Assembly (NCBI RefSeq): GCF_000737715.1 | Contig: NZ_JPRN01000001.1 | Coordinates: 248,001-312,000, forward strand | Direction: 5' to 3' | Length of the DNA stretch: 64,000 nucleotides | Source: Chryseobacterium sp. JM1 | GTDB lineage: Bacteria > Bacteroidota > Bacteroidia > Flavobacteriales > Weeksellaceae | In this document: one piece after another, positions 1 to 64,000 of the stretch | Position numbering within the stretch: the first letter of the stretch is position 1 | Layout: every line of letters starts with the position of its first letter | Made by a program: the position numbers and the translations under genes | Notes under the pieces: model-generated | What the model saw: the letters and a program-made list of their open reading frames with translations, nothing else | Databases searched by the model: none | Told to the model about the DNA's origin: nothing

Positions 1-349
1 CCAGGCCGCCTCCCATACTGTGTCCAATGATGATGGGCTTGTCAATTTTCTGATCCTTGATATAAGCTGCAATTTCTTTTTCCCAGTCCTTAAAACTGGC
101 ATCAGCCAATGGTGGTACGCCTGCAAATCCTTTCATGGTTAAAACATAGCAGGAAAATTTTCTATCAAATTTGGATACCGTTTCATTCCAAACGTCTCCC
201 GAAGAAGCAAAACCAGGAATAAAAATAATGGTCTGTTTGCCGTGTCCTGTTTTTTTGACTTCAAAAGGATAGGTTTTGGTCTGCCCGAATATATTGCATG
301 CTGCGGCAAAAACTAACATCAGGATAAAGAAGATTCTGTATTTTTTCAT
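1..349 (-). CDS. Alpha/beta hydrolase, exported (3' part outside window)
   Basis: The reading frame starts at an ATG (349-347) and stays open to the left window edge, so the C-terminal half or more is missing. The first ~23 residues form a signal peptide (MKKYRIFF..., hydrophobic core, then NIFGQ). A strand-turn IIFIPGFAS follows near residue 40 and the nucleophile elbow GHSMGG lies near residue 110, both typical of alpha/beta hydrolases. The substrate cannot be told. A periplasmic or membrane-associated esterase/peptidase-like role is inferred. The gene stands alone, with a long non-coding stretch upstream. Confidence 0.8.
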   Translation of the reverse strand, partial: MKKYRIFFILMLVFAAACNIFGQTKTYPFEVKKTGHGKQTIIFIPGFASSGDVWNETVSKFDRKFSCYVLTMKGFAGVPPLADASFKDWEKEIAAYIKDQKIDKPIIIGHSMGGGL

Positions 350-420
350 GATTATAAAATTTTAAGGTGAATATGCCTTTTAGAGACCTACTTTTTTAAA
401 ATGTTACAGAATGTTTTAAA

Positions 421-672
421 TTATTTTCTGAATGTTGGTGAAAACGCAGCGGTACAAAGTTTTTTATTATTCTAAAACAGTTATTAATCGGATGTCATTG
501 CGAAGAATGAAGCAATCTCATCAAGTATTTCTTTATTTTCTGAATTTTGGTAAAACGCAACGGCGCAAAGATTTTTTTCTATTCATATGTTTTAAGGCGC
601 AATGATTTTATCTCCGATAAAATTGATACTGCTGTTATTGCGAGGAGCACAGCGACGAAGCAATCTCATCAT
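421..672. repeat. Two copies of a composite intergenic repeat
   Basis: Two related blocks lie side by side. Block 1 (421-523) and block 2 (533-672) both start with TTATTTTCTGAAT, continue with a TTGGT..AAACGCA.CGG..CAAAG segment, and end with an ATTGCGA.GA....GAAGCAATCTCATCA segment (493-523 and 635-672). The second segment resembles the 'TCATTGCGAGGA...GAAGCAATCTC' dispersed repeats I recall from other bacteria. No coding potential was seen. Confidence 0.65.
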
Positions 673-712
673 CATCCTTGCTAAAAATCTTAGATTTTCT
701 TGCGCCTTAAAA
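591..712. repeat. Inverted repeat, MITE-like
   Basis: TTTAAGGCGCAA at 591-602 is the exact reverse complement of TTGCGCCTTAAA at 700-711. The arms enclose about 100 bases that contain the second GAAGCAATCTC segment. This could fold as an RNA hairpin or be the relic of a small non-autonomous element. No target-site duplication could be assigned. Confidence 0.45.
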
Positions 713-1207
713 TATCCACATTTTAATTAATCCTTGTGTCTTTGCGTTTCTCCAACAGGTTAATTTTCAAACAGTAAAAACATTCATCAATCATCTTTCT
801 CCTTCCTGAAAACCTTCAATTTAAACCATAAGGTATTAAAAAACGGGTCTATTCACTCTATTTCAACAGATTTCACAACAATTTTTCAAATTATTGAGCT
901 GAAAAATATCATGTTATGTCTGATTCATGTCAATCTTAAGAATGTCTGCTTTTTCACTGTTTTTTCCTGAATTAATAGGCCTTACCTATAAGTTTTCTAT
1001 GGAATTTTTGCCATTTAAAATGATCTGATTATTCTGGGAAAATGTAAAATCCCTATAAAATCATTAATTTCAATAAAAAAATAGTATTTACCTGATGATT
1101 ATATTGGAAAATTCACTAATTTTATTACTAATTAAGAGGATGCCCCGGCTTGCCGAAGGGTATGAAGTGTAAAGTTGAAATTTTTAACTAAAATCCAAAA
1201 AATATAA
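713..1207. other. Non-coding gap before the small gene
   Basis: About 500 bases without a convincing gene on either strand. The sequence is AT-rich with scattered stops. A short GC-richer stretch (about 1140-1160) contains a GGCTTGCC mini-palindrome. The 5' region of the 1208 gene must lie here, but I could not fix a promoter. Confidence 0.4.
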
Positions 1208-1420
1208 ATGAGCAATATACAAGATGAATTTAAAGTCTTTAAAGACGAGCTGAAAAAACTGAATATCGATGTACAGAAAGTAGTGAAAGTAGGAAACGGA
1301 AGCATGGATTTCCATGAGGTTTTTTACAAATCGCCGAGATATCAGGATATAAAAAGCGTGTATGTTCAGCGTCATAACCTGGACAGTATGGTAGAGAAAT
1401 TTAAAAAGGCTTACCACTAA
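1208..1420 (+). CDS. Small conserved-looking hypothetical protein (70 aa)
   Basis: A 70-residue acidic/basic, Lys-rich cytosolic protein without signal peptide, membrane segment or cysteines. It starts with ATG after an A-rich leader (AAATATAA), as is usual in Bacteroidota. An antisense frame covers almost the same bases. The plus frame is preferred because a strong hairpin terminator directly follows its stop and its composition is protein-like (alternating Lys/Asp/Val, aromatic residues spaced through the C-terminal half). I do not recognise a family. It lies between an unrelated hydrolase and a convergent transporter gene. Confidence 0.6.
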   Translation: MSNIQDEFKVFKDELKKLNIDVQKVVKVGNGSMDFHEVFYKSPRYQDIKSVYVQRHNLDSMVEKFKKAYH

Positions 1421-1429
1421 AAATAAAAT

Positions 1430-1463
1430 GGGCGCCGCAGAGAATCTGCGGCGCCCGGTTTTT
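1430..1463. terminator. Strong hairpin terminator between convergent genes
   Basis: Perfect 11-bp GC-rich stem (GGGCGCCGCAG / CTGCGGCGCCC) with loop AGAAT, then GGTTTTTAT. It ends the small plus-strand gene, and the A-run on the other side lets it also end the minus-strand transporter gene. Confidence 0.85.
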
Positions 1464-1476
1464 ATAGCTGTTGATG

Positions 1477-2769
1477 TTAATCTTTATCCAGTGAAGAGTT
1501 TTCTTTTGTATCCTTCATTCCGGCATACACAATCAGAGAAAATAAAATACATCCGGTGATATACCAGTAGAAATACTGTTCTGTTCCCGCCTGCTTGAAC
1601 CAAAGGGCTACATACTCTGCCGTTCCTCCGAAAATAGCCACTGTAAGGGCATACGGAAGACCTACTCCCAGGGCTCTGATCTCAGAAGGAAAGAGTTCCG
1701 CCTTGACAACAGCATTGATAGAAGTATAGCCGCTGACAATAATAAGCGCTGCCATAATCAGGAAAAACGCCGTCCACATCGAAGTAGTTGTGCTTAAAGC
1801 GGTGAGAAGAGGAACTGTAAATAATGTTCCCAAAATTCCAAAACCTAAAAGCAGTGGTCTTCTCCCGATTCTATCTGACAATGCTCCGAATACAGGCTGC
1901 AGACAGGCAAATATAAATAGTGAAATAAAGGAGATCAGGGTAGATTGTTCCTTGGTAAGATGAACGGTGTTCACCAAGAATTTCTGCATATAGGTAGTAT
2001 ACGTGTAAAAGGCCAGAGTTCCTCCTAAAGTAAGTCCAATTACGGTAAGTAAGGCTTTAGGATGTTTCAGTAGTTCTGTAACGGTTCCTTTTTTCTTATC
2101 GTTAACCTCTTTTTTATTTTCAAAAGCTTCTGTTTCGTGAAGATTGGCTCTTAAATACAAAGCAATAACAGAAAGCAAAGCTCCGATGACGAATGGAATT
2201 CTCCAGCCCCATTCTTCAAGCTGAGTCTCCGTTAAAAGCAGTTTCTGCAGAATCAACTGAATTCCCAATGCGATCAGCTGCCCGCCAATAAGTGTCACAT
2301 ACTGAAAGCTTGAATAAAACCCTCTCCGGTTTTCCGATGCCATTTCGCTGAGGTAGGTTGCAGAAACACCGTATTCCCCACCGACACTTAATCCCTGTAA
2401 TAGTCTGGCAATTAATAACAGGGCAGGAGCCAAAATTCCTATGGTTTTGTAAGTTGGGGTAAGTGCAATAAGCAGCGAACCGAAAGACATCAGCAAAACA
2501 GAAAGCGTCATTGCTTTTTTTCTCCCGATCTTATCTGCAATACTTCCGAAGATCCAGCCTCCGATAGGACGCATCAGGAAGCCTACAGCAAAGATTCCTG
2601 CTGTATTCATCAGCTGTGCATTCAGGTCGGAATCCGGGAAAAAGGAGTTGGAAAAATAAATCGCAAAAGCAGCGTAAGCGTACCAGTCGTACCATTCGAC
2701 CAGGTTTCCTACGGAACCACCCACAATGGCTTTGATCCTTTGAGCAGTTGTAATTTGAGTAGTATTCAT
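1477..2769 (-). CDS. MFS transporter, metabolite:H+ symporter (KgtP/ProP-like)
   Basis: A 430-residue inner-membrane carrier with about 12 hydrophobic segments. The N-terminus GNLVEWYDWYAY and the loop 2-3 signature GSIADKIGRKKAM mark the metabolite:H+ symporter branch of the major facilitator superfamily (alpha-ketoglutarate, proline/betaine and dicarboxylate permeases). A second SDRIGRRPLL loop follows at mid-protein. The substrate is inferred to be a carboxylate or small zwitterion. The ATG lies 21 bases after the stop of the upstream porin gene, so the two are probably co-transcribed, downstream of a two-component system. Confidence 0.9.
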   Translation of the reverse strand: MNTTQITTAQRIKAIVGGSVGNLVEWYDWYAYAAFAIYFSNSFFPDSDLNAQLMNTAGIFAVGFLMRPIGGWIFGSIADKIGRKKAMTLSVLLMSFGSLLIALTPTYKTIGILAPALLLIARLLQGLSVGGEYGVSATYLSEMASENRRGFYSSFQYVTLIGGQLIALGIQLILQKLLLTETQLEEWGWRIPFVIGALLSVIALYLRANLHETEAFENKKEVNDKKKGTVTELLKHPKALLTVIGLTLGGTLAFYTYTTYMQKFLVNTVHLTKEQSTLISFISLFIFACLQPVFGALSDRIGRRPLLLGFGILGTLFTVPLLTALSTTTSMWTAFFLIMAALIIVSGYTSINAVVKAELFPSEIRALGVGLPYALTVAIFGGTAEYVALWFKQAGTEQYFYWYITGCILFSLIVYAGMKDTKENSSLDKD

Positions 2770-2790
2770 ATGAGTAAGATATTAAATTTT

Positions 2791-4203
2791 TTAAAGTACG
2801 ATTTGAAAAGACAGTAAAAATTCACCTTTTCTGTCAAAAATTGTTTTGGATGTAAGATCATAAAGTGGTCTGCTGCTGTATTGGGCAACGATTCTTGCGT
2901 TTTGACCGTAGAGATAGAAATTGGCTCCAATGTCATAATAACTTCCACTCTGGTTAAGCGCTTTCATGTCTTTCAGGGCATAATTGAAGAATGGCTGAAC
3001 TTTCAGGATTTTACTGAATTTCGGAAGCACAAAACCCATCTGCGAAAACCAGATATTTCCCGTTCCCATCAAAACCCTGTTGTTTCCGGCACCTTCCAGT
3101 GCTTTTTGTCCCATGAAATCTGCGTTGGGAGTTCCAGGATTCAAAAGACCGCTTACTCTTAAATAATTGGGACCGTAATTATAATTGTAAAAAACAGAAT
3201 ATAGTGTTAATCCCATTTCCTTGCTTTTATCTCCTACGGGAAATTCTGTATAAACATCTGCGCCCAGAATATTCACATCATGAGATTCGAAAACATTTTC
3301 AGAAGGCTGAGACTGAGTTGCCTCTTTATTGGTGTAAAAACCGGCTCCAAGATTCAATACTTTTTTTGTAGCTAAATTATTTCCCGGGAGGAAAGAAGTC
3401 ACCGTAGTTTCTTTGTTAAAAAACTGATAGAAGGCATATCCGGCGTAAGACAGTTTTCCACTTTGGTTATTGTCTACAGCTGCACCTCCTATGGTTGGTT
3501 TCAAACTGGTCGCAAAAGGTTTGTTAACACTGAAACGGTAATTAATTCTATCCAGTTCACCATGGACAAAAATTCCCAGCTGTCTTGAAAACTGATCGGC
3601 TATTTCTATCATTGGAAAATTGAAAACAGGAATGTCACCCGCGAGCATTTTGGTGGTACTGGCGTTGGTCATTCTGCTTACCCCGTTCCATGAGTGGAGT
3701 CCTGCGCCTAGGTATAGATTATTTTTGTTCGGTTTTCCTGTCTGGAAATCATTTCTTGGAATAATTGCGAATTCATTATAAGCATCATGAAAAAAGAAAG
3801 GTGCTTTTTTTCCGGCTCCATTGTTTCCGGTACCGGTTCCGCCGCCTGAAATAAAACTCTGGTTATTGATTCCCATCTGTAAAAAGACAGAATAAAACGG
3901 AGTGACCTGGCTTTGAATGATCAGTCTCATTCTTCTGATACTGGCATCGTAGGTTTGTTCCTGAGGAACTCCGTTCACCAGTGTTCCGGGGTTGTTATCT
4001 ATACTGCGGAGCCAGATCTGGCTGGAAATACCGAATTTCAACCATTTGTCGCCTTTAGCATTAAGATTGATTTTAAGCTCTCCTACATCTAAAGGATTTT
4101 TCTCAGAAGAAACCTCTTCAGTATTTTTTTTAATACTCACCGTATCCTGACCGTACATACACTGCATAACAGTAAAACTGAAAATGATAAGTAGTTTTTT
4201 CAT
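2791..4203 (-). CDS. Outer-membrane porin-like beta-barrel
   Basis: About 470 residues. The start at 4203 gives a standard signal peptide (MKKLLIIFSF...MYGQ); an upstream GTG at 4221 would prepend six residues and is less likely. The mature part is rich in aromatic/glycine strands (FLQMGINNQ, FFHDAYNEF, YAGYAFYQFF) and ends in FQIVL, consistent with an outer-membrane barrel of the phosphate-selective/carbohydrate porin type. It precedes the MFS gene and follows the histidine kinase on the same strand. Inferred role: outer-membrane entry of the solute that the MFS carrier imports. Confidence 0.75.
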   Translation of the reverse strand: MKKLLIIFSFTVMQCMYGQDTVSIKKNTEEVSSEKNPLDVGELKINLNAKGDKWLKFGISSQIWLRSIDNNPGTLVNGVPQEQTYDASIRRMRLIIQSQVTPFYSVFLQMGINNQSFISGGGTGTGNNGAGKKAPFFFHDAYNEFAIIPRNDFQTGKPNKNNLYLGAGLHSWNGVSRMTNASTTKMLAGDIPVFNFPMIEIADQFSRQLGIFVHGELDRINYRFSVNKPFATSLKPTIGGAAVDNNQSGKLSYAGYAFYQFFNKETTVTSFLPGNNLATKKVLNLGAGFYTNKEATQSQPSENVFESHDVNILGADVYTEFPVGDKSKEMGLTLYSVFYNYNYGPNYLRVSGLLNPGTPNADFMGQKALEGAGNNRVLMGTGNIWFSQMGFVLPKFSKILKVQPFFNYALKDMKALNQSGSYYDIGANFYLYGQNARIVAQYSSRPLYDLTSKTIFDRKGEFLLSFQIVL

Positions 4204-4305
4204 TGGCGCTTTTATTTGCACCTAAACAATACATACATTCTGAAGAAATTCTGAAGTTTTCACAAAATTGAATCATTTGATGCTATGTTTTTGAAATTCA
4301 GTATT

Positions 4306-5574
4306 TTATTTTACGAAATTGATTCTTGTAATATGCAGATTGTTTTCAAATTGATAGAATATTTCAGTGTCATAAATCTCCAAAATTTTCTTCACGAGGG
4401 CCAAACCAATCCCGATAGAATTCTGATTGGGATTTCCACGCCTGAATCTTTGGAATAATTCTTCTGTAGGAACAGTGGGCGGATTTCCCGTATTGGAGAT
4501 CTGTAAATAGTTTTCTGTAAGCGTTACCGATATTTTTCCGTTTTCTATATTGTGCCTTTTAGAATTATTGATGAGGTTGTTGATAACGATGGTAGCCAGA
4601 TTCTGATCAAAATTAAGATAGACTTCCTCCTGGATATCTTTCGTCACCGTAAGATTCTGTATTTCAAATATATCCTCAAAATAGAGTAGCCTTTCCTGAA
4701 GCAGCTCTGAGAAATTGATAAGTTGAGAATCATTTTTTTCAAAATGTTCAAGCTTGGCAAGGAGAATAAGAGATTGATTAATAGACGAAAGCCTGTCCAG
4801 TTCATCATTCATAGACGAAAGCGTGATCAGCTGGTTTTCCGAAAGCTCACTGTCCATGAGCAGTTCTATTTTTCCTTTGATGGAAGCTAATGGCGTTTGC
4901 AGTTCATGAGATGTATTTTCCGAAAGTTCTTCCAGCAGGTGATAATCCTTTTTAGAGCTTTCTGTCATTTTCAGCAGGAACCTGTTTAGCGATTGGAATT
5001 CTTCGGTTTCCGTTTTCATCAGGTCCATAGAGCGGTTGTCTCTCAGACTGAATTTCTTGATTTCGTCTATCGCATGATAAAAAGGTTCAAGGATTTTTTT
5101 AGATACAAGAATACTCACAATAATGGTAAGAATGATCAGAAAAACCATAATCCAGGCAATAACCATGATGATGCTCATCAGAAAATTATTCTCGATGATC
5201 GTAATGTATCTTACACTGGTGATGGCGTATCTTTTCTGCTTAATTAAAGGATAGGTAGTCACCGTAATTCTGTTCATGTGAGACTGGATGCTTTTGTTCC
5301 AGATGTATTTCTCTTCAATGATTTTTTCCTTGAAATTTTTAGAATCTGCCGGGAGAATTTTCACCTGGATCTGCCTGTGATGGAATTTTAAATAATCATA
5401 AGAAGGGTCGCTTTCCAGTCTGCGGGCTACATAACTGTTTAAGTCCTCAAGTTTGAGAATAGCAGAACGCATCGTTGCTCTTTCAAAAGCAAAATAAAGG
5501 ATCGCAAAACCGGTGATCAGTACAAAAAATACCAATACGGTGAATGCTCTGGCAAAACGGAAACTTAAATTCAT
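4306..5574 (-). CDS. Sensor histidine kinase (OmpR-partner type)
   Basis: 422 residues. Transmembrane segments lie at about 10-30 and 133-160 and flank a ~100-residue periplasmic sensor loop. The phospho-acceptor motif SHELQTPLA (His223) is followed by an N-box (INNLINNSKRH) and a G-box (GIGLALVKKIL), all intact. The stop codon overlaps nothing downstream, but the start overlaps the response-regulator stop by 4 bases (ATGA), so the pair is translationally coupled. The signal is unknown. The adjacent porin and MFS genes are the most likely targets. Confidence 0.93.
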   Translation of the reverse strand: MNLSFRFARAFTVLVFFVLITGFAILYFAFERATMRSAILKLEDLNSYVARRLESDPSYDYLKFHHRQIQVKILPADSKNFKEKIIEEKYIWNKSIQSHMNRITVTTYPLIKQKRYAITSVRYITIIENNFLMSIIMVIAWIMVFLIILTIIVSILVSKKILEPFYHAIDEIKKFSLRDNRSMDLMKTETEEFQSLNRFLLKMTESSKKDYHLLEELSENTSHELQTPLASIKGKIELLMDSELSENQLITLSSMNDELDRLSSINQSLILLAKLEHFEKNDSQLINFSELLQERLLYFEDIFEIQNLTVTKDIQEEVYLNFDQNLATIVINNLINNSKRHNIENGKISVTLTENYLQISNTGNPPTVPTEELFQRFRRGNPNQNSIGIGLALVKKILEIYDTEIFYQFENNLHITRINFVK

Positions 5575-6248
5575 TTATCAATCCATTTATAACCCAATCC
5601 GTAAACAGTCTGTAGATAATCTTTTCCACCGGCATCAATCACTTTCTTCCGTAAGTTTTTTAAATGCTGATACACAAAATCTACATTGTCGATGCTATAC
5701 GTATAATCACCCCAAAGATGACTGGCAATGGCCTGTTTGGAAAGCATCCTGTTCTGGTTGTTGATGAAATAGATTAGCAGGTTGAGCTCCTTTTTGGTAA
5801 GATTGACCAGCTGGTCATTGATTCTGCATTCTTTAGATTCCAGATCAATTTTAATTTCATTGAAGCTTAAAATGCGGTTGGCTTCCGGGGTTTTTCTTCT
5901 GAGCACCGCTTTTATCCTGGAGTGAAGTTCGGGTAGCGAAAATGGTTTAGTGATATAGTCATCGGCACCGTCATCCAGCCCGGTCAGTTTGGTGTCTAAA
6001 GAATTTTTTGCAGAAACAATGATAACACTTGCTCCGGGGGCATAGTTTTTAATATGTTTCAGAATATCCAGCCCATTTCCGTCCGGAAGCATCAGGTCCA
6101 GAAGAATGCAGTCGTACTCAAAAAGTTCTATTTTGTCTATAGCTTCTTTCGCATCAGAAGCTACTTCACAGACGTAATCTTCTTTTTTAAGATAGTCTGT
6201 GATGTTGGACGCAAGATCTTTATGGTCTTCTATGATGAGAATTTTCAT
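5571..6248 (-). CDS. OmpR/PhoB-family response regulator
   Basis: 225 residues. An N-terminal receiver carries the acidic pair IIEDHKD, phospho-acceptor Asp51 (CILLDLMLPDG) and the conserved Lys (TKPFSLPEL, ~102). A C-terminal winged-helix DNA-binding domain follows (NLTKKELNLL ... YGLGYKW). It is first in a same-strand series regulator - kinase - porin - transporter, which suggests local control of solute uptake. Confidence 0.94.
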   Translation of the reverse strand: MKILIIEDHKDLASNITDYLKKEDYVCEVASDAKEAIDKIELFEYDCILLDLMLPDGNGLDILKHIKNYAPGASVIIVSAKNSLDTKLTGLDDGADDYITKPFSLPELHSRIKAVLRRKTPEANRILSFNEIKIDLESKECRINDQLVNLTKKELNLLIYFINNQNRMLSKQAIASHLWGDYTYSIDNVDFVYQHLKNLRKKVIDAGGKDYLQTVYGLGYKWIDK

Positions 6249-6298
6249 GCGAAAGTATTAAACGGGATAAACGGTTATCCGGTTTAAAGATATAAAAA

Positions 6299-6330
6299 AA
6301 CCGTTCAGAAAATAAAGAACGGTATTTTTT
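6299..6330 (-). terminator. Hairpin terminator
   Basis: ACCGTTC / GAACGGT stem with flanking A/T runs, just downstream of the minus-strand barrel gene that ends at 6341. Confidence 0.7.
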
Positions 6331-6340
6331 AATTATGGTT

Positions 6341-7093
6341 TTAAAACCTGTATCCAATCGAGAGCCCGCTTCTGAAACCGGCCCACGGCCCGTCTACTTT
6401 GACTTTCGCGCCATTGGCATTTGTTTCAACGGTGTAATCTACAAACGGGATGTCCAGGTTTTCAATTTCCTTTTTAAGCTGAGCCTGCATTTCCGGAGTC
6501 AGGACATAATTGCTGGTCATTGTAAAGTCTCCTTTTCCGCTTCCGTAATGAGCTCCGGCGATCCAGAAATCAAGAACCAGGTTTTGGCTTCGGGTTAAGA
6601 AAAACTGCACCCCAACCATCAGTCCGCCGCTGTTACCGCTCGTGCTTCCCTGGCCTTTCAATGGGATCTGGTAGGTGTTTCCGTCAACAGCATCATAATC
6701 ATAATAGAAATCAAAACTATTGGATGAAACATCGGAATACCGGTAATAAGGAGCAAAATAGAATCCTTTTCCATAACCCTTCCCGATGTAAAATCGTGGC
6801 TCGATGGTAAAATTGGTAGCCTTTACCCTCAGATTTTGAAATCTCTTCTCATCTTCATCTTTCAAAAAAGCATTAATGAAGGGTACTTTCCCCTGTGTCA
6901 TTGTCCCGAAACCTACATTAACGGAGAACCATTGGTTGATAACTCTTTCATAAGACAGGTTGATATTTCTGAAGGCATAAGCTGTTACGTTGGTCTTGAT
7001 GATATTCATTTTTTCCGAAGGAACAGCCTGAACTTCCTGTGCGTCTGCTTCGGAAAGCAGGAAACAGGGAATTAAGATGAGGAGATTTTTCAT
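6341..7093 (-). CDS. Secreted outer-membrane beta-barrel-like protein
   Basis: About 250 residues from the ATG at 7093, which begins a signal peptide (MKNLLILIPCFLLSEADAQ). The mature chain alternates hydrophobic/aromatic strands (NLSYERVINQWFSVNVGFG, FYIGKGYGKGFYFAPYYRY) and closes with FRSGLSIGYRF, a typical outer-membrane C-terminus ending in Phe. This fits the small barrels often annotated as DUF3575 or 'outer membrane protein' in Bacteroidota; the exact family is not certain. It is a single gene with its own terminator. Confidence 0.75.
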   Translation of the reverse strand: MKNLLILIPCFLLSEADAQEVQAVPSEKMNIIKTNVTAYAFRNINLSYERVINQWFSVNVGFGTMTQGKVPFINAFLKDEDEKRFQNLRVKATNFTIEPRFYIGKGYGKGFYFAPYYRYSDVSSNSFDFYYDYDAVDGNTYQIPLKGQGSTSGNSGGLMVGVQFFLTRSQNLVLDFWIAGAHYGSGKGDFTMTSNYVLTPEMQAQLKKEIENLDIPFVDYTVETNANGAKVKVDGPWAGFRSGLSIGYRF

Positions 7094-7311
7094 AATCTTA
7101 TATTTTGTGGTGTAAAAAAGTATCAGCAAAAAACGGGCAAAAAATTAATTAAACTTCAATATGGGTTTGTTTTTAACTTAAAAATAATAATATGATTGCT
7201 GTTTGTGTTATTCGGTGGGAATATAATAAGAATAATTGACAGCATCGTCAGGGATGTAATAGTTCATGAATATCAGCTGTCTTATTTTAACATTCTAATT
7301 CTATTTCTGAT

Positions 7312-9399
7312 ATGAAAAAAGTGATATGTTCTTTACTGTTTCTTTCCGGAATCTTCGTGTTCTCGCAGGAGAATGTAAAAAAAGATACGGTCAGCCAGTC
7401 TGATACCAAAGAAATCCAGGAAGTGATTCTGAAAGCACAGCGTAAAAAACAATTCGCGGATAAGGCAGTTTATACTTTTGATAAAGAAGCTCTGGAAAAA
7501 GCCCGCTATGCGAAAGATTTGTTAAAGACCTTACCGGAACTGCAGCTTGATCCTGTTTCCAATACGCTTAAAAGTATCAAAGGAGGAACTACATTATTTC
7601 TGATCAATGGAATTGAAGCCACAGATATGCAGATCCGAAGTGTTCAGCCAAGCGAAGTGATCAAAGTGGAGTATTATGATATTCCGCCTGCAAGATGGGC
7701 TTCCAGAGCAGATACTGTGATCAACCTGTTAACCCGTTCTGCTGAAACAGGATATGTTTTCGGTGCGGATCTGAGCAGTGGACTGACCACCGGATTTATA
7801 AACGGATCGGCCTATGCCAACTATACAAAAGGAAAAAATGATTTCGGTTTAGAATATTCTATCAATCTCAGAGATTATGATGACAGAAGGGTTCATAGTA
7901 TTTATAATTATCAGCTGGGAGGAGAACATTACCGTTCGGATGAGGAGAGGAAAGATCATTTCGGATATACCTTTCAGAATCTGGCTTTGCGTTATACCCG
8001 TGTGGTTCCGGACAATTATGCTTTTCAGGCGAAACTGAATACGGATATTCTCAGCAGCTTCTTCAAAGGAAACGGGCAAAGCATTTTCACTAAAGATGCT
8101 TTTTCTGAAGAACATCAGATGTTGAAAAATGGAGGATCAGATTATGTAACGCCTACACTGGATGTATATTTTTCTAAGAATATCAGTAAGAAAGATGAGT
8201 TGAGTTTAAATGTTGTAGCCAATCGTTTTACGACCAACACTTCTGAATTTGCGAAAGAATGGATCATTTCTTCAGGACAGTCTGTTTTTGATAATGATAT
8301 GAATCTGAAAGCGAAACAAACCGGATTCGTAGGAGAACTGGCTTATACTCATGATTTTGAAACAGGGAAATTCTCTTCGGGATACCGTGTTTCCAATACG
8401 TCTATTTCTAATGATCTCTCGAACTTATCGGGCTTTTCGGAGTATAGTGTCAATTATCTTGAACAGTATTTCTATTCTGAATTTGCCGGAAAAGTAAAGA
8501 AATTTAATTACCGGATAGGCGCCGGCCTGATTAATATTCACAATAAAAGTGCAGAAAATACTTTTGATGAATGGTCTTTTGTTCCAAAGATTATTGTGGG
8601 CTATCAGCTGAAAAGCAACCAAAGTCTCCGTTTTTCAAGCAGCTATAAACCCAAAAGCCCTGTGAGTGCTGCTTTGAGTAGTAATGTCGTTCAGCAGGCT
8701 CCCAATATTGTACAGCGGGGAAATCCTTTTCTTACCTCGCAACAGACATGGGGAAATAATTTAACGTATTCATTTAACAATAAACATTTTGATTTTAATG
8801 CGAATCTGTTTTACAATTATACCAACCGAACGATCAATCAGTTTTATGTGATGGATGCTGCGTTAGGCGGTTATGCACTGACGTATGAAAATGCTCAGAA
8901 CTCAAAACAGTATGGAGCTCAGTTAACGGGTTCTTATAAACCTTTTGGAAACAGATTATTGGTGTTGAAAGCAGTCATAGTACCAACTTCAGAAACCGTG
9001 AGAACCAGTAGCGGAGCATTGATCAAAAATAATTATATAGGAAATAATTTTGTCCTGTCTTCCGAATATAAATCATTCAGCCTTGAATATCAGCTTAATA
9101 TTCCCGTATACAGTCTAAGCGGTGCCTTTTTGGTGATCAATGAAAACCAGAATCACGTATTTGTCAACTATAAACATAAAGAATGGACATTCTCCACAGG
9201 AATGTACTGGATTGGAATGCCTTCCGAATACAAAACAAAAAGCTTAAAAGAAAGTCTCGTTAATTATTCCCGCGTAGGGCAGATCATGAATAATAAGTCC
9301 ATGTTTGTTCTAGGGCTAAGCTATGATTTTTCAAAAGGTAAAAAGACGGATTTACAGAGAAAATTAAATAACTCGACAGCTCCGGCTGCTACTTTTTAA
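7312..9399 (+). CDS. TonB-dependent-receptor-like outer-membrane protein
   Basis: 695 residues. A signal peptide (MKKVICSLLFLSGIFVFSQ) is followed by a plug-like domain (EIQEVILKAQ, then LLKTLPELQLDP, LFLINGIEA at ~50-125) and a long barrel of antiparallel strands up to LGLSYDFSKGKK. It lacks the N-terminal carboxypeptidase-like domain common in this group and the chain is short for a full TonB receptor, so it best fits the 'outer membrane beta-barrel' relatives of TonB receptors. The ligand is unknown. It is transcribed alone and convergent with the next gene. Confidence 0.85.
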   Translation: MKKVICSLLFLSGIFVFSQENVKKDTVSQSDTKEIQEVILKAQRKKQFADKAVYTFDKEALEKARYAKDLLKTLPELQLDPVSNTLKSIKGGTTLFLINGIEATDMQIRSVQPSEVIKVEYYDIPPARWASRADTVINLLTRSAETGYVFGADLSSGLTTGFINGSAYANYTKGKNDFGLEYSINLRDYDDRRVHSIYNYQLGGEHYRSDEERKDHFGYTFQNLALRYTRVVPDNYAFQAKLNTDILSSFFKGNGQSIFTKDAFSEEHQMLKNGGSDYVTPTLDVYFSKNISKKDELSLNVVANRFTTNTSEFAKEWIISSGQSVFDNDMNLKAKQTGFVGELAYTHDFETGKFSSGYRVSNTSISNDLSNLSGFSEYSVNYLEQYFYSEFAGKVKKFNYRIGAGLINIHNKSAENTFDEWSFVPKIIVGYQLKSNQSLRFSSSYKPKSPVSAALSSNVVQQAPNIVQRGNPFLTSQQTWGNNLTYSFNNKHFDFNANLFYNYTNRTINQFYVMDAALGGYALTYENAQNSKQYGAQLTGSYKPFGNRLLVLKAVIVPTSETVRTSSGALIKNNYIGNNFVLSSEYKSFSLEYQLNIPVYSLSGAFLVINENQNHVFVNYKHKEWTFSTGMYWIGMPSEYKTKSLKESLVNYSRVGQIMNNKSMFVLGLSYDFSKGKKTDLQRKLNNSTAPAATF

Positions 9400-9421
9400 G
9401 ATTAAATAGTTCATAAAAAAT

Positions 9422-9455
9422 AACCCCGCTCAGGAATCCTGAACGGGGTTGTTTG
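9422..9455. terminator. Bidirectional hairpin terminator
   Basis: AACCCCGCTCAGGA / TCCTGAACGGGGTT, a 14-bp stem with one wobble pair, between convergent genes. A T-rich tail lies on the plus side and an A-run on the other. Confidence 0.85.
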
Positions 9456-9475
9456 CTTTTGTAATGTATCTTGTT

Positions 9476-10471
9476 TTATTTCTTGATAAACTTCACCGTT
9501 TCTGTTTTAGCGTCTTTTCCGGAAACCTGAATGAAATAATTGGCTGTTGGAAGCTCAGAGATCTGTACTTTGCCGGATTTCAGATCTGATGTTTTGATCA
9601 GTTTACCGTCTAAGCTATAGATATTGGCAGTCGTATAATTCCCTGCATTTCCTTTGAATCCGATAAAATCCTGCGCCGGATTAGGATAAACAGTGAAATC
9701 TTCTTTTTTTACATGGTCAGCCGTTGCTAAAAATGTTTCGCCCAGAGCGACAGCACTTGAAGTGGATTGATTGATTCCCAGTAAAGGAACTGAAATATTT
9801 CCGTTGGTAGATGTCAGCAATGCATATCTGTGACTGCCATCATAATAAGAATAAGCCGTATTGGTAAAAGTTCCGATCGGATTGGTTAAGGCAACATCAA
9901 ATGGAGCGTATAAATTAAAATTCTGTGTAAATTTTACTCTCAGTACGTTCGTATAAGTTCTGCTGCCGATGATTAGCGTTCCGTGGGCATCTGCTAATGT
10001 ACCCATTGTCCCGCTGAAAAGTCCATTAGCCACAGATGAGGTGAAATTTCCTCTGGCATTATCGGTTTGATTTACATTGAAAACGGTAGGGTAATTCATG
10101 TATGTACCATTATCTACAGAAAAGTTCAGCGTAGCTTCAGGATTGATTACTCCGGTGATTTCCAGTTTGGTAGTGGAGGCTTTATAAAAAATAGTCGTTG
10201 CCCCGCTGGCCATTTTGATCGTAGAACCCGGAAATGTGGTGATCTCTGCCGCAGAAGGTGTCGAATACACCGTTGGAGAAGCTGCTCCCTGTACGAGACT
10301 GCCGTTTGAAAAGGTAGCATTGGCTCCTGTAGCGGTATTATTTACGGTTCCCGTTACCGTGTAATGATTCACAGTATCGCCTGATAAAGGATCGTTAGCC
10401 GCTTTGGTCAGCGTGATTTGTGCGGAAAGTGCGCCGGAAATACCCAGCAAAAAGAGTAGTGATGTTTTCAT
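9476..10471 (-). CDS. Secreted protein with type IX sorting domain
   Basis: 331 residues from the ATG at 10471 (a TTG six bases upstream is a weaker choice). Signal peptide MKTSLLFLLGISGALSAQ. The central ~230 residues are Thr/Asn/Gly-rich and beta-like (choice-of-anchor style) with no recognisable catalytic motif. The last ~75 residues are a type A T9SS sorting domain: YPNPAQDFIGF, then ANIYSLDGKLI and a basic VKFIKK end. It is expected to cross the outer membrane through the Por/T9SS machinery and be released or surface-attached. Confidence 0.88.
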   Translation of the reverse strand: MKTSLLFLLGISGALSAQITLTKAANDPLSGDTVNHYTVTGTVNNTATGANATFSNGSLVQGAASPTVYSTPSAAEITTFPGSTIKMASGATTIFYKASTTKLEITGVINPEATLNFSVDNGTYMNYPTVFNVNQTDNARGNFTSSVANGLFSGTMGTLADAHGTLIIGSRTYTNVLRVKFTQNFNLYAPFDVALTNPIGTFTNTAYSYYDGSHRYALLTSTNGNISVPLLGINQSTSSAVALGETFLATADHVKKEDFTVYPNPAQDFIGFKGNAGNYTTANIYSLDGKLIKTSDLKSGKVQISELPTANYFIQVSGKDAKTETVKFIKK

Positions 10472-10549
10472 GGTCAAAATTTTTACTAAGATAAATAAAA
10501 ACAGATATTAATTTTTATGTTAACTTGTTTTTAATGAATAATTTAAACA

Positions 10550-10580
10550 AAAAAGCCATCCGGTATGATCGAATGGCTGT
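10550..10580 (-). terminator. Probable terminator of ribB
   Basis: AGCCAT (10554-10559) pairs with ATGGCT (10573-10578). The A-run to its left becomes a U-run in the minus-strand transcript. Confidence 0.6.
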
Positions 10581-10602
10581 TCTGTGCGTTAAATATTTTT
10601 TT

Positions 10603-11247
10603 CTAGTTGCTCATGATTTTGCGGTACGCGTAAATATCTTCAATAGTGACTACGCTCATCTCTTTTAAGGATGCAAATTTCACGATTTCCGGAAGTCTTG
10701 CCATAGAGCCGTCTTCGTTAGTCAGCTCGCAGAGTACGGCATCGTCACCGAGATTGGCCATTTTCACAAGATCTACACTGCCTTCAGTATGGCCTCTTCT
10801 TTCGAAAACACCGCCTTGTTTGGCAATCAGTGGGAAAACGTGTCCCGGACTTGCAATGTTAGCGGCCTGTGCATTTTCAGCCACAGCTGTTCTGATCGTT
10901 GTTACACGGTCTTTTGCGGAAACACCGGATTCAACGCCTTCTTTGGCTTCGATAGAAATAGTGAATGCAGTCTGGTTTTTTGAGTTGTTGGTTTCCACCA
11001 TCGGACGCAGATTCAGGTGCCTGCTTTTTTCTTCCGAAATGCAAAGACACACGATACCGCTGCATTCGCGGATCAGAAGTGCCATATCCTGTTCTGTAAT
11101 GGTGGATGCGGGAAAGATGATATCGCCTTCGTTTTCACGGTTTTCATCATCTACTAAAAGAATTCCTTTTCCCTGTTGTAGTTTTAGAAGTGCATTTTCT
11201 ACACGTTCTGTGGAGGTTGCTCCAAATTGTTCTAATAATTTTTCCAT
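10603..11247 (-). CDS. ribB: 3,4-dihydroxy-2-butanone 4-phosphate synthase
   Basis: 214 residues. It makes the four-carbon precursor of riboflavin from ribulose 5-phosphate. The family signatures are present: acidic loop [10 protein letters not shown] near residue 35, [18 protein letters not shown] near 155 and NEDGSMA near 185. This is the stand-alone RibB form; the GTP cyclohydrolase II domain found in RibBA fusions is absent and not encoded next to it. An FMN riboswitch lies immediately upstream on the same strand, so expression should fall when FMN is high. Confidence 0.96.
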
Positions 11248-11282
11248 GTTATTTTACTTTTAAAAGTTAAAATAGTCTTCGG

Positions 11283-11341
11283 TACATGGAAATGAAATAC
11301 GGCACAATAAGCCCGTAAGGAATCTTACTGACCGTTTCATT
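11283..11341 (-). promoter_or_regulatory. Putative expression platform of the FMN riboswitch
   Basis: Between aptamer and ribB, AAATGAAATACGG can pair with CCGTTTCATTT across the intervening segment, which itself holds a GTAAG/CTTAC hairpin. A second AT-rich palindrome (11252-11275) lies just before the ribB start. Whether control is at termination or translation cannot be decided by eye. Confidence 0.45.
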
Positions 11342-11455
11342 TTCTTCTCCCATCCAGACTTTAACTGTCGGTTTTGGAATTTCACCAAATCAGTCCCTTC
11401 AAAAGAAAGGAGTCGCGGACTGTAACCGCCGGTAGGGAATTTCACCCTGCCCCGA
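11340..11455 (-). ncRNA. FMN riboswitch (RFN element) upstream of ribB
   Basis: Read on the minus strand, the sequence carries the conserved RFN blocks in order: GGGGCAGGGTGAAATTCCC, ACCGGCGGTTACAGTCCGCG, a variable arm, GACTGATTTGGTGAAATTCC, AACCGACAGT and GTCTGGATGGGAGAAG. The element lies about 90 bases upstream of ribB in the correct orientation. A 61-codon frame through it is spurious. Confidence 0.95.
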
Positions 11456-11614
11456 AGAAAACTTATACTAAGTTTTACTGTATGTTCTGATTTAAAATTT
11501 TATTTCATTGATTATATTTAACGCACAGATGGCAAATTTCGGGAAGTTTTTTGAATTGGAGAAGAGATTTTTGATAGTATTTATCGATGAAGAATGAATT
11601 ATACAGGATGTCGG

Positions 11615-12151
11615 TTAAACCGGATATTTAAATCCGGGATATTGAATGTCAAAAGATTTCAGATCATCTTCATCATAGCTTTTGTCGCACCACCCGGTAG
11701 ACAGATTGATTTCACCCAATCCAAAATAGAAATGCTCACTCTCAAAAAAACGGATTTTATTTTCAATCACATATTCCATCGTGGTTTTGAAGCTGCCTCC
11801 TGCTGCATTAATGAGTTTTTTCTTATTTAGCCAAAAGAAAGAGTAATCAGAATAAATTCCACCTATTTTAATCTGAACATGCTGGAAATCTATGTGATGC
11901 AAAATATTTTCAAATTCCCGTATAAATTCATTGAGTTGCCTTTCAGTTTCAAGAAACCATTTGGCTGTTCTTCCAAAAGAAATAAGAATGTCATCATAGT
12001 AGTAAGGGAATTCCTGGATAGCCTGTGAGAATATAGCCGGGTGAAAATAATAGTAATTTTTGTCCTGCATTTTATTCTGAACGAAATCTAAAAATCTGCT
12101 ATAGTCAGAATCCAGCATGATGGCTCCGTAAAAATAATTCCATTGGTACAT
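11615..12151 (-). CDS. Hypothetical protein (178 aa)
   Basis: A soluble, Tyr/Phe-rich acidic protein without signal peptide. Residues are evenly protein-like (FQHVQIKIGGIYSDYSFFWL, MEYVIENKIRFFESEHFYFG), but I recognise no family. Start could be residue 1 or Met12 (12118). The neighbouring minus-strand gene resembles SMI1/KNR4 proteins, so an immunity-type role is possible but unsupported by any motif. Confidence 0.6.
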   Translation of the reverse strand: MYQWNYFYGAIMLDSDYSRFLDFVQNKMQDKNYYYFHPAIFSQAIQEFPYYYDDILISFGRTAKWFLETERQLNEFIREFENILHHIDFQHVQIKIGGIYSDYSFFWLNKKKLINAAGGSFKTTMEYVIENKIRFFESEHFYFGLGEINLSTGWCDKSYDEDDLKSFDIQYPGFKYPV

Positions 12152-12204
12152 TCTAAATTGTATTTCTTAGTTAAACATTTGCCGATCTTCCTATGTGATT
12201 GTCC

Positions 12205-12999
12205 TTATTCATACTCCTTCAAATAAAAGACTATTTTCTTTTCTATTAAATCAGACAGTGAATTCGCGATTTTTATCACTCTCGGAGGTGAATTTTCGTG
12301 GGCAAGGACGTACATATTTTGATTCTCCAGACTGTACAGCAGTTGATCTCCGTCACCATACAGCCAGAATTCTCCCAGAATCAGATATTGCTTTTTCTGA
12401 ATGGTTTCGAGCGTTAATTCATTACAATCCATTTCCAGCCCCTCTAATTTTAAAACGGATACATTCCGATACCACGTTATCAGATCATCGGGGAGCCTGA
12501 TAGAAAGTTCTTTTTCTATATCCGGTATAAATTCCTGTGGTACACCTGCTTCGATGATGTCAGAATTACTGTATGATTTGGTCAGCTGTCTTAAAAATTT
12601 CGGATAGCTGTCTTTTAAATACCCGAATTTACTTTCAACGTCTTTCTGTAGCTGCTTTTCTTTTAGTTTTTCGGCTTTACAGAAATCATCAAATTCTCTT
12701 TCCCAACCTTTTTTATAAAGATCAGAAAACTCAGCATTTATCTTCACAGATTTCAACCAGTCAAAAGCGCCCAGCTGCCCGATGTACAGATTTCTGACCC
12801 CGCTGAAACTTTCCTTAGGTTTTATTTTAAGAAAGGCAGTTCTTCCACATATTTTTTCTACGTCATCTTTATGATCGCTGAACCAGCTCAGCCACTCCTG
12901 TGCGGTGAGTTTTCCTTCTGAAAGGCTGGTGAATTGGTCAATGATTTCCTGTTGCATCATGGGCTGTTTACTCGGTTCAAAATTTATTTTTCTATCCAT
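12205..12999 (-). CDS. SMI1/KNR4 (SUKH)-like C-terminal domain protein
   Basis: 264 residues. The C-terminal ~115 residues fit the SUKH pattern: FIPDIEKELSIRLPDDLITW (start helix plus 'LP.D...WY'), a central FWLYGDGDQLLY strand and a C-terminal SLSDLIEKKIVFYLKEYE helix. The N-terminal half is helical and Lys-rich with no recognised domain. The ATG used overlaps the preceding regulator gene by 16 bases; Met14 (12960) would avoid the overlap. SUKH proteins are often immunity proteins for polymorphic toxins, but no toxin is adjacent here. Confidence 0.55.
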   Translation of the reverse strand: MDRKINFEPSKQPMMQQEIIDQFTSLSEGKLTAQEWLSWFSDHKDDVEKICGRTAFLKIKPKESFSGVRNLYIGQLGAFDWLKSVKINAEFSDLYKKGWEREFDDFCKAEKLKEKQLQKDVESKFGYLKDSYPKFLRQLTKSYSNSDIIEAGVPQEFIPDIEKELSIRLPDDLITWYRNVSVLKLEGLEMDCNELTLETIQKKQYLILGEFWLYGDGDQLLYSLENQNMYVLAHENSPPRVIKIANSLSDLIEKKIVFYLKEYE

Positions 13000-13763
13000 T
13001 CCCGAAAGAGGCTGGTATTGCTTTGGCTGGTTATCAAATGCCTGTCATATCCCTCTATCTTTAAAGCTAATGCATTTTTAGAATAACGTTCAATTCTTTC
13101 GATGAATTTTTTATTAACAAGTTCACTGCGGTTGATCCTGAAAAACTCCAATGGATTAAGCTGTATTTCGATTTCCTTTAAGGTAGATACATTCAGCAGA
13201 TGTTTTTTTCCTGTATTATCAAAAGCAAAAACAACGCCTTCGTCAGCCTCAAAAAACAGAATGTCTTTGGTCTCAAAAAAATAAATCCCCTGAGTGGTAT
13301 TGACGGAAAATCGTCCTTTGAATTTTTTTTCTGCCACATTGCCAATGATCTGATCCAGTTTTAAATGCAAGGATTGATCTGTGGGGCAGCTTTTTCTGAG
13401 CAATAGAAATTTATCCCAGGCCTTTTGGAATCTTTCTAATGAAAAAGGTTTTAAAAGATATTCGATGCCGTTGCTTTCGAAAGCATCCATCCAAAACCGG
13501 TCATAGGCAGTTGTGAAGATGATGGGGCAGGAAACCTGTACGTCACGGTAAATATCAAATGCATTTCCATCCAAAAGTTCAATGTCCGACAGAATAAGGT
13601 CAATAGCGGTATTGGTTTTTAGAAAATTCACAGCATCTTGTACCGTATCTACCTCTGCTTCTACGGAAATGGATTCGTTTACTTCGTCCAGAAATCTTCT
13701 GAGTTTTTTTCTTGCCGGGATTTCATCTTCAATGATAAGAATTTTGATCATTTCTCTTGTCAT
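12984..13763 (-). CDS. LytTR-family response regulator
   Basis: 259 residues. Receiver domain with IIEDE, phospho-acceptor Asp60 (LILSDIELLDG) and LLKPFSLERF. It is followed by a C-terminal LytTR DNA-binding domain (TKDILFFEADEGVVF, FFRINRSELVNKKFI). The start overlaps the kinase stop by 4 bases (ATGA), so the two are translationally coupled. Targets are unknown; LytTR regulators usually bind pairs of direct repeats. Confidence 0.93.
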   Translation of the reverse strand: MTREMIKILIIEDEIPARKKLRRFLDEVNESISVEAEVDTVQDAVNFLKTNTAIDLILSDIELLDGNAFDIYRDVQVSCPIIFTTAYDRFWMDAFESNGIEYLLKPFSLERFQKAWDKFLLLRKSCPTDQSLHLKLDQIIGNVAEKKFKGRFSVNTTQGIYFFETKDILFFEADEGVVFAFDNTGKKHLLNVSTLKEIEIQLNPLEFFRINRSELVNKKFIERIERYSKNALALKIEGYDRHLITSQSNTSLFREWIEK

Positions 13764-14779
13764 GGGATTATCGGTAAAGTTACTGAAAACTCATTTTCTG
13801 TACGGATGATTTCAAACTGTATACCGGCTAACAGGGCATATTGCTGCCTCAGATTATTCAGTGCCCTTCCGGAAATGGATTTTGTGTTTCTTTTGATAAT
13901 GGTATTATTTGATACAACAAGACTGCTGTCTGCAGAGATGGTAATCAAAACAGGATTTTTTTCTGTTCCGAGATTGTGCTGAATGGCATTTTCCAAAAGC
14001 AGCTGCAGGGTGAGCGGTATGATGTGGCCCCTGATGTTTAGATTTTGGATTTCCAGCAGATAGGCATTGCCATACTTGTGCCGCATGAGATTGAAATATT
14101 TTTTTGCAAAAGAAATTTCTTCATCTATTGAGATTAAACTTTTATCAGAAACCTGAAGAACATAACGGTATATGTCAGCAAATTCATTCAGAAAATCAGA
14201 GGCTTTATATTGATCTTCGTTGATTAACTGGTCTAAAACATTCAGATTATTGAACAGAAAATGAGGATTAAGCTGTGATTTGAGCTGGCTGATCTTTGCT
14301 TCGGAGAATGCCTGATTATAGTCATCGATCTGTTTTTGTTTTCTTTTGTTTTTTTGATAATAGTAAAATGCCAGAAAAAAACTTCCATAGATGAAAGTGT
14401 CCATTATTTCAGACAGGGTCGAAAGTATCAGGGTCTCCTGATTGAAATTTCTTTCAAAAGTGCCAAATGCCAGTGAAATGCAAAGTCCCAGTAGCTTCAT
14501 GACAGCTAAATAGACGAGCATTGAGGTGCTGAATATTTTTAATGCCTCACCCGTACTGAAAGTATCTGATTTCTGCCAGTGTTTCATAAAGAAATGCATC
14601 ACAAAAAACAGAATTCCAGCACTTATAAAAGACAGGACTGCTGCTTCCGGAGTGAAGATATACCAGTCAAGTGTTTTCCTTACCAGAAGCCTGATCTGTA
14701 TGGATTGTGCATAGCCAAAAAGAAATACAAAAAGTAGAAAGTACTTGCTTTGCCGAATTTCGTTCAAAATATTTTTCAT
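13760..14779 (-). CDS. LytS-type sensor histidine kinase
   Basis: 339 residues from the ATG at 14779; the longer frame starts with TTG. Four hydrophobic segments form an N-terminal membrane sensor. The His_kinase signature QLNPHFLFNNLN is followed by an ATPase-like region (LLLENAIQHNLGTE). The catalytic domain is the reduced LytS type. It is paired with the LytTR regulator downstream. Confidence 0.92.
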   Translation of the reverse strand: MKNILNEIRQSKYFLLFVFLFGYAQSIQIRLLVRKTLDWYIFTPEAAVLSFISAGILFFVMHFFMKHWQKSDTFSTGEALKIFSTSMLVYLAVMKLLGLCISLAFGTFERNFNQETLILSTLSEIMDTFIYGSFFLAFYYYQKNKRKQKQIDDYNQAFSEAKISQLKSQLNPHFLFNNLNVLDQLINEDQYKASDFLNEFADIYRYVLQVSDKSLISIDEEISFAKKYFNLMRHKYGNAYLLEIQNLNIRGHIIPLTLQLLLENAIQHNLGTEKNPVLITISADSSLVVSNNTIIKRNTKSISGRALNNLRQQYALLAGIQFEIIRTENEFSVTLPIIP

Positions 14780-14807
14780 AGATATTCTGGTCAGATGATA
14801 CAAAAAT

Positions 14808-14832
14808 AGCCCTATAATAAAAATAAAGGGCT
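14808..14832 (-). terminator. Hairpin terminator
   Basis: AGCCCT (14808-14813) pairs with AGGGCT (14827-14832), with an A-run on its left side (U-run in the minus transcript). It ends the 14847-15596 gene. Confidence 0.6.
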
Positions 14833-14846
14833 GCTAATGACTCAAA

Positions 14847-15596
14847 TTATTTTGTCTTATGATCCGGGAATGATGCGGTGACTTCTCCTTTGTCATTATA
14901 GAAATCAAGTTTTGCATTATTTTCTTTATCAATATAGAACATTGCTTTGGGCATTCCTTTGTCGTCAAATAAAAAGAGGCCGTTATTTTCACCTCTGGAT
15001 TTCCCAAGCATAATTCTCGGAGCGCCTCCTATCAGGTTCTTTTTTACATAGTCGTCATACTTTTGCTGCATGGCTTTAGGATCTTTTTTCCGGAGGTCTT
15101 CAAGCTCTTTCATAATTTCGGAAGTTTTCATTTGTGATTCTTCTGAAGGACGGTCATTAAAAGCAAGACTGCTGGACACAAACCGTTTGCCCCCTTTTGT
15201 ATAATCCTGAGTTAAAAGTTGCATTACCTGATCTCCGTCGTATTGATCATAGGTTAATGATAAACCTGAGCTATGTCCGTTTTCCTTTTTTTGCCCGTCA
15301 TAGATAAATCCACCACACTCAATACCATCTTCATTAAAAAACAGCATTCCTGAACGTTTTTTCCGGCTTTCATTGGTTGGTCGGGTATTGATTTTATCGT
15401 TTCCGTTGGGAAACCGGTCAACATTGGTAATGATCATTTTCACCGTGCCGTCTTTTTCCACGATATTAATTCTTTCGGCATCAATTTCCGTGAATTTTTG
15501 ATTTCCGTTTGTTTTAAAAGCTGAGGTCGTCAGGAAAACCATTCCGATTACTGTTGCAAAAGCAAAAGCCCTTAGAAAAATCAATTCTTTATTCAT
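14847..15596 (-). CDS. Hypothetical membrane-anchored/exported protein
   Basis: 249 residues. One hydrophobic N-terminal segment (residues ~7-27, FAFATVIGMVFLTTSAF) acts as signal or anchor. The exterior part repeats short beta units around 'G..(L/M)FF(D/N)..G' (GMLFFNEDGIECGGFIYDG, GLFLFDDKGMPKAMFYID), suggesting a beta-rich fold. No catalytic motif is seen. It resembles hypothetical proteins common in flavobacteria; the function is unknown. Confidence 0.7.
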   Translation of the reverse strand: MNKELIFLRAFAFATVIGMVFLTTSAFKTNGNQKFTEIDAERINIVEKDGTVKMIITNVDRFPNGNDKINTRPTNESRKKRSGMLFFNEDGIECGGFIYDGQKKENGHSSGLSLTYDQYDGDQVMQLLTQDYTKGGKRFVSSSLAFNDRPSEESQMKTSEIMKELEDLRKKDPKAMQQKYDDYVKKNLIGGAPRIMLGKSRGENNGLFLFDDKGMPKAMFYIDKENNAKLDFYNDKGEVTASFPDHKTK

Positions 15597-15701
15597 AGTG
15601 TTGTTATATTGTACAAGACAAAACTATTCAGATATTAATTTATCTTCAAGCCAAAACTAATAAGCCAGGGAAAAATTCCTTTGAATAAGGGAATTCTGGG
15701 G

Positions 15702-15785
15702 ATGAATTATTTATTAAGAACACGATGATGACAGGGAAATCGTTCTTATACAGATTAAGTATCACATGAAACATCATCCCAATCC
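15702..15785. repeat. Left copy of 84-bp direct repeat flanking R-M cassette
   Basis: This matches 19987-20070 along its whole length with six differences by eye. Read on the minus strand it contains the last ~9 codons of DUF4272 (WDDVSCDT, stop) plus ~54 downstream bases. The frame stays open further upstream (about 27 codons to the next stop) but shows no further DUF4272 similarity. Weaker similarity continues toward 15677. Confidence 0.9.
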
Positions 15786-16387
15786 GGGTTCTCTGAAAAC
15801 GAGACGTAATCAGAGAGTTTGGTTTGATTTTGAACTTTTTTTACTATTAATTTATTTTCTCATGATTTCAAATTCAAAAAGGAATGAATGTATCCGCTAA
15901 AAAAATGAGTTTAATTTATGACAGATCAAATAGATTGCTAACCTTGAATTTGACAAATTGACAAATAACATAATACGACAAGTTTTGACGTTGTTACATT
16001 ATAAATTTGCCACATTAAAAGATAAATAAAGCAAAAGAGTTTAAAAATAAAATCTTCTTAAAATAATAATTGAACTTTTATTTTGATTACTTTTGCCGTT
16101 CTTTTGTATGCTTTCCCTGTTAATCAAGTTGACTTTCCTATATAATTTGGCTCACTACTTTTTGCATTAGCACCATTATTGTTAGATTTGTCAAAGATGT
16201 CGAAAAAACAAGCTTATGAAAGAAATATTTGAAATATATCCGTAACTAAGATAGATAATTTGTTTTAGTATTATACATTTATCAATATATCTTATCACAA
16301 TTGAAAAAAAACAAAATAAATGTATAAAGTGAAAAGATGTAAATCTTTACTATTTCTAACCTTAAAGAATTGAGACACAGGTTTTAG
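15786..16387. other. AT-rich non-coding left arm of the R-M cassette
   Basis: No convincing gene on either strand in about 600 bases; only short stop-riddled frames. It contains a TGACAAATTGACAAAT direct repeat (about 15953-15967) and a TACTTTTG -7-like octamer at 16088-16095. It probably holds decayed or regulatory DNA brought in with the cassette. Confidence 0.45.
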
Positions 16388-16417
16388 TTGAAGAATTACA
16401 GAAATGACGTATATTTA
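16388..16417 (+). promoter_or_regulatory. Candidate promoter of the R-M operon
   Basis: TTG (16388-16390), a 19-base spacer and TATATTTA (16410-16417) fit the Bacteroidota pattern TTG-N19-21-TAnnTTTG except for the last base. Predicted leader about 85 bases. Confidence 0.4.
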
Positions 16418-16470
16418 TAAGAAAAGGAGGGAGTTACTTTTAGCAGCTAAAAAAAGTTAATATACTAAGA

Positions 16471-16506
16471 ATGAAAAAACTAACAATAAGTCTAAAGGAG
16501 TTTTAA
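16471..16506 (+). CDS. Possible 11-residue leader peptide before the methylase
   Basis: ATG AAA AAA ... TTT TAA encodes MKKLTISLKEF and stops 3 bases before the methyltransferase ATG. Its last codons contain AAAGGAG (16494-16500), a Shine-Dalgarno-like sequence 9 bases ahead of the methylase start, unusual for this phylum. Translational coupling is an inference; the frame is short enough to arise by chance. Confidence 0.3.
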   Translation: MKKLTISLKEF

Positions 16507-16509
16507 TGT

Positions 16510-17565
16510 ATGATAGGAGCATCATTATTTTCAAGTGCAGGCATAGCTGAAACTTACCTTGAAGAAGTAGGAATTAATATTGTTGCAGCCAATGAATTAG
16601 TTCAGGAAAGGGCTGACTTATATCAGGCATTGTACCCTAGTTCTAAAATGATTGCAGGAGATATTTTAAATGAAAATGTTTTTAAAGCACTTGTAAAAAG
16701 CACCCCCAAAAAATTAGATTTCCTAATTGCATCACCACCTTGTCAGGGAATGAGCGTGGCTGGAAAAAACAGGAATATTGAGCAAATGCTCGAGGATGAA
16801 AGGAATTATCTTGTTTTTAAAATTATTGATTTTATTAAGTTAAAATCACCTGATTTTATATTAATTGAAAATGTACCAACATTTTTCAAAATGGTTTTGC
16901 CTTATGAGAACAAACGTTTAAAAGTTATTGAAATTTTAAATCTGTTATTTGGAAAAGAATATAACATTGAGGCTAATGTGTATGATGCTTCTGAATATGG
17001 TGTTGCCCAAAGACGAACAAGAGCAATTATAAAATTATACCTAAAAGGTAAAAAATGGAGACAACCTTTAAAGTATGAAAAACAAATAACCGTAGAAGAA
17101 AAGATTGGTTTTCTACCAAGTATTGAAGCAGGGGAAAAATCAAAAATAAAATGGCATTTTGCCAGAAAACATTCGGATAATCACGTAAAGTGGTTGAAAC
17201 ATACGCCAACAGGAAAAACGGCTTTTGAAAATGAGAAGTATTTTCCGGTAAAACCAAATGGCGAAAAAATCAAAAGTTACAATACAACATATAGGAGAAT
17301 TAAGTGGGACGAACCTGCACCAACAATTACAATGCGTAACGATGCAATCAGTTCACAACTGAATGTGCATCCAGGTAGAAAATTAAAGGACGGAACTTAT
17401 TCTGATGCAAGAGTTTTAACTCCTTTGGAATTAATATTGTTGTCTTCTCTTCCACAAGATTGGAATATTCCTGACAATACACCTGAATTGCTTATTAGAA
17501 AATGTATCGGAGAATGTATTCCACCTTTGTTAATTAAAAACATTGTTGCTCAAATAAACCGATAG
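16510..17565 (+). CDS. DNA (cytosine-5) methyltransferase of R-M system
   Basis: 351 residues. The m5C motifs are in order: motif I-like GASLFSSAGIAE at the N-terminus, motif IV PPCQG with catalytic Cys78, motif VI ENV (120-122), motif VIII QRR (167-169) and a C-terminal motif X-like CIGECIPPLLIKNI. The target-recognition region lies between ~180 and 300. It is first gene of a tight three-gene operon (6 bases to the endonuclease). It protects one strand of the recognition site, by inference. Base composition is AT-richer than the neighbouring core genes, consistent with transfer. Confidence 0.95.
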   Translation: MIGASLFSSAGIAETYLEEVGINIVAANELVQERADLYQALYPSSKMIAGDILNENVFKALVKSTPKKLDFLIASPPCQGMSVAGKNRNIEQMLEDERNYLVFKIIDFIKLKSPDFILIENVPTFFKMVLPYENKRLKVIEILNLLFGKEYNIEANVYDASEYGVAQRRTRAIIKLYLKGKKWRQPLKYEKQITVEEKIGFLPSIEAGEKSKIKWHFARKHSDNHVKWLKHTPTGKTAFENEKYFPVKPNGEKIKSYNTTYRRIKWDEPAPTITMRNDAISSQLNVHPGRKLKDGTYSDARVLTPLELILLSSLPQDWNIPDNTPELLIRKCIGECIPPLLIKNIVAQINR

Positions 17566-17571
17566 TATAGT

Positions 17572-19020
17572 ATGACTTTAAGAATTGAAAGTAAAAAGTG
17601 GATTTTATATCGACACACGAGGGATTTTGATAAACTATGTGTTGTTGCTGAATTTTTGAAGTCATATTCTAAGACAGGAATTTCAACATATGAGAAAACA
17701 CAATTAAATTTAAAGTTGCGTGAATTGGAATTATATAGTGAAAGAAATCCGGAATTACCGCTTGATGCAATAAATCATAAAATTAATCAGCTTTCATATT
17801 ATATGTTTGGCTACCAAGCCAAAATTGACATGGAGGACCGTTTTTTGTTCAGTCCACTTGGCAACTTGTTTTTGAAATATGTTGAAGATAAAGAAAAAAA
17901 AGCCAAAATATTTCTTACAATGCTTTGGGCTGTTCAATATCCACACCCACATAGCGGAACAGATAGAGAATTTCAACTTTATCCATTTCGTTTAATTTAC
18001 AAATTGCTTTCAGAACCAAAACTTTCAAACAAACTCTATGCGTTTGAAGTTGCTTATTCTGTTGTATTTCAAAAAGAAGTAACTAAAACATCATATGATG
18101 TTTTAGTAAATGAGTTACTGACATTAAGAAATTTTTCAGACGAAGAAATTGCTCAAAAATTTCAAGAAGATAGACACGTTTATGTGAACTCCTCATATGA
18201 ATGGGATTATTATGTTTCAAGTTTGTTTGAAAGTGCAGGTGTATTGGATAAAAAAGACGGAGTAGTTATCACTAAATTGCAACACGGAAATAAAAATACT
18301 TTCCGAAAAATAACACGAAACGAAGTTTCAATTCCTGAAAATTTAATACAATTAGTTCAACAGTTGGAAATCGAATATTCGTTTTTAGAAAAACCATTGT
18401 TGCTTAATGATCCTGAACAACTGAAAATTGACGTTATTAAGGAAATGTACAGTTTCTATCCGAAAATGCTTTTGATCGAAATTGGAGAAGTTGCCGACGA
18501 TATCAAATTTGAATTGCTTAATCTGCCGAAACTTATTGAACAATATGCTAATAATAATGAAGGAGCAGAAGCATATCTTTTTGAAGATGCTTTAGCGGAT
18601 GGTTTCAATATGTTTTACAATGTAGAAGCTGAAAAAGTTGGAGGAGCGGGAAACACAGATTTAGAATGTATATATATTCCTAAAAGGAAAAAGTTTGCCG
18701 TTGATGCAAAGTCCACAAAAAACAAACTTTCAAGTGTAAACGCAGGAAGATTGGAAGGTCATCGAGAAAAAATTGGGGGTGCTTACACAATTGTAGTTAC
18801 ACCAAGATATGTTCCAGCGGTTCTTCAAGATATTCGAACGAGTCCAATAGTCATTATTCGTGCAAACACTTTTTCAGAATATTTGTACAACTGTATTAAC
18901 AATGATATAAGAGAAATTGACTATGAAGATTTTGATGACATTATTATCAATAATCTTGGTAAAGACATCAGTAAAAACATTTCTGATTTGACGATTTCAA
19001 GGTTTGCAACAAAACAATAA
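17572..19020 (+). CDS. Type II restriction endonuclease (PD-(D/E)XK, type IIS-like)
   Basis: 482 residues encoded between two methylases. The C-terminal domain carries a PD-(D/E)XK-like core: Asp363 in GNTDLECIYI and Asp378-x-Lys380 in KFAVDAKST, followed by helix and strand (GAYTIVVTPRY). The N-terminal ~300 residues are helical and probably contain the DNA-recognition part (FLFSPLGNLFLKYV near 95). This split and the two companion methylases suggest an enzyme with an asymmetric site that cuts outside it, as in FokI/AlwI-like enzymes. The specificity cannot be read from sequence. Confidence 0.82.
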   Translation: MTLRIESKKWILYRHTRDFDKLCVVAEFLKSYSKTGISTYEKTQLNLKLRELELYSERNPELPLDAINHKINQLSYYMFGYQAKIDMEDRFLFSPLGNLFLKYVEDKEKKAKIFLTMLWAVQYPHPHSGTDREFQLYPFRLIYKLLSEPKLSNKLYAFEVAYSVVFQKEVTKTSYDVLVNELLTLRNFSDEEIAQKFQEDRHVYVNSSYEWDYYVSSLFESAGVLDKKDGVVITKLQHGNKNTFRKITRNEVSIPENLIQLVQQLEIEYSFLEKPLLLNDPEQLKIDVIKEMYSFYPKMLLIEIGEVADDIKFELLNLPKLIEQYANNNEGAEAYLFEDALADGFNMFYNVEAEKVGGAGNTDLECIYIPKRKKFAVDAKSTKNKLSSVNAGRLEGHREKIGGAYTIVVTPRYVPAVLQDIRTSPIVIIRANTFSEYLYNCINNDIREIDYEDFDDIIINNLGKDISKNISDLTISRFATKQ

Positions 19021-19029
19021 AATTTGCTT

Positions 19030-19773
19030 ATGATTACAATTACGAGGGAGGATAATATGCAATTAATGGCAAGGTATCCAGACAACTATTTCGACCTTGC
19101 TATAGTTGATCCACCCTATGGGATTTTGAATAAAACCAAAAGAGGTGGAGATTATAAATTTAATAAGGATGAATATAGTCAATGGGATGTAAAACCGAAT
19201 GATGAGTATTTTAATGAATTATTTCGAGTTTCGAAAAATCAAATCATTTGGGGAGGGAACTATTTCGGACAACTTTGGCTAAGAAGTGAATATAACAAAG
19301 GTTTTATTGTTTGGGACAAGAATCAGCCTGAAACCCTGAATAATTTCTCAATGGCAGAAATGGCTTGGTCATCATTAGACAAGCCTTCTAAGATTTTTAG
19401 ATTTAGTGTCAGAAAGAATAGAAATAAGATTCATCCAACTCAAAAGCCAGTTGAACTCTATGAGTGGCTTTTGAAAATGTATGCTAAAAAAGGAGATAAA
19501 ATTTTGGACACTCATTTAGGAAGTGGAACTATTGCTATTGCCTGCTATAACGCTGGTTTATGTTTAACCGCTTGTGAAATTAGTGAAAACTATTATTTGA
19601 AAGCTTTGGATAAAATTAAGGAAGTTATTCCAGAATCTACTATCCATACAAACGATTTAGATGTATTTTCCATGACATTTCCTGAGCAAATAAAATCCGA
19701 AAATAAATTAGACATAGATATACAATACAAAGAGCAAGTAGAACAACTTAGATTATTTCAAGAAGAGAGATAA
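19030..19773 (+). CDS. DNA adenine-N6 methyltransferase of R-M system
   Basis: 247 residues from the ATG at 19030; a TTG six bases earlier would extend it by two residues. Motif IV DPPYG (27-31) precedes the SAM-binding motif I (DTHLGSGTIAIAC, ~150-162), the beta-class order. HPTQKPVELYEWLL is the motif X region. DPPY-type beta-class enzymes usually methylate adenine N6, though N4-cytosine is not excluded. It starts 9 bases after the endonuclease stop, so it belongs to the same transcript. It would modify the strand not handled by the cytosine methylase. Confidence 0.92.
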   Translation: MITITREDNMQLMARYPDNYFDLAIVDPPYGILNKTKRGGDYKFNKDEYSQWDVKPNDEYFNELFRVSKNQIIWGGNYFGQLWLRSEYNKGFIVWDKNQPETLNNFSMAEMAWSSLDKPSKIFRFSVRKNRNKIHPTQKPVELYEWLLKMYAKKGDKILDTHLGSGTIAIACYNAGLCLTACEISENYYLKALDKIKEVIPESTIHTNDLDVFSMTFPEQIKSENKLDIDIQYKEQVEQLRLFQEER

Positions 19774-19928
19774 GGTATTACAAAAATAAAGCATAACATT
19801 ATTTAAAAATAATGTTAAATAATTTATTGTCGATTAACTTTATTATTTCATTTTGAATTAGATAAAGGATAAAGGATAAAGAAAGGAAAGAAAAATGTTA
19901 TAAATTATAATCTATTTTAGAAATTTAC

Positions 19929-19957
19929 CTCGTACAAAATCATGTACGAGTTTTTTT
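19929..19957 (+). terminator. Terminator of the R-M operon
   Basis: CTCGTACA / TGTACGAG 8-bp stem, 6-base loop, followed by seven T. An additional AT-only inverted repeat (AACATTATT...AATAATGTT) lies at 19795-19816. Confidence 0.85.
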
Positions 19958-19986
19958 ATCCGTGAAGATTTCTTTGAATTTAGGAA

Positions 19987-20070
19987 ATGAATTATTTATT
20001 AAGAACACGATGATGCCTGTGAAGTCGTCCTTACACAGATTAAGTATCACATGAAACATCATCCCAATCC
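19987..20070. repeat. Right copy of 84-bp direct repeat (3' end of DUF4272 gene)
   Basis: Partner of 15702-15785. This copy is the genuine 3' end of the DUF4272 gene (stop at 20040) plus its downstream flank. The two copies bound about 4.2 kb carrying only the R-M operon. Confidence 0.9.
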
Positions 20071-20699
20071 TGATCCATATAGGTGATCAGCCAGTTTAAG
20101 GCATAATGTCTTTCATACACAATCCCCGAATCTATTGTCTCCATTTCAATGTTGTTGATGCGGGCATCTACGCAGGCCCAGTCGTATCTGTAATATAAAT
20201 CGGCGGCATCTAGGATTTCAGATTTTGAACGGACTTCATACTTTCGATTGATGAAATCATTGGGATTGAGTTCTCCACCCACAGGATAATGCTCCGCCGG
20301 AATATCATTCAGATCACATAGTTCATTGGGAAAAGGTAGGGTGTCAACGATTTTTAGGGCCCAAAATAAAACCCAGATGCATTCACATTTCCAGCTTTCC
20401 TGAGATTTTTTGTGTTCTGTAGGATCGTTTAAAAAATCCTTTTCGTCCGGAGTCACAGAGTCCCAAAGATCATGCTCTTTAAGATAATCAATGGCCTCTT
20501 CCGGCTCGATGGAATCAAAAGCGATAAGGTTGGTGACAGCAAGAACGGTCAGCCTTCGCGCGATCTCTTCAGAAGTTCTCAGGGTGGTTTCTTCTGCCGT
20601 TTCTATATTGGGAAGGTTGAAATTAATTTTAATCCCTTCTTTTTTGAGGATTTCCTCAGTTCTTTCTTTTCGTGAAAGGCCTTCTTCGTTGATGGACAT
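20040..20699 (-). CDS. DUF4272 domain-containing protein
   Basis: 219 residues. Family hallmarks: N-terminal RKERTEEILKKEGI, central SWKCECIWVLFWAL and FPNELCD, then YYRYDWACVDARIN, VYERHYALNWLI and the conserved end WDDVSCDT. Function of the family is unknown; soluble, no signal peptide. The 3' end of this gene is the sequence duplicated on the far side of the R-M cassette, so it served as the apparent insertion target while staying intact. Confidence 0.9.
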   Translation of the reverse strand: MSINEEGLSRKERTEEILKKEGIKINFNLPNIETAEETTLRTSEEIARRLTVLAVTNLIAFDSIEPEEAIDYLKEHDLWDSVTPDEKDFLNDPTEHKKSQESWKCECIWVLFWALKIVDTLPFPNELCDLNDIPAEHYPVGGELNPNDFINRKYEVRSKSEILDAADLYYRYDWACVDARINNIEMETIDSGIVYERHYALNWLITYMDQDWDDVSCDT

Positions 20700-20731
20700 A
20701 TTGAGTATGATAAAGGGTTAGTATAATAGAA

Positions 20732-21511
20732 TCAGATAAGTTCTTTAATCGTCTGTTCAAGTAATTCGTTAAATTTCTCCGGATTTTCCAGCATTGGATA
20801 ATGACCGGTTCCGGCTATATCAATAGAGTTGTAATCTTTTAAATACTTTCTGTTATTCTCAATGTTTGTAGGAGAATTATCGGAATTGATAGCTCTCACG
20901 GGTACCTGAACTTTTGAAGCGATATCTCTGAAATCTTTTATATATAAAGGCCTGAGGAGATAAATGGCTGCTTCCGATGTATTTTGAAGGAACTCATTCT
21001 GTAGTCTTTCTCTTACATCCGAAGGTGTGTTTTCCACAAAAAGGTATTGGGGAAGAATATGTTCCACCGCATTTTTAAAATCGTTGCGATAATGTACAAA
21101 CATATATTGCTCAGCCTGCTCGTCTGTAAAGGCTTCATCAAGGTCTTTTATCGTATCTATCAGAATAAGAGCCTTAACCTGAGGGATCTTTAAAGAAGCT
21201 TCCAGCACATAAGCTCCCGACATGGAATGTCCTACAAGAATAATTTCTGATGAACCCATCTGATCTGCTACAGCCTTGATATCATCTGCATACAGCTCAC
21301 TTGACCATTCTTTCCGCGATTTATCAGATAATCCATGTCCAGCAAGGCTCATTTGTACAATATGATAGGTATTCCTGAAATAGGCCTCCTGGCTGTTCCA
21401 CCATTCTGCATTGCCGAGCCATCCGTGTACGAATAATAGGGTAGGATTTCCCTGCCCGCTTTCTTTGTAATGAATTTTCTGTCCGTCTGACGATTGTGCG
21501 TATTTTTCCAT
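20732..21511 (-). CDS. Alpha/beta hydrolase
   Basis: About 259 residues from the ATG at 21511 (MEKYAQSSDG); the longer frame adds 19 unlikely residues. Oxyanion strand LLFVHGWLGN near 30, nucleophile elbow GHSMSG near 95 and a C-terminal GTGHYPMLE histidine complete a plausible Ser-Asp-His triad. No signal peptide, so cytosolic. The substrate is unknown; it resembles haloperoxidase/esterase-type hydrolases. Confidence 0.88.
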   Translation of the reverse strand: MEKYAQSSDGQKIHYKESGQGNPTLLFVHGWLGNAEWWNSQEAYFRNTYHIVQMSLAGHGLSDKSRKEWSSELYADDIKAVADQMGSSEIILVGHSMSGAYVLEASLKIPQVKALILIDTIKDLDEAFTDEQAEQYMFVHYRNDFKNAVEHILPQYLFVENTPSDVRERLQNEFLQNTSEAAIYLLRPLYIKDFRDIASKVQVPVRAINSDNSPTNIENNRKYLKDYNSIDIAGTGHYPMLENPEKFNELLEQTIKELI

Positions 21512-21627
21512 GATTAATATATTGTTGTGTTTGTATAGTCGGTTTGTGATTAAAAGGCTAATGTACAAAAAGAGATCTGTAAAGTATAGTGAAATCCCTG
21601 TATTATTGGGCTTTTTTGAAGATTTGT

Positions 21628-22176
21628 TTATGAACGTTGTGGCTCATAGATGAGCTGTACCACTCCGGATCGGAAGTTATGGGTTGCCATCAGTTTAAGT
21701 TCCAGTCTCTCTTTCATATTTTCAAATAATGGTTTTCCGCTTCCTAAGGCAACAGGGTGAACAGAGATTCTGTATACATCGATAAGATGAAGCTGAATAA
21801 AGGTTTTGATAAGACTGGCCCCACCATAAAGCCAGATGTCTTTTCCAGCTTGTTTTTTGATCTCTGCCACTTTTTCAGCAATGTCTGAACTGATAAAAAC
21901 GGCCTGTGGATCCTCTTTGGTCTGTGTTGAAAAGACATATTTATTTTTTGAATGGACAGATGTCCAAAGTTTCTTTTCTTCAGCATCAGCAGTGTCTTCC
22001 GGCTCATAGTTTCCCCACGTGTCATAACTTACCCTGCCATAAAAAATGGTATCGATACTGTCCAGAAAACCGTCAAAATTCATGTCGTCATCCATAATGC
22101 ACCAATCGGTTTCTCCATGTGGGCCTTCAATAAATCCATCTAAAGTAACGGCGAGATCAAGAACTACTTTTTTCAT
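21628..22176 (-). CDS. Dihydrofolate reductase family protein (RibD C-terminal type)
   Basis: 182 residues. VVLDLAVTLDGFIEGPHGE at the start and DIWLYGGASLIKTFI near 120 are the signatures of the RibD C-terminal/DHFR-like family (NADPH-binding fold). The family includes many stand-alone members of unknown substrate, and this one is not near folate genes. Soluble. Confidence 0.88.
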   Translation of the reverse strand: MKKVVLDLAVTLDGFIEGPHGETDWCIMDDDMNFDGFLDSIDTIFYGRVSYDTWGNYEPEDTADAEEKKLWTSVHSKNKYVFSTQTKEDPQAVFISSDIAEKVAEIKKQAGKDIWLYGGASLIKTFIQLHLIDVYRISVHPVALGSGKPLFENMKERLELKLMATHNFRSGVVQLIYEPQRS

Positions 22177-22211
22177 GTTTATTATTCATTAGGTTTTGGT
22201 AGTGTAAAAAT

Positions 22212-22241
22212 AAAAAAACGCTCTGAAGTCAGAACGTTTTT
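22212..22241 (-). terminator. Hairpin terminator
   Basis: AACGCTCTG / CAGAACGTT with one mismatch, A-run on the left and T-run on the right. It fits termination of the minus-strand gene ending at 22255. Confidence 0.65.
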
Positions 22242-22254
22242 GCGTTATAAAATG

Positions 22255-23499
22255 TTACCATTTCCAGATCTGCGGCTCATCTTTCCAGATCAGCAGCCTG
22301 AATTCCTCATAATGATTTCCGTTTCCGATGGTGTGTGTATCCCGTCGGCCTTTGTCCAGTTTCAATTGGTGTAAAATCCCGGAATGGGCAGCCACCCAAA
22401 GTGTTTTTTCATCATCCGAAAGAGTCATTCCCGAGATTGAGGAACCAAAGAAGTGTCTCCACAACTGTTTTCCGTCTTTATCAAATGCTTTGATGTATCC
22501 GTAAGCATCCCCCAAAATGTAATAGTCTTTTGTTGCGGTACCTGCATAAACCCTCATTTCCTCATCGATAATGGTATAATCATCACTTTCTGTATACGCC
22601 TCAATATCAGCGCCTTCATACTGACCGGAATTGATGCCTATGGTGATCCCGTTGTAGAAATGGCAGGAATTCGTGATCAGCTGGCTGTCATCTTTAGTAA
22701 ACAGACAGAAATGCGGGTAAGAGGACTGTGCTCCGATTGAGCCTAAAGTATTGCCTTCCGGATCTAAAATCCGGTGATCATAGCTTTGGTCTCCCACCAC
22801 AATGTAAGAATTGTCGTTGGAAAGCGTGGCATTTTCCATATCAATGTCAGGCGTCCAGTCTTCCTCGTCGTCTTCATTGATCGGATGAATGAGTTTTTCT
22901 TCTTTTTGCGAGATCAGATAAATTCCGAATGAAGTGACCAGAAGAACCTTGCTTCCATCATTGAACGGGATCAGCTCTGTAATTCCCAGTTCAGCCGTTT
23001 GGTTCAATTCAAATTCGTTGATGAGTGCTCCTTCCCAGCCTTTATACAATGATATTTTACCAGGAGTTGCAATGGCAAAAACATCATTCTGTTTTGATTT
23101 TCCAATGGCCTGTATATTTTCATCAAGTTGAGTCACCTGACCATGATCCAGCAGATAAGCCTGTCTTTTTTCATAAGAAGTTCCGGTCATGAAGACGATC
23201 TTTTCACCGGAAATAAAATGAAGCTGCTCAATGCTCTGCGATCTGTTTTCCAGTAAAGGAATGATAGGCGTATGAGCCGGCGGAAAATTCGCTCTGAAGT
23301 TTTCAACATCTCCGTTCTGATTGGCTTTTTTAAGCAGATTAAAAACGCTTTCAGCAAGATTTGATCTCTTGTCTTCAGGTTCTTCGCCTTTCCAGTTTTC
23401 CCAGCCGTTCTTTTCACCGAAATCAACCATTTCATTAATTTCTGTTGCATATCGTTCTCCTTTTGAGAACCATTCTTCCTGGATTGTAGTGTTTTGCAT
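22255..23499 (-). CDS. Beta-propeller-like protein (WD40/PQQ-type repeats)
   Basis: 414 residues, cytosolic. After a helical N-terminal ~80 residues come repeated blade-like units ending in hydrophobic-aromatic strands (KIVFMTGTSYEKRQAYLLD, KVLLVTSFGIYLIS, SYIVVGDQSYDHRILDPEG, YIKAFDKDGKQLWRHFFG, TLWVAAHSGILHQLKL). 'DKDGKQLWRH' is typical of PQQ-like/WD repeats. A scaffold or sensor role is likely, but no partner is visible nearby. Confidence 0.7.
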   Translation of the reverse strand: MQNTTIQEEWFSKGERYATEINEMVDFGEKNGWENWKGEEPEDKRSNLAESVFNLLKKANQNGDVENFRANFPPAHTPIIPLLENRSQSIEQLHFISGEKIVFMTGTSYEKRQAYLLDHGQVTQLDENIQAIGKSKQNDVFAIATPGKISLYKGWEGALINEFELNQTAELGITELIPFNDGSKVLLVTSFGIYLISQKEEKLIHPINEDDEEDWTPDIDMENATLSNDNSYIVVGDQSYDHRILDPEGNTLGSIGAQSSYPHFCLFTKDDSQLITNSCHFYNGITIGINSGQYEGADIEAYTESDDYTIIDEEMRVYAGTATKDYYILGDAYGYIKAFDKDGKQLWRHFFGSSISGMTLSDDEKTLWVAAHSGILHQLKLDKGRRDTHTIGNGNHYEEFRLLIWKDEPQIWKW

Positions 23500-23565
23500 A
23501 ATTGATGATTAAATAAAGTTGGAGATATTCTGTACGGGAATATCTTGTCTTAAAAATATTTTTTT

Positions 23566-24324
23566 TTATTTGAAGTTCGCATGCTCGTCATGACTTCCAC
23601 TGATTACAATGCTGCTTCCTTTTAACAGCTTAGGATTAACAGTTCCTGTTTTTTCAGCAGTGAATTCAAACCCAAGGATATCTAACGTTTCACCCGGTTT
23701 GGAGAATTTTTCCTTTTTTAGGGAGTAAGTTCCTGCCGGACCAATCCTGATGGTATCTCCCGGCTGTTGCATAAACGTTTCGATATTATTTTTTTCTTTG
23801 GTTTCTATTTTAACACTTTTAGATAAGTAGAGCATATTGACATCCTGAAGACCGGACCAGTGAATAGAAAAATCCTTGTTCAAAGAGTTTTCTTCTTCAT
23901 AAATAATATTTCTGGCACTGCTTAATTTCAGGGAAGGAACGCTGCCCAGGAAAAACTTTTTACCGTTGGCCAATTGAATCTGAAGATCGTATTGACTATG
24001 TTCCGGGGCTATTTTTTCAGTATGGTACAGGTGGTTTTTGTTGTAATAGAGCTGCTGTACAATTTTGTACTCTGCCTTTTTGCCATTCACCCATATACTT
24101 ACAGAGTCGTTGCCAAACATTTTACCGTTTTTATCACGGAGGACTACAGAAATACTGTTGTCATTTTCATCTGTCAGTTTTTGGTAAATGCTGATTTCCG
24201 CTTTCAGATCAGAAATATCTGTAATCTTTGATGCCGGTTCCGGTCCTGAACAGGAATTGAACAGAAAATACAGACAGCATAGCAGAATAGACAGCTTCAC
24301 TTTGATATAGCCGGCAGTTTTCAT
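23566..24324 (-). CDS. Hypothetical lipoprotein
   Basis: 252 residues. Signal sequence LSILLCCLYFLFNSC with lipobox FNSC ahead of SGPEPASK. The remainder is beta-rich (SIWVNGKKAEYKI, YSLKKEKFSKPGETLDILGF) with no recognised domain. Expected to be lipid-anchored in the periplasm or outer membrane. The next minus-strand gene is also a small lipoprotein. Confidence 0.7.
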   Translation of the reverse strand: MKTAGYIKVKLSILLCCLYFLFNSCSGPEPASKITDISDLKAEISIYQKLTDENDNSISVVLRDKNGKMFGNDSVSIWVNGKKAEYKIVQQLYYNKNHLYHTEKIAPEHSQYDLQIQLANGKKFFLGSVPSLKLSSARNIIYEEENSLNKDFSIHWSGLQDVNMLYLSKSVKIETKEKNNIETFMQQPGDTIRIGPAGTYSLKKEKFSKPGETLDILGFEFTAEKTGTVNPKLLKGSSIVISGSHDEHANFK

Positions 24325-24470
24325 AATGTGATATTTTGGTGTGATGGAACTTTTTCCGGAGTGTTAAATTACGAAAAGAAATAGAATGTTGTGAAATGTA
24401 AAATGTATCATGTAAAAAGTAAAATGTATGTGCGCGCAATGATGACAAGACAAGTACTTTGTACATAGAA

Positions 24471-24989
24471 TCAGAGATGATAATATTTTCTGAATTCTTT
24501 TTTGTCAATGATTTTCCAGTTTTTAACGCTAAAGTCTACCGTTGCACCCTGACTGACTTTGCCGTCCACAATGAGTTCATAGAAATCACAGCCCCAGTCT
24601 TTATTCATCATGGTATTATGGCTCCGGACCAAATATTTAAAGCCATAAATCTTTTTAACAGGTTCGCTTTTAATTTTCACAAAAACCGTATCCGTTAAAA
24701 GTATTTCATTCTTTATAAAATAATTTCTCTGATGTCTTAAAGAATCAGAAATAAGATCGGGTATTTTATCGCTGTAATTTTTAATGAGTTGATCTCCTCT
24801 TTTGATCTTAACATAAATACTGTCTGCATCTTTTGGAAAATATCCGAAGAAAGAAACTGGAAAACCGTCAATTTTAGTCTGTGCTGCACATTCTTTTTCA
24901 GCTTTTGAAAGTTTTTCTTTGTCACTTTCACAGGAGAGGAGGAATACAGCGGTTAAAATTAGGGCAATATTTTTTACAGATATATTCAT
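24471..24989 (-). CDS. Hypothetical lipoprotein
   Basis: 172 residues. Signal peptide NIALILTAVFLLSC with lipobox LLSC-E, followed by a Lys-rich linker and a compact domain (FFGYFPKDADSIYVKIKRGD, DWGCDFYELIVDG). The pattern of 'D.IYVKI..GD.L' suggests a beta-sandwich; no family assigned. Confidence 0.7.
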   Translation of the reverse strand: MNISVKNIALILTAVFLLSCESDKEKLSKAEKECAAQTKIDGFPVSFFGYFPKDADSIYVKIKRGDQLIKNYSDKIPDLISDSLRHQRNYFIKNEILLTDTVFVKIKSEPVKKIYGFKYLVRSHNTMMNKDWGCDFYELIVDGKVSQGATVDFSVKNWKIIDKKEFRKYYHL

Positions 24990-25105
24990 GTTGCTGTCAT
25001 TAAGAATTGGGAGAAACAGTCGATATTATTTTGCAATATTCACATTTGATACTTCCTGTATAAAAATGTATTGGTTATTTTTTATGAATTGAATCCGATA
25101 GTTTT

Positions 25106-25600
25106 TTATTTAATAAGTTCCTTCGAATAATTATACACCGATCTGTTATACCTTGGCAAATGTTTGGATAGCGACTCCAAAACCAATGACAATGCTTCTT
25201 TATCATTATTAAGCGATGAAAGAGACAGCGCCAGAAAAGCATGGACAGCATCATCCAGTTCATCAGAATAGTTTTCCTTCTCTTCCCTGAGGATCTCAAT
25301 ACTTTCGTGTATTTTTCCGTTATTCCGCAGCGTACTTGCCAGTTGAATCCGGGCTCTTCTTCTCCGCAAACCGGTAAGTCCTGAAGTTAAAGCAGATCTG
25401 TAAAGCGGTTCTGCATTTTGTTCAAAACCTGTTGAGTCGTAGGCGCAGGCTCTTTCGAAATCTGCGATAGCATTGGATTTATCGGAAGAAATTTTCTCCG
25501 TATGTTTTTTGATTTGGTGAATGAATTCATCATTGGAAATGCTTCCCAAGCGATCCCAAATTGTTTTTAATTCTTTTTCCCAAAGTTCAGATTCTGTCAT
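25106..25600 (-). CDS. Tetratricopeptide-repeat protein
   Basis: 164 residues, soluble and helical. TPR-like helix pairs are seen from residue ~45: ADFERACAYDSTGFEQNAEP, RARIQLASTLRNNGKIHESI and HAFLALSLSSLNNDKEALSL. Probably a small adaptor. It lies 18 bases after the Arr gene in reverse order (arr is downstream), so the two may share a transcript. Confidence 0.75.
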   Translation of the reverse strand: MTESELWEKELKTIWDRLGSISNDEFIHQIKKHTEKISSDKSNAIADFERACAYDSTGFEQNAEPLYRSALTSGLTGLRRRRARIQLASTLRNNGKIHESIEILREEKENYSDELDDAVHAFLALSLSSLNNDKEALSLVLESLSKHLPRYNRSVYNYSKELIK

Positions 25601-25618
25601 CTTTTTAGTAATATATTA

Positions 25619-26035
25619 TCAGTCTTCAATAGCTTCAATGCCCTGTTGTTTCAGCTTTTCCAGATGATCTTTCATCGTTTTCAGCTGTTCCGGTGAATGT
25701 CCCTGCCAGTCTGTAACTTCCCCGATCACCTTAAACGGATGCAGAGAACGGTAAGACTTTGTAGGATTTCCCGGGAACTTTTTGTCCGTTAAATTGGGGT
25801 CATCTTCAATGGGGCCCGTTGGTTCCACAATATAAATTCTTTCTTTCCCATCTCCGAAAGCGAGTTCTGCACCCCAGGTTGCCGCTTCCAGAGTCGCCGA
25901 AAGATAAATATATTTCGCCTTTCTTTTAGTGCCGTAATTGGAACTGAAACCAATTTCGATGAGGTCACCGGTTTTAAGATCCGCTTTGGTGCCGTGGTAA
26001 TAGATGGGAGTTTCTTCAGAATGATTAGAATTCAT
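25619..26035 (-). CDS. arr: Rifamycin ADP-ribosyltransferase (Arr family)
   Basis: 138 residues, the normal length of Arr. Family signature YYHGTKADLKTGDLIE at 12-27, then YLSATLEAATWGAELA and the highly conserved stretch VEPTGPIEDDPNLTDKKFPG, then TKSYRSLHPFKVIGEV. Arr transfers ADP-ribose from NAD+ to a hydroxyl of rifampin, inactivating it. Chromosomal Arr homologues occur in many bacteria, so resistance in this host is an inference. The surroundings show no transposon or integron. Confidence 0.92.
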   Translation of the reverse strand: MNSNHSEETPIYYHGTKADLKTGDLIEIGFSSNYGTKRKAKYIYLSATLEAATWGAELAFGDGKERIYIVEPTGPIEDDPNLTDKKFPGNPTKSYRSLHPFKVIGEVTDWQGHSPEQLKTMKDHLEKLKQQGIEAIED

Positions 26036-26066
26036 TGTTCTGATATTTTTGATATGAAATTATGAA

Positions 26067-26585
26067 TTATGCTTCTGAAGCAGTTTCCGAACTTTTATAG
26101 ACATTCCAGAAATTATAATCCGTCATAGGTGCATCAGTGATCCCTACATTTCGGCCCATCGTTACGATTTGTCCCCTGTGGTAAGCCCCATGAACAATCA
26201 CATGCTGGATATATTCATACTTGGAAAAGTCACACTGAAACCACGGAGATTCAATTTTTACATTTTTTGTTAAATCTTCTTCGGATAAACTTTCTACGTA
26301 ATCTACCAATTTTTGGGAATTGTTTTTAATCCCATTGAAAATCTCTTCCTTAGTGTTGGCAGCAGAAATTTCAGGAAAATCGAAATCACCATTTTCTGCG
26401 ATATGACTCCACCAGTATTGTTGGGTCTGCCAGATGTGGTGTAAAGTGGTTAAGATCGTCGGAAAACTTGAAATAACTTCCTGGTTAAGCTGTTCATCAG
26501 ACTTGGTGGAAAGCCAGTCAATGTACTTATTGACCACCCAATTATTGTACTGAACACTGTGATTGATTAAGGTTTTTAAATTCAT
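26067..26585 (-). CDS. DinB-family protein
   Basis: 172 residues. Four-helix DinB/YfiT fold with the metal-binding histidines: HHIWQTQQYWW near 50 and HVIVHGAYHRGQIV near 130. Members are often thiol-dependent transferases or uncharacterised damage-induced proteins. The start is preceded at about 100 bases by a long hexanucleotide repeat, which could affect expression. Confidence 0.9.
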   Translation of the reverse strand: MNLKTLINHSVQYNNWVVNKYIDWLSTKSDEQLNQEVISSFPTILTTLHHIWQTQQYWWSHIAENGDFDFPEISAANTKEEIFNGIKNNSQKLVDYVESLSEEDLTKNVKIESPWFQCDFSKYEYIQHVIVHGAYHRGQIVTMGRNVGITDAPMTDYNFWNVYKSSETASEA

Positions 26586-26682
26586 GATGATTAATATTTA
26601 GTTTGATTTAGGTGATATAAAAATAAATAAAATACTCATTGAATTTTGTTTTTTCAGAATAAGAGTGAATATTTCAGACTGA

Positions 26683-26753
26683 GGTAAAGGTAAAGGTAAA
26701 GGTAAAGGTAAAGGTAAAGGTAAAGGTAAAGGTAAAGGTAAAGGTAAAGGTCC
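26683..26753. repeat. Perfect hexanucleotide tandem repeat (GGTAAA)n
   Basis: Eleven uninterrupted GGTAAA units plus a partial one. Non-coding; it sits about 100 bases upstream of the DinB gene start and downstream of the SASA esterase gene. Confidence 0.95.
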
Positions 26754-26904
26754 GGACTCAGATTAAGAATATGATCTGAACATCCTATAACTCAAACCCT
26801 TCATTATCTAAATCCGCACCCATATCCCGAAACCCGCACCCCAAAACTCTCCAACCCTAAAACACTCCAACTCTAAAACCCGTACCTCGCATCCCGAACC
26901 AATA
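26754..26904. other. Low-complexity C/A-rich spacer
   Basis: No gene. Imperfect reiterations of ACCCGCACC and CTCCAAC(C/T)CTAAAAC are seen on the plus strand, giving a composition unlike the surrounding DNA. Confidence 0.6.
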
Positions 26905-27750
26905 TCAACCAAGTTTCGCTATCTGAGCCTGAAATTCCTCCGCCGTGATAACCCCCATTGCCCATTGATACTGAAGTAATTCATGTTTTTCATTCTTCGT
27001 CAATGGCTTTTGGTGGATTGTTTCTATGATCTGATCCTCATCCGGTAATGCTTCCAGGATGTGGTTCTTTTCCTGAAAAGCTTTAAAATATCTGACCCCA
27101 AATTTTCTCTGGGAAACTGCATTAAAGTGAATGTTGTCCGGATTGGCCGTTAAACCTTTGGCAGAAACAAAATAACAGTGTTGCTGATCTTTTGCAAACT
27201 GCATCAATGCTGCATTCACTTGATGATGTTCGTTGAAATACTGACCATATATGCCGTTCTGTAAAAAATCTCCCAATCCTCCGATAATGAGTGGAAGGTC
27301 CGGAGCATTCAGTTGTTTTCTCAACGTTTTTATAATCAGAGCGAGTTTTTCTCTATAAAGTAGGTGTTTTTGCCCATTGCTGTCACTCTCTCCCTGATGC
27401 CACAGAATTCCACTCAAGGTGCTTATTTTTTGTGCCGCTTTTGCCTGGAGAACTGCATTTTGAAACAGTGAGCCTTCCACGGACCAGTCATCCAGACTTG
27501 TCCCACCATCCGCACAAGGAATCAGGGCAATATCATCTTCCTGATTATGCAATAAACGCCATGAAGAAGCAAAACTGGCAGCCAGACTGATCCCGGAAGT
27601 AGAGCGGTCATAATTCACCGGTTCTGCCATCATTTGCCATCTGCCGTTTCTCAGCATTTTAATCTTTTCATCATAAATAGGAGGGACTTCATTCAGAAAT
27701 CCCCGACCTGCCATATTGGATTGGCCGATCATTAAAAATGAGTGTGTCAT
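26905..27750 (-). CDS. Sialate O-acetylesterase-like (SASA/CE6) hydrolase with SHOCT-like tail
   Basis: 281 residues, no signal peptide. SGNH-type blocks: GQSNMAGRG near 8 (Ser nucleophile), WHQGESDSNG near 117 and DNIHFNA near 205 (Asp/His). This matches the SASA carbohydrate esterase family, which removes acetyl groups from sugars. The last ~30 residues (LLQYQWAMGVITAEEFQAQI) resemble a SHOCT oligomerisation motif, an uncommon addition for this family. It is encoded 24 bases after a TetR regulator and probably controlled by it. Confidence 0.85.
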   Translation of the reverse strand: MTHSFLMIGQSNMAGRGFLNEVPPIYDEKIKMLRNGRWQMMAEPVNYDRSTSGISLAASFASSWRLLHNQEDDIALIPCADGGTSLDDWSVEGSLFQNAVLQAKAAQKISTLSGILWHQGESDSNGQKHLLYREKLALIIKTLRKQLNAPDLPLIIGGLGDFLQNGIYGQYFNEHHQVNAALMQFAKDQQHCYFVSAKGLTANPDNIHFNAVSQRKFGVRYFKAFQEKNHILEALPDEDQIIETIHQKPLTKNEKHELLQYQWAMGVITAEEFQAQIAKLG

Positions 27751-27774
27751 TGTACTTATTGATTATTCTGTTCT

Positions 27775-28386
27775 TTATTTTTTTAATGCTTTGCAAACCT
27801 TGTCGAAGGTCATCAATACCATTTCGTCTGTCAAAACAAAAGGTAATCCGTTGATATTTCTTCCCTGCTGATGAAAGCGTAATAAGTTGTGTAGGGGAGC
27901 AAAAGCAATGGACCAGAAAATTTCAAATGGCAATTCATCAATTTCTTCACGCTGCACCGTATTGGATATGAACTGTAAAAGATTGTTCTTGAATTCACTC
28001 ATAAACGTTCCCGGCTTTTCATTAAACATCTCAATAAACTGACGACTGTAATGAGAGTTATTGATTTGTTCAAAAAAGGGAAGCACCATAGGATTTTTGA
28101 TGGCATAATGATATCTGTTCGTCCACTGTACACGCATTCCTTCTTCAAAAGCAGAATCCGGATCAAATCCCTCGTTTATTTCGGTTTCCATTTTGTTTCC
28201 TTCCTCAATAACCAGTTTCAGAATGAGATCATCTTTATCTTTATAATATACATAAGGTGTCCCTACAGAGATATTGCATGCTTTCGCCAGCTTATTGATC
28301 GTAAAACCATCCAATCCATCTTTCACAATGATTTCAATGGCCTTTTCTTTTATACTGTTTTCTTTGTTAAGATCCCGGTTGCGCAT
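27775..28386 (-). CDS. TetR/AcrR-family transcriptional regulator
   Basis: 203 residues. N-terminal helix-turn-helix (FTINKLAKACNISVGTPYVYYKDKDDLILKL, residues ~25-57), then a helical ligand-binding domain of unknown specificity. A 22-base perfect-arm palindrome lies about 27 bases upstream, so autorepression is likely, extending to the co-directional SASA esterase. Confidence 0.93.
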   Translation of the reverse strand: MRNRDLNKENSIKEKAIEIIVKDGLDGFTINKLAKACNISVGTPYVYYKDKDDLILKLVIEEGNKMETEINEGFDPDSAFEEGMRVQWTNRYHYAIKNPMVLPFFEQINNSHYSRQFIEMFNEKPGTFMSEFKNNLLQFISNTVQREEIDELPFEIFWSIAFAPLHNLLRFHQQGRNINGLPFVLTDEMVLMTFDKVCKALKK

Positions 28387-28412
28387 ATTTGTTTTATTAT
28401 CAATTGATTACA

Positions 28413-28434
28413 ATTAAATGAACATTCATTTAAT
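28413..28434. promoter_or_regulatory. Palindromic operator, probably for the TetR regulator
   Basis: ATTAAATGAA - CA - TTCATTTAAT: two perfect 10-bp inverted arms around a 2-base centre, located between the TetR start codon and its upstream neighbour. Confidence 0.7.
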
Positions 28435-28487
28435 TATGAATGCAAATGTATATTATTTTCGGATTATCACAAAAAATAGGATGAAAA

Positions 28488-29141
28488 TTATTTTTTAGGA
28501 TAGTTTGGAATGTTGAGGCCAAGAATAATATTGTGCTTTGCCATCTGAATAGTACCTTTCATCAAAGGCTTTACAACGCCGCTTCCACCACGGTTTTCCT
28601 GAGGATACTTTTTGAAATACGGAACAAGAAGCTGGTCATCTTCAAAATTAATTTCATCCGTGTAATATTCATTGGCAACATCTGGCTCTTTTACAGATAA
28701 ATGAATATGTGCCGGCAGCGTTTGGCTGGGATAAGGAGCAGGGCGGATTGTTTTAATGGTATATCTTCCCAACGCGTCTGTTTTTACCCATCCCCGGATA
28801 TGACCGTGACGTTCTGTCCGTTTATCCATACCTTTTTTTGGCGAGTAATAACCGTCATTGTCCGTTTGCCAGTAATAGATAATGACATTGGCTGCAGGTG
28901 TTTTTCCGTTCCGTTGAAATACAGTTCCTGAGATTATTAATTGCTGACCTTTTTCATTCCAGCCGGGACTTATATCTTCAGAATGAATTTCTTTGGGCAT
29001 TCCGATATACATGATTTCACAGCCGTCGCAGCCACCGCCTACGATTTTAGTATTTCCTTTTTTTTCTGAGGTCTGTCCGTTGCAGCTCATGAATCCTAAA
29101 CAAGAAATCAGCATGATGATGTACACAATCAATGTTTTCAT
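28488..29141 (-). CDS. Intradiol ring-cleavage dioxygenase-like lipoprotein
   Basis: 217 residues from the ATG at 29141 (MKTLIVYIIM). Lipoprotein signal with MSC-N lipobox. The mature part has the intradiol dioxygenase beta-sandwich signature (VIIYYWQTDNDGYYSP, RHGHIRGWVKTDALGRYTI, PAHIHLSV), with candidate Fe(III) ligands Tyr...His...H-x-H. A GGGCDGCE motif follows the signal. Exported members of this family are common in Bacteroidota and mostly of unknown substrate. Catechol cleavage is inferred, not shown. Confidence 0.85.
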   Translation of the reverse strand: MKTLIVYIIMLISCLGFMSCNGQTSEKKGNTKIVGGGCDGCEIMYIGMPKEIHSEDISPGWNEKGQQLIISGTVFQRNGKTPAANVIIYYWQTDNDGYYSPKKGMDKRTERHGHIRGWVKTDALGRYTIKTIRPAPYPSQTLPAHIHLSVKEPDVANEYYTDEINFEDDQLLVPYFKKYPQENRGGSGVVKPLMKGTIQMAKHNIILGLNIPNYPKK

Positions 29142-29211
29142 AGTGTTAAACTTTTCTGCAAAGTTGATCACTTAAGCCGTTGATTTTCAAATTTAATGAA
29201 GTAAGGTGAGT

Positions 29212-30045
29212 TTATTTTGTGGTAAGATGAAGGCTTTCCAGTTTTGATCTGAAATCTTTTGCATAATTGCGGCTTACTCTCAGGATGGTATCGTCTGAAA
29301 GCGTAATATCATAATCCCCGTTTTGTCTGGACTGGTAAGAAATAATGTGATGAATATTCACCATATGAGATTTATGGATCCGGACAAACTGATTGCTGTC
29401 TAATTGTGTTTCCAATGATTTTAAGGTGTCATTGTGAAGGTATTTTTTGGACCGGTGATGAATATTGATGTAAGGAGAATTCGCAGAAAAATAAAAAACA
29501 TCACGGACCTCTATGACTGTTTTTTTATGATTCACGTCAGAAACCACTATGGAAGTTATTGTATTTTGTTTTGTGGTTTCTTTTGTAACCGACTGACGAG
29601 TCTGTATTTTATTCTTTAAAATGGTAAATATGATAAAAGACGAACTGTAGACAAGTACAGTTTTAATCAGGTAAGCGGTTATTCCAAAGGTAAAAGTCTG
29701 CCCATACGGAAAGGTGTGATCAGACAATGTTTTTGAAAGAAACCATATGAAGATAGGGTAGATGGTCAAATGAACTACAACCGCTAAACTGATCATCAAT
29801 AGTCCCAGTGTAAGTTTTTTTGTTTTTTTAATCAGATAAAACTGAAGACACAGCAAAGGAGCAAACAGAAGCCAGAAACAACTGAAAAGAAGTGATTCGG
29901 ATAGGTAAAAAGAGCTGTTTTGCAGCTGCGTCAATAAATAATCTAAATAAATATTCACCATCATCAACACAGTAAGACTACAGGCGAAAAAGAAAAACAG
30001 TTTCCGCCAGTCTTTAAAAAAATGATATAGCTGATGAATGGTCAT
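29212..30045 (-). CDS. Membrane-bound LytTR transcriptional regulator
   Basis: 277 residues. Four hydrophobic segments (about 17-35, 48-68, 79-101, 119-143) precede a cytoplasmic LytTR DNA-binding domain (VRDVFYFSANSPYINIHH, FVRIHKSHMVNIHHI). There is no receiver domain and no adjacent kinase, so this looks like a one-component membrane regulator. It is monocistronic on the minus strand; its targets are unknown. Confidence 0.88.
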   Translation of the reverse strand: MTIHQLYHFFKDWRKLFFFFACSLTVLMMVNIYLDYLLTQLQNSSFYLSESLLFSCFWLLFAPLLCLQFYLIKKTKKLTLGLLMISLAVVVHLTIYPIFIWFLSKTLSDHTFPYGQTFTFGITAYLIKTVLVYSSSFIIFTILKNKIQTRQSVTKETTKQNTITSIVVSDVNHKKTVIEVRDVFYFSANSPYINIHHRSKKYLHNDTLKSLETQLDSNQFVRIHKSHMVNIHHIISYQSRQNGDYDITLSDDTILRVSRNYAKDFRSKLESLHLTTK

Positions 30046-30131
30046 ATTCAGATCTGGTTATCAGACGATTATTTATACAAATTTATTTCTTTTTTTGTTT
30101 GAATTGAATGAAAATCATTTAAAAATAAAGA

Positions 30132-31388
30132 TTACTTTCCGGACCTACTGATCGCGTTTAACTTGATAAAATATTCATCAAGAAGATCATAAATGGCTTT
30201 TTGATCTTTCCCCGACATTTTATTGTCCCAGTCGGTATTCACGATGAGATATCTGCCCATTTTTTTATCTTTAAAAAACCAGATCACGGAATTCATTCCC
30301 GGATCGCCGCCCGTGTGTCCGAAATTTCCGGTAGATCCGAAGCCCATGGTGATGCCCATATTGTATTCATCGCTGTACTCGCTGTTGCTTCTGTCCTGAA
30401 AGTTTTCCGCTTTCAGTTGGGGTGTAAAATATTCTTTATAGCTTTCTTTTGACAGAATATTTCCGTTTCCAAAATACCCTTTCATCAACTCAAGAAGGTA
30501 TTTACTCATATCATCGGAAGTGGTCAGCATTCCTCCATCGGGATAAGTATTGAGTGAATAGTAAGGATAAGGCGTTTGTTTATCAATAAAAGTGCGGGTA
30601 TATTTTGAAAAATTTACAGTCTTAAAATTCCAGCCTGAATGATTCATTTTTAATGGCTTGAAAATATATTGGGTCGTAAAAGTATCGTAAGGAATGCCTG
30701 TCGCTTTTTCCACCACCAAAGCAGCCAAAGTAGCTCCGATATTGGAATAATTAAACAGTTCGCCGGGTTTTTTATCCAAAAATACATCACTAGAATACCA
30801 TTTCCCTTTTTCGCTAAGAACATGATTCAAAAATTCTTCAATGGAAATTTTAGAGGAAGGAGGATTGAATTTTGTAGGGGAAATATCGATTTTCAAATTT
30901 TTCGCCAGATCAGCGGTATCTTTTAATACAACCGTTTGGGTCATATATCCATTATTATCATTAATCGAAGACGTATGTGTGGTCAGTTGTCTGATGGTGA
31001 TGGGAATATTGGGGAATCTAGGATTGATTACTTTGAACGGAAGATATGTATTGATCGGGTCATCCAGTTTCAGTTTTCCCAGTTCCTGTGCTTTAAGAAT
31101 AGCAATGCCGATAAGTGTTTTGGAGACCGATGCTATATTCTGAACCGTATGCTCATCGTATTTTTGAACAGGATTGATATGTGCGATTCCGAAACCGTTC
31201 TGATATAAAACTTCCTGGTCATTAACCAGTGCTATTCCAAATCCGTTGAAGCTTGTCGTTTTACTGATTTCTGCGAGTTTATCCGTTAATTCTTTTTGAG
31301 TTTTGAGCAGTTCCTGTGACGGCTTTTTCTGCGCAGTACAGAAAGTGAACATCAAAAGAAAAAGGCATAGACTGTATAAATTTTTCAT
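30132..31388 (-). CDS. Serine hydrolase, beta-lactamase class C/D-Ala-D-Ala-like
   Basis: 418 residues. Signal peptide MKNLYSLCLFLLMFTFCTAQ. Catalytic motifs of the serine beta-lactamase superfamily: SVSK (S-x-x-K) near 88, YSNIG (Y-x-N) near 218 and HTGGDPG near 362. The size and the QLTTHTSSI block match 'serine hydrolase' esterase/peptidase relatives rather than a true AmpC. Probably periplasmic and possibly lipid-linked (the FCTAQ site contains Cys). Confidence 0.9.
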   Translation of the reverse strand: MKNLYSLCLFLLMFTFCTAQKKPSQELLKTQKELTDKLAEISKTTSFNGFGIALVNDQEVLYQNGFGIAHINPVQKYDEHTVQNIASVSKTLIGIAILKAQELGKLKLDDPINTYLPFKVINPRFPNIPITIRQLTTHTSSINDNNGYMTQTVVLKDTADLAKNLKIDISPTKFNPPSSKISIEEFLNHVLSEKGKWYSSDVFLDKKPGELFNYSNIGATLAALVVEKATGIPYDTFTTQYIFKPLKMNHSGWNFKTVNFSKYTRTFIDKQTPYPYYSLNTYPDGGMLTTSDDMSKYLLELMKGYFGNGNILSKESYKEYFTPQLKAENFQDRSNSEYSDEYNMGITMGFGSTGNFGHTGGDPGMNSVIWFFKDKKMGRYLIVNTDWDNKMSGKDQKAIYDLLDEYFIKLNAISRSGK

Positions 31389-31457
31389 GACGGGCTTTAT
31401 TAAAAAACAACTTCAGAGATACAGGTATTACATGTTCAGCTATTCTCAACCAGGTTT

Positions 31458-31841
31458 CTACAGTCCAAAATGACGATTCTGATCTGTATTTTCAGGATTA
31501 ATGAGTGCTTTGTTGCAATACGTAGCAGATTCAAATTCACTGATATTAACAGATAGGAAAGAAATATCCGGAAATAAAACGGTTAACTGAGCGCAGATTT
31601 TCTTTGACAGTTCGGCCTTCTGTTCCGTATTGCGACCTTCCATAATATACCCAAAAACATGGAGGAAGTTATTCTTCTGCTCTCCAAGCTTAAAATATTC
31701 ATAGGGCCGAAGTCTGACTTTTATATCATTGGGAGCAAATAGGCCTGTTGAATCCGCCGATTTATAAACGGAATCCATTATTTCTTCCGGCGTTCTTTGC
31801 TGAAGAAGATCCTGTGAGCATTCTATAATAAAATGAGGCAT
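31458..31841 (-). CDS. 5-carboxymethyl-2-hydroxymuconate isomerase-like protein
   Basis: 127 residues, matching the CHMI/HpaF length. It begins MPHFIIECS with the N-terminal Pro typical of the tautomerase-superfamily fold, followed by VRLRPYEYFKLG and FLHVFGYIMEGRN. The homoprotocatechuate pathway is not encoded nearby, so its actual substrate is uncertain. Confidence 0.85.
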   Translation of the reverse strand: MPHFIIECSQDLLQQRTPEEIMDSVYKSADSTGLFAPNDIKVRLRPYEYFKLGEQKNNFLHVFGYIMEGRNTEQKAELSKKICAQLTVLFPDISFLSVNISEFESATYCNKALINPENTDQNRHFGL

Positions 31842-31910
31842 AATAATTTTGTGATCAATGGGTTATTGAATATAAAATTAACTAAAATAGGCATTCGCTT
31901 CTGAAAAAAT

Positions 31911-31937
31911 AAACCGCTCCGGTATTCAGAACGGTTC
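31911..31937 (-). terminator. Hairpin terminator
   Basis: AACCGCTC / GAACGGTT arms with one mismatch around CGGTATTCA, A-rich on the left. Same stem family as several other terminators in the window. It lies upstream of the 31841 gene end and downstream of 31971. Confidence 0.6.
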
Positions 31938-31970
31938 TATAGTTGAAACCAATAAAAGTCTTTTGGTGAA

Positions 31971-32741
31971 TTAATAATCTACAATTACAAAATCCGGATT
32001 ATCAACCGTGAAAAAATACCCGTTGATATAATCTTCGGTAGGAGGCTGCTCATATTCTTTTTTTAATGCTGTGATTTCCTTTTTTGACATACCTTTGGTG
32101 TTCTCTTTGGACAACTCTGATTTTTTACTTTCTTCCCAGTCTTTAATGTAATTTTTCAGTCTGATTTTATATTCTTCAGTATTTTTATATTGATAAAATT
32201 GACGAAATTTGAATTTGATAAAATCATCTTTATTGAGATCCTTTTCCCTGACTACTGTATCATTGTTGATGGTTATTAATTTATATTGCTCATGTAAAGA
32301 GGAATATCCGAAATCGGCTGCTTTAATGAGCTTTCCGGTTGGGATAACAAGGATTCCCGAATAGTTAAGAACTATTTTTTGATCTCCAAACAGTTTTTTG
32401 TACACCGAAACAAAGTGTTCTTTTTCTGAATTGAGATCCCGGATGGTAAGATCTACTAAACTTAAAACAGCATTTTCAATTTTAAACGTTGCGATATAAT
32501 CCCGGGAATTGGATGTGGAAAAATAAATCATCTGTTCGCCGTTTTTATATTGTTTGAATTCAGAAAGTTTGTTTCCATAGATCGGATGATCGTCAGGATG
32601 TTCTTCAAAATATTTTTCCAAAGGATTATTCAAAAGGTCATATTCTTTATTATTGATGATGATTTTGTCAGGTTCCTGGCCTGTAGCAAAAATCTGAACA
32701 ATGGAAAAAGTGAAGAGGAGAATAAATATTTTGAGTTTCAT
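31971..32741 (-). CDS. Hypothetical secreted protein
   Basis: 256 residues. Signal peptide LKIFILLFTFSIVQIFATGQ. The mature protein is Lys/Glu-rich with a long charged helix (WEESKKSELSKENTKGMSK, ~200-220) and beta segments near the N-terminus. No family recognised. It follows the HEFGH protein gene by 15 bases on the same strand and may be co-expressed with it. Confidence 0.6.
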   Translation of the reverse strand: MKLKIFILLFTFSIVQIFATGQEPDKIIINNKEYDLLNNPLEKYFEEHPDDHPIYGNKLSEFKQYKNGEQMIYFSTSNSRDYIATFKIENAVLSLVDLTIRDLNSEKEHFVSVYKKLFGDQKIVLNYSGILVIPTGKLIKAADFGYSSLHEQYKLITINNDTVVREKDLNKDDFIKFKFRQFYQYKNTEEYKIRLKNYIKDWEESKKSELSKENTKGMSKKEITALKKEYEQPPTEDYINGYFFTVDNPDFVIVDY

Positions 32742-32756
32742 TTTTTGAGGATTGTT

Positions 32757-33521
32757 TTATATCAGTTTGAAAGGAATTTTATTTTCAACGGTAAGTCTGT
32801 TTTTCAATGTCTCAGCATACTTATGAGCATATTTTTCTTTTTCACTTTTCGGAATACTAAAGTAGAAGTCCATTCTTTTTTCTTTTTCGTCATAATCTTC
32901 ATTGTCATTTCCCGGTCTTTCAACCACTTCCAAATAGTGAACGTAATGCCCGAATTCGTGCGGTAAAGTTCTGTAAAGTTGAGTGTTTCTTGTGAATTCC
33001 GGTTTTAATTCAGCAATAAAATCTCTCTTTGTCTCACTGAATATATGTCCATCAGTTTTTAATCTTTCAAATTCTTTTTGATCTTCGACAGTTTGTTTCT
33101 TTAACCAAAATAATTTCTTTTCGGTATCAACTGCATCCAGAATCACGGCCGGAAAGTATTCATTTTCAAATTCATAGCTGTATATTAATCTTCCCCAGAC
33201 CGGAGAAAGAATTTCTTCTTTTCTTTTGGGTTGCCTTAAAATAATAAACTTTAAATCTCCATAATCTTCCGGTGGAATTTGTTCAATTATTTTCGCAATG
33301 TCATTGATCGAACAGGAATGAAGCGAGTGCTCACGGGGTTCTTCGATCACAAATATAAATTCATGATCATTGATTAGTCTGATTTCTTTCCGGTAATTGC
33401 TGAGTTTTTCATAAAAAGATTTAAGGTCTCCATAAGGCGAAGATATAGTCAGTTTGTTATTCTGGCCATATCCTTGATTTTCAGTTCCGATGTTTCGGTT
33501 TCTTCTTGTTGGGTTATACAT
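32757..33521 (-). CDS. Putative zinc-metalloprotease-like protein (HEFGH)
   Basis: 254 residues from the ATG at 33521 (MYNPTRRNRN). The longer frame runs back over the upstream gene and is rejected because 33521 lies 13 bases after that gene's stop. The C-terminal half holds RTLPHEFGHYVHYLEVVE, a zincin HExxH motif with a further candidate ligand nearby; the rest is not recognised. No signal peptide, so cytosolic. It is preceded by a SMI1/KNR4 gene and followed by a secreted protein, an arrangement reminiscent of toxin/immunity neighbourhoods. Confidence 0.65.
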   Translation of the reverse strand: MYNPTRRNRNIGTENQGYGQNNKLTISSPYGDLKSFYEKLSNYRKEIRLINDHEFIFVIEEPREHSLHSCSINDIAKIIEQIPPEDYGDLKFIILRQPKRKEEILSPVWGRLIYSYEFENEYFPAVILDAVDTEKKLFWLKKQTVEDQKEFERLKTDGHIFSETKRDFIAELKPEFTRNTQLYRTLPHEFGHYVHYLEVVERPGNDNEDYDEKEKRMDFYFSIPKSEKEKYAHKYAETLKNRLTVENKIPFKLI

Positions 33522-33534
33522 TATTGTTAGCAAC

Positions 33535-33984
33535 TTATGGCTGGATGATCGGATTATCTTTAGTGTGTTTCTTTTCCCATTCATATATTCCGTCATTTCC
33601 AAAAACATTTCCCTTAGAGAACGCCTGCAGAAAATCGGTAAGTGAATTTGATGAAATCGTATGTGTAGAACTGAAAAATTCAAAGTCTCCATCTTCGTTT
33701 TTTCTTAAACCCCAGGAGTCTGAAAAGATCATATATTCAGCAAATAAAAACCAATGATCACCATAATCATTATTCGCTAATATGGTATCTACAGACAAAA
33801 AATTGAATATATCTTCCAAACACTCAAATCCATTACATAAACTATAAAACTGAATGAAATCTTCGGGAAGTTTAAATCCTATTTTATGTTCCAGTTCTAC
33901 TATTTTCTTATCTGATGCGGGATTTAAGATTTTAAACCCGTGATCTGAATTCTTTATTTCAATTTGTTTTAATAATTCCTGCAT
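33535..33984 (-). CDS. SMI1/KNR4 (SUKH) family protein
   Basis: 149 residues, the usual size. Core signature IVELEHKIGFKLPEDFIQFY followed by CNGFE, and WFLFAEYMIFSDSWGL. SUKH proteins are best known as immunity proteins of contact-dependent toxins. The cognate toxin is not evident here; the downstream HEFGH protein is the nearest candidate partner. Confidence 0.88.
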   Translation of the reverse strand: MQELLKQIEIKNSDHGFKILNPASDKKIVELEHKIGFKLPEDFIQFYSLCNGFECLEDIFNFLSVDTILANNDYGDHWFLFAEYMIFSDSWGLRKNEDGDFEFFSSTHTISSNSLTDFLQAFSKGNVFGNDGIYEWEKKHTKDNPIIQP

Positions 33985-34026
33985 GGTGAAGAATAATTAG
34001 TGTTTTATATCAGCCGGTGCCGGATT

Positions 34027-34401
34027 TTATTTTTTTACCTTCAACTGAAATACATTTCCTTCCGGATCCGTTCCGTCGCACAGCCAGAAATTATAATTTT
34101 CAAAGGTTTTGATTTCTCTCATTGCCGTATTTTTGGAAATCAATTCATTTCTCGCAGATTCTATATCCACATCAATTTCAAAAACGATTTTCGTATTATT
34201 ATCAAACTGATAACCGGAATCTATTTCTTCTAGATACTGATCTCCTATTTTATGAAGTCCGATATTGACAGCTCCAGCATTCAAAAGAACCCAGCCGGAA
34301 TCTTCTTCAATTACTTTTAAACTGAAGTTTTCAACATAGAAGTTTTTAAGCAATTCAACATTTTGAACGTATAGGATAATGGTGTCAAATCTTGCCTTCA
34401 T
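34027..34401 (-). CDS. VOC-family (glyoxalase/bleomycin-resistance-like) protein
   Basis: 124 residues, one VOC module pair: FDTIILYVQNVELLKNFYVE, then WVLLNAGAVNIGLHKIG, NTKIVFEIDVDIESARNEL and WLCDGTDPEGNVFQLK with the metal-ligand-type Glu. The small size and lack of context leave the substrate open. Confidence 0.9.
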   Translation of the reverse strand: MKARFDTIILYVQNVELLKNFYVENFSLKVIEEDSGWVLLNAGAVNIGLHKIGDQYLEEIDSGYQFDNNTKIVFEIDVDIESARNELISKNTAMREIKTFENYNFWLCDGTDPEGNVFQLKVKK

Positions 34402-34433
34402 GAATTCATTTTAGGAAAGTAAATATAGCAAAA

Positions 34434-34462
34434 AACCGCTCGGGAAAATAGAACGGCTTTGA
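34434..34462 (-). terminator. Hairpin terminator
   Basis: CCGCTC / GAACGG stem with one mismatch and flanking A/T runs, downstream of the DUF2461 gene. Confidence 0.55.
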
Positions 34463-34482
34463 TATTTGTATATGGTTTTGAT

Positions 34483-35142
34483 TTAAAATAACGGTTCTCC
34501 GTTTAAATCTGTCGTCAGGACTTCACTCATGTAATCAAAAAACGGACGCATGGCCAATAAGGTGAGAAGAACTTCCTTTTGAAAACTGTCCGATAGAACT
34601 TCCTTATCCGTAAATTTCCTCATCACGACATATTGTTTCTTTCTGATCAGATCAATGGCAGGATGATGTTTATCAAAACCTCTCGGGGCTGTTTTTACGG
34701 CATCCCCTTCAATTTCTCCGAAGTATTTTTTGAAAGTTTCATCAGAGGTGATCTTGTCAATTTCTCTGGTACTAATTTCAAATTCTTTACGGATACGGAG
34801 AAGATCTTTAGCATCCGGACCCCAGAATCCACCTCCCACAAAACTGTTTCCAGGCTCAAGTTGAATATAATATCCGCCTCTCAACATCGGTTTCGAACGG
34901 GAATAACCAACTCCAAAATTGTTTTTATATGGCGTAGGATCCTTGGAAAAACGGACATCCCTGTAAATCCTGAAAATATGAATACCTTTTAAGTTGTCAT
35001 GCTCCTGAAGCTCATTGTAAATCTCTGTGAAAAACACTTTGTTGTCTTTGATCACCGAATCAAATTCCGCTTTATGCTTTGTAAACCATTCACGGTTGTT
35101 GTTCTTTTCAAGTTGCTTAAGGAATTCAAAGGTTTTTTTCAT
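34483..35142 (-). CDS. DUF2461 family protein
   Basis: About 219 residues from the ATG at 35142 (MKKTFEFLKQL). Hallmarks of the family: NNREWFTKHKAEFD near 15, IYRDVRFSKDPTPYKNNFG near 60 and GGYYIQLEPGNSFVGGGFW near 90. Function unknown; soluble. Upstream extension to 35193 is possible but less likely. Confidence 0.9.
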   Translation of the reverse strand: MKKTFEFLKQLEKNNNREWFTKHKAEFDSVIKDNKVFFTEIYNELQEHDNLKGIHIFRIYRDVRFSKDPTPYKNNFGVGYSRSKPMLRGGYYIQLEPGNSFVGGGFWGPDAKDLLRIRKEFEISTREIDKITSDETFKKYFGEIEGDAVKTAPRGFDKHHPAIDLIRKKQYVVMRKFTDKEVLSDSFQKEVLLTLLAMRPFFDYMSEVLTTDLNGEPLF

Positions 35143-35189
35143 GATAGGGTAGGTGGCTAAGGTTAATATTTTATCTTTTCTAAGTTTAG

Positions 35190-35256
35190 ACACGAGCGGG
35201 ACGTTCGCGGTAGCATGAGGGACGCCCGTGTAAGTGTGTTGGAGGCTTTCGGCGTG
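35190..35256. repeat. GC-rich intergenic repeat segment
   Basis: GAGCGGGACGTTCGCGGTAGCA stands out from AT-rich surroundings and resembles a shorter block at 39270-39290 (GAGCGAGACGTTTGCGTCGG). Both contain a GACGTT-GCG hairpin core. Probably a dispersed non-coding element. Confidence 0.4.
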
Positions 35257-35261
35257 GGACT

Positions 35262-35894
35262 TTATTTTATTCTTTTCAAATTCATTTCTGAATATAACCG
35301 AAACTGTATATTTTCTGTGTTTTTGTATACTTTGTCGTACAAAATTTTTGCTTCCTGGTATTTTCCTAGTTCATCATTAAGTAATCCTAACATATAAGTA
35401 GCTTCTATTTGATTGGGTTCATTTCTGAGAATTTCCTTATACACCTCTTCAGCTTCTTCAGTTTTATTATGGGCAAAATACCAATTTGCTATCTCCAAAT
35501 AATTAACTAAAAGCTTTGTTTCATTAAATTTATTTTTTAAAGAATCAATAGTTATTTCTTTATAATCATTTCTAAATTTGTCCATTCCCATTTTTTTTAA
35601 ATCAATCATGTGCATAAAAAAAGGATTACAATTATTTATTAGCCTGACCATAAAATCTTTCATAAAATCATCTTTATTTTCATAACCATTACTTTTATGA
35701 TAGCTCTCAAAGTCTTTTTGAAGCTTTGTCATTACTTCAGAAGAACAGATTTTAAATGTTTCATCAGTGTAATTTGTTTTATTAGATAAACAAATACAAA
35801 ATTCCTTATCAAGTTTTTGTAAAAAATCCTGAGCTCTAATTTTAAAAGATATTGAAATTGAGAACAATATTCCCAAAATTATTTTTTTTTTCAT
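35262..35894 (-). CDS. Secreted tetratricopeptide-like protein
   Basis: 210 residues. Signal peptide KKIILGILFSISISFKIRAQ. C-terminal TPR-like helices (NYLEIANWYFAHNKTEEAEEVY, YMLGLLNDELGKYQEAKILY). The N-terminal part holds Cys-containing segments (FCICLSNKTNYTDETFKICS) typical of exported Bacteroidota hypothetical proteins. Confidence 0.7.
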   Translation of the reverse strand: MKKKIILGILFSISISFKIRAQDFLQKLDKEFCICLSNKTNYTDETFKICSSEVMTKLQKDFESYHKSNGYENKDDFMKDFMVRLINNCNPFFMHMIDLKKMGMDKFRNDYKEITIDSLKNKFNETKLLVNYLEIANWYFAHNKTEEAEEVYKEILRNEPNQIEATYMLGLLNDELGKYQEAKILYDKVYKNTENIQFRLYSEMNLKRIK

Positions 35895-35935
35895 TTGTGA
35901 ATTTTATCTAATATAAAGAGAGTTTTTCAAGTTAT

Positions 35936-36523
35936 TTAATCCTTTTCAATCACAAAACCATGAGACCGAAGATATTCATCCATATCCACATCAAAAGGAA
36001 CATCAAATCCGTTATCCATATCATACACTCCGCCTGCACCATCTGAAGACTCTAAAAATCCGATCATTTTAGACTGCGTTTGTTCTTTGGCGTTTCTCCA
36101 GCAGTTCATTAAGAAATCTTTTTCCAAACCAGACTGGTTTTCCCAGTAATGAGCGTAGTCTAATTGATTATATGCATTAAGATAGGGTGAATAATCAATA
36201 TTATTTTCATCCAGTACTTTTTTGCATAATTCCTCAATATCTATATAAGAGTAGTCTTCGAATGAATGATCTCTCAAATGAAGTTCCGCCATCTGAATGG
36301 TTTTATCCGGGGAATAATATTCATAATGAGGCAACGCAAATAAAAAACTTAACGGACTTGAAGCATAATAATACAGGCTGATCACCTCAATTTTTTTATC
36401 ATCTTCCCTAAATGTATATTTTGAATCTAAAACATCAATCAGAAATTGAGTGACTGTTTTTTCTCTGGGCAGCAGAAAAGTATTTTTAAAAGCTTCGTCT
36501 ATTTTTGTTTCTATTTTCTTCAT
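35936..36523 (-). CDS. Hypothetical protein
   Basis: 195 residues from the ATG at 36523 (MKKIETKIDEAFKNT). The longer frame to 36655 is rejected because it runs through a hairpin terminator and a decayed gene end. Soluble and acidic, with FLLPREKTVTQFLIDVL and repeated Tyr/Asp motifs near the C-terminus; no family assigned. Confidence 0.65.
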   Translation of the reverse strand: MKKIETKIDEAFKNTFLLPREKTVTQFLIDVLDSKYTFREDDKKIEVISLYYYASSPLSFLFALPHYEYYSPDKTIQMAELHLRDHSFEDYSYIDIEELCKKVLDENNIDYSPYLNAYNQLDYAHYWENQSGLEKDFLMNCWRNAKEQTQSKMIGFLESSDGAGGVYDMDNGFDVPFDVDMDEYLRSHGFVIEKD

Positions 36524-36554
36524 GTCCTGTTCACTTTTTGTAGTTGTAAAAATA

Positions 36555-36581
36555 AAGAAACCGCTCTGAAAAAGAGAGCGG
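36555..36581 (-). terminator. Hairpin terminator
   Basis: CCGCTCT / AGAGCGG perfect 7-bp stem with loop GAAAAAG, lying between the gene remnant at 36621 and the 36523 start. Confidence 0.7.
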
Positions 36582-36620
36582 AATGACTTATTATTTGAAA
36601 TTAATGAGTTTTGCCGGCTG

Positions 36621-36706
36621 TTATTTACTGTCCAAGTATTTTTTCCAGAAACCACCTTTGGGGGTTTCGTTCTGTTCGCTGAAAAAGGGTACCGGGAAAA
36701 TGCGCA
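36621..36706 (-). pseudogene. Remnant of a gene 3' end followed by its terminator
   Basis: On the minus strand a frame reads ...FFSEQNETPKGGFWKKYLDSK then TAA. It ends in the style of a real protein C-terminus and is followed 40 bases on by the hairpin at 36555-36581. It has no start and overlaps nothing else. The parent gene is not in this window. Confidence 0.35.
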
Positions 36707-36708
36707 GT

Positions 36709-37260
36709 CTATTTATTGGGATACATTTCAATTTTTTCTAATAATCTTTTCGCTAAATAGTCATTACCTTCTTTTAAATCCTGATAAATAATTTGTGCTT
36801 CTTCAAGATATTTTTCTTTTTTGGAGGTGTTCCAATAATAGGGTGGTGCATATAAATTGCAAATTCTATCGGCCATTTTAACCGCCCAGATTTCTTTTGG
36901 CTGTGCTTTGATCCGGTTTAAGCTGTCTGCCATTTGATGTTCCTTTTCAAGCTTTGTGTTTTTTGTCAGTGCCAAAACACCTTCCAGAACTTGTTGGCCA
37001 TATTCTCTTTCCAGATCTTCCGTGCTAAAGTTGGTATCTTCCAGTGTATCGTGTAAAAAGGCGCATTTCGCAGCAAGCTCCAAGTTAAAGTCAGGCGTAT
37101 TTTTAGCAGCATTCATTATTTCAAATACAACACTGCCGATGTGGTTGATGTATTCAATTTTTTCGTTTTTATTCTGGCCTCCGTAGGTTTGTCCGTTATG
37201 CAGAATGCTGACCTTTTGCCAGATATTCTGGAGATCATCAATTGTAAAAGTGTCGTTCAT
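36709..37260 (-). CDS. HD-domain phosphohydrolase (SpoT/MESH1-like hydrolase)
   Basis: 183 residues. YINHIGSVVFEI, AFLHDTLEDTN (HD plus ED) and KMADRICNLYAPP match the hydrolase half of RelA/SpoT enzymes and small (p)ppGpp hydrolases. The synthetase and regulatory domains are absent, so it would be a small alarmone hydrolase or related nucleotide hydrolase. The specificity is inferred. Confidence 0.85.
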   Translation of the reverse strand: MNDTFTIDDLQNIWQKVSILHNGQTYGGQNKNEKIEYINHIGSVVFEIMNAAKNTPDFNLELAAKCAFLHDTLEDTNFSTEDLEREYGQQVLEGVLALTKNTKLEKEHQMADSLNRIKAQPKEIWAVKMADRICNLYAPPYYWNTSKKEKYLEEAQIIYQDLKEGNDYLAKRLLEKIEMYPNK

Positions 37261-37349
37261 TTTTTAATTTATTTCGTAGTACCGTTCATTTGAATTGATA
37301 TACTTCATGTAGTGTTCCCGGTCTTATATTTCTGGTTATAAATCTATAT

Positions 37350-38291
37350 TTAATCTCTATTGGCTGCACTTGCAGAAAGTACACTTTCGCTAATATCTGC
37401 GACCTGTATGCTTTTAATCGCTGAGCTGGTGAGAGACGTTGTACTTCCACCGATGATGTATAATTTATTGTTGTATAATTCAGCAGCAGCGTGTCTTCTG
37501 GGAATCATATTAGATGATAACTGATGTAATTTATGGGTTACAGTATCAAAATAAGCAAGGAAAGATTGATTATTAAAACCACCTACAATAAAAATCTTAT
37601 GACCGGATACAGCTAATGCATGTCCTGATATACCAACTGGCATTGTGTACTTATCGATCCAAAGATTAGTTTTGAGGTCGTAGACATTGATCAGACGGGA
37701 CGGGGTCCCATTAAAACCACCAATGACGTAAAGTTTATCATTAACAATTTTACCTTTTGCTTCTCTGGCTGTGGGCATATTGGGTAATGGATTCCAGGTA
37801 TTTGAAGCAATATCATAATACTGGAATTTATTTGAAAATACCGTGGTTGCAGCTCCATTTAATCCGCTGCCGCCAAATACATATATTCTGCCATTATGGA
37901 TCGCTGAACCTGAATTTCCTGTATAGGAACGATTAACAGCCCCCTTCGTGACTGTATTGGTGGCAAGGTCTACAATTTCAAGATGGCTGTTTCCCCAACC
38001 GTTAAAAATATAAATTTTATTATCGTAAGTCTCTGAATTAGCAAATCTTTTGGGAAGTAGCATAGAGTTGAGAATACTCCAGCTGTTATTGGTCATATTA
38101 TATTTTTCAACATACTTTGCATCACTTGCTTTTTCATGATACCCATTGCTCACATAGATATCATCATTCACGATGACACTGGCTGTGGCACCTCTGCCTG
38201 CAGACATATTGGTGAGATTTTTAAAATGAAGTGTTTGTGCGTGAGCTAACCATGCACTAAAAAATGAAAGGAATAATAATTTTATTTTCAA
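37350..38291 (-). CDS. Kelch-repeat secreted protein
   Basis: 313 residues. Signal peptide KIKLLFLSFFSAWLAHAQ, then five to six kelch blades with the GG...YD/W pattern (IYVFGGSGLNG, LYVIGGFNGTPS, IFIVGGFNNQS, LYIIGGSTTS). No sorting domain is recognised at its C-terminus (SAASANRD). Exported beta-propeller with unknown ligand. Confidence 0.88.
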   Translation of the reverse strand: MKIKLLFLSFFSAWLAHAQTLHFKNLTNMSAGRGATASVIVNDDIYVSNGYHEKASDAKYVEKYNMTNNSWSILNSMLLPKRFANSETYDNKIYIFNGWGNSHLEIVDLATNTVTKGAVNRSYTGNSGSAIHNGRIYVFGGSGLNGAATTVFSNKFQYYDIASNTWNPLPNMPTAREAKGKIVNDKLYVIGGFNGTPSRLINVYDLKTNLWIDKYTMPVGISGHALAVSGHKIFIVGGFNNQSFLAYFDTVTHKLHQLSSNMIPRRHAAAELYNNKLYIIGGSTTSLTSSAIKSIQVADISESVLSASAANRD

Positions 38292-38367
38292 TGGTGTTAA
38301 GATTTAGTATTTGGTTTTAATTCTGCTAAGAATCCGATAAATTCCGTGTCAACATAGGGTAGTTCTA

Positions 38368-39225
38368 TTATTTGTACAATTCTCTTTCAATAAAGTTATT
38401 ATTTTTCTTAAAACTTTCCTGTGCCCGCTGTTCTTTTCCTTTAATGAGATCTTGTTTTGTGAGCGGATTTCCATTGGGGCCAGAAAATAATGTATCTGAC
38501 ATTTCTGAAGAATTGTGCATGATTTTTATATTTTTTGCAGGGTCTTTTTTATATTCATTCCAGAGCTGATTAAACTTTTCATTGGTCACAAAAATTTCTT
38601 TCATGCTTGAACTGATCATTAAAGGTTCATAATTGAGTTTTTTACTTCCAACCAGATTGAAAACATGATCTCCTTTATCATCTCCGACACTTAAAATCAA
38701 ACCGGGAAGGCCACAGAATTTGTAAGGTCCGTCCTGTATTTGAATATCATTCGTGAACCAGGCCATCCAGTTTCTTCCGCCAAAAATGGTCGTTGCTTTC
38801 TGAACCTTAAAACCCTCAATCGTTTTTGTTTCGGGAGAGATCGTCCAGTTTATTTTGTTCTGTTCTTTTAAAGCGATATTATTGGCACTGATAGACGTAT
38901 GATAAACCGTTTCCAGATTGGGATAATCTTTAGAAATCCGGAAATTAACTTTTGATTGTTTAACATTTTTCATACTAAAAACAAAAGACTGTGAAGCTTT
39001 TCCTCTTTCATATTGTGCTTTAAGAATAGAATCTCTGCTGATTAACAAAGCACTGTAGAAGTTGGAACCCTCTTTAGTAATATCAAGATTCATGATTTCT
39101 TTTTCAACGTTTTCTTTATTTAAAGAATCCATTTTAAAAGAATATTCATAGGTAAATCTTTGATTTTGAGCAAATACTAAAGAAGTGGTGAAAATGAAAA
39201 TTAAAAGGATGGTGAGTTTTCTCAT
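38368..39225 (-). CDS. GLPGLI family protein
   Basis: 285 residues. Signal peptide MRKLTILLIFIFTTSLVFAQ. Diagnostic YKFCGLPGLILSV near 165, preceded by MAWFTNDIQIQDGPY. GLPGLI proteins are exported Bacteroidota proteins of unknown function, often near outer-membrane receptors. Here it is followed by a small lipoprotein gene upstream (39309). Confidence 0.92.
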   Translation of the reverse strand: MRKLTILLIFIFTTSLVFAQNQRFTYEYSFKMDSLNKENVEKEIMNLDITKEGSNFYSALLISRDSILKAQYERGKASQSFVFSMKNVKQSKVNFRISKDYPNLETVYHTSISANNIALKEQNKINWTISPETKTIEGFKVQKATTIFGGRNWMAWFTNDIQIQDGPYKFCGLPGLILSVGDDKGDHVFNLVGSKKLNYEPLMISSSMKEIFVTNEKFNQLWNEYKKDPAKNIKIMHNSSEMSDTLFSGPNGNPLTKQDLIKGKEQRAQESFKKNNNFIERELYK

Positions 39226-39308
39226 TGTTGATTGAGGGGTTTAAATAGAATTTTGTTTTTAATTGACCATGAGCGAGACGTTTGCGTCGGTAATAGAAAG
39301 TATGCCTT

Positions 39309-39764
39309 CTACTTACTAACGTTTCCTGAAACAATAGCGTTTTCCATTGAGCCTACAATTTCAGAAACGGGAATTGTAAATACTCCTGCATCTCCTTTAT
39401 CAAATTCTCTTTTCCAATAAGAATATCCGTCTGTTTCAAGTGAATCGGGCATTTTGCGGGTATGATTTTGTAGCTTGGTGACACTTTTATTTAAAGCTTC
39501 TTCCGATATAGGAATATGACTCAGGTTTTCTGAAAAGCCTGTAGGACTGCCAGGGTTTTTCATCTTCAGACCACTAACGGAAATATGAATTACTTTTCCA
39601 GTTGCAGGATATTCCTCAATCTTTAAAATTTTAAGGATAGACTTTCCTTCCGTAGGACGGGTTTTGTATTTCCATTCCTGACCTACACTGTATTTCATAT
39701 CGTTTTTTGTACAACTAAAGAAAAATAGGAGTACTGTTGCTATTAAAGTATATAATTTAATCAT
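39309..39764 (-). CDS. Hypothetical lipoprotein
   Basis: 151 residues. Lipobox FFSC-T at residue ~18 after a hydrophobic stretch (LIATVLLFFFSC). The mature part carries YSVGQEWKYKTRPTEGKS and a Trp/Tyr-rich C-terminal part (GYSYWKREFDKG). Unknown function. Confidence 0.7.
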   Translation of the reverse strand: MIKLYTLIATVLLFFFSCTKNDMKYSVGQEWKYKTRPTEGKSILKILKIEEYPATGKVIHISVSGLKMKNPGSPTGFSENLSHIPISEEALNKSVTKLQNHTRKMPDSLETDGYSYWKREFDKGDAGVFTIPVSEIVGSMENAIVSGNVSK

Positions 39765-40065
39765 GAATCAATAGGTTCTTTTGTTTTTTTACAAAGATGG
39801 ATATATTATGATATAAGAGCAAAATTACGAAACTCCGGTTCAAATCTATTTTTCACTATCGTAGTTTGTATTTGGTTTAAAACAGGGATGTTTATCATCA
39901 AATACTTTCTTCTCGGATTACAAACAACCTTGTTTTTGTTAAAATCCTTTCTCAGGAAGTCCTACGGAACTTGCAGGAAACAAAATACGACTATGTTTAG
40001 TTTCATACAATAGGGTTTGCAATTCAAGATGATCATAAGTTAAAGTTGATGGTACAATTCTTATT
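39765..40065. other. Non-coding gap
   Basis: About 300 bases with no convincing gene. It lies immediately downstream of the SymE-like gene; nothing with clear structure was seen. Confidence 0.4.
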
Positions 40066-40254
40066 TCACGATTGATCAAGAGTGATGGTCAGCTTGTTTT
40101 TCTTTTGTTCTATGTTCACCATTTGTCCTTCTTTGAATCCCAATTTATCAAGCCATTTTCCCTTGAGACGGATTTCAGGAACGGTTGTTATTTTGTAAGT
40201 GCCTGTCTGATATCTTGTATGGATTTTAAGTCTTCTTGAATTAATCATTGTCAT
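40066..40254 (-). CDS. SymE-like toxin (SpoVT/AbrB-like fold)
   Basis: 62 residues from the ATG at 40254; Met3 at 40248 is an alternative. RRLKIHTRYQ near the N-terminus, then PEIRLKGKWLDKLGFKEGQ and VNIEQKKNKLTITL follow the SymE family of type I toxins, known in E. coli as an RNA-acting protein repressed by an antisense RNA. It is divergently arranged with an XRE regulator; a 14-bp palindrome lies between. No antisense RNA could be assigned. Confidence 0.82.
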   Translation of the reverse strand: MTMINSRRLKIHTRYQTGTYKITTVPEIRLKGKWLDKLGFKEGQMVNIEQKKNKLTITLDQS

Positions 40255-40263
40255 ATAATTACA

Positions 40264-40277
40264 TGACAATTTTGTCA
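40264..40277. promoter_or_regulatory. Palindromic operator between SymE and XRE genes
   Basis: TGACAA-TT-TTGTCA, perfect 6-bp arms, in the 46-base intergenic region of divergent genes. Candidate binding site of the XRE regulator. Confidence 0.6.
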
Positions 40278-40300
40278 ACAAATTAGCTGACATTTGATTT

Positions 40301-40519
40301 ATGACCAGAGAGAAGTTAAAGATAGAATTGGGTAGGCAAATTATAATGCTTCGTCAACAGAAGGGCTGGAGCCAGTCTGATCTTGCCCGTGCGTGCAACA
40401 AAGACCGTCAGGCTATTGAAAAACTGGAAAACGGAAAAGTGAATCCCACGCTTTATACTTTGCTTGAAATAGCGAATGCTTTGGAGGTTTCTTTGCCGGA
40501 GCTGGTGGATTTGGGTTGA
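40301..40519 (+). CDS. XRE-family HTH regulator (72 aa)
   Basis: 72 residues, essentially one helix-turn-helix domain (GRQIIMLRQQKGWSQSDLAR, DRQAIEKLENGKVNPTLYTL). Its divergent position from the SymE-like gene and the shared palindrome point to joint regulation. Confidence 0.9.
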   Translation: MTREKLKIELGRQIIMLRQQKGWSQSDLARACNKDRQAIEKLENGKVNPTLYTLLEIANALEVSLPELVDLG

Positions 40520-40532
40520 TGTGTGAATTTTC

Positions 40533-40670
40533 TTGACTTTGGATCGATTAATTTTACTCACAAGGTTTAGAGATTTTGTAGAGCAGGGACTTAGTACTAA
40601 TAAACAGAAAGATTTCTTTGATTTAATTGGTAGCGAACAAGATGCTCGAGCCAGCATTAGTGGTGTTTTC
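40533..40670 (+). pseudogene. Truncated gene fragment at an insertion boundary
   Basis: About 45 codons with protein-like content (LDRLILLTRFRDFVEQGLST, KQKDFFDLIGSEQDARASI) start at a TTG just after the XRE gene and lose protein character near 40665, where the opposite-strand membrane gene begins its last 15 codons. It looks like the 5' part of a gene cut by the accessory DNA. Family not recognised. Confidence 0.4.
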
Positions 40671-41168
40671 CATATTTTGTTTGTATTCTGCTATTTTTGT
40701 TATACTCTTAGATTTTTCTATCGAAATATTCTTATCATAACTTAAAATACAAAAAGAAATTATCCAACAAGTCAATATTAATAGCTGATATAGAACCTTT
40801 TCCGAATATTTTAGCCCACTCCAAAATTCATGTAATATTGTAAAAATAAATAAGGAAAAAACTAAACTAATTTTAAAATAACTATTATAGCTTTCATTAA
40901 AGTTAATTAAAACGAGAAGTAATAAAGGTTGAATACTCCATAATGTAATAAGTTTGAAATAATTTTCTCTAGGTAGTTCTTCGTTTAGTTTTATTTCGAT
41001 ATCACCTAAAATATTTTCCTCATTATTCATTCCATTATAAAAACTTCTACGATTATTTCGTTCGATTTCTCGTTTTATAAAAATTATTGTTACTGTTAAA
41101 ATTATTGAAAATCCTGCACTTAAAACCTGATAAATAATTGTCTCGTTAAAAATTTTAGATATATTCAT
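40623..41168 (-). CDS. Hypothetical membrane protein of accessory pair
   Basis: 181 residues with about four hydrophobic segments (LSAGFSIILTVTIIFI, LITLWSIQPLLLLVLINF, ISLVFSLFIFTILHEF, LLILTCWIISFCILSY) and a charged loop between the first two. The last ~15 residues read through the antisense of the 40533 fragment, so the original C-terminus may have been replaced at an insertion junction. It starts 3 bases after the stop of 41172-41840, indicating one transcript. Confidence 0.65.
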   Translation of the reverse strand: MNISKIFNETIIYQVLSAGFSIILTVTIIFIKREIERNNRRSFYNGMNNEENILGDIEIKLNEELPRENYFKLITLWSIQPLLLLVLINFNESYNSYFKISLVFSLFIFTILHEFWSGLKYSEKVLYQLLILTCWIISFCILSYDKNISIEKSKSITKIAEYKQNMENTTNAGSSILFATN

Positions 41169-41171
41169 AAT

Positions 41172-41840
41172 TTAAAATCTATTATTTACCCAAGTTTGAA
41201 TTCTATAATCTCTATCTTTTAATATTTGCTTCCAAAGTCTTTGTGTTTTTTGACCATTTTTATCAAAATCAGAAATAAAATATTCAAGAGATACACCTGG
41301 AGTTAAAAGAGGAATAAAGTAGTTTTTTAAAATTTTATCTTCTAAAGTTATTTCAATTCTATTCAATAAATTCAATTCTAAAAGTTTATCTAAATAGATA
41401 AAATTATTAGGTATAATTACCGATTCGTTTAATAAGTAAATTGAATGTTGGGATTGTGGTTTAAAATTCCAATCAATTATGAATTCATTAAAAAATCCTT
41501 TCTTTATGTCTAAGTCATTAGGATTCATTAAACTTAATTCTAGCCAAGTATAAATAAGAAGTAAACTTTTGAATGCTTGTTGTTCATAAAAATTTGCTTT
41601 TGCCCATTTGAAAAATTTCTTTTCATAAAATTTTATAGTAAGTGAGTTTGTGTCAGTTCCTCTTATTTTTTCAAATAACGAAACTAATTCAAATCTATTT
41701 TCAAACACTATATTTTCTACATTTGACTCTAGTGAAATTTTTTCAAATACATTTTTTGCAATTTGTATTTTAATGTGTCCATTATTATATTCTTTTGAAC
41801 TAAAAGATTCTATATTATAATTTATTTCTATTTTATTCAT
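41172..41840 (-). CDS. Hypothetical soluble protein of accessory pair
   Basis: 222 residues, no signal or membrane segment, Asn/Ile/Lys-rich and AT-rich in codon use. No domain recognised. With the membrane protein 3 bases downstream it forms a soluble-plus-membrane pair, a layout seen in many phage-defence and toxin systems, but no motif supports a specific role. It lies beyond the outermost groEL fragment. Confidence 0.65.
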   Translation of the reverse strand: MNKIEINYNIESFSSKEYNNGHIKIQIAKNVFEKISLESNVENIVFENRFELVSLFEKIRGTDTNSLTIKFYEKKFFKWAKANFYEQQAFKSLLLIYTWLELSLMNPNDLDIKKGFFNEFIIDWNFKPQSQHSIYLLNESVIIPNNFIYLDKLLELNLLNRIEITLEDKILKNYFIPLLTPGVSLEYFISDFDKNGQKTQRLWKQILKDRDYRIQTWVNNRF

Positions 41841-42005
41841 GTGTAATTTAAAATCTAAATTTTACGTACTGTTCCCATAAATATATAAAATTTTGTTAGT
41901 GGTATAATGAATTGTCTTATTAAATTTTTAAGCGATTAGAGTAAATCTAGACAAAAGTTTGTAATTTTTTCTAGATTACTTTCTTTAACAAAATTCTAAC
42001 AATTT

Positions 42006-42240
42006 CAGAACGGTTTAAATCTATTTGCTTCGTTCACTAACCGTTACATCATTCCCGGCATTCCACCTCCCATTGTCATAGCAGGTTCAGCGCTCTTCAC
42101 TTCAGTGATCACACATTCAGTGGTAAGAAGCATTCCGGAAACAGAAGCTGCATTTTCAAGAGCAACTCTTGTTACTTTAGCTGGGGCAATGATTCCTGCT
42201 TCAAGCATTTGAATATATCAGTTCGTTTTAGAATTGTATG
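42006..42240 (-). pseudogene. groEL 3'-end fragment, copy 1 (longest)
   Basis: Minus strand. 42044-42240 aligns to the last ~65 codons of groEL, with about five differences over the first ~130 bases and then decay toward 42240. The half-hairpin CAGAACGGTTTA at 42006-42017 is what remains of the groEL terminator. It has no start and the resident gene is intact elsewhere. Confidence 0.92.
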
Positions 42241-42417
42241 TTGTCTTTCAAAATGTTTTTCCTTCAAATTGATTTATTCTATTGGCTCAAGCCAGGAGAC
42301 ATTGCACTGCGAGGTGTAATCGAAACTTTTAATTAAAATACAATTTTCTACCGAAGCACAAAACGTGAATCTTGCATTTTAGCCCGCCTAGCTCAAAACC
42401 CATATTAGAGGTAGTGC
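42241..42417. other. Structured spacer downstream of the DUF3883 gene
   Basis: No gene. A GC-richer stretch (CGAGGTGTAATCGAAAC, CTCAAGCCAGGAGAC, TTAGCCCGCCTAGC) contrasts with the AT-rich cargo. It may be a recurring intergenic element; no att or integron core could be assigned. Confidence 0.4.
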
Positions 42418-43101
42418 TTATTGTTTCCACATTTTAGCTCCAATTCTTTCCTCTATTTGCAATGTTTCATTTAGTTCATTTGTCCAAATATTTGTGTCGA
42501 AATTGAAACTAAAAACTTCAAGTCTTGGATTAGTCAAAGCATTAGTAACGATACACAACTTATAATGTGTCTTTTTTTCTTTTGAGTTTTTATATTCGTT
42601 AGGTGTTAATTCTATTGATGAAATATTTCCTGATAAACCTTTTACTTCTAATAATAGTGTCTCATTAATATTGGTTGCCTCTAAGTCCCAACCTACGTTA
42701 TCTTTTTCTTTGGATATAACTATGTAGTCTAATCCTTCAAAGTATTTGATGGTAGTTTCAATTGCAGAAATTTCTACTTGTTGCTTTTTGAAAATGTCAA
42801 CTTGACGCTGTAAAGGTTTTGTATTCTTGTTGTTTCTTTCAATAGAGTAGTTTCTAAATTTTACAAACGCATTAAAATGACTTGAATAATCTTTTTTAAA
42901 ATTTTCTGGTTTATCAATTAGATTGCGAATATGATTTAGATTTGTATTAACATCATAAATTCCTTCTCCTGGCAGATTGAATTGTTTGTTAAGAGCATTT
43001 AGCCCTGTGACATATTGTGTTCCTGTTGTCAAAGGGTTTTTGGTCTTATGAGAAATGTAGATTGTCTCCAACCAAACTTTAAATTTTTCTGCTGTTGTCA
43101 T
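42418..43101 (-). CDS. DUF3883 domain protein (nuclease-like), groEL-array cargo
   Basis: 227 residues from the ATG at 43101. The upstream Met at 43134 overlaps the -7 promoter element and is rejected. The C-terminal ~110 residues match DUF3883: EISAIETTIKYFEGLDYIVI, NVGWDLEAT, LLLEVKGLSG and IELTPNEYKNSK, with the D...E-x-K arrangement of PD-(D/E)XK nucleases. DUF3883 domains often accompany restriction and defence genes. The N-terminal ~100 residues contain SHKTKNPLTTGTQYVTGLNA. It lies between groEL fragments 1 and 2. Confidence 0.82.
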   Translation of the reverse strand: MTTAEKFKVWLETIYISHKTKNPLTTGTQYVTGLNALNKQFNLPGEGIYDVNTNLNHIRNLIDKPENFKKDYSSHFNAFVKFRNYSIERNNKNTKPLQRQVDIFKKQQVEISAIETTIKYFEGLDYIVISKEKDNVGWDLEATNINETLLLEVKGLSGNISSIELTPNEYKNSKEKKTHYKLCIVTNALTNPRLEVFSFNFDTNIWTNELNETLQIEERIGAKMWKQ

Positions 43102-43135
43102 AAAATTTCGTGTTTTTAGCATTACCGCTAACATT

Positions 43136-43143
43136 CAAATTTA
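43136..43143 (-). promoter_or_regulatory. -7 promoter element of the DUF3883 gene
   Basis: Minus strand TAAATTTG, an exact TAnnTTTG match 35 bases before the chosen ATG. Surrounding bases (CGTAAATTTGAATGTTA) resemble those before the 45399 start (GCGTAAATGTGGATGTTA). Confidence 0.55.
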
Positions 43144-43216
43144 CGTATTACATCCATATACAATATACAACGACGAATAAAATTTAAGGTAAAAAGTCAA
43201 TTAGGCTTTCTGTATA

Positions 43217-43386
43217 AAAAAACCGCCCCACAAAAGCAGAGCGGTTTATATATTTAAAGCATCGTTGATGACTACATCATTCCCGGCATTCCACCTCCCA
43301 TTGGCATAGCTAGTTCCATCACTCTTTACTTCAATGATCACACATTCAGTGGTAAGAAGCATTCCGGAAACAGAAGCTGCATTTTC
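43217..43386 (-). pseudogene. groEL 3'-end fragment, copy 2
   Basis: Minus strand. 43273-43386 matches the last ~38 codons of groEL but has a one-base insertion that breaks the frame. The downstream hairpin (AACCGC...GCGGTT, 43220-43248) matches the groEL terminator. The break at 43386 lies 19 bases from the stop of the 43405 gene. Confidence 0.94.
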
Positions 43387-43404
43387 GAAATATATTCTTT
43401 AAAA

Positions 43405-43962
43405 TTAAAACTTTTCGTCGGCTCCTTTTTGTGTTGAATTGTATTCAATTAATGTAGCGAAGGCTTTTTTCAATCTTTCAACTAAAGCTTGGTCAGCTGT
43501 AAAATTAAATGGAGCAGAATAGTCATCATAGTTAGGTCCACTAATCGACAAGAAATCTTTTTCGGTACCATACTCTTTTCCTTCCAATACGGTATTAACT
43601 AATTTTTTCCCAGTCACATAAAAATCTTTTGAATACTCATTATTCATTCCTTTAACTGTGTTTAAATCGATTGTTGTAAAATACCATTCGTTCATTGTAG
43701 CCTCCTTTTTATAAACAAAAATGCCATTGCTGTAAGAAACAAAGTGTCTAAAATCGCCTAATGTCCCGGCTAAATTTTCTTTCATTTTTCCACCAATCCA
43801 ATCCATGGTTTCCTGTTTGGTGGGTTTTGCGGTTTTGTTTTCAGTGGCTGCTTTGGTAGATTTTGCAGTTGTTTTCTTTTGGGCATTTACACCCATGCTT
43901 GCAACTGTTACTAGTAGTACAATTGCCAGCTTTAATTGTCTGGTCATAGTTTTAAGTTTCAT
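43405..43962 (-). CDS. Hypothetical exported protein, groEL-array cargo
   Basis: 185 residues. Signal peptide RQLKLAIVLLVTVASMGVNAQ; start could be Met6 (43947). A Lys/Thr/Ala-rich linker (28-48) precedes a domain containing MDWIGGKMKENLAGTLGDFR and YYFTTIDL-like strands, and a Lys-rich C-terminus. Unlike the other cargo it is exported. Unknown family. Confidence 0.7.
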   Translation of the reverse strand: MKLKTMTRQLKLAIVLLVTVASMGVNAQKKTTAKSTKAATENKTAKPTKQETMDWIGGKMKENLAGTLGDFRHFVSYSNGIFVYKKEATMNEWYFTTIDLNTVKGMNNEYSKDFYVTGKKLVNTVLEGKEYGTEKDFLSISGPNYDDYSAPFNFTADQALVERLKKAFATLIEYNSTQKGADEKF

Positions 43963-44154
43963 TGAATGCTTACTACTGTTGTGGGGTGTCTGTTCAGCTT
44001 ATTTCCCTGTATTCATGTTTAATATTTTTTTATAGAATTTCGTTTTTACTAAACGACTTCAATAATTTATATGGTTTGCAAATTTATAAATTGTTTTAAT
44101 TGGCCAATATACTATTTATTACTTATTGCAGAATAGTTAACCAAAATACACAAC

Positions 44155-44289
44155 AAAAAAACCGCCCTATAAAATAGAACGGTTAGTATATTAAATTGTC
44201 TCAGCGACACGCTGTTACATCATTCCCGGCATTCCACCTCCCATTGGCATAGCAGGCTCAACGCTTTTCACTTCAGTGATTACACATTC
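44155..44289 (-). pseudogene. groEL 3'-end fragment, copy 3 (shortest)
   Basis: Minus strand. 44215-44289 matches the last ~24 codons and stop of groEL with three differences. It is followed by a diverged groEL-type hairpin at 44159-44184. It is the fragment nearest the resident gene. Confidence 0.94.
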
Positions 44290-44340
44290 AACATTAAGCG
44301 GGACTATTGCAAATATCATGTTGCAAGCAGCTATTCTGTA

Positions 44341-45399
44341 CTAAAGCTGTTTCAAATCTTTCAAAGCATTTGCTGTCAAGTGAATGTTACTTGTTTTGAC
44401 TTTGGAATACGCTTCAAGCAGATTGTAAGTAGCATTGTAAATATTTCTAAATTGCTGTGTCCTCGCGTCAAAACGGTCATCTATAGAAACGTCAAGATTC
44501 TTAAATAGCCGGTCAATACGTTCTATCCACTTTTTATCTTCAGGTTCCTCCGAAAAGTAAATCTGTTCAAACTCTTTAAAGCCAATGACTTCAAATTTTC
44601 TATCAGTATCATTTGAAGCTTTCTTAATCATCATGTCACCCAATGCAGACTGCCAATCTCTAAAAATCCATGCTTCAACTCTCGACATTTCTCTAATTAC
44701 AGTTTTAACAGTTTCGTTAATAACTTCTATATCAATTTTTGGGCTGTTGATTGTTGTGCAAATTAAATGACAGACTTCTTTCGCCAAGCATTTCTTTCCT
44801 TCATCTGATAAATTAAGGGCGATTTCAACATTTTCTTTGAAGCAAAGCTCATCAATAGCTTTTTCAATGTCTACACCTAATTTATTCCTTTGCTCTGATT
44901 GAAGTTTATCAATTTTTAAATTCCAATGTTTGGCTAAATTTTCTAAAATTGATTGCTCAATATGTTCACCATCAGCCAGACTTTTTTCAAATCCGGTTAT
45001 AGCTTTTTCAAGTTGTTGATAGTCGTCGGTTGTGTCAACCTCAATGTGAGATAGCTCAATTTTAGATGCCCGTATCCAGCCAATCAGAGCGAGGATTCTG
45101 TAAACAGAGCTCACATATTTATAATTGTTATAAAAATTTTTAGGTGTAACGTCAAGCAAAAAGTAGCCACGAAAAAATATTTCTTTAATTCTGTAAAGCA
45201 ATGCCACTGAAGACATCATCAATGGATTAGCATACTTTCTGAAAGTTTGTCTCCGTTTGGCTTTAGAGCTCCTTTTTTCTGTCAGGATTGGAAACCAAAA
45301 GTCTTTCGTCAAAATTGTCAAAATGGAAATGCCTGCTCCAATAATAGCAGCGATTATTGCTCCAATAGCAGCATCTGGTATTTTTAGAAGTGTCCACAT
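44341..45399 (-). CDS. Hypothetical membrane-anchored protein, groEL-array cargo
   Basis: 352 residues from the ATG at 45399 (MWTLLKIPDAAIG). A GTG at 45420 lies within the promoter and is rejected. One N-terminal membrane segment (GAIIAAIIGAGISILTIL), then ~300 cytoplasmic, mostly helical and charged residues (KRSSKAKRRQTFRKYANPLM, EAWIFRDWQSALGDMMIKK). No recognised domain. It is the cargo next to groEL, with its promoter in the groEL downstream region. Confidence 0.75.
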   Translation of the reverse strand: MWTLLKIPDAAIGAIIAAIIGAGISILTILTKDFWFPILTEKRSSKAKRRQTFRKYANPLMMSSVALLYRIKEIFFRGYFLLDVTPKNFYNNYKYVSSVYRILALIGWIRASKIELSHIEVDTTDDYQQLEKAITGFEKSLADGEHIEQSILENLAKHWNLKIDKLQSEQRNKLGVDIEKAIDELCFKENVEIALNLSDEGKKCLAKEVCHLICTTINSPKIDIEVINETVKTVIREMSRVEAWIFRDWQSALGDMMIKKASNDTDRKFEVIGFKEFEQIYFSEEPEDKKWIERIDRLFKNLDVSIDDRFDARTQQFRNIYNATYNLLEAYSKVKTSNIHLTANALKDLKQL

Positions 45400-45417
45400 A
45401 TAGTTGCTTATAACATC

Positions 45418-45425
45418 CACATTTA
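45418..45425 (-). promoter_or_regulatory. -7 promoter element of the 45399 gene
   Basis: Minus strand TAAATGTG, one mismatch to TAnnTTTG, about 19 bases before the chosen ATG. The context is shared with the DUF3883 gene promoter. Confidence 0.45.
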
Positions 45426-45545
45426 CGCATTAAGTGAATATACATATATACAGTTGCGCTAATGTTGTTTTGGTTTTAGCTGTCTATTTATTAATTATTA
45501 AATTTAAAATATAAATATACTGTTTCCTTACGGAAAACCATAAAA

Positions 45546-45582
45546 CAAAAAAACCGCCCTGCAAAAGCAGAGCGGTTTTTTA
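45546..45582 (-). terminator. groEL terminator (parent of the repeated hairpins)
   Basis: AACCGCCCTGC-AAAA-GCAGAGCGGTT hairpin with A-runs on its left (U-run in the minus transcript). Related hairpins follow groEL fragments 2 and 3, and half of one follows fragment 1. Confidence 0.88.
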
Positions 45583-45605
45583 TATATTGTTGTAAGCTTA
45601 CGCTA

Positions 45606-47276
<1,671 letters not shown>

Positions 47277-47333
47277 TTATTTTTAAATAATTTGATTAAA
47301 CGTTGCTAAAATACGTTGTACTTTTTACAAATC

Positions 47334-47612
47334 TTACCCGATTACTCCAAGTAAATCTCCTTCCTTAACGATTAAGAAATCTTTCCCGTCTAATTTTAAT
47401 TCAGAACCTGAATATTTTCCATAAAGAACTTTGTCACCTACCTGAACAGTTGTAGGCTCATCTTTTTTACCTGGACCTACTGCTACTACAGTACCTTCCT
47501 GCGGCTTTTCCTTCGCAGTGTCCGGAATAATAATACCTGAAGCTGTTTTAGTTTCTGCAGCGATAGGCTCGATAAGAACTCTGTCTGCTAATGGTTTAAA
47601 GTTTACTGACAT
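47334..47612 (-). CDS. groES: Co-chaperonin GroES (10 kDa)
   Basis: 92 residues. [20 protein letters not shown] with the mobile loop, then [19 protein letters not shown] and GDLLGVIG. It caps the GroEL ring. First gene of the groESL operon. Confidence 0.98.
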
Positions 47613-47653
47613 AATATATTTTATTTTTTAATTAATTCTCCGTTATAATTCTC

Positions 47654-47691
47654 TAAATGTATGCCATGAGGTCCCTGTGGATGAAATGGCA
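47654..47691 (-). promoter_or_regulatory. groESL upstream region with inverted TGCCAT/ATGGCA
   Basis: Minus strand: CTGCCATTTCATCCACAGGG... then ATGGCATACATTTA. TGCCAT and ATGGCA are inverted copies, and TACATTTA resembles the -7 element. A second TCTGCCAAATTTTCACAC lies just upstream as a direct repeat. No CIRCE element was found. Confidence 0.4.
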
Positions 47692-47737
47692 GAGTTTTAA
47701 TTTCAAGTGTGAAAATTTGGCAGAAAAATGAAAAAGT

Positions 47738-47760
47738 AAAGCCGGAAACTTCCGGCTTTT
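47738..47760 (-). terminator. Hairpin terminator of the GG-leader peptide gene
   Basis: AAAGCCGGA / TCCGGCTTT, 9-bp stem with a 5-base loop; T-rich tail in the minus transcript. Confidence 0.75.
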
Positions 47761-47786
47761 GTATTTAACTCTAATAATTCGTTGAA

Positions 47787-47921
47787 TTAAGGGCAGTGCT
47801 GTCCAGGCCCGATCCATAAAGTACATTTTCCCTGATCGTCGCGCTCGCAACAAACAAGTCTCGCCGCACCACCCATAATGGATTTTTGCGCGTCTCTGCT
47901 TAATGATTTAGCATTTTTCAT
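47787..47921 (-). CDS. GG-leader 'bacteriocin-like' peptide (44 aa)
   Basis: ATG at 47921 to TAA at 47787 encodes a 44-residue peptide with a leader MKNAKSLSRDAQKSIMGG and a cysteine-bearing core (AARLVCCERDD, KCTLW, GQHCP; four Cys). This leader type with a Gly-Gly cleavage site is widespread in Chryseobacterium-like genomes as 'bacteriocin-like protein'. Export would need a C39-peptidase ABC transporter, none of which is encoded here. Overlapping frames are shadows. Confidence 0.8.
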   Translation of the reverse strand: MKNAKSLSRDAQKSIMGGAARLVCCERDDQGKCTLWIGPGQHCP

Positions 47922-48149
47922 AGATTAATATTTAATTTGTTTTACATTCCTGAACATTTAATGTCAATCAGGATTTTTGACGATTTGGTGTGGTAAGTGT
48001 ACCTCAAAGATAGAAAAAATATCATTACATAATACACCGTGTGTAGATTTATTATTGATGTTTGTGTGATGATAATCAATTGTTTAATGATTGCTTTGTA
48101 GTAGGGGAGTGCGGAGATTTTGTAATTAGGATTACCCTTTAAAAAAGAA

Positions 48150-48174
48150 AAAGTTTACTATAACAGTAAACTTT
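48150..48174 (-). terminator. Hairpin terminator
   Basis: AAAGTTTACT / AGTAAACTTT, perfect 10-bp stem with a 5-base loop and A-run, just downstream of the 48183-48902 gene. Confidence 0.75.
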
Positions 48175-48182
48175 AAAGATTT

Positions 48183-48902
48183 TTATTTGATGGTTTCCAG
48201 TGTCATTTTTCTTCCGCCGAGGTCCATATCCTGTTTCAGTATTTTTCGGGTTTCGGGATCAATATAATAGGTGACAAATGTTGTTTTATCTCTGATATCA
48301 TCCGTTGTTTTTACGGCCCAGACTTTTTTCCCGTCGTAATCGGTTTTCTTCACTTCCAGGATATAGGCTTTTATAAGTCCCTGTTTAGCATCCGGATTAT
48401 AATCGAAAATGGAAAGATCGGCGGTATAATTTTCTTTAAGCGGAGAAAACCGGATCATCATAGGATAACTGCTGCTGTCGAAATAATTCGCTGCCGGAAT
48501 GTCTATACTGTGTTTTTCCTGAGATTTTTTGTTGAGATAATAACCGGTTACTTTTGTCTTACCTGATTTGAGAACCATATCCCGCATCATATTGAAAGAA
48601 GAATGATAAAGGGGTTCAAAACTGGCTGTTTTTACAATGGTAGAATCCGTCCACTTGGCATCAGGAGCCTGCTTCAACTTTACGGTGGTTCTGATGAGAA
48701 GATCCGTTTTGTTTAATTTTTTAAGCTCGGTAATGATGCTTCCTATTTCTGTTTTTGCGCCTGCATTGTCGGCATACCAGACCGCTTCCGAGGTTTCATC
48801 TTTGATCAGTTTAACATCAATACTGCTGTTGGCTGGAGTGAGCAGTTTCTGTGAAAATAAATGAACGCTGCTTACTAATAAAAGGATAAGAAATGTTCTC
48901 AT
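48183..48902 (-). CDS. Hypothetical exported protein
   Basis: 239 residues. Signal peptide MRTFLILLLVSSVHLFSQ. The mature part is beta-rich (TDLLIRTTVKLK, DLSIFDYNPDAKQGLIKAYI) and ends with a Thr/Lys strand. It resembles exported Bacteroidota proteins with an LolA/LppX-like beta layout; the family is not certain. Confidence 0.7.
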   Translation of the reverse strand: MRTFLILLLVSSVHLFSQKLLTPANSSIDVKLIKDETSEAVWYADNAGAKTEIGSIITELKKLNKTDLLIRTTVKLKQAPDAKWTDSTIVKTASFEPLYHSSFNMMRDMVLKSGKTKVTGYYLNKKSQEKHSIDIPAANYFDSSSYPMMIRFSPLKENYTADLSIFDYNPDAKQGLIKAYILEVKKTDYDGKKVWAVKTTDDIRDKTTFVTYYIDPETRKILKQDMDLGGRKMTLETIK

Positions 48903-49005
48903 GATTTTTTTTAGTAATAAGTGTTTCTCATTTTCAAAAAGTTACAACCCTGATTATAAGTAATGAGTAATGAGTAATGCGGGAATTTACTTCTTATCCT
49001 TAACC

Positions 49006-50235
49006 TTATTCTAATCTGAAATCTGAGTTTTTATTCTTTTGATTCTGGTTAATCTTCGAAATCACCGCCCCGGAAATCGCAATACTGATAAAATTGGTCA
49101 CAGATCTCGCTTCGTTCATAAAACGGTCTACGCTGTAAAGAAGGGCAATATCTGTTAATGGAATTTTTCCAAATCTGTTCAACGTAAAAATTAAAGCTAA
49201 AAATCCTGAGCCGGGAACTCCCGATGCCGTTTTCGAAGTCACGGAGATAATAACGAAAAGCCATAGATAATCACTGACGGTTAATGAAATGTTATAAAAC
49301 TGAATGAGAAAGCAACATGTCACAGAAATGTAAATACACGCCCCGGAAAGATTAAAATTATAACCCAAAGGAATCACAAACCTTAAAATTTTTCTGCTGT
49401 ATCCTTCGGACTCCATTTTTTCAAAGATCAGCGGGAAGGCCGTTTTGGAGGAAGATGTGGTGATTACGAGGATAATTTCTTCCTTTAAATTCAGTAAAAA
49501 TTTCCACAACTGTATTTTGAACAGGTACGCGACAATTCCCAGAATTCCAAAGATAAAGACGATATCAGCCAGATAAACCGTTGCCACGACTTTACTGAGC
49601 GGCAAAAGAGTATTGATGCCATATACTGAAACCCCATAGGCGATATTGCAGAAAATAATGACAGGAAGGATAATGTAGAGGTATTTAATGACGGTATAAA
49701 AAAGCTTAAGACCCTTGTCCAGGATGTTCAGGAATTTTTCTCTTGCTCCGGAAAGGTTCATGAAAATTCCCGCTACGATGGAAACAATCAGAAAAATTCC
49801 GTGCCTGTTGAGATACAGGTTTCCGGATAAAGTACTGTCGTTGATCTCAAATGTTTTAGGAAGAGACCTGCTGATCTTTGCGGTATCAATTCCCGTATCA
49901 GCACCCGGTTTTACAGCAAATCCAAATATGAATCCTAAGATTATAGCGACCGAACTGATAATCAGAAAATAGAGAATCGTCTTCCAAACGATGCTGCTCG
50001 CATTTCTGATTCCCGACAGCTGGCAGATTCCATACATGATCGCCATAAAGATAATCGGTAGGATCAGCATTTCCAGAACCATAAAGAAATACCGGCTCAC
50101 AATACCCAGCTGAATGCTTGCCTCAGGCGCATAATGTCCCGTAAGCACTCCACCGAGAATGGCGGCAAATACATATAAGGTGAGATTTTTTAAGTATCTT
50201 CCTGTGAATGTTTTTTGGGTTTCAAAAAGGTTCAT
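49006..50235 (-). CDS. Dicarboxylate/amino-acid:cation symporter (DAACS)
   Basis: 409 residues, multi-spanning with two re-entrant signatures: TTSSSKTAFP and PLGYNFNLSGACIYI, plus SKTASGVPGSGF and DRFMNEARSVTN. These match the GltP/DctA family (Na+ or H+ coupled uptake of dicarboxylates or acidic amino acids). The exact substrate is open. It lies near a citrate-type transporter and a sensor pair. Confidence 0.94.
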   Translation of the reverse strand: MNLFETQKTFTGRYLKNLTLYVFAAILGGVLTGHYAPEASIQLGIVSRYFFMVLEMLILPIIFMAIMYGICQLSGIRNASSIVWKTILYFLIISSVAIILGFIFGFAVKPGADTGIDTAKISRSLPKTFEINDSTLSGNLYLNRHGIFLIVSIVAGIFMNLSGAREKFLNILDKGLKLFYTVIKYLYIILPVIIFCNIAYGVSVYGINTLLPLSKVVATVYLADIVFIFGILGIVAYLFKIQLWKFLLNLKEEIILVITTSSSKTAFPLIFEKMESEGYSRKILRFVIPLGYNFNLSGACIYISVTCCFLIQFYNISLTVSDYLWLFVIISVTSKTASGVPGSGFLALIFTLNRFGKIPLTDIALLYSVDRFMNEARSVTNFISIAISGAVISKINQNQKNKNSDFRLE

Positions 50236-50304
50236 CTGAATAAATATACTGTCCGTACAAAGATCTGTTGTTTTTTTTACATCTGAAAAATAATAATTGA
50301 GTAA

Positions 50305-50445
50305 GGATGATGGAAGAGGGAAGATGGAGTTTCTTGAAGAGAAAATAATAGCTTCCAGCCGGTTTCTATTAATCTTTAAAGCCTCCCATTAATTTTAAAA
50401 CTGCGTCCAATATCAACTTCCATCCTCCCTCTTCCAGCTTCCAAT
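50305..50445. repeat. Imperfect inverted repeat between transporter genes
   Basis: GATGGAAGAGGGAAGATGGAG (from about 50308) is inverted and imperfectly repeated as CTTCCATCCTCCCTCTTCCAGCTTCCA (about 50418-50445). The arms enclose an AT-rich centre. Probably a dispersed non-coding element. Confidence 0.5.
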
Positions 50446-50452
50446 CTTTAGA

Positions 50453-51739
50453 TTAAATCACTCCAAGAATCAATGCAGCGATCAACATGACAATTGAAGA
50501 TCCCAATGCCCATTTCAGTGTATATTTCAAATGGTCTGAAAATTCTACACCAGCCAGCGATACCAATAAATAAGTAGACGGAACCAGCGGGCTCAAAAGA
50601 TGGGAACCCTGTCCGATAAGGCTCGCTCTTCCAAGAATTTCCGGAGAAATACCCAGCTGATGCCCCGTAGCGACAATAATTGGGAGTATTCCAAAATAAT
50701 AAGCATCATTCGAAAGGAAAAAAGTCAGCGGAATACTGAAAGCCGCTGTTACAATGTTCAGATAACCGCCCCAGCTTTTCGGAACGATTTCAATCATACT
50801 GTTTCCCATCGCCTGCATGATGCCGGAACCATTCAGAATTCCGGTAAAGATTCCTGCTCCGAAGATCATTCCCGCTACAGATAAGGCATTGCCCGCATGC
50901 TTTGAAATAATTTTCTGCTGGTCTTTTAATTTAGGATAATTAATAATGGAAGCGATACAGAAAGCAATCATAAAAGCAATTCCCAGCGGAACAAGGTCCA
51001 GAATCATGACCACCAAAAGAGTAATGGTAAGTGCCAGATTGATCAGGATCAACTTAGGACGTCTAAGTTTAAGATCTACTTCACCGATGATATCATTCGT
51101 GTTATAATTGGTGAATTTTCCATGTTTTGCAATTCTTATTTTTTCTCTTCTTCCTAAAATATAGGCAACGAATATCACCCACAGAATGCCAATGGCCATA
51201 ATCGGGATCATAGGAACAAAAATTTCTGTGTGTCCCAGTTTCAGGGAACTCATAACTCTTGCTGTGGGACCACCCCAAGGAAGAATATTCATGATTTGTC
51301 CTGCCAGCATAATGATGCAGGTAAGAATCAACGGGTTCATACCCTGTTTTTTATAAAGCGGAAGCATTGCAGCTACGACAATTAAATAAGTGGAAGAACC
51401 GTCACCGTCCAGAGAAACCAGGGCAGTAAGAACGGCTGTTCCTATTGTTGTTTTAACGGGATTGTCCCCAACTGTTTTTAAAATGATATTGACCAAAGGC
51501 TCAAAAAGTCCCGTATCAATCATTAAACTGAAATACAGGATGGCGAAGATCAGCATAACGCCGGTAAGGGCTATTTCTTTAACCCCGTTTTTCATCATTT
51601 CTCCCAGTTCAGGACCAAACCCTGCAAAGAGAGCTACGGTTACAGGGACGATGACCAATGCCGTAAGCGGAGTCATTTTTTTGTTCATGATCAGAACCAT
51701 GAAGATCAGAATCATGACGAATCCAAGGAATGTAAGCAT
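50453..51739 (-). CDS. CitMHS-family transporter (citrate-type)
   Basis: 428 residues with about 12 hydrophobic segments. Characteristic loops LDGDGSSTYLIVVAAMLPLY, LPWGGPTARV and FFLSNDAYYFGILPI match CitMHS carriers, which import citrate complexed with divalent metal. It is 18 bases downstream of a DUF2490 barrel gene, forming a two-gene operon divergent from a LytS/LytT pair. Confidence 0.92.
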   Translation of the reverse strand: MLTFLGFVMILIFMVLIMNKKMTPLTALVIVPVTVALFAGFGPELGEMMKNGVKEIALTGVMLIFAILYFSLMIDTGLFEPLVNIILKTVGDNPVKTTIGTAVLTALVSLDGDGSSTYLIVVAAMLPLYKKQGMNPLILTCIIMLAGQIMNILPWGGPTARVMSSLKLGHTEIFVPMIPIMAIGILWVIFVAYILGRREKIRIAKHGKFTNYNTNDIIGEVDLKLRRPKLILINLALTITLLVVMILDLVPLGIAFMIAFCIASIINYPKLKDQQKIISKHAGNALSVAGMIFGAGIFTGILNGSGIMQAMGNSMIEIVPKSWGGYLNIVTAAFSIPLTFFLSNDAYYFGILPIIVATGHQLGISPEILGRASLIGQGSHLLSPLVPSTYLLVSLAGVEFSDHLKYTLKWALGSSIVMLIAALILGVI

Positions 51740-51757
51740 AGATGATTTGATTTATAG

Positions 51758-52453
51758 TTATTTATTTTTGTTTTTCTTTCTCCAGTCGAAACTGTTTCTG
51801 TAGCCGATGTAGCCATAATTACTCGTAGATCCGGTCTCCAGCTGATTGATGAAAGCAACTTCAATGGCTGAGTTTTTCCCGACTTTAATTCCAAGTCCGG
51901 CCGTTAAACGGTTGCTGTCAAATGGGTCTTCCTTCACCACATTCATCCTCAATTCATTTTTCAGAATGCCGTACAGTTTTTCTTTTTCTCCCTTTCTGTT
52001 AAAAGGAATTCTCAGGGAAATCAGATAACGGAGCCTGACGATGAATTCATCCGGGTTGCTGATGAAACGCTCCTCCACACGGAAACGATGTGAGACGGAA
52101 GTTCTTCCGATATTGCCTCCCAATGTCACCTGCTGGAAAGGTCTTTTTTCATAGCGCTGTTTCTTTGAATTGTCAGTTTTATAGGAATCCAAAACCAAAA
52201 ACATGAATCCGGCAGCGGGTTTCACTTCATTGGCCACTTCATAATCTACATAGGCAGAAACGAGGAAAAGTCTGGTATCATACGCGAGGTCAAAAGAACG
52301 GTACTGTGAAAGGGCAGTCAGTGTACTTTTGTCGGTGAGTCTTGCGGACATCAGATACTGGAACCACATATTGTAGTTGTCGCGGCTTTGCGCGTTGGCG
52401 AGCCGGATCATTCCCAGCAGCAAAACGATGATTAATCTGAATTTAATTTTCAT
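51758..52453 (-). CDS. DUF2490 outer-membrane protein
   Basis: 231 residues. Signal peptide KIKFRLIIVLLLGMIRLANAQ. Barrel-like strands with the DUF2490 pattern (MWFQYLMSARLTDKSTLTAL, RFRVEERFI, LKNELRMNVV, LTAGLGIKVGKN). Predicted outer-membrane barrel, first in a two-gene operon with the citrate-type transporter; probably the entry pore. Confidence 0.85.
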   Translation of the reverse strand: MKIKFRLIIVLLLGMIRLANAQSRDNYNMWFQYLMSARLTDKSTLTALSQYRSFDLAYDTRLFLVSAYVDYEVANEVKPAAGFMFLVLDSYKTDNSKKQRYEKRPFQQVTLGGNIGRTSVSHRFRVEERFISNPDEFIVRLRYLISLRIPFNRKGEKEKLYGILKNELRMNVVKEDPFDSNRLTAGLGIKVGKNSAIEVAFINQLETGSTSNYGYIGYRNSFDWRKKNKNK

Positions 52454-52571
52454 GTAATATTGAGTTAATATCCTGATGTCTCAAATATATTTATAAGAAC
52501 CAGCCGCAGATTTATTTTTCAATCAATGACAGTTTTTATCAGTGAACTGCACGATGGGGTAAAAAAGATGG

Positions 52572-52579
52572 TATATTTG
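52572..52579 (+). promoter_or_regulatory. -7 promoter element of the LytS/LytT operon
   Basis: TATATTTG is an exact TAnnTTTG match 26 bases ahead of the LytS ATG. No clear -33 TTG was seen at the usual distance. Confidence 0.5.
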
Positions 52580-52604
52580 AAAGATTGAAATTTGGATTTT
52601 TTAA

Positions 52605-53711
52605 ATGTTTTTAATTATAAATATTGTATTTATATTATTGGTTTTCAGGATTTTGTTTAATGCAAAAGTTTTGAAAAGGCTGATGGAATATCATTGGGGA
52701 TTTTTGTTGAAGTTTCAGCATGTTTTTTTCCTTTTGATCTTCGTGGTCATCACTTTTTTTACTGAAAACTACTTTTTAGACGTTCCGGAACTTATCTGGA
52801 GTGTTTTGTCGGTCATTATTTTTAATGTCGGAATTTACAGTCTGGTCTATTTTTATCTGGTCCCGGAATTCTATCTTTCCAATAAATATCCCGAGTTCAT
52901 TCTTTATGCGCTGATCAGTTTTCTGGTCTCGAGCCTTTTCCGGATTTTATTGCAGCCGGCAGTTTTTCATATGAATTTTAATGAAACCCTTTCCAATACC
53001 AAATTCCTCTACAACGTATATACAGCGCAGGGAATTGTCATATTGGTGGCTTCATTCTTAGGCATTACAAAGGATAAATTTCTTATCGAACAGGATTTCA
53101 AAGATCTGGGAGAAGAAAAAGACCAGCTCTACCTAGACTTGCTTAAATCTAAAATGAATCCCCATTTTCTGCTGAATACGCTTAATAATATTTACTCCAA
53201 AAGTTTTCAGCCTTCTGAAAATACGTCAGAATCTATATTGCAGCTCAGTAAACTGCTTCAGTATGTGATTTACGACACCAGCAAGGAAAAGATTTCTATG
53301 GCGCAGGAATTTTCATCCATTAAATCTCTGGCAGGCTTGTATCAGTTAAAGTACAATAAAGAGCTCAATATCCGTTTTAGTATTGAAGATGAAGAAACTC
53401 TTGAATTAATTGATATTCCGCCTTCTGTTTGTCTTACCTTATTTGAAAATGCGTTGAAGCATTCTGCGGTGGGAATAGAGGCGGAAACTTATATCAATGT
53501 CAGCTATAAAATACAGGATCAGGAACTTTTGTTTGAGATTGAAAATTCTGTATCAAAGAAAAAAAATCTTGTCGGAAATATGAATGACAGCGGCTTAGGA
53601 AATGAAGCGGTCATCAATATTCTGGAAAAAAACTATGCGGGAAAATATACTTTTATATCCGAGCCCGCAGACCATAACAACTATCAGACTATTTTAAAAA
53701 TTAAACTGTAA
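52605..53711 (+). CDS. LytS-type sensor histidine kinase
   Basis: 368 residues. Five or so membrane segments in the first 155 residues, then the phospho-acceptor block KSKMNPHFLLNTLNN (His187) and an ATPase domain (LTLFENALKHSAV). The stop overlaps the regulator ATG by one base (TAATG). It is divergent from the DUF2490/CitMHS operon, which it is likely to control. Confidence 0.93.
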   Translation: MFLIINIVFILLVFRILFNAKVLKRLMEYHWGFLLKFQHVFFLLIFVVITFFTENYFLDVPELIWSVLSVIIFNVGIYSLVYFYLVPEFYLSNKYPEFILYALISFLVSSLFRILLQPAVFHMNFNETLSNTKFLYNVYTAQGIVILVASFLGITKDKFLIEQDFKDLGEEKDQLYLDLLKSKMNPHFLLNTLNNIYSKSFQPSENTSESILQLSKLLQYVIYDTSKEKISMAQEFSSIKSLAGLYQLKYNKELNIRFSIEDEETLELIDIPPSVCLTLFENALKHSAVGIEAETYINVSYKIQDQELLFEIENSVSKKKNLVGNMNDSGLGNEAVINILEKNYAGKYTFISEPADHNNYQTILKIKL

Positions 53712-54409
53712 TGGCTAATCTGACGATTGTAAGTGTAGATGATGAATACCCGGCGCTCCAGCTGATCCAGAAGTACTGCGGGCAGATGGAAGATGTAGAT
53801 CTGCTGAAGGTTTTTCAGGACCCAGAAGAAGCATTGGAATATCTTAAACAGAACCCGGTAGATTTGGTGATTCTGGATATCAATATGCCCTACATCAATG
53901 GAATTGAGCTCCTGCATCAGCTTCCTTACAAACCATTGTGCATATTCCTCACATTGGAAACCCAGTATGCAGTCAAAGCTTTTGAATTGGATGTTGTCCA
54001 TTATCTTGTAAAACCTGTTGATTTTGAAACATTCAGAAAGGCGATCAATAAAGCAAAAGATTTCCTGCAGTTCAAAAATTCTACAGAACAGCAGAAGAAA
54101 GAAGATTTCATCATGTTCAAATCCAATTACGTGATGCACAAAGTTCTTCTGGATGATGTGCGTTGGGTACAGGGTTTCGGGGAATATATCATTCTGGTGA
54201 CCCATTTGAAAAAGTATATGATTCTTGAACGGATGTCCAATTTTGAAGAGAAATTTCAAAACCTGGGGTTTATCAGAATTCACAAATCCTATATCGTTCT
54301 CTCTTCCCATATCAGTTCGTATGATACGGCGAATGTGTATCTCAAAGATGGAGAAAAACTTCCGTTGGGGAGAACGTATAAAAATTCTTTAAAGGCTTAT
54401 TTGAATTAA
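53711..54409 (+). CDS. LytTR-family response regulator
   Basis: 232 residues. Receiver with VDDE near the N-terminus, phospho-acceptor Asp56 (LVILDINMPY), LVKPVDFETF, then a LytTR DNA-binding domain (VRWVQGFGEYIILVT, FIRIHKSYIVLSSHI). Translationally coupled to LytS. An antisense frame of ~208 codons is a shadow. Confidence 0.94.
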   Translation: MANLTIVSVDDEYPALQLIQKYCGQMEDVDLLKVFQDPEEALEYLKQNPVDLVILDINMPYINGIELLHQLPYKPLCIFLTLETQYAVKAFELDVVHYLVKPVDFETFRKAINKAKDFLQFKNSTEQQKKEDFIMFKSNYVMHKVLLDDVRWVQGFGEYIILVTHLKKYMILERMSNFEEKFQNLGFIRIHKSYIVLSSHISSYDTANVYLKDGEKLPLGRTYKNSLKAYLN

Positions 54410-54508
54410 TTTTTTTCGTGTAAAAATCTCTCGCAGATTACACAACTCCATAGATTTTTAAATATTGGCTTTAGCCCAATCATAAATCTGTCGCATTCAT
54501 TAAAAGAA

Positions 54509-54546
54509 AAAAGGTTGTCTCAAATTTGAAACAACCTTTTTGATTT
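54509..54546. terminator. Convergent bidirectional terminator
   Basis: AAAAAGGTTGT / ACAACCTTTTT with a loop CTCAAATTTGAA; A-run and T-run on either side suit both the LytT gene and the minus-strand peptidase gene. Confidence 0.85.
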
Positions 54547-56937
54547 TTATGATTTTTTTCCGCCGGCCTGCATTGGGTTTACTTTTCCGTTGGCGCCACC
54601 TCTTACCGGGCCACCTCCCTGTTTCTGTTTAAACAATTGGAATTTTGAAACCTGAGTATCTGTGCCATTGCGGCTCCATAAGTTATTGGAAGTATCAATG
54701 TCAGCAGTCTCTCTCATCGGGTCCAGTTGGATAGACTTGATCTTTTTGTCAAAATAATAAGTCTTTGAAACCTTCTGTTCATTCTGTCTCCAGATCTGTG
54801 CCGAGGATTTGTCATATAACTTAGATCCGTCTTCGAAAGTGAATTCAAGGATGATCGGCATTACAAGCCCGCCTTTGTTCACAAAATCAATCTGGTAGCC
54901 TGTAAGATTTTTGAATTTCTCTTTATCCTTAGCATCCAGAGGTTGGCCCGCTTCCGTTTTTACGGTGTATTCCTTTTCGGTGTCAAATTTTTCCTGACCT
55001 CTGTCATATCGGTAATAGAAATCCTGTAACTCTTTATCTTTATCTACATAGAATGTGATGTTCTTATCTTCTTTATTTCTGATTTTAGAAATATCTTCAA
55101 AAGCATTCTGAAGTGGTTTTTCCACTTTATACTTTGTTTCTTTGGCATCTCTTGGAGGCGTATTGAGATCCGGAACTGCCACAGTTACTTTATCGATGGC
55201 AATATCTACAGGATCCGTTCCGTAGAACCATCCTCTCCAGAACCAGTCAAGATCCTCACCGCTGGCATCTTCCATCGTACGGAAGAAATCTGCAGGTTCA
55301 GGGTGTTTGAAGGCCCATCTTTTAGCGTAAGTTTTAAAAGCTTTGTCAAAAAGTTCTCTTCCCATGATTGTCTCACGAAGAATATTCAATCCGGTAGCCG
55401 GTTTTGAATAAGCATTTGGTCCAAACTGAATAATGTTTTCAGAATTACTCATAATAGGCTCCAGCTGATCTTTAGGAAGCTTCATATAATCGGTGATCGT
55501 CCATGCCGGACCTCTTTTGGAAGGGAATTTATTATCCCATTTCTCTTCCGTAAGATATTCCGTGAAGGTATTCAAGCCTTCATCCATCCAGCTCCATTGT
55601 CTTTCATCAGAGTTGATGATCATCGGGAAGAAATTATGTCCAACCTCGTGAATTACCACGCCAATCATTCCGTTTTTGGTTCCTTCAGAATAGGTTCCGT
55701 CTTTTTCAGTTCTTCCGAAGTTGAAACAGATCATCGGGTATTCCATTCCATTCGCTGCTTCTACAGATTGTGCGACAGGATACGGATAAGGAATCGTGAA
55801 TTCAGAATAGGTTTTGATCGTATGAGCAACTGCTTTTGTTGAATATTTTCTGTATAATCCGTAAGCTTCTTTTGGATAGAAACTCATCGCCATTACTTTA
55901 TTATTGTTTTCAGGAATCGTAACGCGCATTCCATCCCAGACAAATTTTCTGGATGAGGTCCATGCGAAATCTCTTACATCGTTAGCTTCAAAATTCCATG
56001 TTTTTCTCTCCTTTGAATGATTTTTCTCTGCTTTTTTAGCTTCATCTAATGTTACAATTTCAACCGGCTCGGTAGCACTTTCAGCCTTTCGGTATCTGGC
56101 CATTTGATCTGATGTTAAAACCTGTTCATAGTTTTTACATTCGCCGGTTCCGCCTATGATGTGATCTGCGGGCACATTCATGGAAACTTTAAAATTTCCG
56201 AATACCAATGCAAATTCGCCACGTCCTGTGAACTGGTGGTTCTGCCATCCGTGAAAATCACTGTATACACACATTCTCGGGTACCATTGCGTCATCGTGT
56301 ACAGGTCATTGCCGTCTTCAGCGAAATTTTCATAACCGCCGCGGCCGCCCATTTTTATTCTGTTCGGGATATTATAGTTCCAGTCTACTTTGAAAACCAG
56401 TTTTTCTCCTTTCTTTAAAACCTTCGGCAGATCAATACGCATCATCGTTTTATTGACCGTATATTTCAGGGGATTTCCTGAAGCATCCGTTACCTTTTCC
56501 AGATTCACGCCATAGCCGTTATCTTTTTCCGGAAGTTCAGTAACTTTCAGTTGTTGATCATTGGAAGAAGCGGGAAGGGTAGAAGGAAACTGAAAACCAG
56601 CATTTTTAACGGTGGATTGTTCATTTTCGTCCAGCTGAAGCCAGATATAATCCAGATCATCCGGAGAATTGTTATAATAGGTAATGGTTTCAGAACCTTT
56701 CAGATTTCTTTTGTCTTCATCAAGGTAAGCGGTAATATCATAGTCAGCTTTATTTTGCCAATAGCCGTGTCCGGGAGATCCCGAAGCCGTCCTGTAAATA
56801 TTGGGAGTCGGGAGAATAGTTCCCAGCTGCTCGAATCTGTTTCCGTGATTACTTCCAGGATTATTCTGGATATTTTGTGCGGTGAAACCTGTATAAGCAA
56901 ATACAGAAAATGAAAGTAGAACTGTTTTTAGTTTCAT
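54547..56937 (-). CDS. M1-family zinc metallopeptidase (exported)
   Basis: 796 residues. Signal peptide KLKTVLLSFSVFAYTGFTAQ. Gluzincin site HEVGHNFFPM (His430, Glu431, His434) with the third ligand Glu453 in WMDEGLNTF, spaced 18 residues later, and the upstream NGMEYPM exopeptidase-type motif near 396. Aminopeptidase-like, probably periplasmic or outer-membrane-attached. The C-terminal tail is Gly/Lys-rich (GGGPVRGGANGKVNP). Confidence 0.95.
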   Translation of the reverse strand: MKLKTVLLSFSVFAYTGFTAQNIQNNPGSNHGNRFEQLGTILPTPNIYRTASGSPGHGYWQNKADYDITAYLDEDKRNLKGSETITYYNNSPDDLDYIWLQLDENEQSTVKNAGFQFPSTLPASSNDQQLKVTELPEKDNGYGVNLEKVTDASGNPLKYTVNKTMMRIDLPKVLKKGEKLVFKVDWNYNIPNRIKMGGRGGYENFAEDGNDLYTMTQWYPRMCVYSDFHGWQNHQFTGRGEFALVFGNFKVSMNVPADHIIGGTGECKNYEQVLTSDQMARYRKAESATEPVEIVTLDEAKKAEKNHSKERKTWNFEANDVRDFAWTSSRKFVWDGMRVTIPENNNKVMAMSFYPKEAYGLYRKYSTKAVAHTIKTYSEFTIPYPYPVAQSVEAANGMEYPMICFNFGRTEKDGTYSEGTKNGMIGVVIHEVGHNFFPMIINSDERQWSWMDEGLNTFTEYLTEEKWDNKFPSKRGPAWTITDYMKLPKDQLEPIMSNSENIIQFGPNAYSKPATGLNILRETIMGRELFDKAFKTYAKRWAFKHPEPADFFRTMEDASGEDLDWFWRGWFYGTDPVDIAIDKVTVAVPDLNTPPRDAKETKYKVEKPLQNAFEDISKIRNKEDKNITFYVDKDKELQDFYYRYDRGQEKFDTEKEYTVKTEAGQPLDAKDKEKFKNLTGYQIDFVNKGGLVMPIILEFTFEDGSKLYDKSSAQIWRQNEQKVSKTYYFDKKIKSIQLDPMRETADIDTSNNLWSRNGTDTQVSKFQLFKQKQGGGPVRGGANGKVNPMQAGGKKS

Positions 56938-57004
56938 TACCGAATTGATTTAATAATTACCAAAGATAATAATAAGTAGTTGAAAAATTGAAAATGTTTC
57001 AAAG

Positions 57005-57583
57005 TTAAAACGGAAGTCTTTCCAAAGTCATTTTTAACGCTAATGCAAATACTCCGGAAGAGACAAACAAGACCCAGTCTTTCTTATTGACCTTAAAGAT
57101 TTTCAGAAGGATAAACAAAAGGATAAGAATACCCGATACAATAACGATCTGCCCAAGTTCGAGCCCAATATTAAATCCAAATAATGGAATAGCTATACTT
57201 TGACTTTTGGCGATCATTACCCTTGCCGTATTGGCGAAACCCATTCCGTGGACCAATCCGAAAATCAGAGCAAGATAATAATTGGCCCGCATAAGCGTCT
57301 GCTTTTTATTTTTCATCAGAATATTATCCAGAGAAGTAAGGACGATCGTCAGCGGGATTAAAAATTCCACCCATGCTGAAGGAACTCTGAAAACATCAAG
57401 TATACTTAAGGCAAGTGTAATGGAATGCCCGATGGTGAAAGCAGTCACCAGCACCAGTATTTTTTTCCAGTCGGTGTAAGAATACACTGCGATCAAAGCC
57501 AGTACAAATAATTGATGGTCCAATGCATCCAGAGAAATAATATGCTCCCAGCCAAGCTTTAAATAGAATAGAAAATCCTGCAT
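57005..57583 (-). CDS. HupE/UreJ family membrane protein
   Basis: 192 residues with about six hydrophobic segments. Signature AFTIGHSITLALS near 50 and FGLVHGMGFANTARV near 112, the His-containing loops of HupE/UreJ proteins (nickel-linked permeases or accessory proteins in Proteobacteria). In Bacteroidota the role is unclear. It is followed by the M1 peptidase gene on the same strand. Confidence 0.88.
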   Translation of the reverse strand: MQDFLFYLKLGWEHIISLDALDHQLFVLALIAVYSYTDWKKILVLVTAFTIGHSITLALSILDVFRVPSAWVEFLIPLTIVLTSLDNILMKNKKQTLMRANYYLALIFGLVHGMGFANTARVMIAKSQSIAIPLFGFNIGLELGQIVIVSGILILLFILLKIFKVNKKDWVLFVSSGVFALALKMTLERLPF

Positions 57584-57762
57584 TTTGAATAATGTTTATA
57601 ATTTTTTATTTTTTGATGATAATTAGTTGAATTTTTTTAAAATAATTGTTTCTGATGTAATTTAATTAAAGGATAAATTAAAACCTGTAATTTTTCATTT
57701 ATCAAGGCGATATTGTGAATTATTTTATATTAATTTGTTGTTTTTATGAATAATATTGGTGT

Positions 57763-57794
57763 TTTGATGGCATTGTTTGTATTATAAATATTTG
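57763..57794 (+). promoter_or_regulatory. Candidate promoter of the subtilase gene
   Basis: TTTG (57763-57766), 20-base spacer, AATATTTG (57787-57794), one mismatch from TAnnTTTG. Start codon about 29 bases downstream. Confidence 0.45.
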
Positions 57795-57823
57795 TATAAT
57801 TGTAATGTTAAAAAAACTTAAAT

Positions 57824-60800
57824 ATGCATTTAAAAAAACTATTTCTTACAAAAGTAAACATTCCGAATGGAGGAGCGAAGTTTCTTAGAAACGCTACAGC
57901 TGCTTTTTTAGGACTGTATTCGTATGCTTTCTATGGACAGGTACAGAAATTAGATTCCCGGTTTGATATTTTATTGAAAAATAAAGAAATTATATCAAAG
58001 GGAAATGCCGTTAAAGGTATGGAGCGGGATGATATGAAACTGGATAAACATCTGGTGGTGACTTCTAAAGGAGCTCAAACCATGTATTCATGTATTATTT
58101 ATACAAGAACTCCTGAAAAACTTAAAGCCGACGGATTTTTAGTGCAAAGTCAGCTCCCTGGTTTTGCAACTGCTTTGGTAAGTATTGAAGATATTGAAAA
58201 ACTGACCCAGCTTCCTTATGTAACTTCTGTAATGGCCCCTACATTTGATGAGCTTCATAACGATGTAAGCAGAGCCCAGTCTGGAGCAAGCCTTTTGCAG
58301 GACGGGGCCTTCAATAATACCGCTTACAACGGAACCGGAATCCTGGTAGGCGTTTTTGATACGGGGATAGACTGGAAACATCCTGATTTCAGAAATGCAG
58401 CTGACCAGACAAAAAGCAGAATTGTTTCCATTTGGGATCAGACATTAACCGCGCAGGGCACCGAAGTTCCTCCAGCAGGATTTGCAACAGGAGTGGAATA
58501 TACAAGAGCCCAGATTGAAGATGAATTGGACGGCACTCCGGCAGGTTTTGTCCGGGAAAATGATACGAACGGCCACGGAACGCACGTATCCGGTACTGCT
58601 GCAGGAAATGGCGCTGCCTTTGCCGATAAAAGACACAAAGGTTTTTCTTCCGAAGCGGATATCGTTTTTGTAAAAGGAGGAAATGGTTCTTTTCCCACGA
58701 CCAATACCATCAATGCTTTAACGTACTTTAAAAATGTAGCGACAGCTTTGAATAAACCCATTGTGGTCAATATGAGCATCGGAGGACAGGGAAGTGCCCA
58801 CGACGGAACATCTTCTCATGAAGTAGCCGTCAATAGTTTTACCAGCTCAGGTCCGGGAAGAGTCGTTGTAATTTCTGCAGGAAATGATTACGGGGCTAAT
58901 CTTCACCGAAAAGTAGATATAGAACCGAATGCTACACAGTCTTATGCGTTCACCGTAGGCAGTAATACTTCAGCGGCTTCCGTGTTTGCATTTCTGATGT
59001 ATGCTAATAATGATACAGCTGTTACCGCCAGACTTACCACTCCGGATGGACAACAATATACACAGAACATAAGTACCAATACCGCACACAGTATTTTAGG
59101 CGGAGGTTTTACAGCATCCATGTACAACTATTGGAGCACAGATAACAACAAGCGCTATGTGCAGCTGGTCATAAGCAGAAATACAGGTTCTACTGCCAAT
59201 TGCCAGGGAAATTATACACTTGAGATCACCAATGACGGAACTCAGCCTATTACTACCCATGGCTGGTTATACAGTAAAGGGACAGGAATTGTGGCCTCCC
59301 TTCAGAATGGAGATAATGAATATGTAGTGGGAAGTCCGGGAAATGCATCCAATGCTATTACCGTAGCATCGTATATGGGAAGAGGAAGCTGGTATTCTTC
59401 AGCAGGTGCTTATTTAACAACCACGGCACAGGAATCTATTTCGTCGTTCAGTGCACAGGGACCAAGAGTGGATGGTTTTCAGAAACCGGATATTACAGGT
59501 TCAGGTCAGAATGTGATTTCTTCAAGATCAGTTGATTCTGCGCCGGGAGCTACGGACATTATTATCGGAACCAATTTCTATGTGAAAAATCAGGGAACCA
59601 GTATGTCTTCACCGGGAGTGGCGGGAGCAGTAGGGCTATTGCTTCAGGCTAATCCTGCACTGACAGCCGCACAGGTGAAGAGCCGTCTTACTTCTAACGC
59701 AAAAAAAGATGTTGCCACCGGAAACATTCCGAATGCAAGATGGGGCTATGGGAAATTAGATATTTACAAGGCGGTTACCGATGAATTAGGATGCGTACAA
59801 TCCAATTTTGAAACAGTAACTTATGATGAGCCTTATATTATTGCCAATACAGAAAATAACAATTTCTTCGATAATACAGCTTTAGCGGTTCGGTATACAC
59901 CAACGTTAACCGGAAAATTAGGAGGCTTTTCATTTACAACGGGATCATCTGCTATTCCAAGTGATATGGCAGTTGATATCCAGATCAGGAAAGTGAATGC
60001 CAATGGCGATCCGGGGGACATTATTGCCACGAAAACCGTTTCTTCATGGGTGAATGATATTCAGAGATTTACCTGGAATTATGTAGATCTTTCCGGGCTC
60101 AATGTACAGATGGTAACAGGCAAGGATTTTTATATTGTCATTAACGGACTAAGCGGGAGAATTTCTATGAAAAATGAATCTGTTTCCGCTAGTGGGCGAA
60201 GTAAAACTTCAACAAATGGAACAACATGGACGGCAAGAACATTTGACCTGAAAATGAGAGCCACCGTTTATGAAAATATTGCTGAAGTGAAAAACCTGGC
60301 TACGGTAAACCTCAATAAAACAGCAACAGTAGCGGGAGGATACAACTATTTCACCAATACCTGTCAGCTGATCACAAGAGTAGAAAAAGAGACTGCCAGC
60401 ACTGTTTCAGGAGATGTTACTTCCAAAGTTTGGGTAGATAACGCACAGCCGAATTATGTTTCAAGAAGATACGAGATCAATCCGGCAGCCAATCCGGCTA
60501 CCGCCACAGGAAAAGTTACTTTATATTTCAAGCAGGCAGATTTTGATACTTATAATTTGACGAACACTGTGAAATTACCCACTTCAAGCACAGATAACGC
60601 GAATAAAGCCAATCTTGTGATTGAGAAATTTGCAGGAACCAGCGCGGGAAATACGGGTACTACAGCTTCTTTTGGTAGTTCTGCTACAGTGATAATGCCA
60701 AATGTGGCTGATATTATCTGGAACGAAACCTACCAATACTGGGAAGTAAGTTTCCAGACGACAGGTTTTGGAGGATACTTTGCGAAGTCAAGTTCAGCTG

Positions 60801-61063
60801 TATTGGGAACGGCAGATGTAAAGGTGAATATAGATGTGAATATCACACCGAATCCTGCTAAAGACTTTGTCAATGTAAGATTAGGGAAGTATTCTAAAGC
60901 TTCCGTAACTATTTATGATGCTTCCGGAAAATTGATTAACACGGCTAATGTTAATAGTTCAGAAAGTAAAATTGATGTTTCATCGCTGGTAAAAGGAGTT
61001 TATCTGTTTACCATTACATTAAACGACAATACAAAAATTACTAAGAAAGTAGTTAAGGAATAA
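57824..61063 (+). CDS. Secreted S8 serine peptidase with type IX sorting domain
   Basis: 1079 residues. A long, basic N-terminus with one hydrophobic stretch is followed by a prodomain and the subtilisin core: Asp179 (FDTGIDWKHP), His251 (NGHGTHVSGTAAG) and Ser593 (GTSMSSPGVAGA), all present. Between residues ~370 and 500 is an inserted beta-rich domain. Residues ~700-1000 are Thr/Asn-rich beta modules. The last ~75 residues are a type A sorting domain (ITPNPAKDFVNVRL ... YDASGKLINTANV ... ITKKVVKE). Expected to be secreted and processed by T9SS. Confidence 0.96.
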   Translation: MHLKKLFLTKVNIPNGGAKFLRNATAAFLGLYSYAFYGQVQKLDSRFDILLKNKEIISKGNAVKGMERDDMKLDKHLVVTSKGAQTMYSCIIYTRTPEKLKADGFLVQSQLPGFATALVSIEDIEKLTQLPYVTSVMAPTFDELHNDVSRAQSGASLLQDGAFNNTAYNGTGILVGVFDTGIDWKHPDFRNAADQTKSRIVSIWDQTLTAQGTEVPPAGFATGVEYTRAQIEDELDGTPAGFVRENDTNGHGTHVSGTAAGNGAAFADKRHKGFSSEADIVFVKGGNGSFPTTNTINALTYFKNVATALNKPIVVNMSIGGQGSAHDGTSSHEVAVNSFTSSGPGRVVVISAGNDYGANLHRKVDIEPNATQSYAFTVGSNTSAASVFAFLMYANNDTAVTARLTTPDGQQYTQNISTNTAHSILGGGFTASMYNYWSTDNNKRYVQLVISRNTGSTANCQGNYTLEITNDGTQPITTHGWLYSKGTGIVASLQNGDNEYVVGSPGNASNAITVASYMGRGSWYSSAGAYLTTTAQESISSFSAQGPRVDGFQKPDITGSGQNVISSRSVDSAPGATDIIIGTNFYVKNQGTSMSSPGVAGAVGLLLQANPALTAAQVKSRLTSNAKKDVATGNIPNARWGYGKLDIYKAVTDELGCVQSNFETVTYDEPYIIANTENNNFFDNTALAVRYTPTLTGKLGGFSFTTGSSAIPSDMAVDIQIRKVNANGDPGDIIATKTVSSWVNDIQRFTWNYVDLSGLNVQMVTGKDFYIVINGLSGRISMKNESVSASGRSKTSTNGTTWTARTFDLKMRATVYENIAEVKNLATVNLNKTATVAGGYNYFTNTCQLITRVEKETASTVSGDVTSKVWVDNAQPNYVSRRYEINPAANPATATGKVTLYFKQADFDTYNLTNTVKLPTSSTDNANKANLVIEKFAGTSAGNTGTTASFGSSATVIMPNVADIIWNETYQYWEVSFQTTGFGGYFAKSSSAVLGTADVKVNIDVNITPNPAKDFVNVRLGKYSKASVTIYDASGKLINTANVNSSESKIDVSSLVKGVYLFTITLNDNTKITKKVVKE

Positions 61064-61095
61064 TTAAAGATAACCAGATAAGGGTAATCTTAAAA

Positions 61096-61125
61096 GGCAG
61101 CGGTTGTATAACTGCTGCTTTTTTT
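61096..61125 (+). terminator. Terminator of the subtilase gene
   Basis: GCAGCGGTT / AACTGCTGC stem (one wobble), GTAT loop, then a run of seven T. Confidence 0.85.
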
Positions 61126-61148
61126 ATATTTGTTTAAAAATAAAATCA

Positions 61149-61664
61149 ATGCAGGGTAAATTTTTCTTCGCCTTTATTTTTTCGGTGCTGCTGGTGTTTC
61201 AGGGCTTTACAAAAGCCGATGAGGTTCACCCTTATCATGTAGGTTCTGTAGAAATTAATTATAATTCGAAATCAAAATCCTTTGAGATCACCGGCCGTTT
61301 TTTTCTGGATGATCTGGAAAACGGATTAGGAAAGAAATATGGAAGCTCTTTCCACTTTAATGATGAAAAATATAAAACGAAGCTGAATGAAGCTTTAGAA
61401 AAGTACTGTGCTGAGTATTTTAAATTAAAGGCAGACGGGAAGTTTTTAAAAATAAACTACGTAGGCTACGAAGAAGACAGCGAGTCAGTGAATGTCTTCC
61501 TGGAGTCTGAAACTGTGATCAGCCCCAAAAAACTGGAAGCAGCCGTAAGTTTTCTGTACAACCTTTTTGATGATCAGATCAATATTGTTCATATGATTAT
61601 AAAGGGCGACCGGAAAAGTGAAAAGCTTACCTATCCGAACCGTTATCTGTACCGCCAATTTTAG
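61149..61664 (+). CDS. DUF6702-like exported protein
   Basis: About 171 residues from the ATG at 61149 (MQGKFFFAFIF). The signal segment runs to ~22, followed by DEVHPYHVGSVEINYNSKSK and GRFFLDDLENGLGKKYG, the hallmarks of DUF6702, and a beta/alpha core. In flavobacteria this family often lies near M1 peptidase and HupE/UreJ genes, as here. It starts 23 bases after the terminator T-run that follows the subtilase. Confidence 0.8.
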   Translation: MQGKFFFAFIFSVLLVFQGFTKADEVHPYHVGSVEINYNSKSKSFEITGRFFLDDLENGLGKKYGSSFHFNDEKYKTKLNEALEKYCAEYFKLKADGKFLKINYVGYEEDSESVNVFLESETVISPKKLEAAVSFLYNLFDDQINIVHMIIKGDRKSEKLTYPNRYLYRQF

Positions 61665-61962
61665 CATTCCTTTTTCTTCATTTTCTTTTATACATCATTT
61701 CATATTTTAAATAAATATTAAATCACCACATATTGATTAATATTTTTGTATTGTCTCTCTTTTAAAATTATTTTTAATAATTAATTAATAGAAAATAATG
61801 TATTTTATTATTGATAATTAATGTATAAATATTATTTAATTAATTAACGCTTGTGATATTTGTTTTTTATTTAAAATAAATTATATTTGTGTAGATCTAG
61901 TTGTGTTTAATTATTTTTTTATTAAATCACTTTTTTAAGTAAAATTTTAATCAAAATTGTAA
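61665..61962. other. Very AT-rich non-coding gap
   Basis: Runs of A/T with no gene on either strand; forms the region upstream of the candidate small RNA. Confidence 0.5.
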
Positions 61963-62232
61963 TTTGACTACTGCTGGTGGAAACATATAAGTTTAATATT
62001 TTAATAATATACTAAAACAACTCATATGAATAAAACAAACTTATTTTGTATTTGATTTTTAAAGATAGTTGTTTGTTTTATTGTCTAGGTAGGTATTGCG
62101 ACTTATGCTGTAATATTTGTATTTGACAGGCAACAGAACATAAAAATTTAAGATAACCGAAAATGAGATATTGATTCTAACAACACAAATTGTTAAAAGC
62201 ACTTACGTTCCCTGTGAGTGTTTTTTTATTGA
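61963..62232 (+). ncRNA. Candidate structured small RNA with promoter and terminator
   Basis: TTTG (61963-61966), 21-base spacer, TAAGTTTA (61988-61995) give a Bacteroidota-like promoter. About 20 bases of leader are followed by a 12-bp perfect stem, AATAAAACAAAC (62029-62040) with GTTTGTTTTATT (62071-62082). A CACTTA...TGAGTG hairpin plus T-run ends near 62232, just touching the next gene's 3' end. No open frame covers it. The RNA class is unknown. Confidence 0.4.
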
Positions 62233-62822
62233 TGATCGAGCTGAATCAGCGCATTGACACCTTTGGCGTGAGCGAGAAGATCAGGGAAGAAGTCATCATA
62301 ACATTCCTGCAGAAAAGGTTTATTGTTTAGAAATGCTTCGTAAACAGCGATGTCCGGTTCCAGATATTTGGCTTTATTCATCACATTCCGCATGCTGAAT
62401 TTAATGCCCCAGTCTTCGCGGTAATTGTACAGCCAGTCATCCTGTTCCATCTTAGTCAGCATTAATTTAAAGTTTTCAGGAAGCCATTCTTCATGTTCGT
62501 TAAGGACTCTGTACACTCTTAAGGAATGGGCCTTCCACTCAGCTAATGAATGTAGAGAAAGATCAGTAGCTACAAAATAATCCATAGCCACATCTACAAA
62601 AGCACCGGCATAGAGTCTGACCAAAGGAGCAAATACTTTTTTAGCCTCATGAATAGCCGGATGGGAATCTGTGAAAGTATCCACAGCTCTGTGCAGCGTA
62701 ATACCATCCTGAATATCTTTCGGAAAAGAATAGCGGTCTTTGTTCCGGATAAAATCTTCAAGAAACTGTCCTACGATCTGTCCGTCCGAAAAAGTAAGAA
62801 AAGAATGGGCTAAATAATTCAT
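62226..62822 (-). CDS. Acyl-carrier-protein phosphodiesterase-like (AcpH family)
   Basis: 198 residues. MNYLAHSFLTFSDGQIVGQF with GITLHRAVDTFTDSHP near 40 matches the AcpH/ACP phosphodiesterase family (HD-like metal site). Soluble. The activity, removing phosphopantetheine from ACP, is inferred from family membership only. Confidence 0.88.
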   Translation of the reverse strand: MNYLAHSFLTFSDGQIVGQFLEDFIRNKDRYSFPKDIQDGITLHRAVDTFTDSHPAIHEAKKVFAPLVRLYAGAFVDVAMDYFVATDLSLHSLAEWKAHSLRVYRVLNEHEEWLPENFKLMLTKMEQDDWLYNYREDWGIKFSMRNVMNKAKYLEPDIAVYEAFLNNKPFLQECYDDFFPDLLAHAKGVNALIQLDHQ

Positions 62823-62913
62823 AAACGAATATAAAAATTTTTACCCAAAAAACCTCCATCTGTAAGGAACAGAGCATTGAAAAACTTTTAAGAATTCTGA
62901 AAATATGTGAGGA

Positions 62914-64000
62914 TTAGCCAGCCTGTTCTTTTTTGAACTCAGAAGGCGTCATATCCGTCATTTTTTTGAAAATCGTATTAAAAGCTGTTTTGGAATTAAA
63001 GCCGGATTCAAAGGCAATGCCTACCATAGATAATTTTTTGTACGAATCATCCGTGAGCATTTTCTTGGCATGTTCTATTCTGTATTTGTTCACAAAATAA
63101 AAGAAGTTTTCATGAAAGCCGTTGTTCAGTAGATAAGACAGTTGATGCGCATTGATCTGAAGCAGATCCGACAGCTTAAGCAAATTAAGATCGCCATCCA
63201 GATGAGGCTTTTCTGTTTCCATTAAAGCATTTAACCTGAGTTTTAAACTTCCAAGCTCATGATCGGGGATCAGTTTTTTTCTTTCCGTTTCTTCTTCCTC
63301 ACTTTCCAGCTCGATAGATAAAAGCTCATCGCGCTGTTTCTTATTCACAGGATAAATTTCTTTCTGCCTCAGTACATAATATAAAGTGCTGTAGACAATG
63401 AATAAAAACAAAAGATCCATCACCAGATGCTGATGCATTTTATAGACAAAAGCATTAAACAGCTCGTAACCCACCGTAATAATAATGGTGACAAAAAGAA
63501 GGAAACTCAGCTTGATCAGCCATTGCAGATCCATATTTTCGGTATTGGAAGAAATGGTTTCAATCCTTTTCTGATGCCTCCTGATTTTAAAATAAATAAG
63601 CGCGATATAAGGAAGATTATGTGCAACATCGATCAGCAAAACCGCATTGTAAATCACCGGGTGTTTATCCGAGTTGAAAAGTAAAATCCAATAGATCGCG
63701 GGAACAATAAGACAGACCAGATCCCTCGTTTTAAAACGGTAATTGGGATTAATAAAAAACACAACACTGAAAAACAGGAGAACCGGCGTGAATATCTGTA
63801 TCGAATAGACTGAAGATGTCAGCAAAGGCCCCGGAGGTAATCCGCAAAACTGTAAAACATTCAAAATCCAGTAGCTGGACCACAAAAGCAGGAATAGCCC
63901 GAAAAACAAGTTCGCTTTCCTGTTGACCCTCATCGGATTGATCAGTACCGTAAATGAAAGCAGGGTCAGACCTCCGTAGAGCAGGACAAGAACAAACTTT
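62914..64000 (-). CDS. AraC-family membrane regulator (5' end outside window)
   Basis: The frame is open to the right window edge without a start: residues ...VLLYGGLTLLSF...INP precede the internal Met at 63933. At least 360 residues remain. Several membrane segments (about seven in total) are followed by a cytoplasmic helix region and a C-terminal AraC-type double helix-turn-helix (LLKLSDLLQINAHQLSYLLN, MVGIAFESGFNSKTAFNTIF). This layout is common in Bacteroidota. Signal and targets are unknown. Confidence 0.9.
   Translation of the reverse strand, partial: KFVLVLLYGGLTLLSFTVLINPMRVNRKANLFFGLFLLLWSSYWILNVLQFCGLPPGPLLTSSVYSIQIFTPVLLFFSVVFFINPNYRFKTRDLVCLIVPAIYWILLFNSDKHPVIYNAVLLIDVAHNLPYIALIYFKIRRHQKRIETISSNTENMDLQWLIKLSFLLFVTIIITVGYELFNAFVYKMHQHLVMDLLFLFIVYSTLYYVLRQKEIYPVNKKQRDELLSIELESEEEETERKKLIPDHELGSLKLRLNALMETEKPHLDGDLNLLKLSDLLQINAHQLSYLLNNGFHENFFYFVNKYRIEHAKKMLTDDSYKKLSMVGIAFESGFNSKTAFNTIFKKMTDMTPSEFKKEQAG

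Follow-up and report, generated by a model that had tools for sequence, protein, structure and literature searches.

A Type II restriction-modification (R-M) operon of Chryseobacterium sp. JM1 lies between two direct copies of the 3' end of a DUF4272 gene, and the operon is absent from the same locus of related genomes. We consider it probable that a tRNA-Glu hot-spot fragment carrying the operon was inserted at DUF4272 and that 84 bp of target were duplicated. As we picture the event, the fragment, 4.2 kb in length, would have entered between DUF4272 and the gene downstream of it; the 84 bp of target lying between two staggered join points would have ended up on both sides, and DUF4272 would have retained an intact 3' end. 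Positions given below refer to the window, the whole stretch of 64,000 nucleotides of contig NZ_JPRN01000001.1 that was analyzed, and the features of the locus are collected in Table 1.

Table 1. Features of the DUF4272 locus, in window coordinates.
Feature	Position	Strand	Description
249-aa gene	14847..15596	-	directly follows DUF4272 in five insert-less relatives
Left repeat copy	15702..15785	+	53 bp of downstream sequence and last 31 nt of DUF4272 (remnant); adjoins the 249-aa gene
Left edge of insert	15786..16000	+	decayed 3' part of a putative lipoprotein-like gene (112-121 aa) from Chryseobacterium hot-spot loci
HTH gene remnant	16183..16503	+	precedes the operon in relatives; no ORF left
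C5-cytosine DNA methyltransferase	16510..17565	+	Pfam PF00145, E 1.9e-56; PADLOC MTase_II, E 7.3e-144
Type II restriction endonuclease, 482 aa	17572..19020	+	PADLOC PDLC03533 REase_II, E 2.4e-171
N6/N4 DNA methyltransferase	19030..19773	+	Pfam PF01555, E 3.4e-18 (19024-19773); PADLOC MTase_II, E 3.6e-94 (19033-19773)
Right edge of insert	19871..19986	+	sequence adjoining tRNA-Glu in other Chryseobacterium; includes terminator-like hairpin
Right repeat copy	19987..20070	+	continuous with the intact DUF4272 gene
DUF4272 gene, intact target	20040..20699	-	Pfam PF14094, E 1.3e-68

The repeat and the sequence between its copies

A reading of this DNA made from the sequence only had proposed that the last codons of DUF4272, its stop and about 54 downstream bases recur as an 84-bp direct copy with six differences. 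The repeat is indeed there, and comprises the last 31 nt of the gene (stop at 20040, minus strand) and 53 downstream bases. All six differences (left-copy positions 15731, 15733, 15735, 15739, 15744 and 15749) fall among the 53 non-coding positions and none among the 31 coding ones; the identical runs within the repeat measure 29 bp and 36 bp. A repeat search extends the match to 95 bp at 89% identity. When the repeat was used as a query against its own genome, two places were found, with E values of 8e-44 and 3e-30. The next best match reached only E 0.23, so chance is not the explanation for the two copies.

Between the copies lies an insert of 4.2 kb (15786-19986) whose G+C content is 30.3%, against 36.5% for the window. 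It holds three ORFs, all of them R-M genes. The ORF list has no further frame of at least 60 aa in 15786-16509 or 19774-19986 and no recombinase, transposase or integrase ORF anywhere within the insert, which bears out the recombinase-free character claimed for it. A terminator belonging to the insert had been claimed as well, and a terminator-like hairpin stands at 19929-19950, detected in a search that returned 5 such sites in 5.2 kb where 2.2 were expected. The earlier description of the island as only the three R-M genes and flanks holds with regard to ORFs; it needs amendment in that the remnant of an HTH gene and edges resembling those of a hot spot are also inside.

Empty sites in related genomes

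At E 1e-60 or better, DUF4272 has a match in 23 of the 173 genomes of the genus, one in each. Neighborhoods were compared for 16 named Chryseobacterium loci (L035-L050), and the 249-aa gene was found directly downstream of DUF4272 in five: Chryseobacterium sp. OV279 (L036), C. oleae (L037), Chryseobacterium sp. OSA05B (L038), C. carnipullorum (L041) and C. vrystaatense (L042). All five named loci that keep both neighbors have a single copy of the repeat and no insert, and the left copy of the window aligns with this single copy. Taking away the insert and one copy leaves a gene-to-gene spacer of 53 + 105 = 158 bp in the window; the spacer between DUF4272 and the 249-aa gene measures 158 bp in OSA05B, 147 bp in both OV279 and C. 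oleae, 133 bp in C. carnipullorum and 140 bp in C. vrystaatense. The other 11 named loci are uninformative because the 249-aa gene is not directly downstream there; in C. herbae, a 251-aa gene follows DUF4272 instead. An uninterrupted relative with one copy of the 84-bp sequence, which the earlier reading had proposed to look for, is thus at hand in five named loci, and these empty sites support reading the locus as an insertion with long target duplication.

The same comparisons bear on the idea that DUF4272 was once duplicated in full and in tandem, and that the left copy eroded after the R-M genes had been inserted. The repeat itself, and nothing else, speaks for this idea. Two full DUF4272 paralogues in tandem, the finding that would have turned the sequence-only reading towards it, were seen in none of the relatives, given the one match per positive genome. 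Similarity in 15600-16520 does not go beyond the repeat: a tblastn search with the DUF4272 protein recovered only nine residues, all inside the repeat, and a blastn search with the remaining DUF4272 DNA only matches of 9-17 bases. The border of the repeat is sharp, and the bases adjacent to it come from another gene family. A decayed paralogue appears to us extremely improbable.

The R-M operon and its relatives

The methyltransferase and endonuclease genes are open and form one operon-like row (PADLOC PDLC03384, PDLC03533 and PDLC03386), as expected of a Type II R-M system. The start of the N6/N4 methyltransferase gene is placed at an ATG at 19030; the ORF list has a TTG at 19024. For the 482-aa endonuclease there was no match in Pfam, no family in NCBIfam, and no relative among solved structures (E up to 1), plasmids or phages (both at E 1e-5). 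A single-sequence structure prediction of this protein had a mean pLDDT of 33.7 and was discarded.

Among 320 genomes of the family, the endonuclease was found in six others, at 87-91% identity, and all six also have matches to the operon. Five of them (G284, G088, G093, G315 and G098) have 15-18 kb around the operon in common, at 94.7-98.8% identity. Seven proteins from L087 were submitted to Pfam: one comes from the HTH gene of the operon itself, four match relaxase, TraG, CTnDOT TraJ and DUF4134, one matches ParA-type ATPases and one has no match. Going by these matches, we read the carrier in the five genomes as one CTnDOT-like conjugative element. In the sixth genome (G198), the operon has another context. 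A draw of 395 genomes across the phylum, JM1 included, yielded the endonuclease at E 1e-6 in a single genome besides JM1 (G532), where the gene lies at a contig end beside chromosomal genes that, from a reading of their sequences, are apparently unrelated. Two minor observations concern these loci. The endonuclease gene of G098 is split into two overlapping frames (L085/L086, G098:C1:4913752-4915193). In addition, a palindrome-rich sequence of about 96 bp, 86% alike between L091 (3557-3652) and L133 (10251-10344), flanks the R-M operon on the left in one genome and on the right in the other; a likeness to cassette recombination sites is apparent by eye only.

An intact 108-aa gene leads the operon in L087, L091 and L133, and its product in L087 is an HTH protein by Pfam. 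In the window, this fourth, leading gene is decayed and only a remnant is left, with 77% identity over 87 bp at 16183-16259. The remnant gave no tblastn match; its local nucleotide alignment with L087 has a score of 73, where the best of 300 shuffles reached 36. The three enzyme genes have fared differently. Compared with L087 they show dN/dS of 0.03-0.07; dN is 0.04-0.08 against a dS of 0.69 or more, the synonymous sites of the last gene being near saturation. Such low dN relative to dS means that selection preserved the enzymes over most of the period since they diverged from these relatives, and does not imply present activity. With three enzyme genes open and long under purifying selection but the HTH gene lost, the cassette is probably functional.

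Edges of the insert

The insert comprises more than an R-M unit: judged by its edge sequences, it resembles a piece of a tRNA-Glu hot spot that lacks the tRNA end and the recombinase. For the left edge, taken as the 200 bp inside the left copy, counterparts of 169-222 bp with 72-77% nucleotide identity exist in G114, G004 (twice), G140, G192 and G156, and shorter ones in G152 (85%, 89 bp) and G146 (77%, 114 bp). The search behind these figures reached 126 of the 173 genomes at E 0.01, including many AT-rich chance matches; those with E below 1e-13, in seven other genomes, were followed. There, the counterpart is the 3' part of a 112-121-aa gene, which is truncated and decayed in the window. 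We read this gene as lipoprotein-like and its neighbors as being of toxin/immunity type; the one copy sent to Pfam had no significant family. The right edge, that is the last 116 bp before the right copy, has matches of 71-80% (a 38-bp match in L106 being left aside). At E 1e-5 it was found in seven other genomes, of which G156, G002, G070 and G176 were fetched, and G108, G137 and G173, with short matches, were not. A tRNA-Glu gene lies within 50-95 bp of this sequence at five of nine distinct places (five of eight genomes, the weak L106 match included), L109 and L121 being one place listed twice. Both edges occur 2-5 kb apart and in the same order, with different genes between them, in G114, G140, G156 and G152, and they occur together, weakly, in G004. 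Within the stretches fetched, no right edge was present near the left-edge loci of G192 and G146.

At the tRNA-Glu locus of JM1 itself, neither edge is present; the fragment therefore left no copy there, and its source would have been the hot spot of another Chryseobacterium. It is the edge sequences that point to this origin, since the operon lies inside the tRNA-Glu hot spot in no genome searched (of the six others, five have it on the conjugative element and one elsewhere). The R-M genes and the edges may have come together stepwise. A mobile element with fixed ends, whose edges would recur together as termini, was considered and rejected: one edge is the interior of a gene and the other adjoins tRNA-Glu.

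One could also envision that a tyrosine recombinase of the tRNA-Glu islands acted site-specifically at a secondary site and was later lost. An island of this sort exists in G156. It spans 11 kb at tRNA-Glu, is flanked by a 196-bp direct repeat of 95% identity (L121:3512-3707 and 14797-14991) that contains the right-edge sequence, and has two genes that look like tyrosine recombinases (by a reading of the sequences only). In comparison with four loci from three genomes, however, the right edge of the insert ends 50-54 bp short of tRNA-Glu, so that these bases and the tRNA 3' end, taken as the crossover core, are absent. Moreover, the left end of the insert lies inside a gene, and no recombinase ORF is present. 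The locus thus has neither the crossover core at both ends nor the recombinase of a tRNA-associated integrative island, and we judge site-specific insertion to be improbable. Because the insert lacks the stretch adjoining tRNA-Glu, and with it the probable crossover core, illegitimate joining is favored over the action of a site-specific recombinase. Such joining might have proceeded by microhomology-guided strand switching or by end joining.

The joins themselves were inspected for microhomology. At the right junction, a near-identical stretch is common to the hot spot and the target. Smith-Waterman scores range from 6 to 12 over 15 pairs (five right-edge genomes by three empty sites); of 20000 random pairs, 232 reach 9 or more and 7 reach 12 or more. 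This microhomology is suggestive only, since the windows compared were picked around the motif after it had been seen. At the left junction, the five donor copies score 10, 5, 8, 5 and 5, and microhomology there is not convincing.

Age and origin of the repeat

Dating of the duplication from the divergence of its copies, as the sequence-only reading had proposed, gave the following picture. Over the 95 bp, the copies differ from each other by 0.125 substitutions per site; the distance to OSA05B is 0.156 for the left copy and 0.190 for the right, and that to OV279 is 0.259 for either. The two copies are each other's nearest full-length relatives, a grouping with support of only 53% on 95 bp. 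Flanking genes show dS of 0.13-0.18 to OV279 and 0.20-0.60 to OSA05B. By these figures the duplication is of some age and may postdate the divergence from OV279; 95 bp carry no more than that.

These values also fit a different course of events, in which the incoming DNA already had the cassette joined to the DUF4272 3' end of a close relative. Entry of the cassette would then have combined homologous recombination within DUF4272 at one end with an illegitimate join (or the single crossover of a circle) at the other, and the copies would be alleles of two strains, with no duplication made here. The distance between the copies is like that between related strains (the 249-aa gene has a dS of 0.13 to OV279), the differences spare the coding positions altogether, and with perfect runs of the length noted above, host recombination is conceivable. 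Yet no second copy of the repeat was found in the DUF4272 loci compared from outside the JM1 genome, some of which span only 1.5 kb from the gene, and none of the six other endonuclease-bearing genomes among the 320 of the family has the endonuclease at DUF4272. A plot of DUF4272 identity to four relatives in 60-bp bins, judged by eye, likewise reveals no obvious foreign stretch. Furthermore, this course of events merely shifts the original insertion to another strain. On balance, we think it rather unlikely. We infer that the repeat arose at the insertion event, which may have taken place in JM1 or in a near relative that served as donor.

Relation to known systems

Insertion of R-M genes with long target duplication has reportedly been described in Helicobacter pylori and other bacteria, by Nobusato et al. 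in 2000 and Furuta et al. in 2010. The match to this idea that had been suggested for the JM1 locus holds good: R-M genes with no transposase or integrase are enclosed by target copies of about 100 bp (84-95 bp here) that are single in the empty sites. Papers that cite these two studies (PMC3031569, PMC3874152, PMC1643837) describe target duplications that are long, variable and of the order of 100 bp. Unlike these insertions, the present one resides in a Chryseobacterium chromosome, and recognizable pieces of a tRNA-Glu hot spot flank its R-M genes on either side. With CTnDOT-like conjugative elements carrying R-M cargo, the cassette shares its operon (the same in five loci, at 85% nucleotide identity, the HTH gene being seen in L087); however, no transfer genes lie between the repeats. 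As for tRNA-associated genomic islands, the edge sequences resemble such a locus, whereas the insert sits at another target gene and has neither a tRNA end nor a recombinase ORF. A literature search, with subscription papers mostly outside its coverage, returned nothing apparently relevant on this pattern in Chryseobacterium, Bacteroidetes or Flavobacterium, nor on homology-facilitated illegitimate recombination with microhomology or on groEL cassettes.

The locus is of value as a clean case of a proposed way for R-M genes to move whose mechanism is unexplained: empty sites, both junctions and a probable source of the inserted DNA are all available. As the edges are traceable, the join points can be read directly. 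The parallel with groEL is the more interesting lead.

groEL arrays

The sequence-only reading had likened the R-M cassette to a groEL array in the same window. This array is present at 42044-45801 and has the same succession of gene end, cargo and copy of the gene end: downstream of an intact groEL stand three cargo genes, for proteins of 359, 185 and 238 aa, and behind each of them comes a copy of the groEL 3' end. A NOV_C domain and weak matches to defence proteins (TmtA, HmaA) were found in the 238-aa protein; the 359-aa protein has no domain or defence match. We propose that one mechanism underlies both the R-M cassette and the groEL arrays. It is tempting to speculate further, as a tentative idea only, that duplication of a gene 3' end around cargo is a general, recombinase-free way for Chryseobacterium to acquire and then shuffle accessory genes, defence genes included. 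The end of the target gene would stay intact, and through the repeated ends, homologous recombination of the host could cut cassettes out, put them back and change their order; the R-M operon at DUF4272 would represent the one-cassette case and the groEL arrays the mature form. If the groEL arrays arise likewise, the genus offers many events for which duplication length, position and microhomology could be measured.

A 206-bp query from the groEL 3' end, for which four first-look candidates were scored per genome, matched 171 of the 173 genomes of the genus. At least two matches were found in 78 of these, and at least three in 33; second matches are sometimes far apart (50 kb in G080), and not every one need be an array. 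Self-comparison of 35 loci (657 kb) for repeats of 50-400 bp at a spacing of 0.8-15 kb gave 13 direct and 0 inverted repeats. This tally is not unbiased: repeats were part of the reason for choosing the loci, the window accounts for 7 of the 13, and tRNA genes are involved in several. Twelve further groEL loci (L134-L145) were fetched, nine on account of second matches close by and three because they ranked near the top of the list. In 11 of the 12, at least one further copy of the groEL end lies downstream (one of them weak, at 70%). The copies are direct repeats that enclose variable genes and start at varying points within groEL. Like cargo proteins recur in different combinations, as exemplified by a pair of 272 aa and 235 aa found in L134, L140 and L143.
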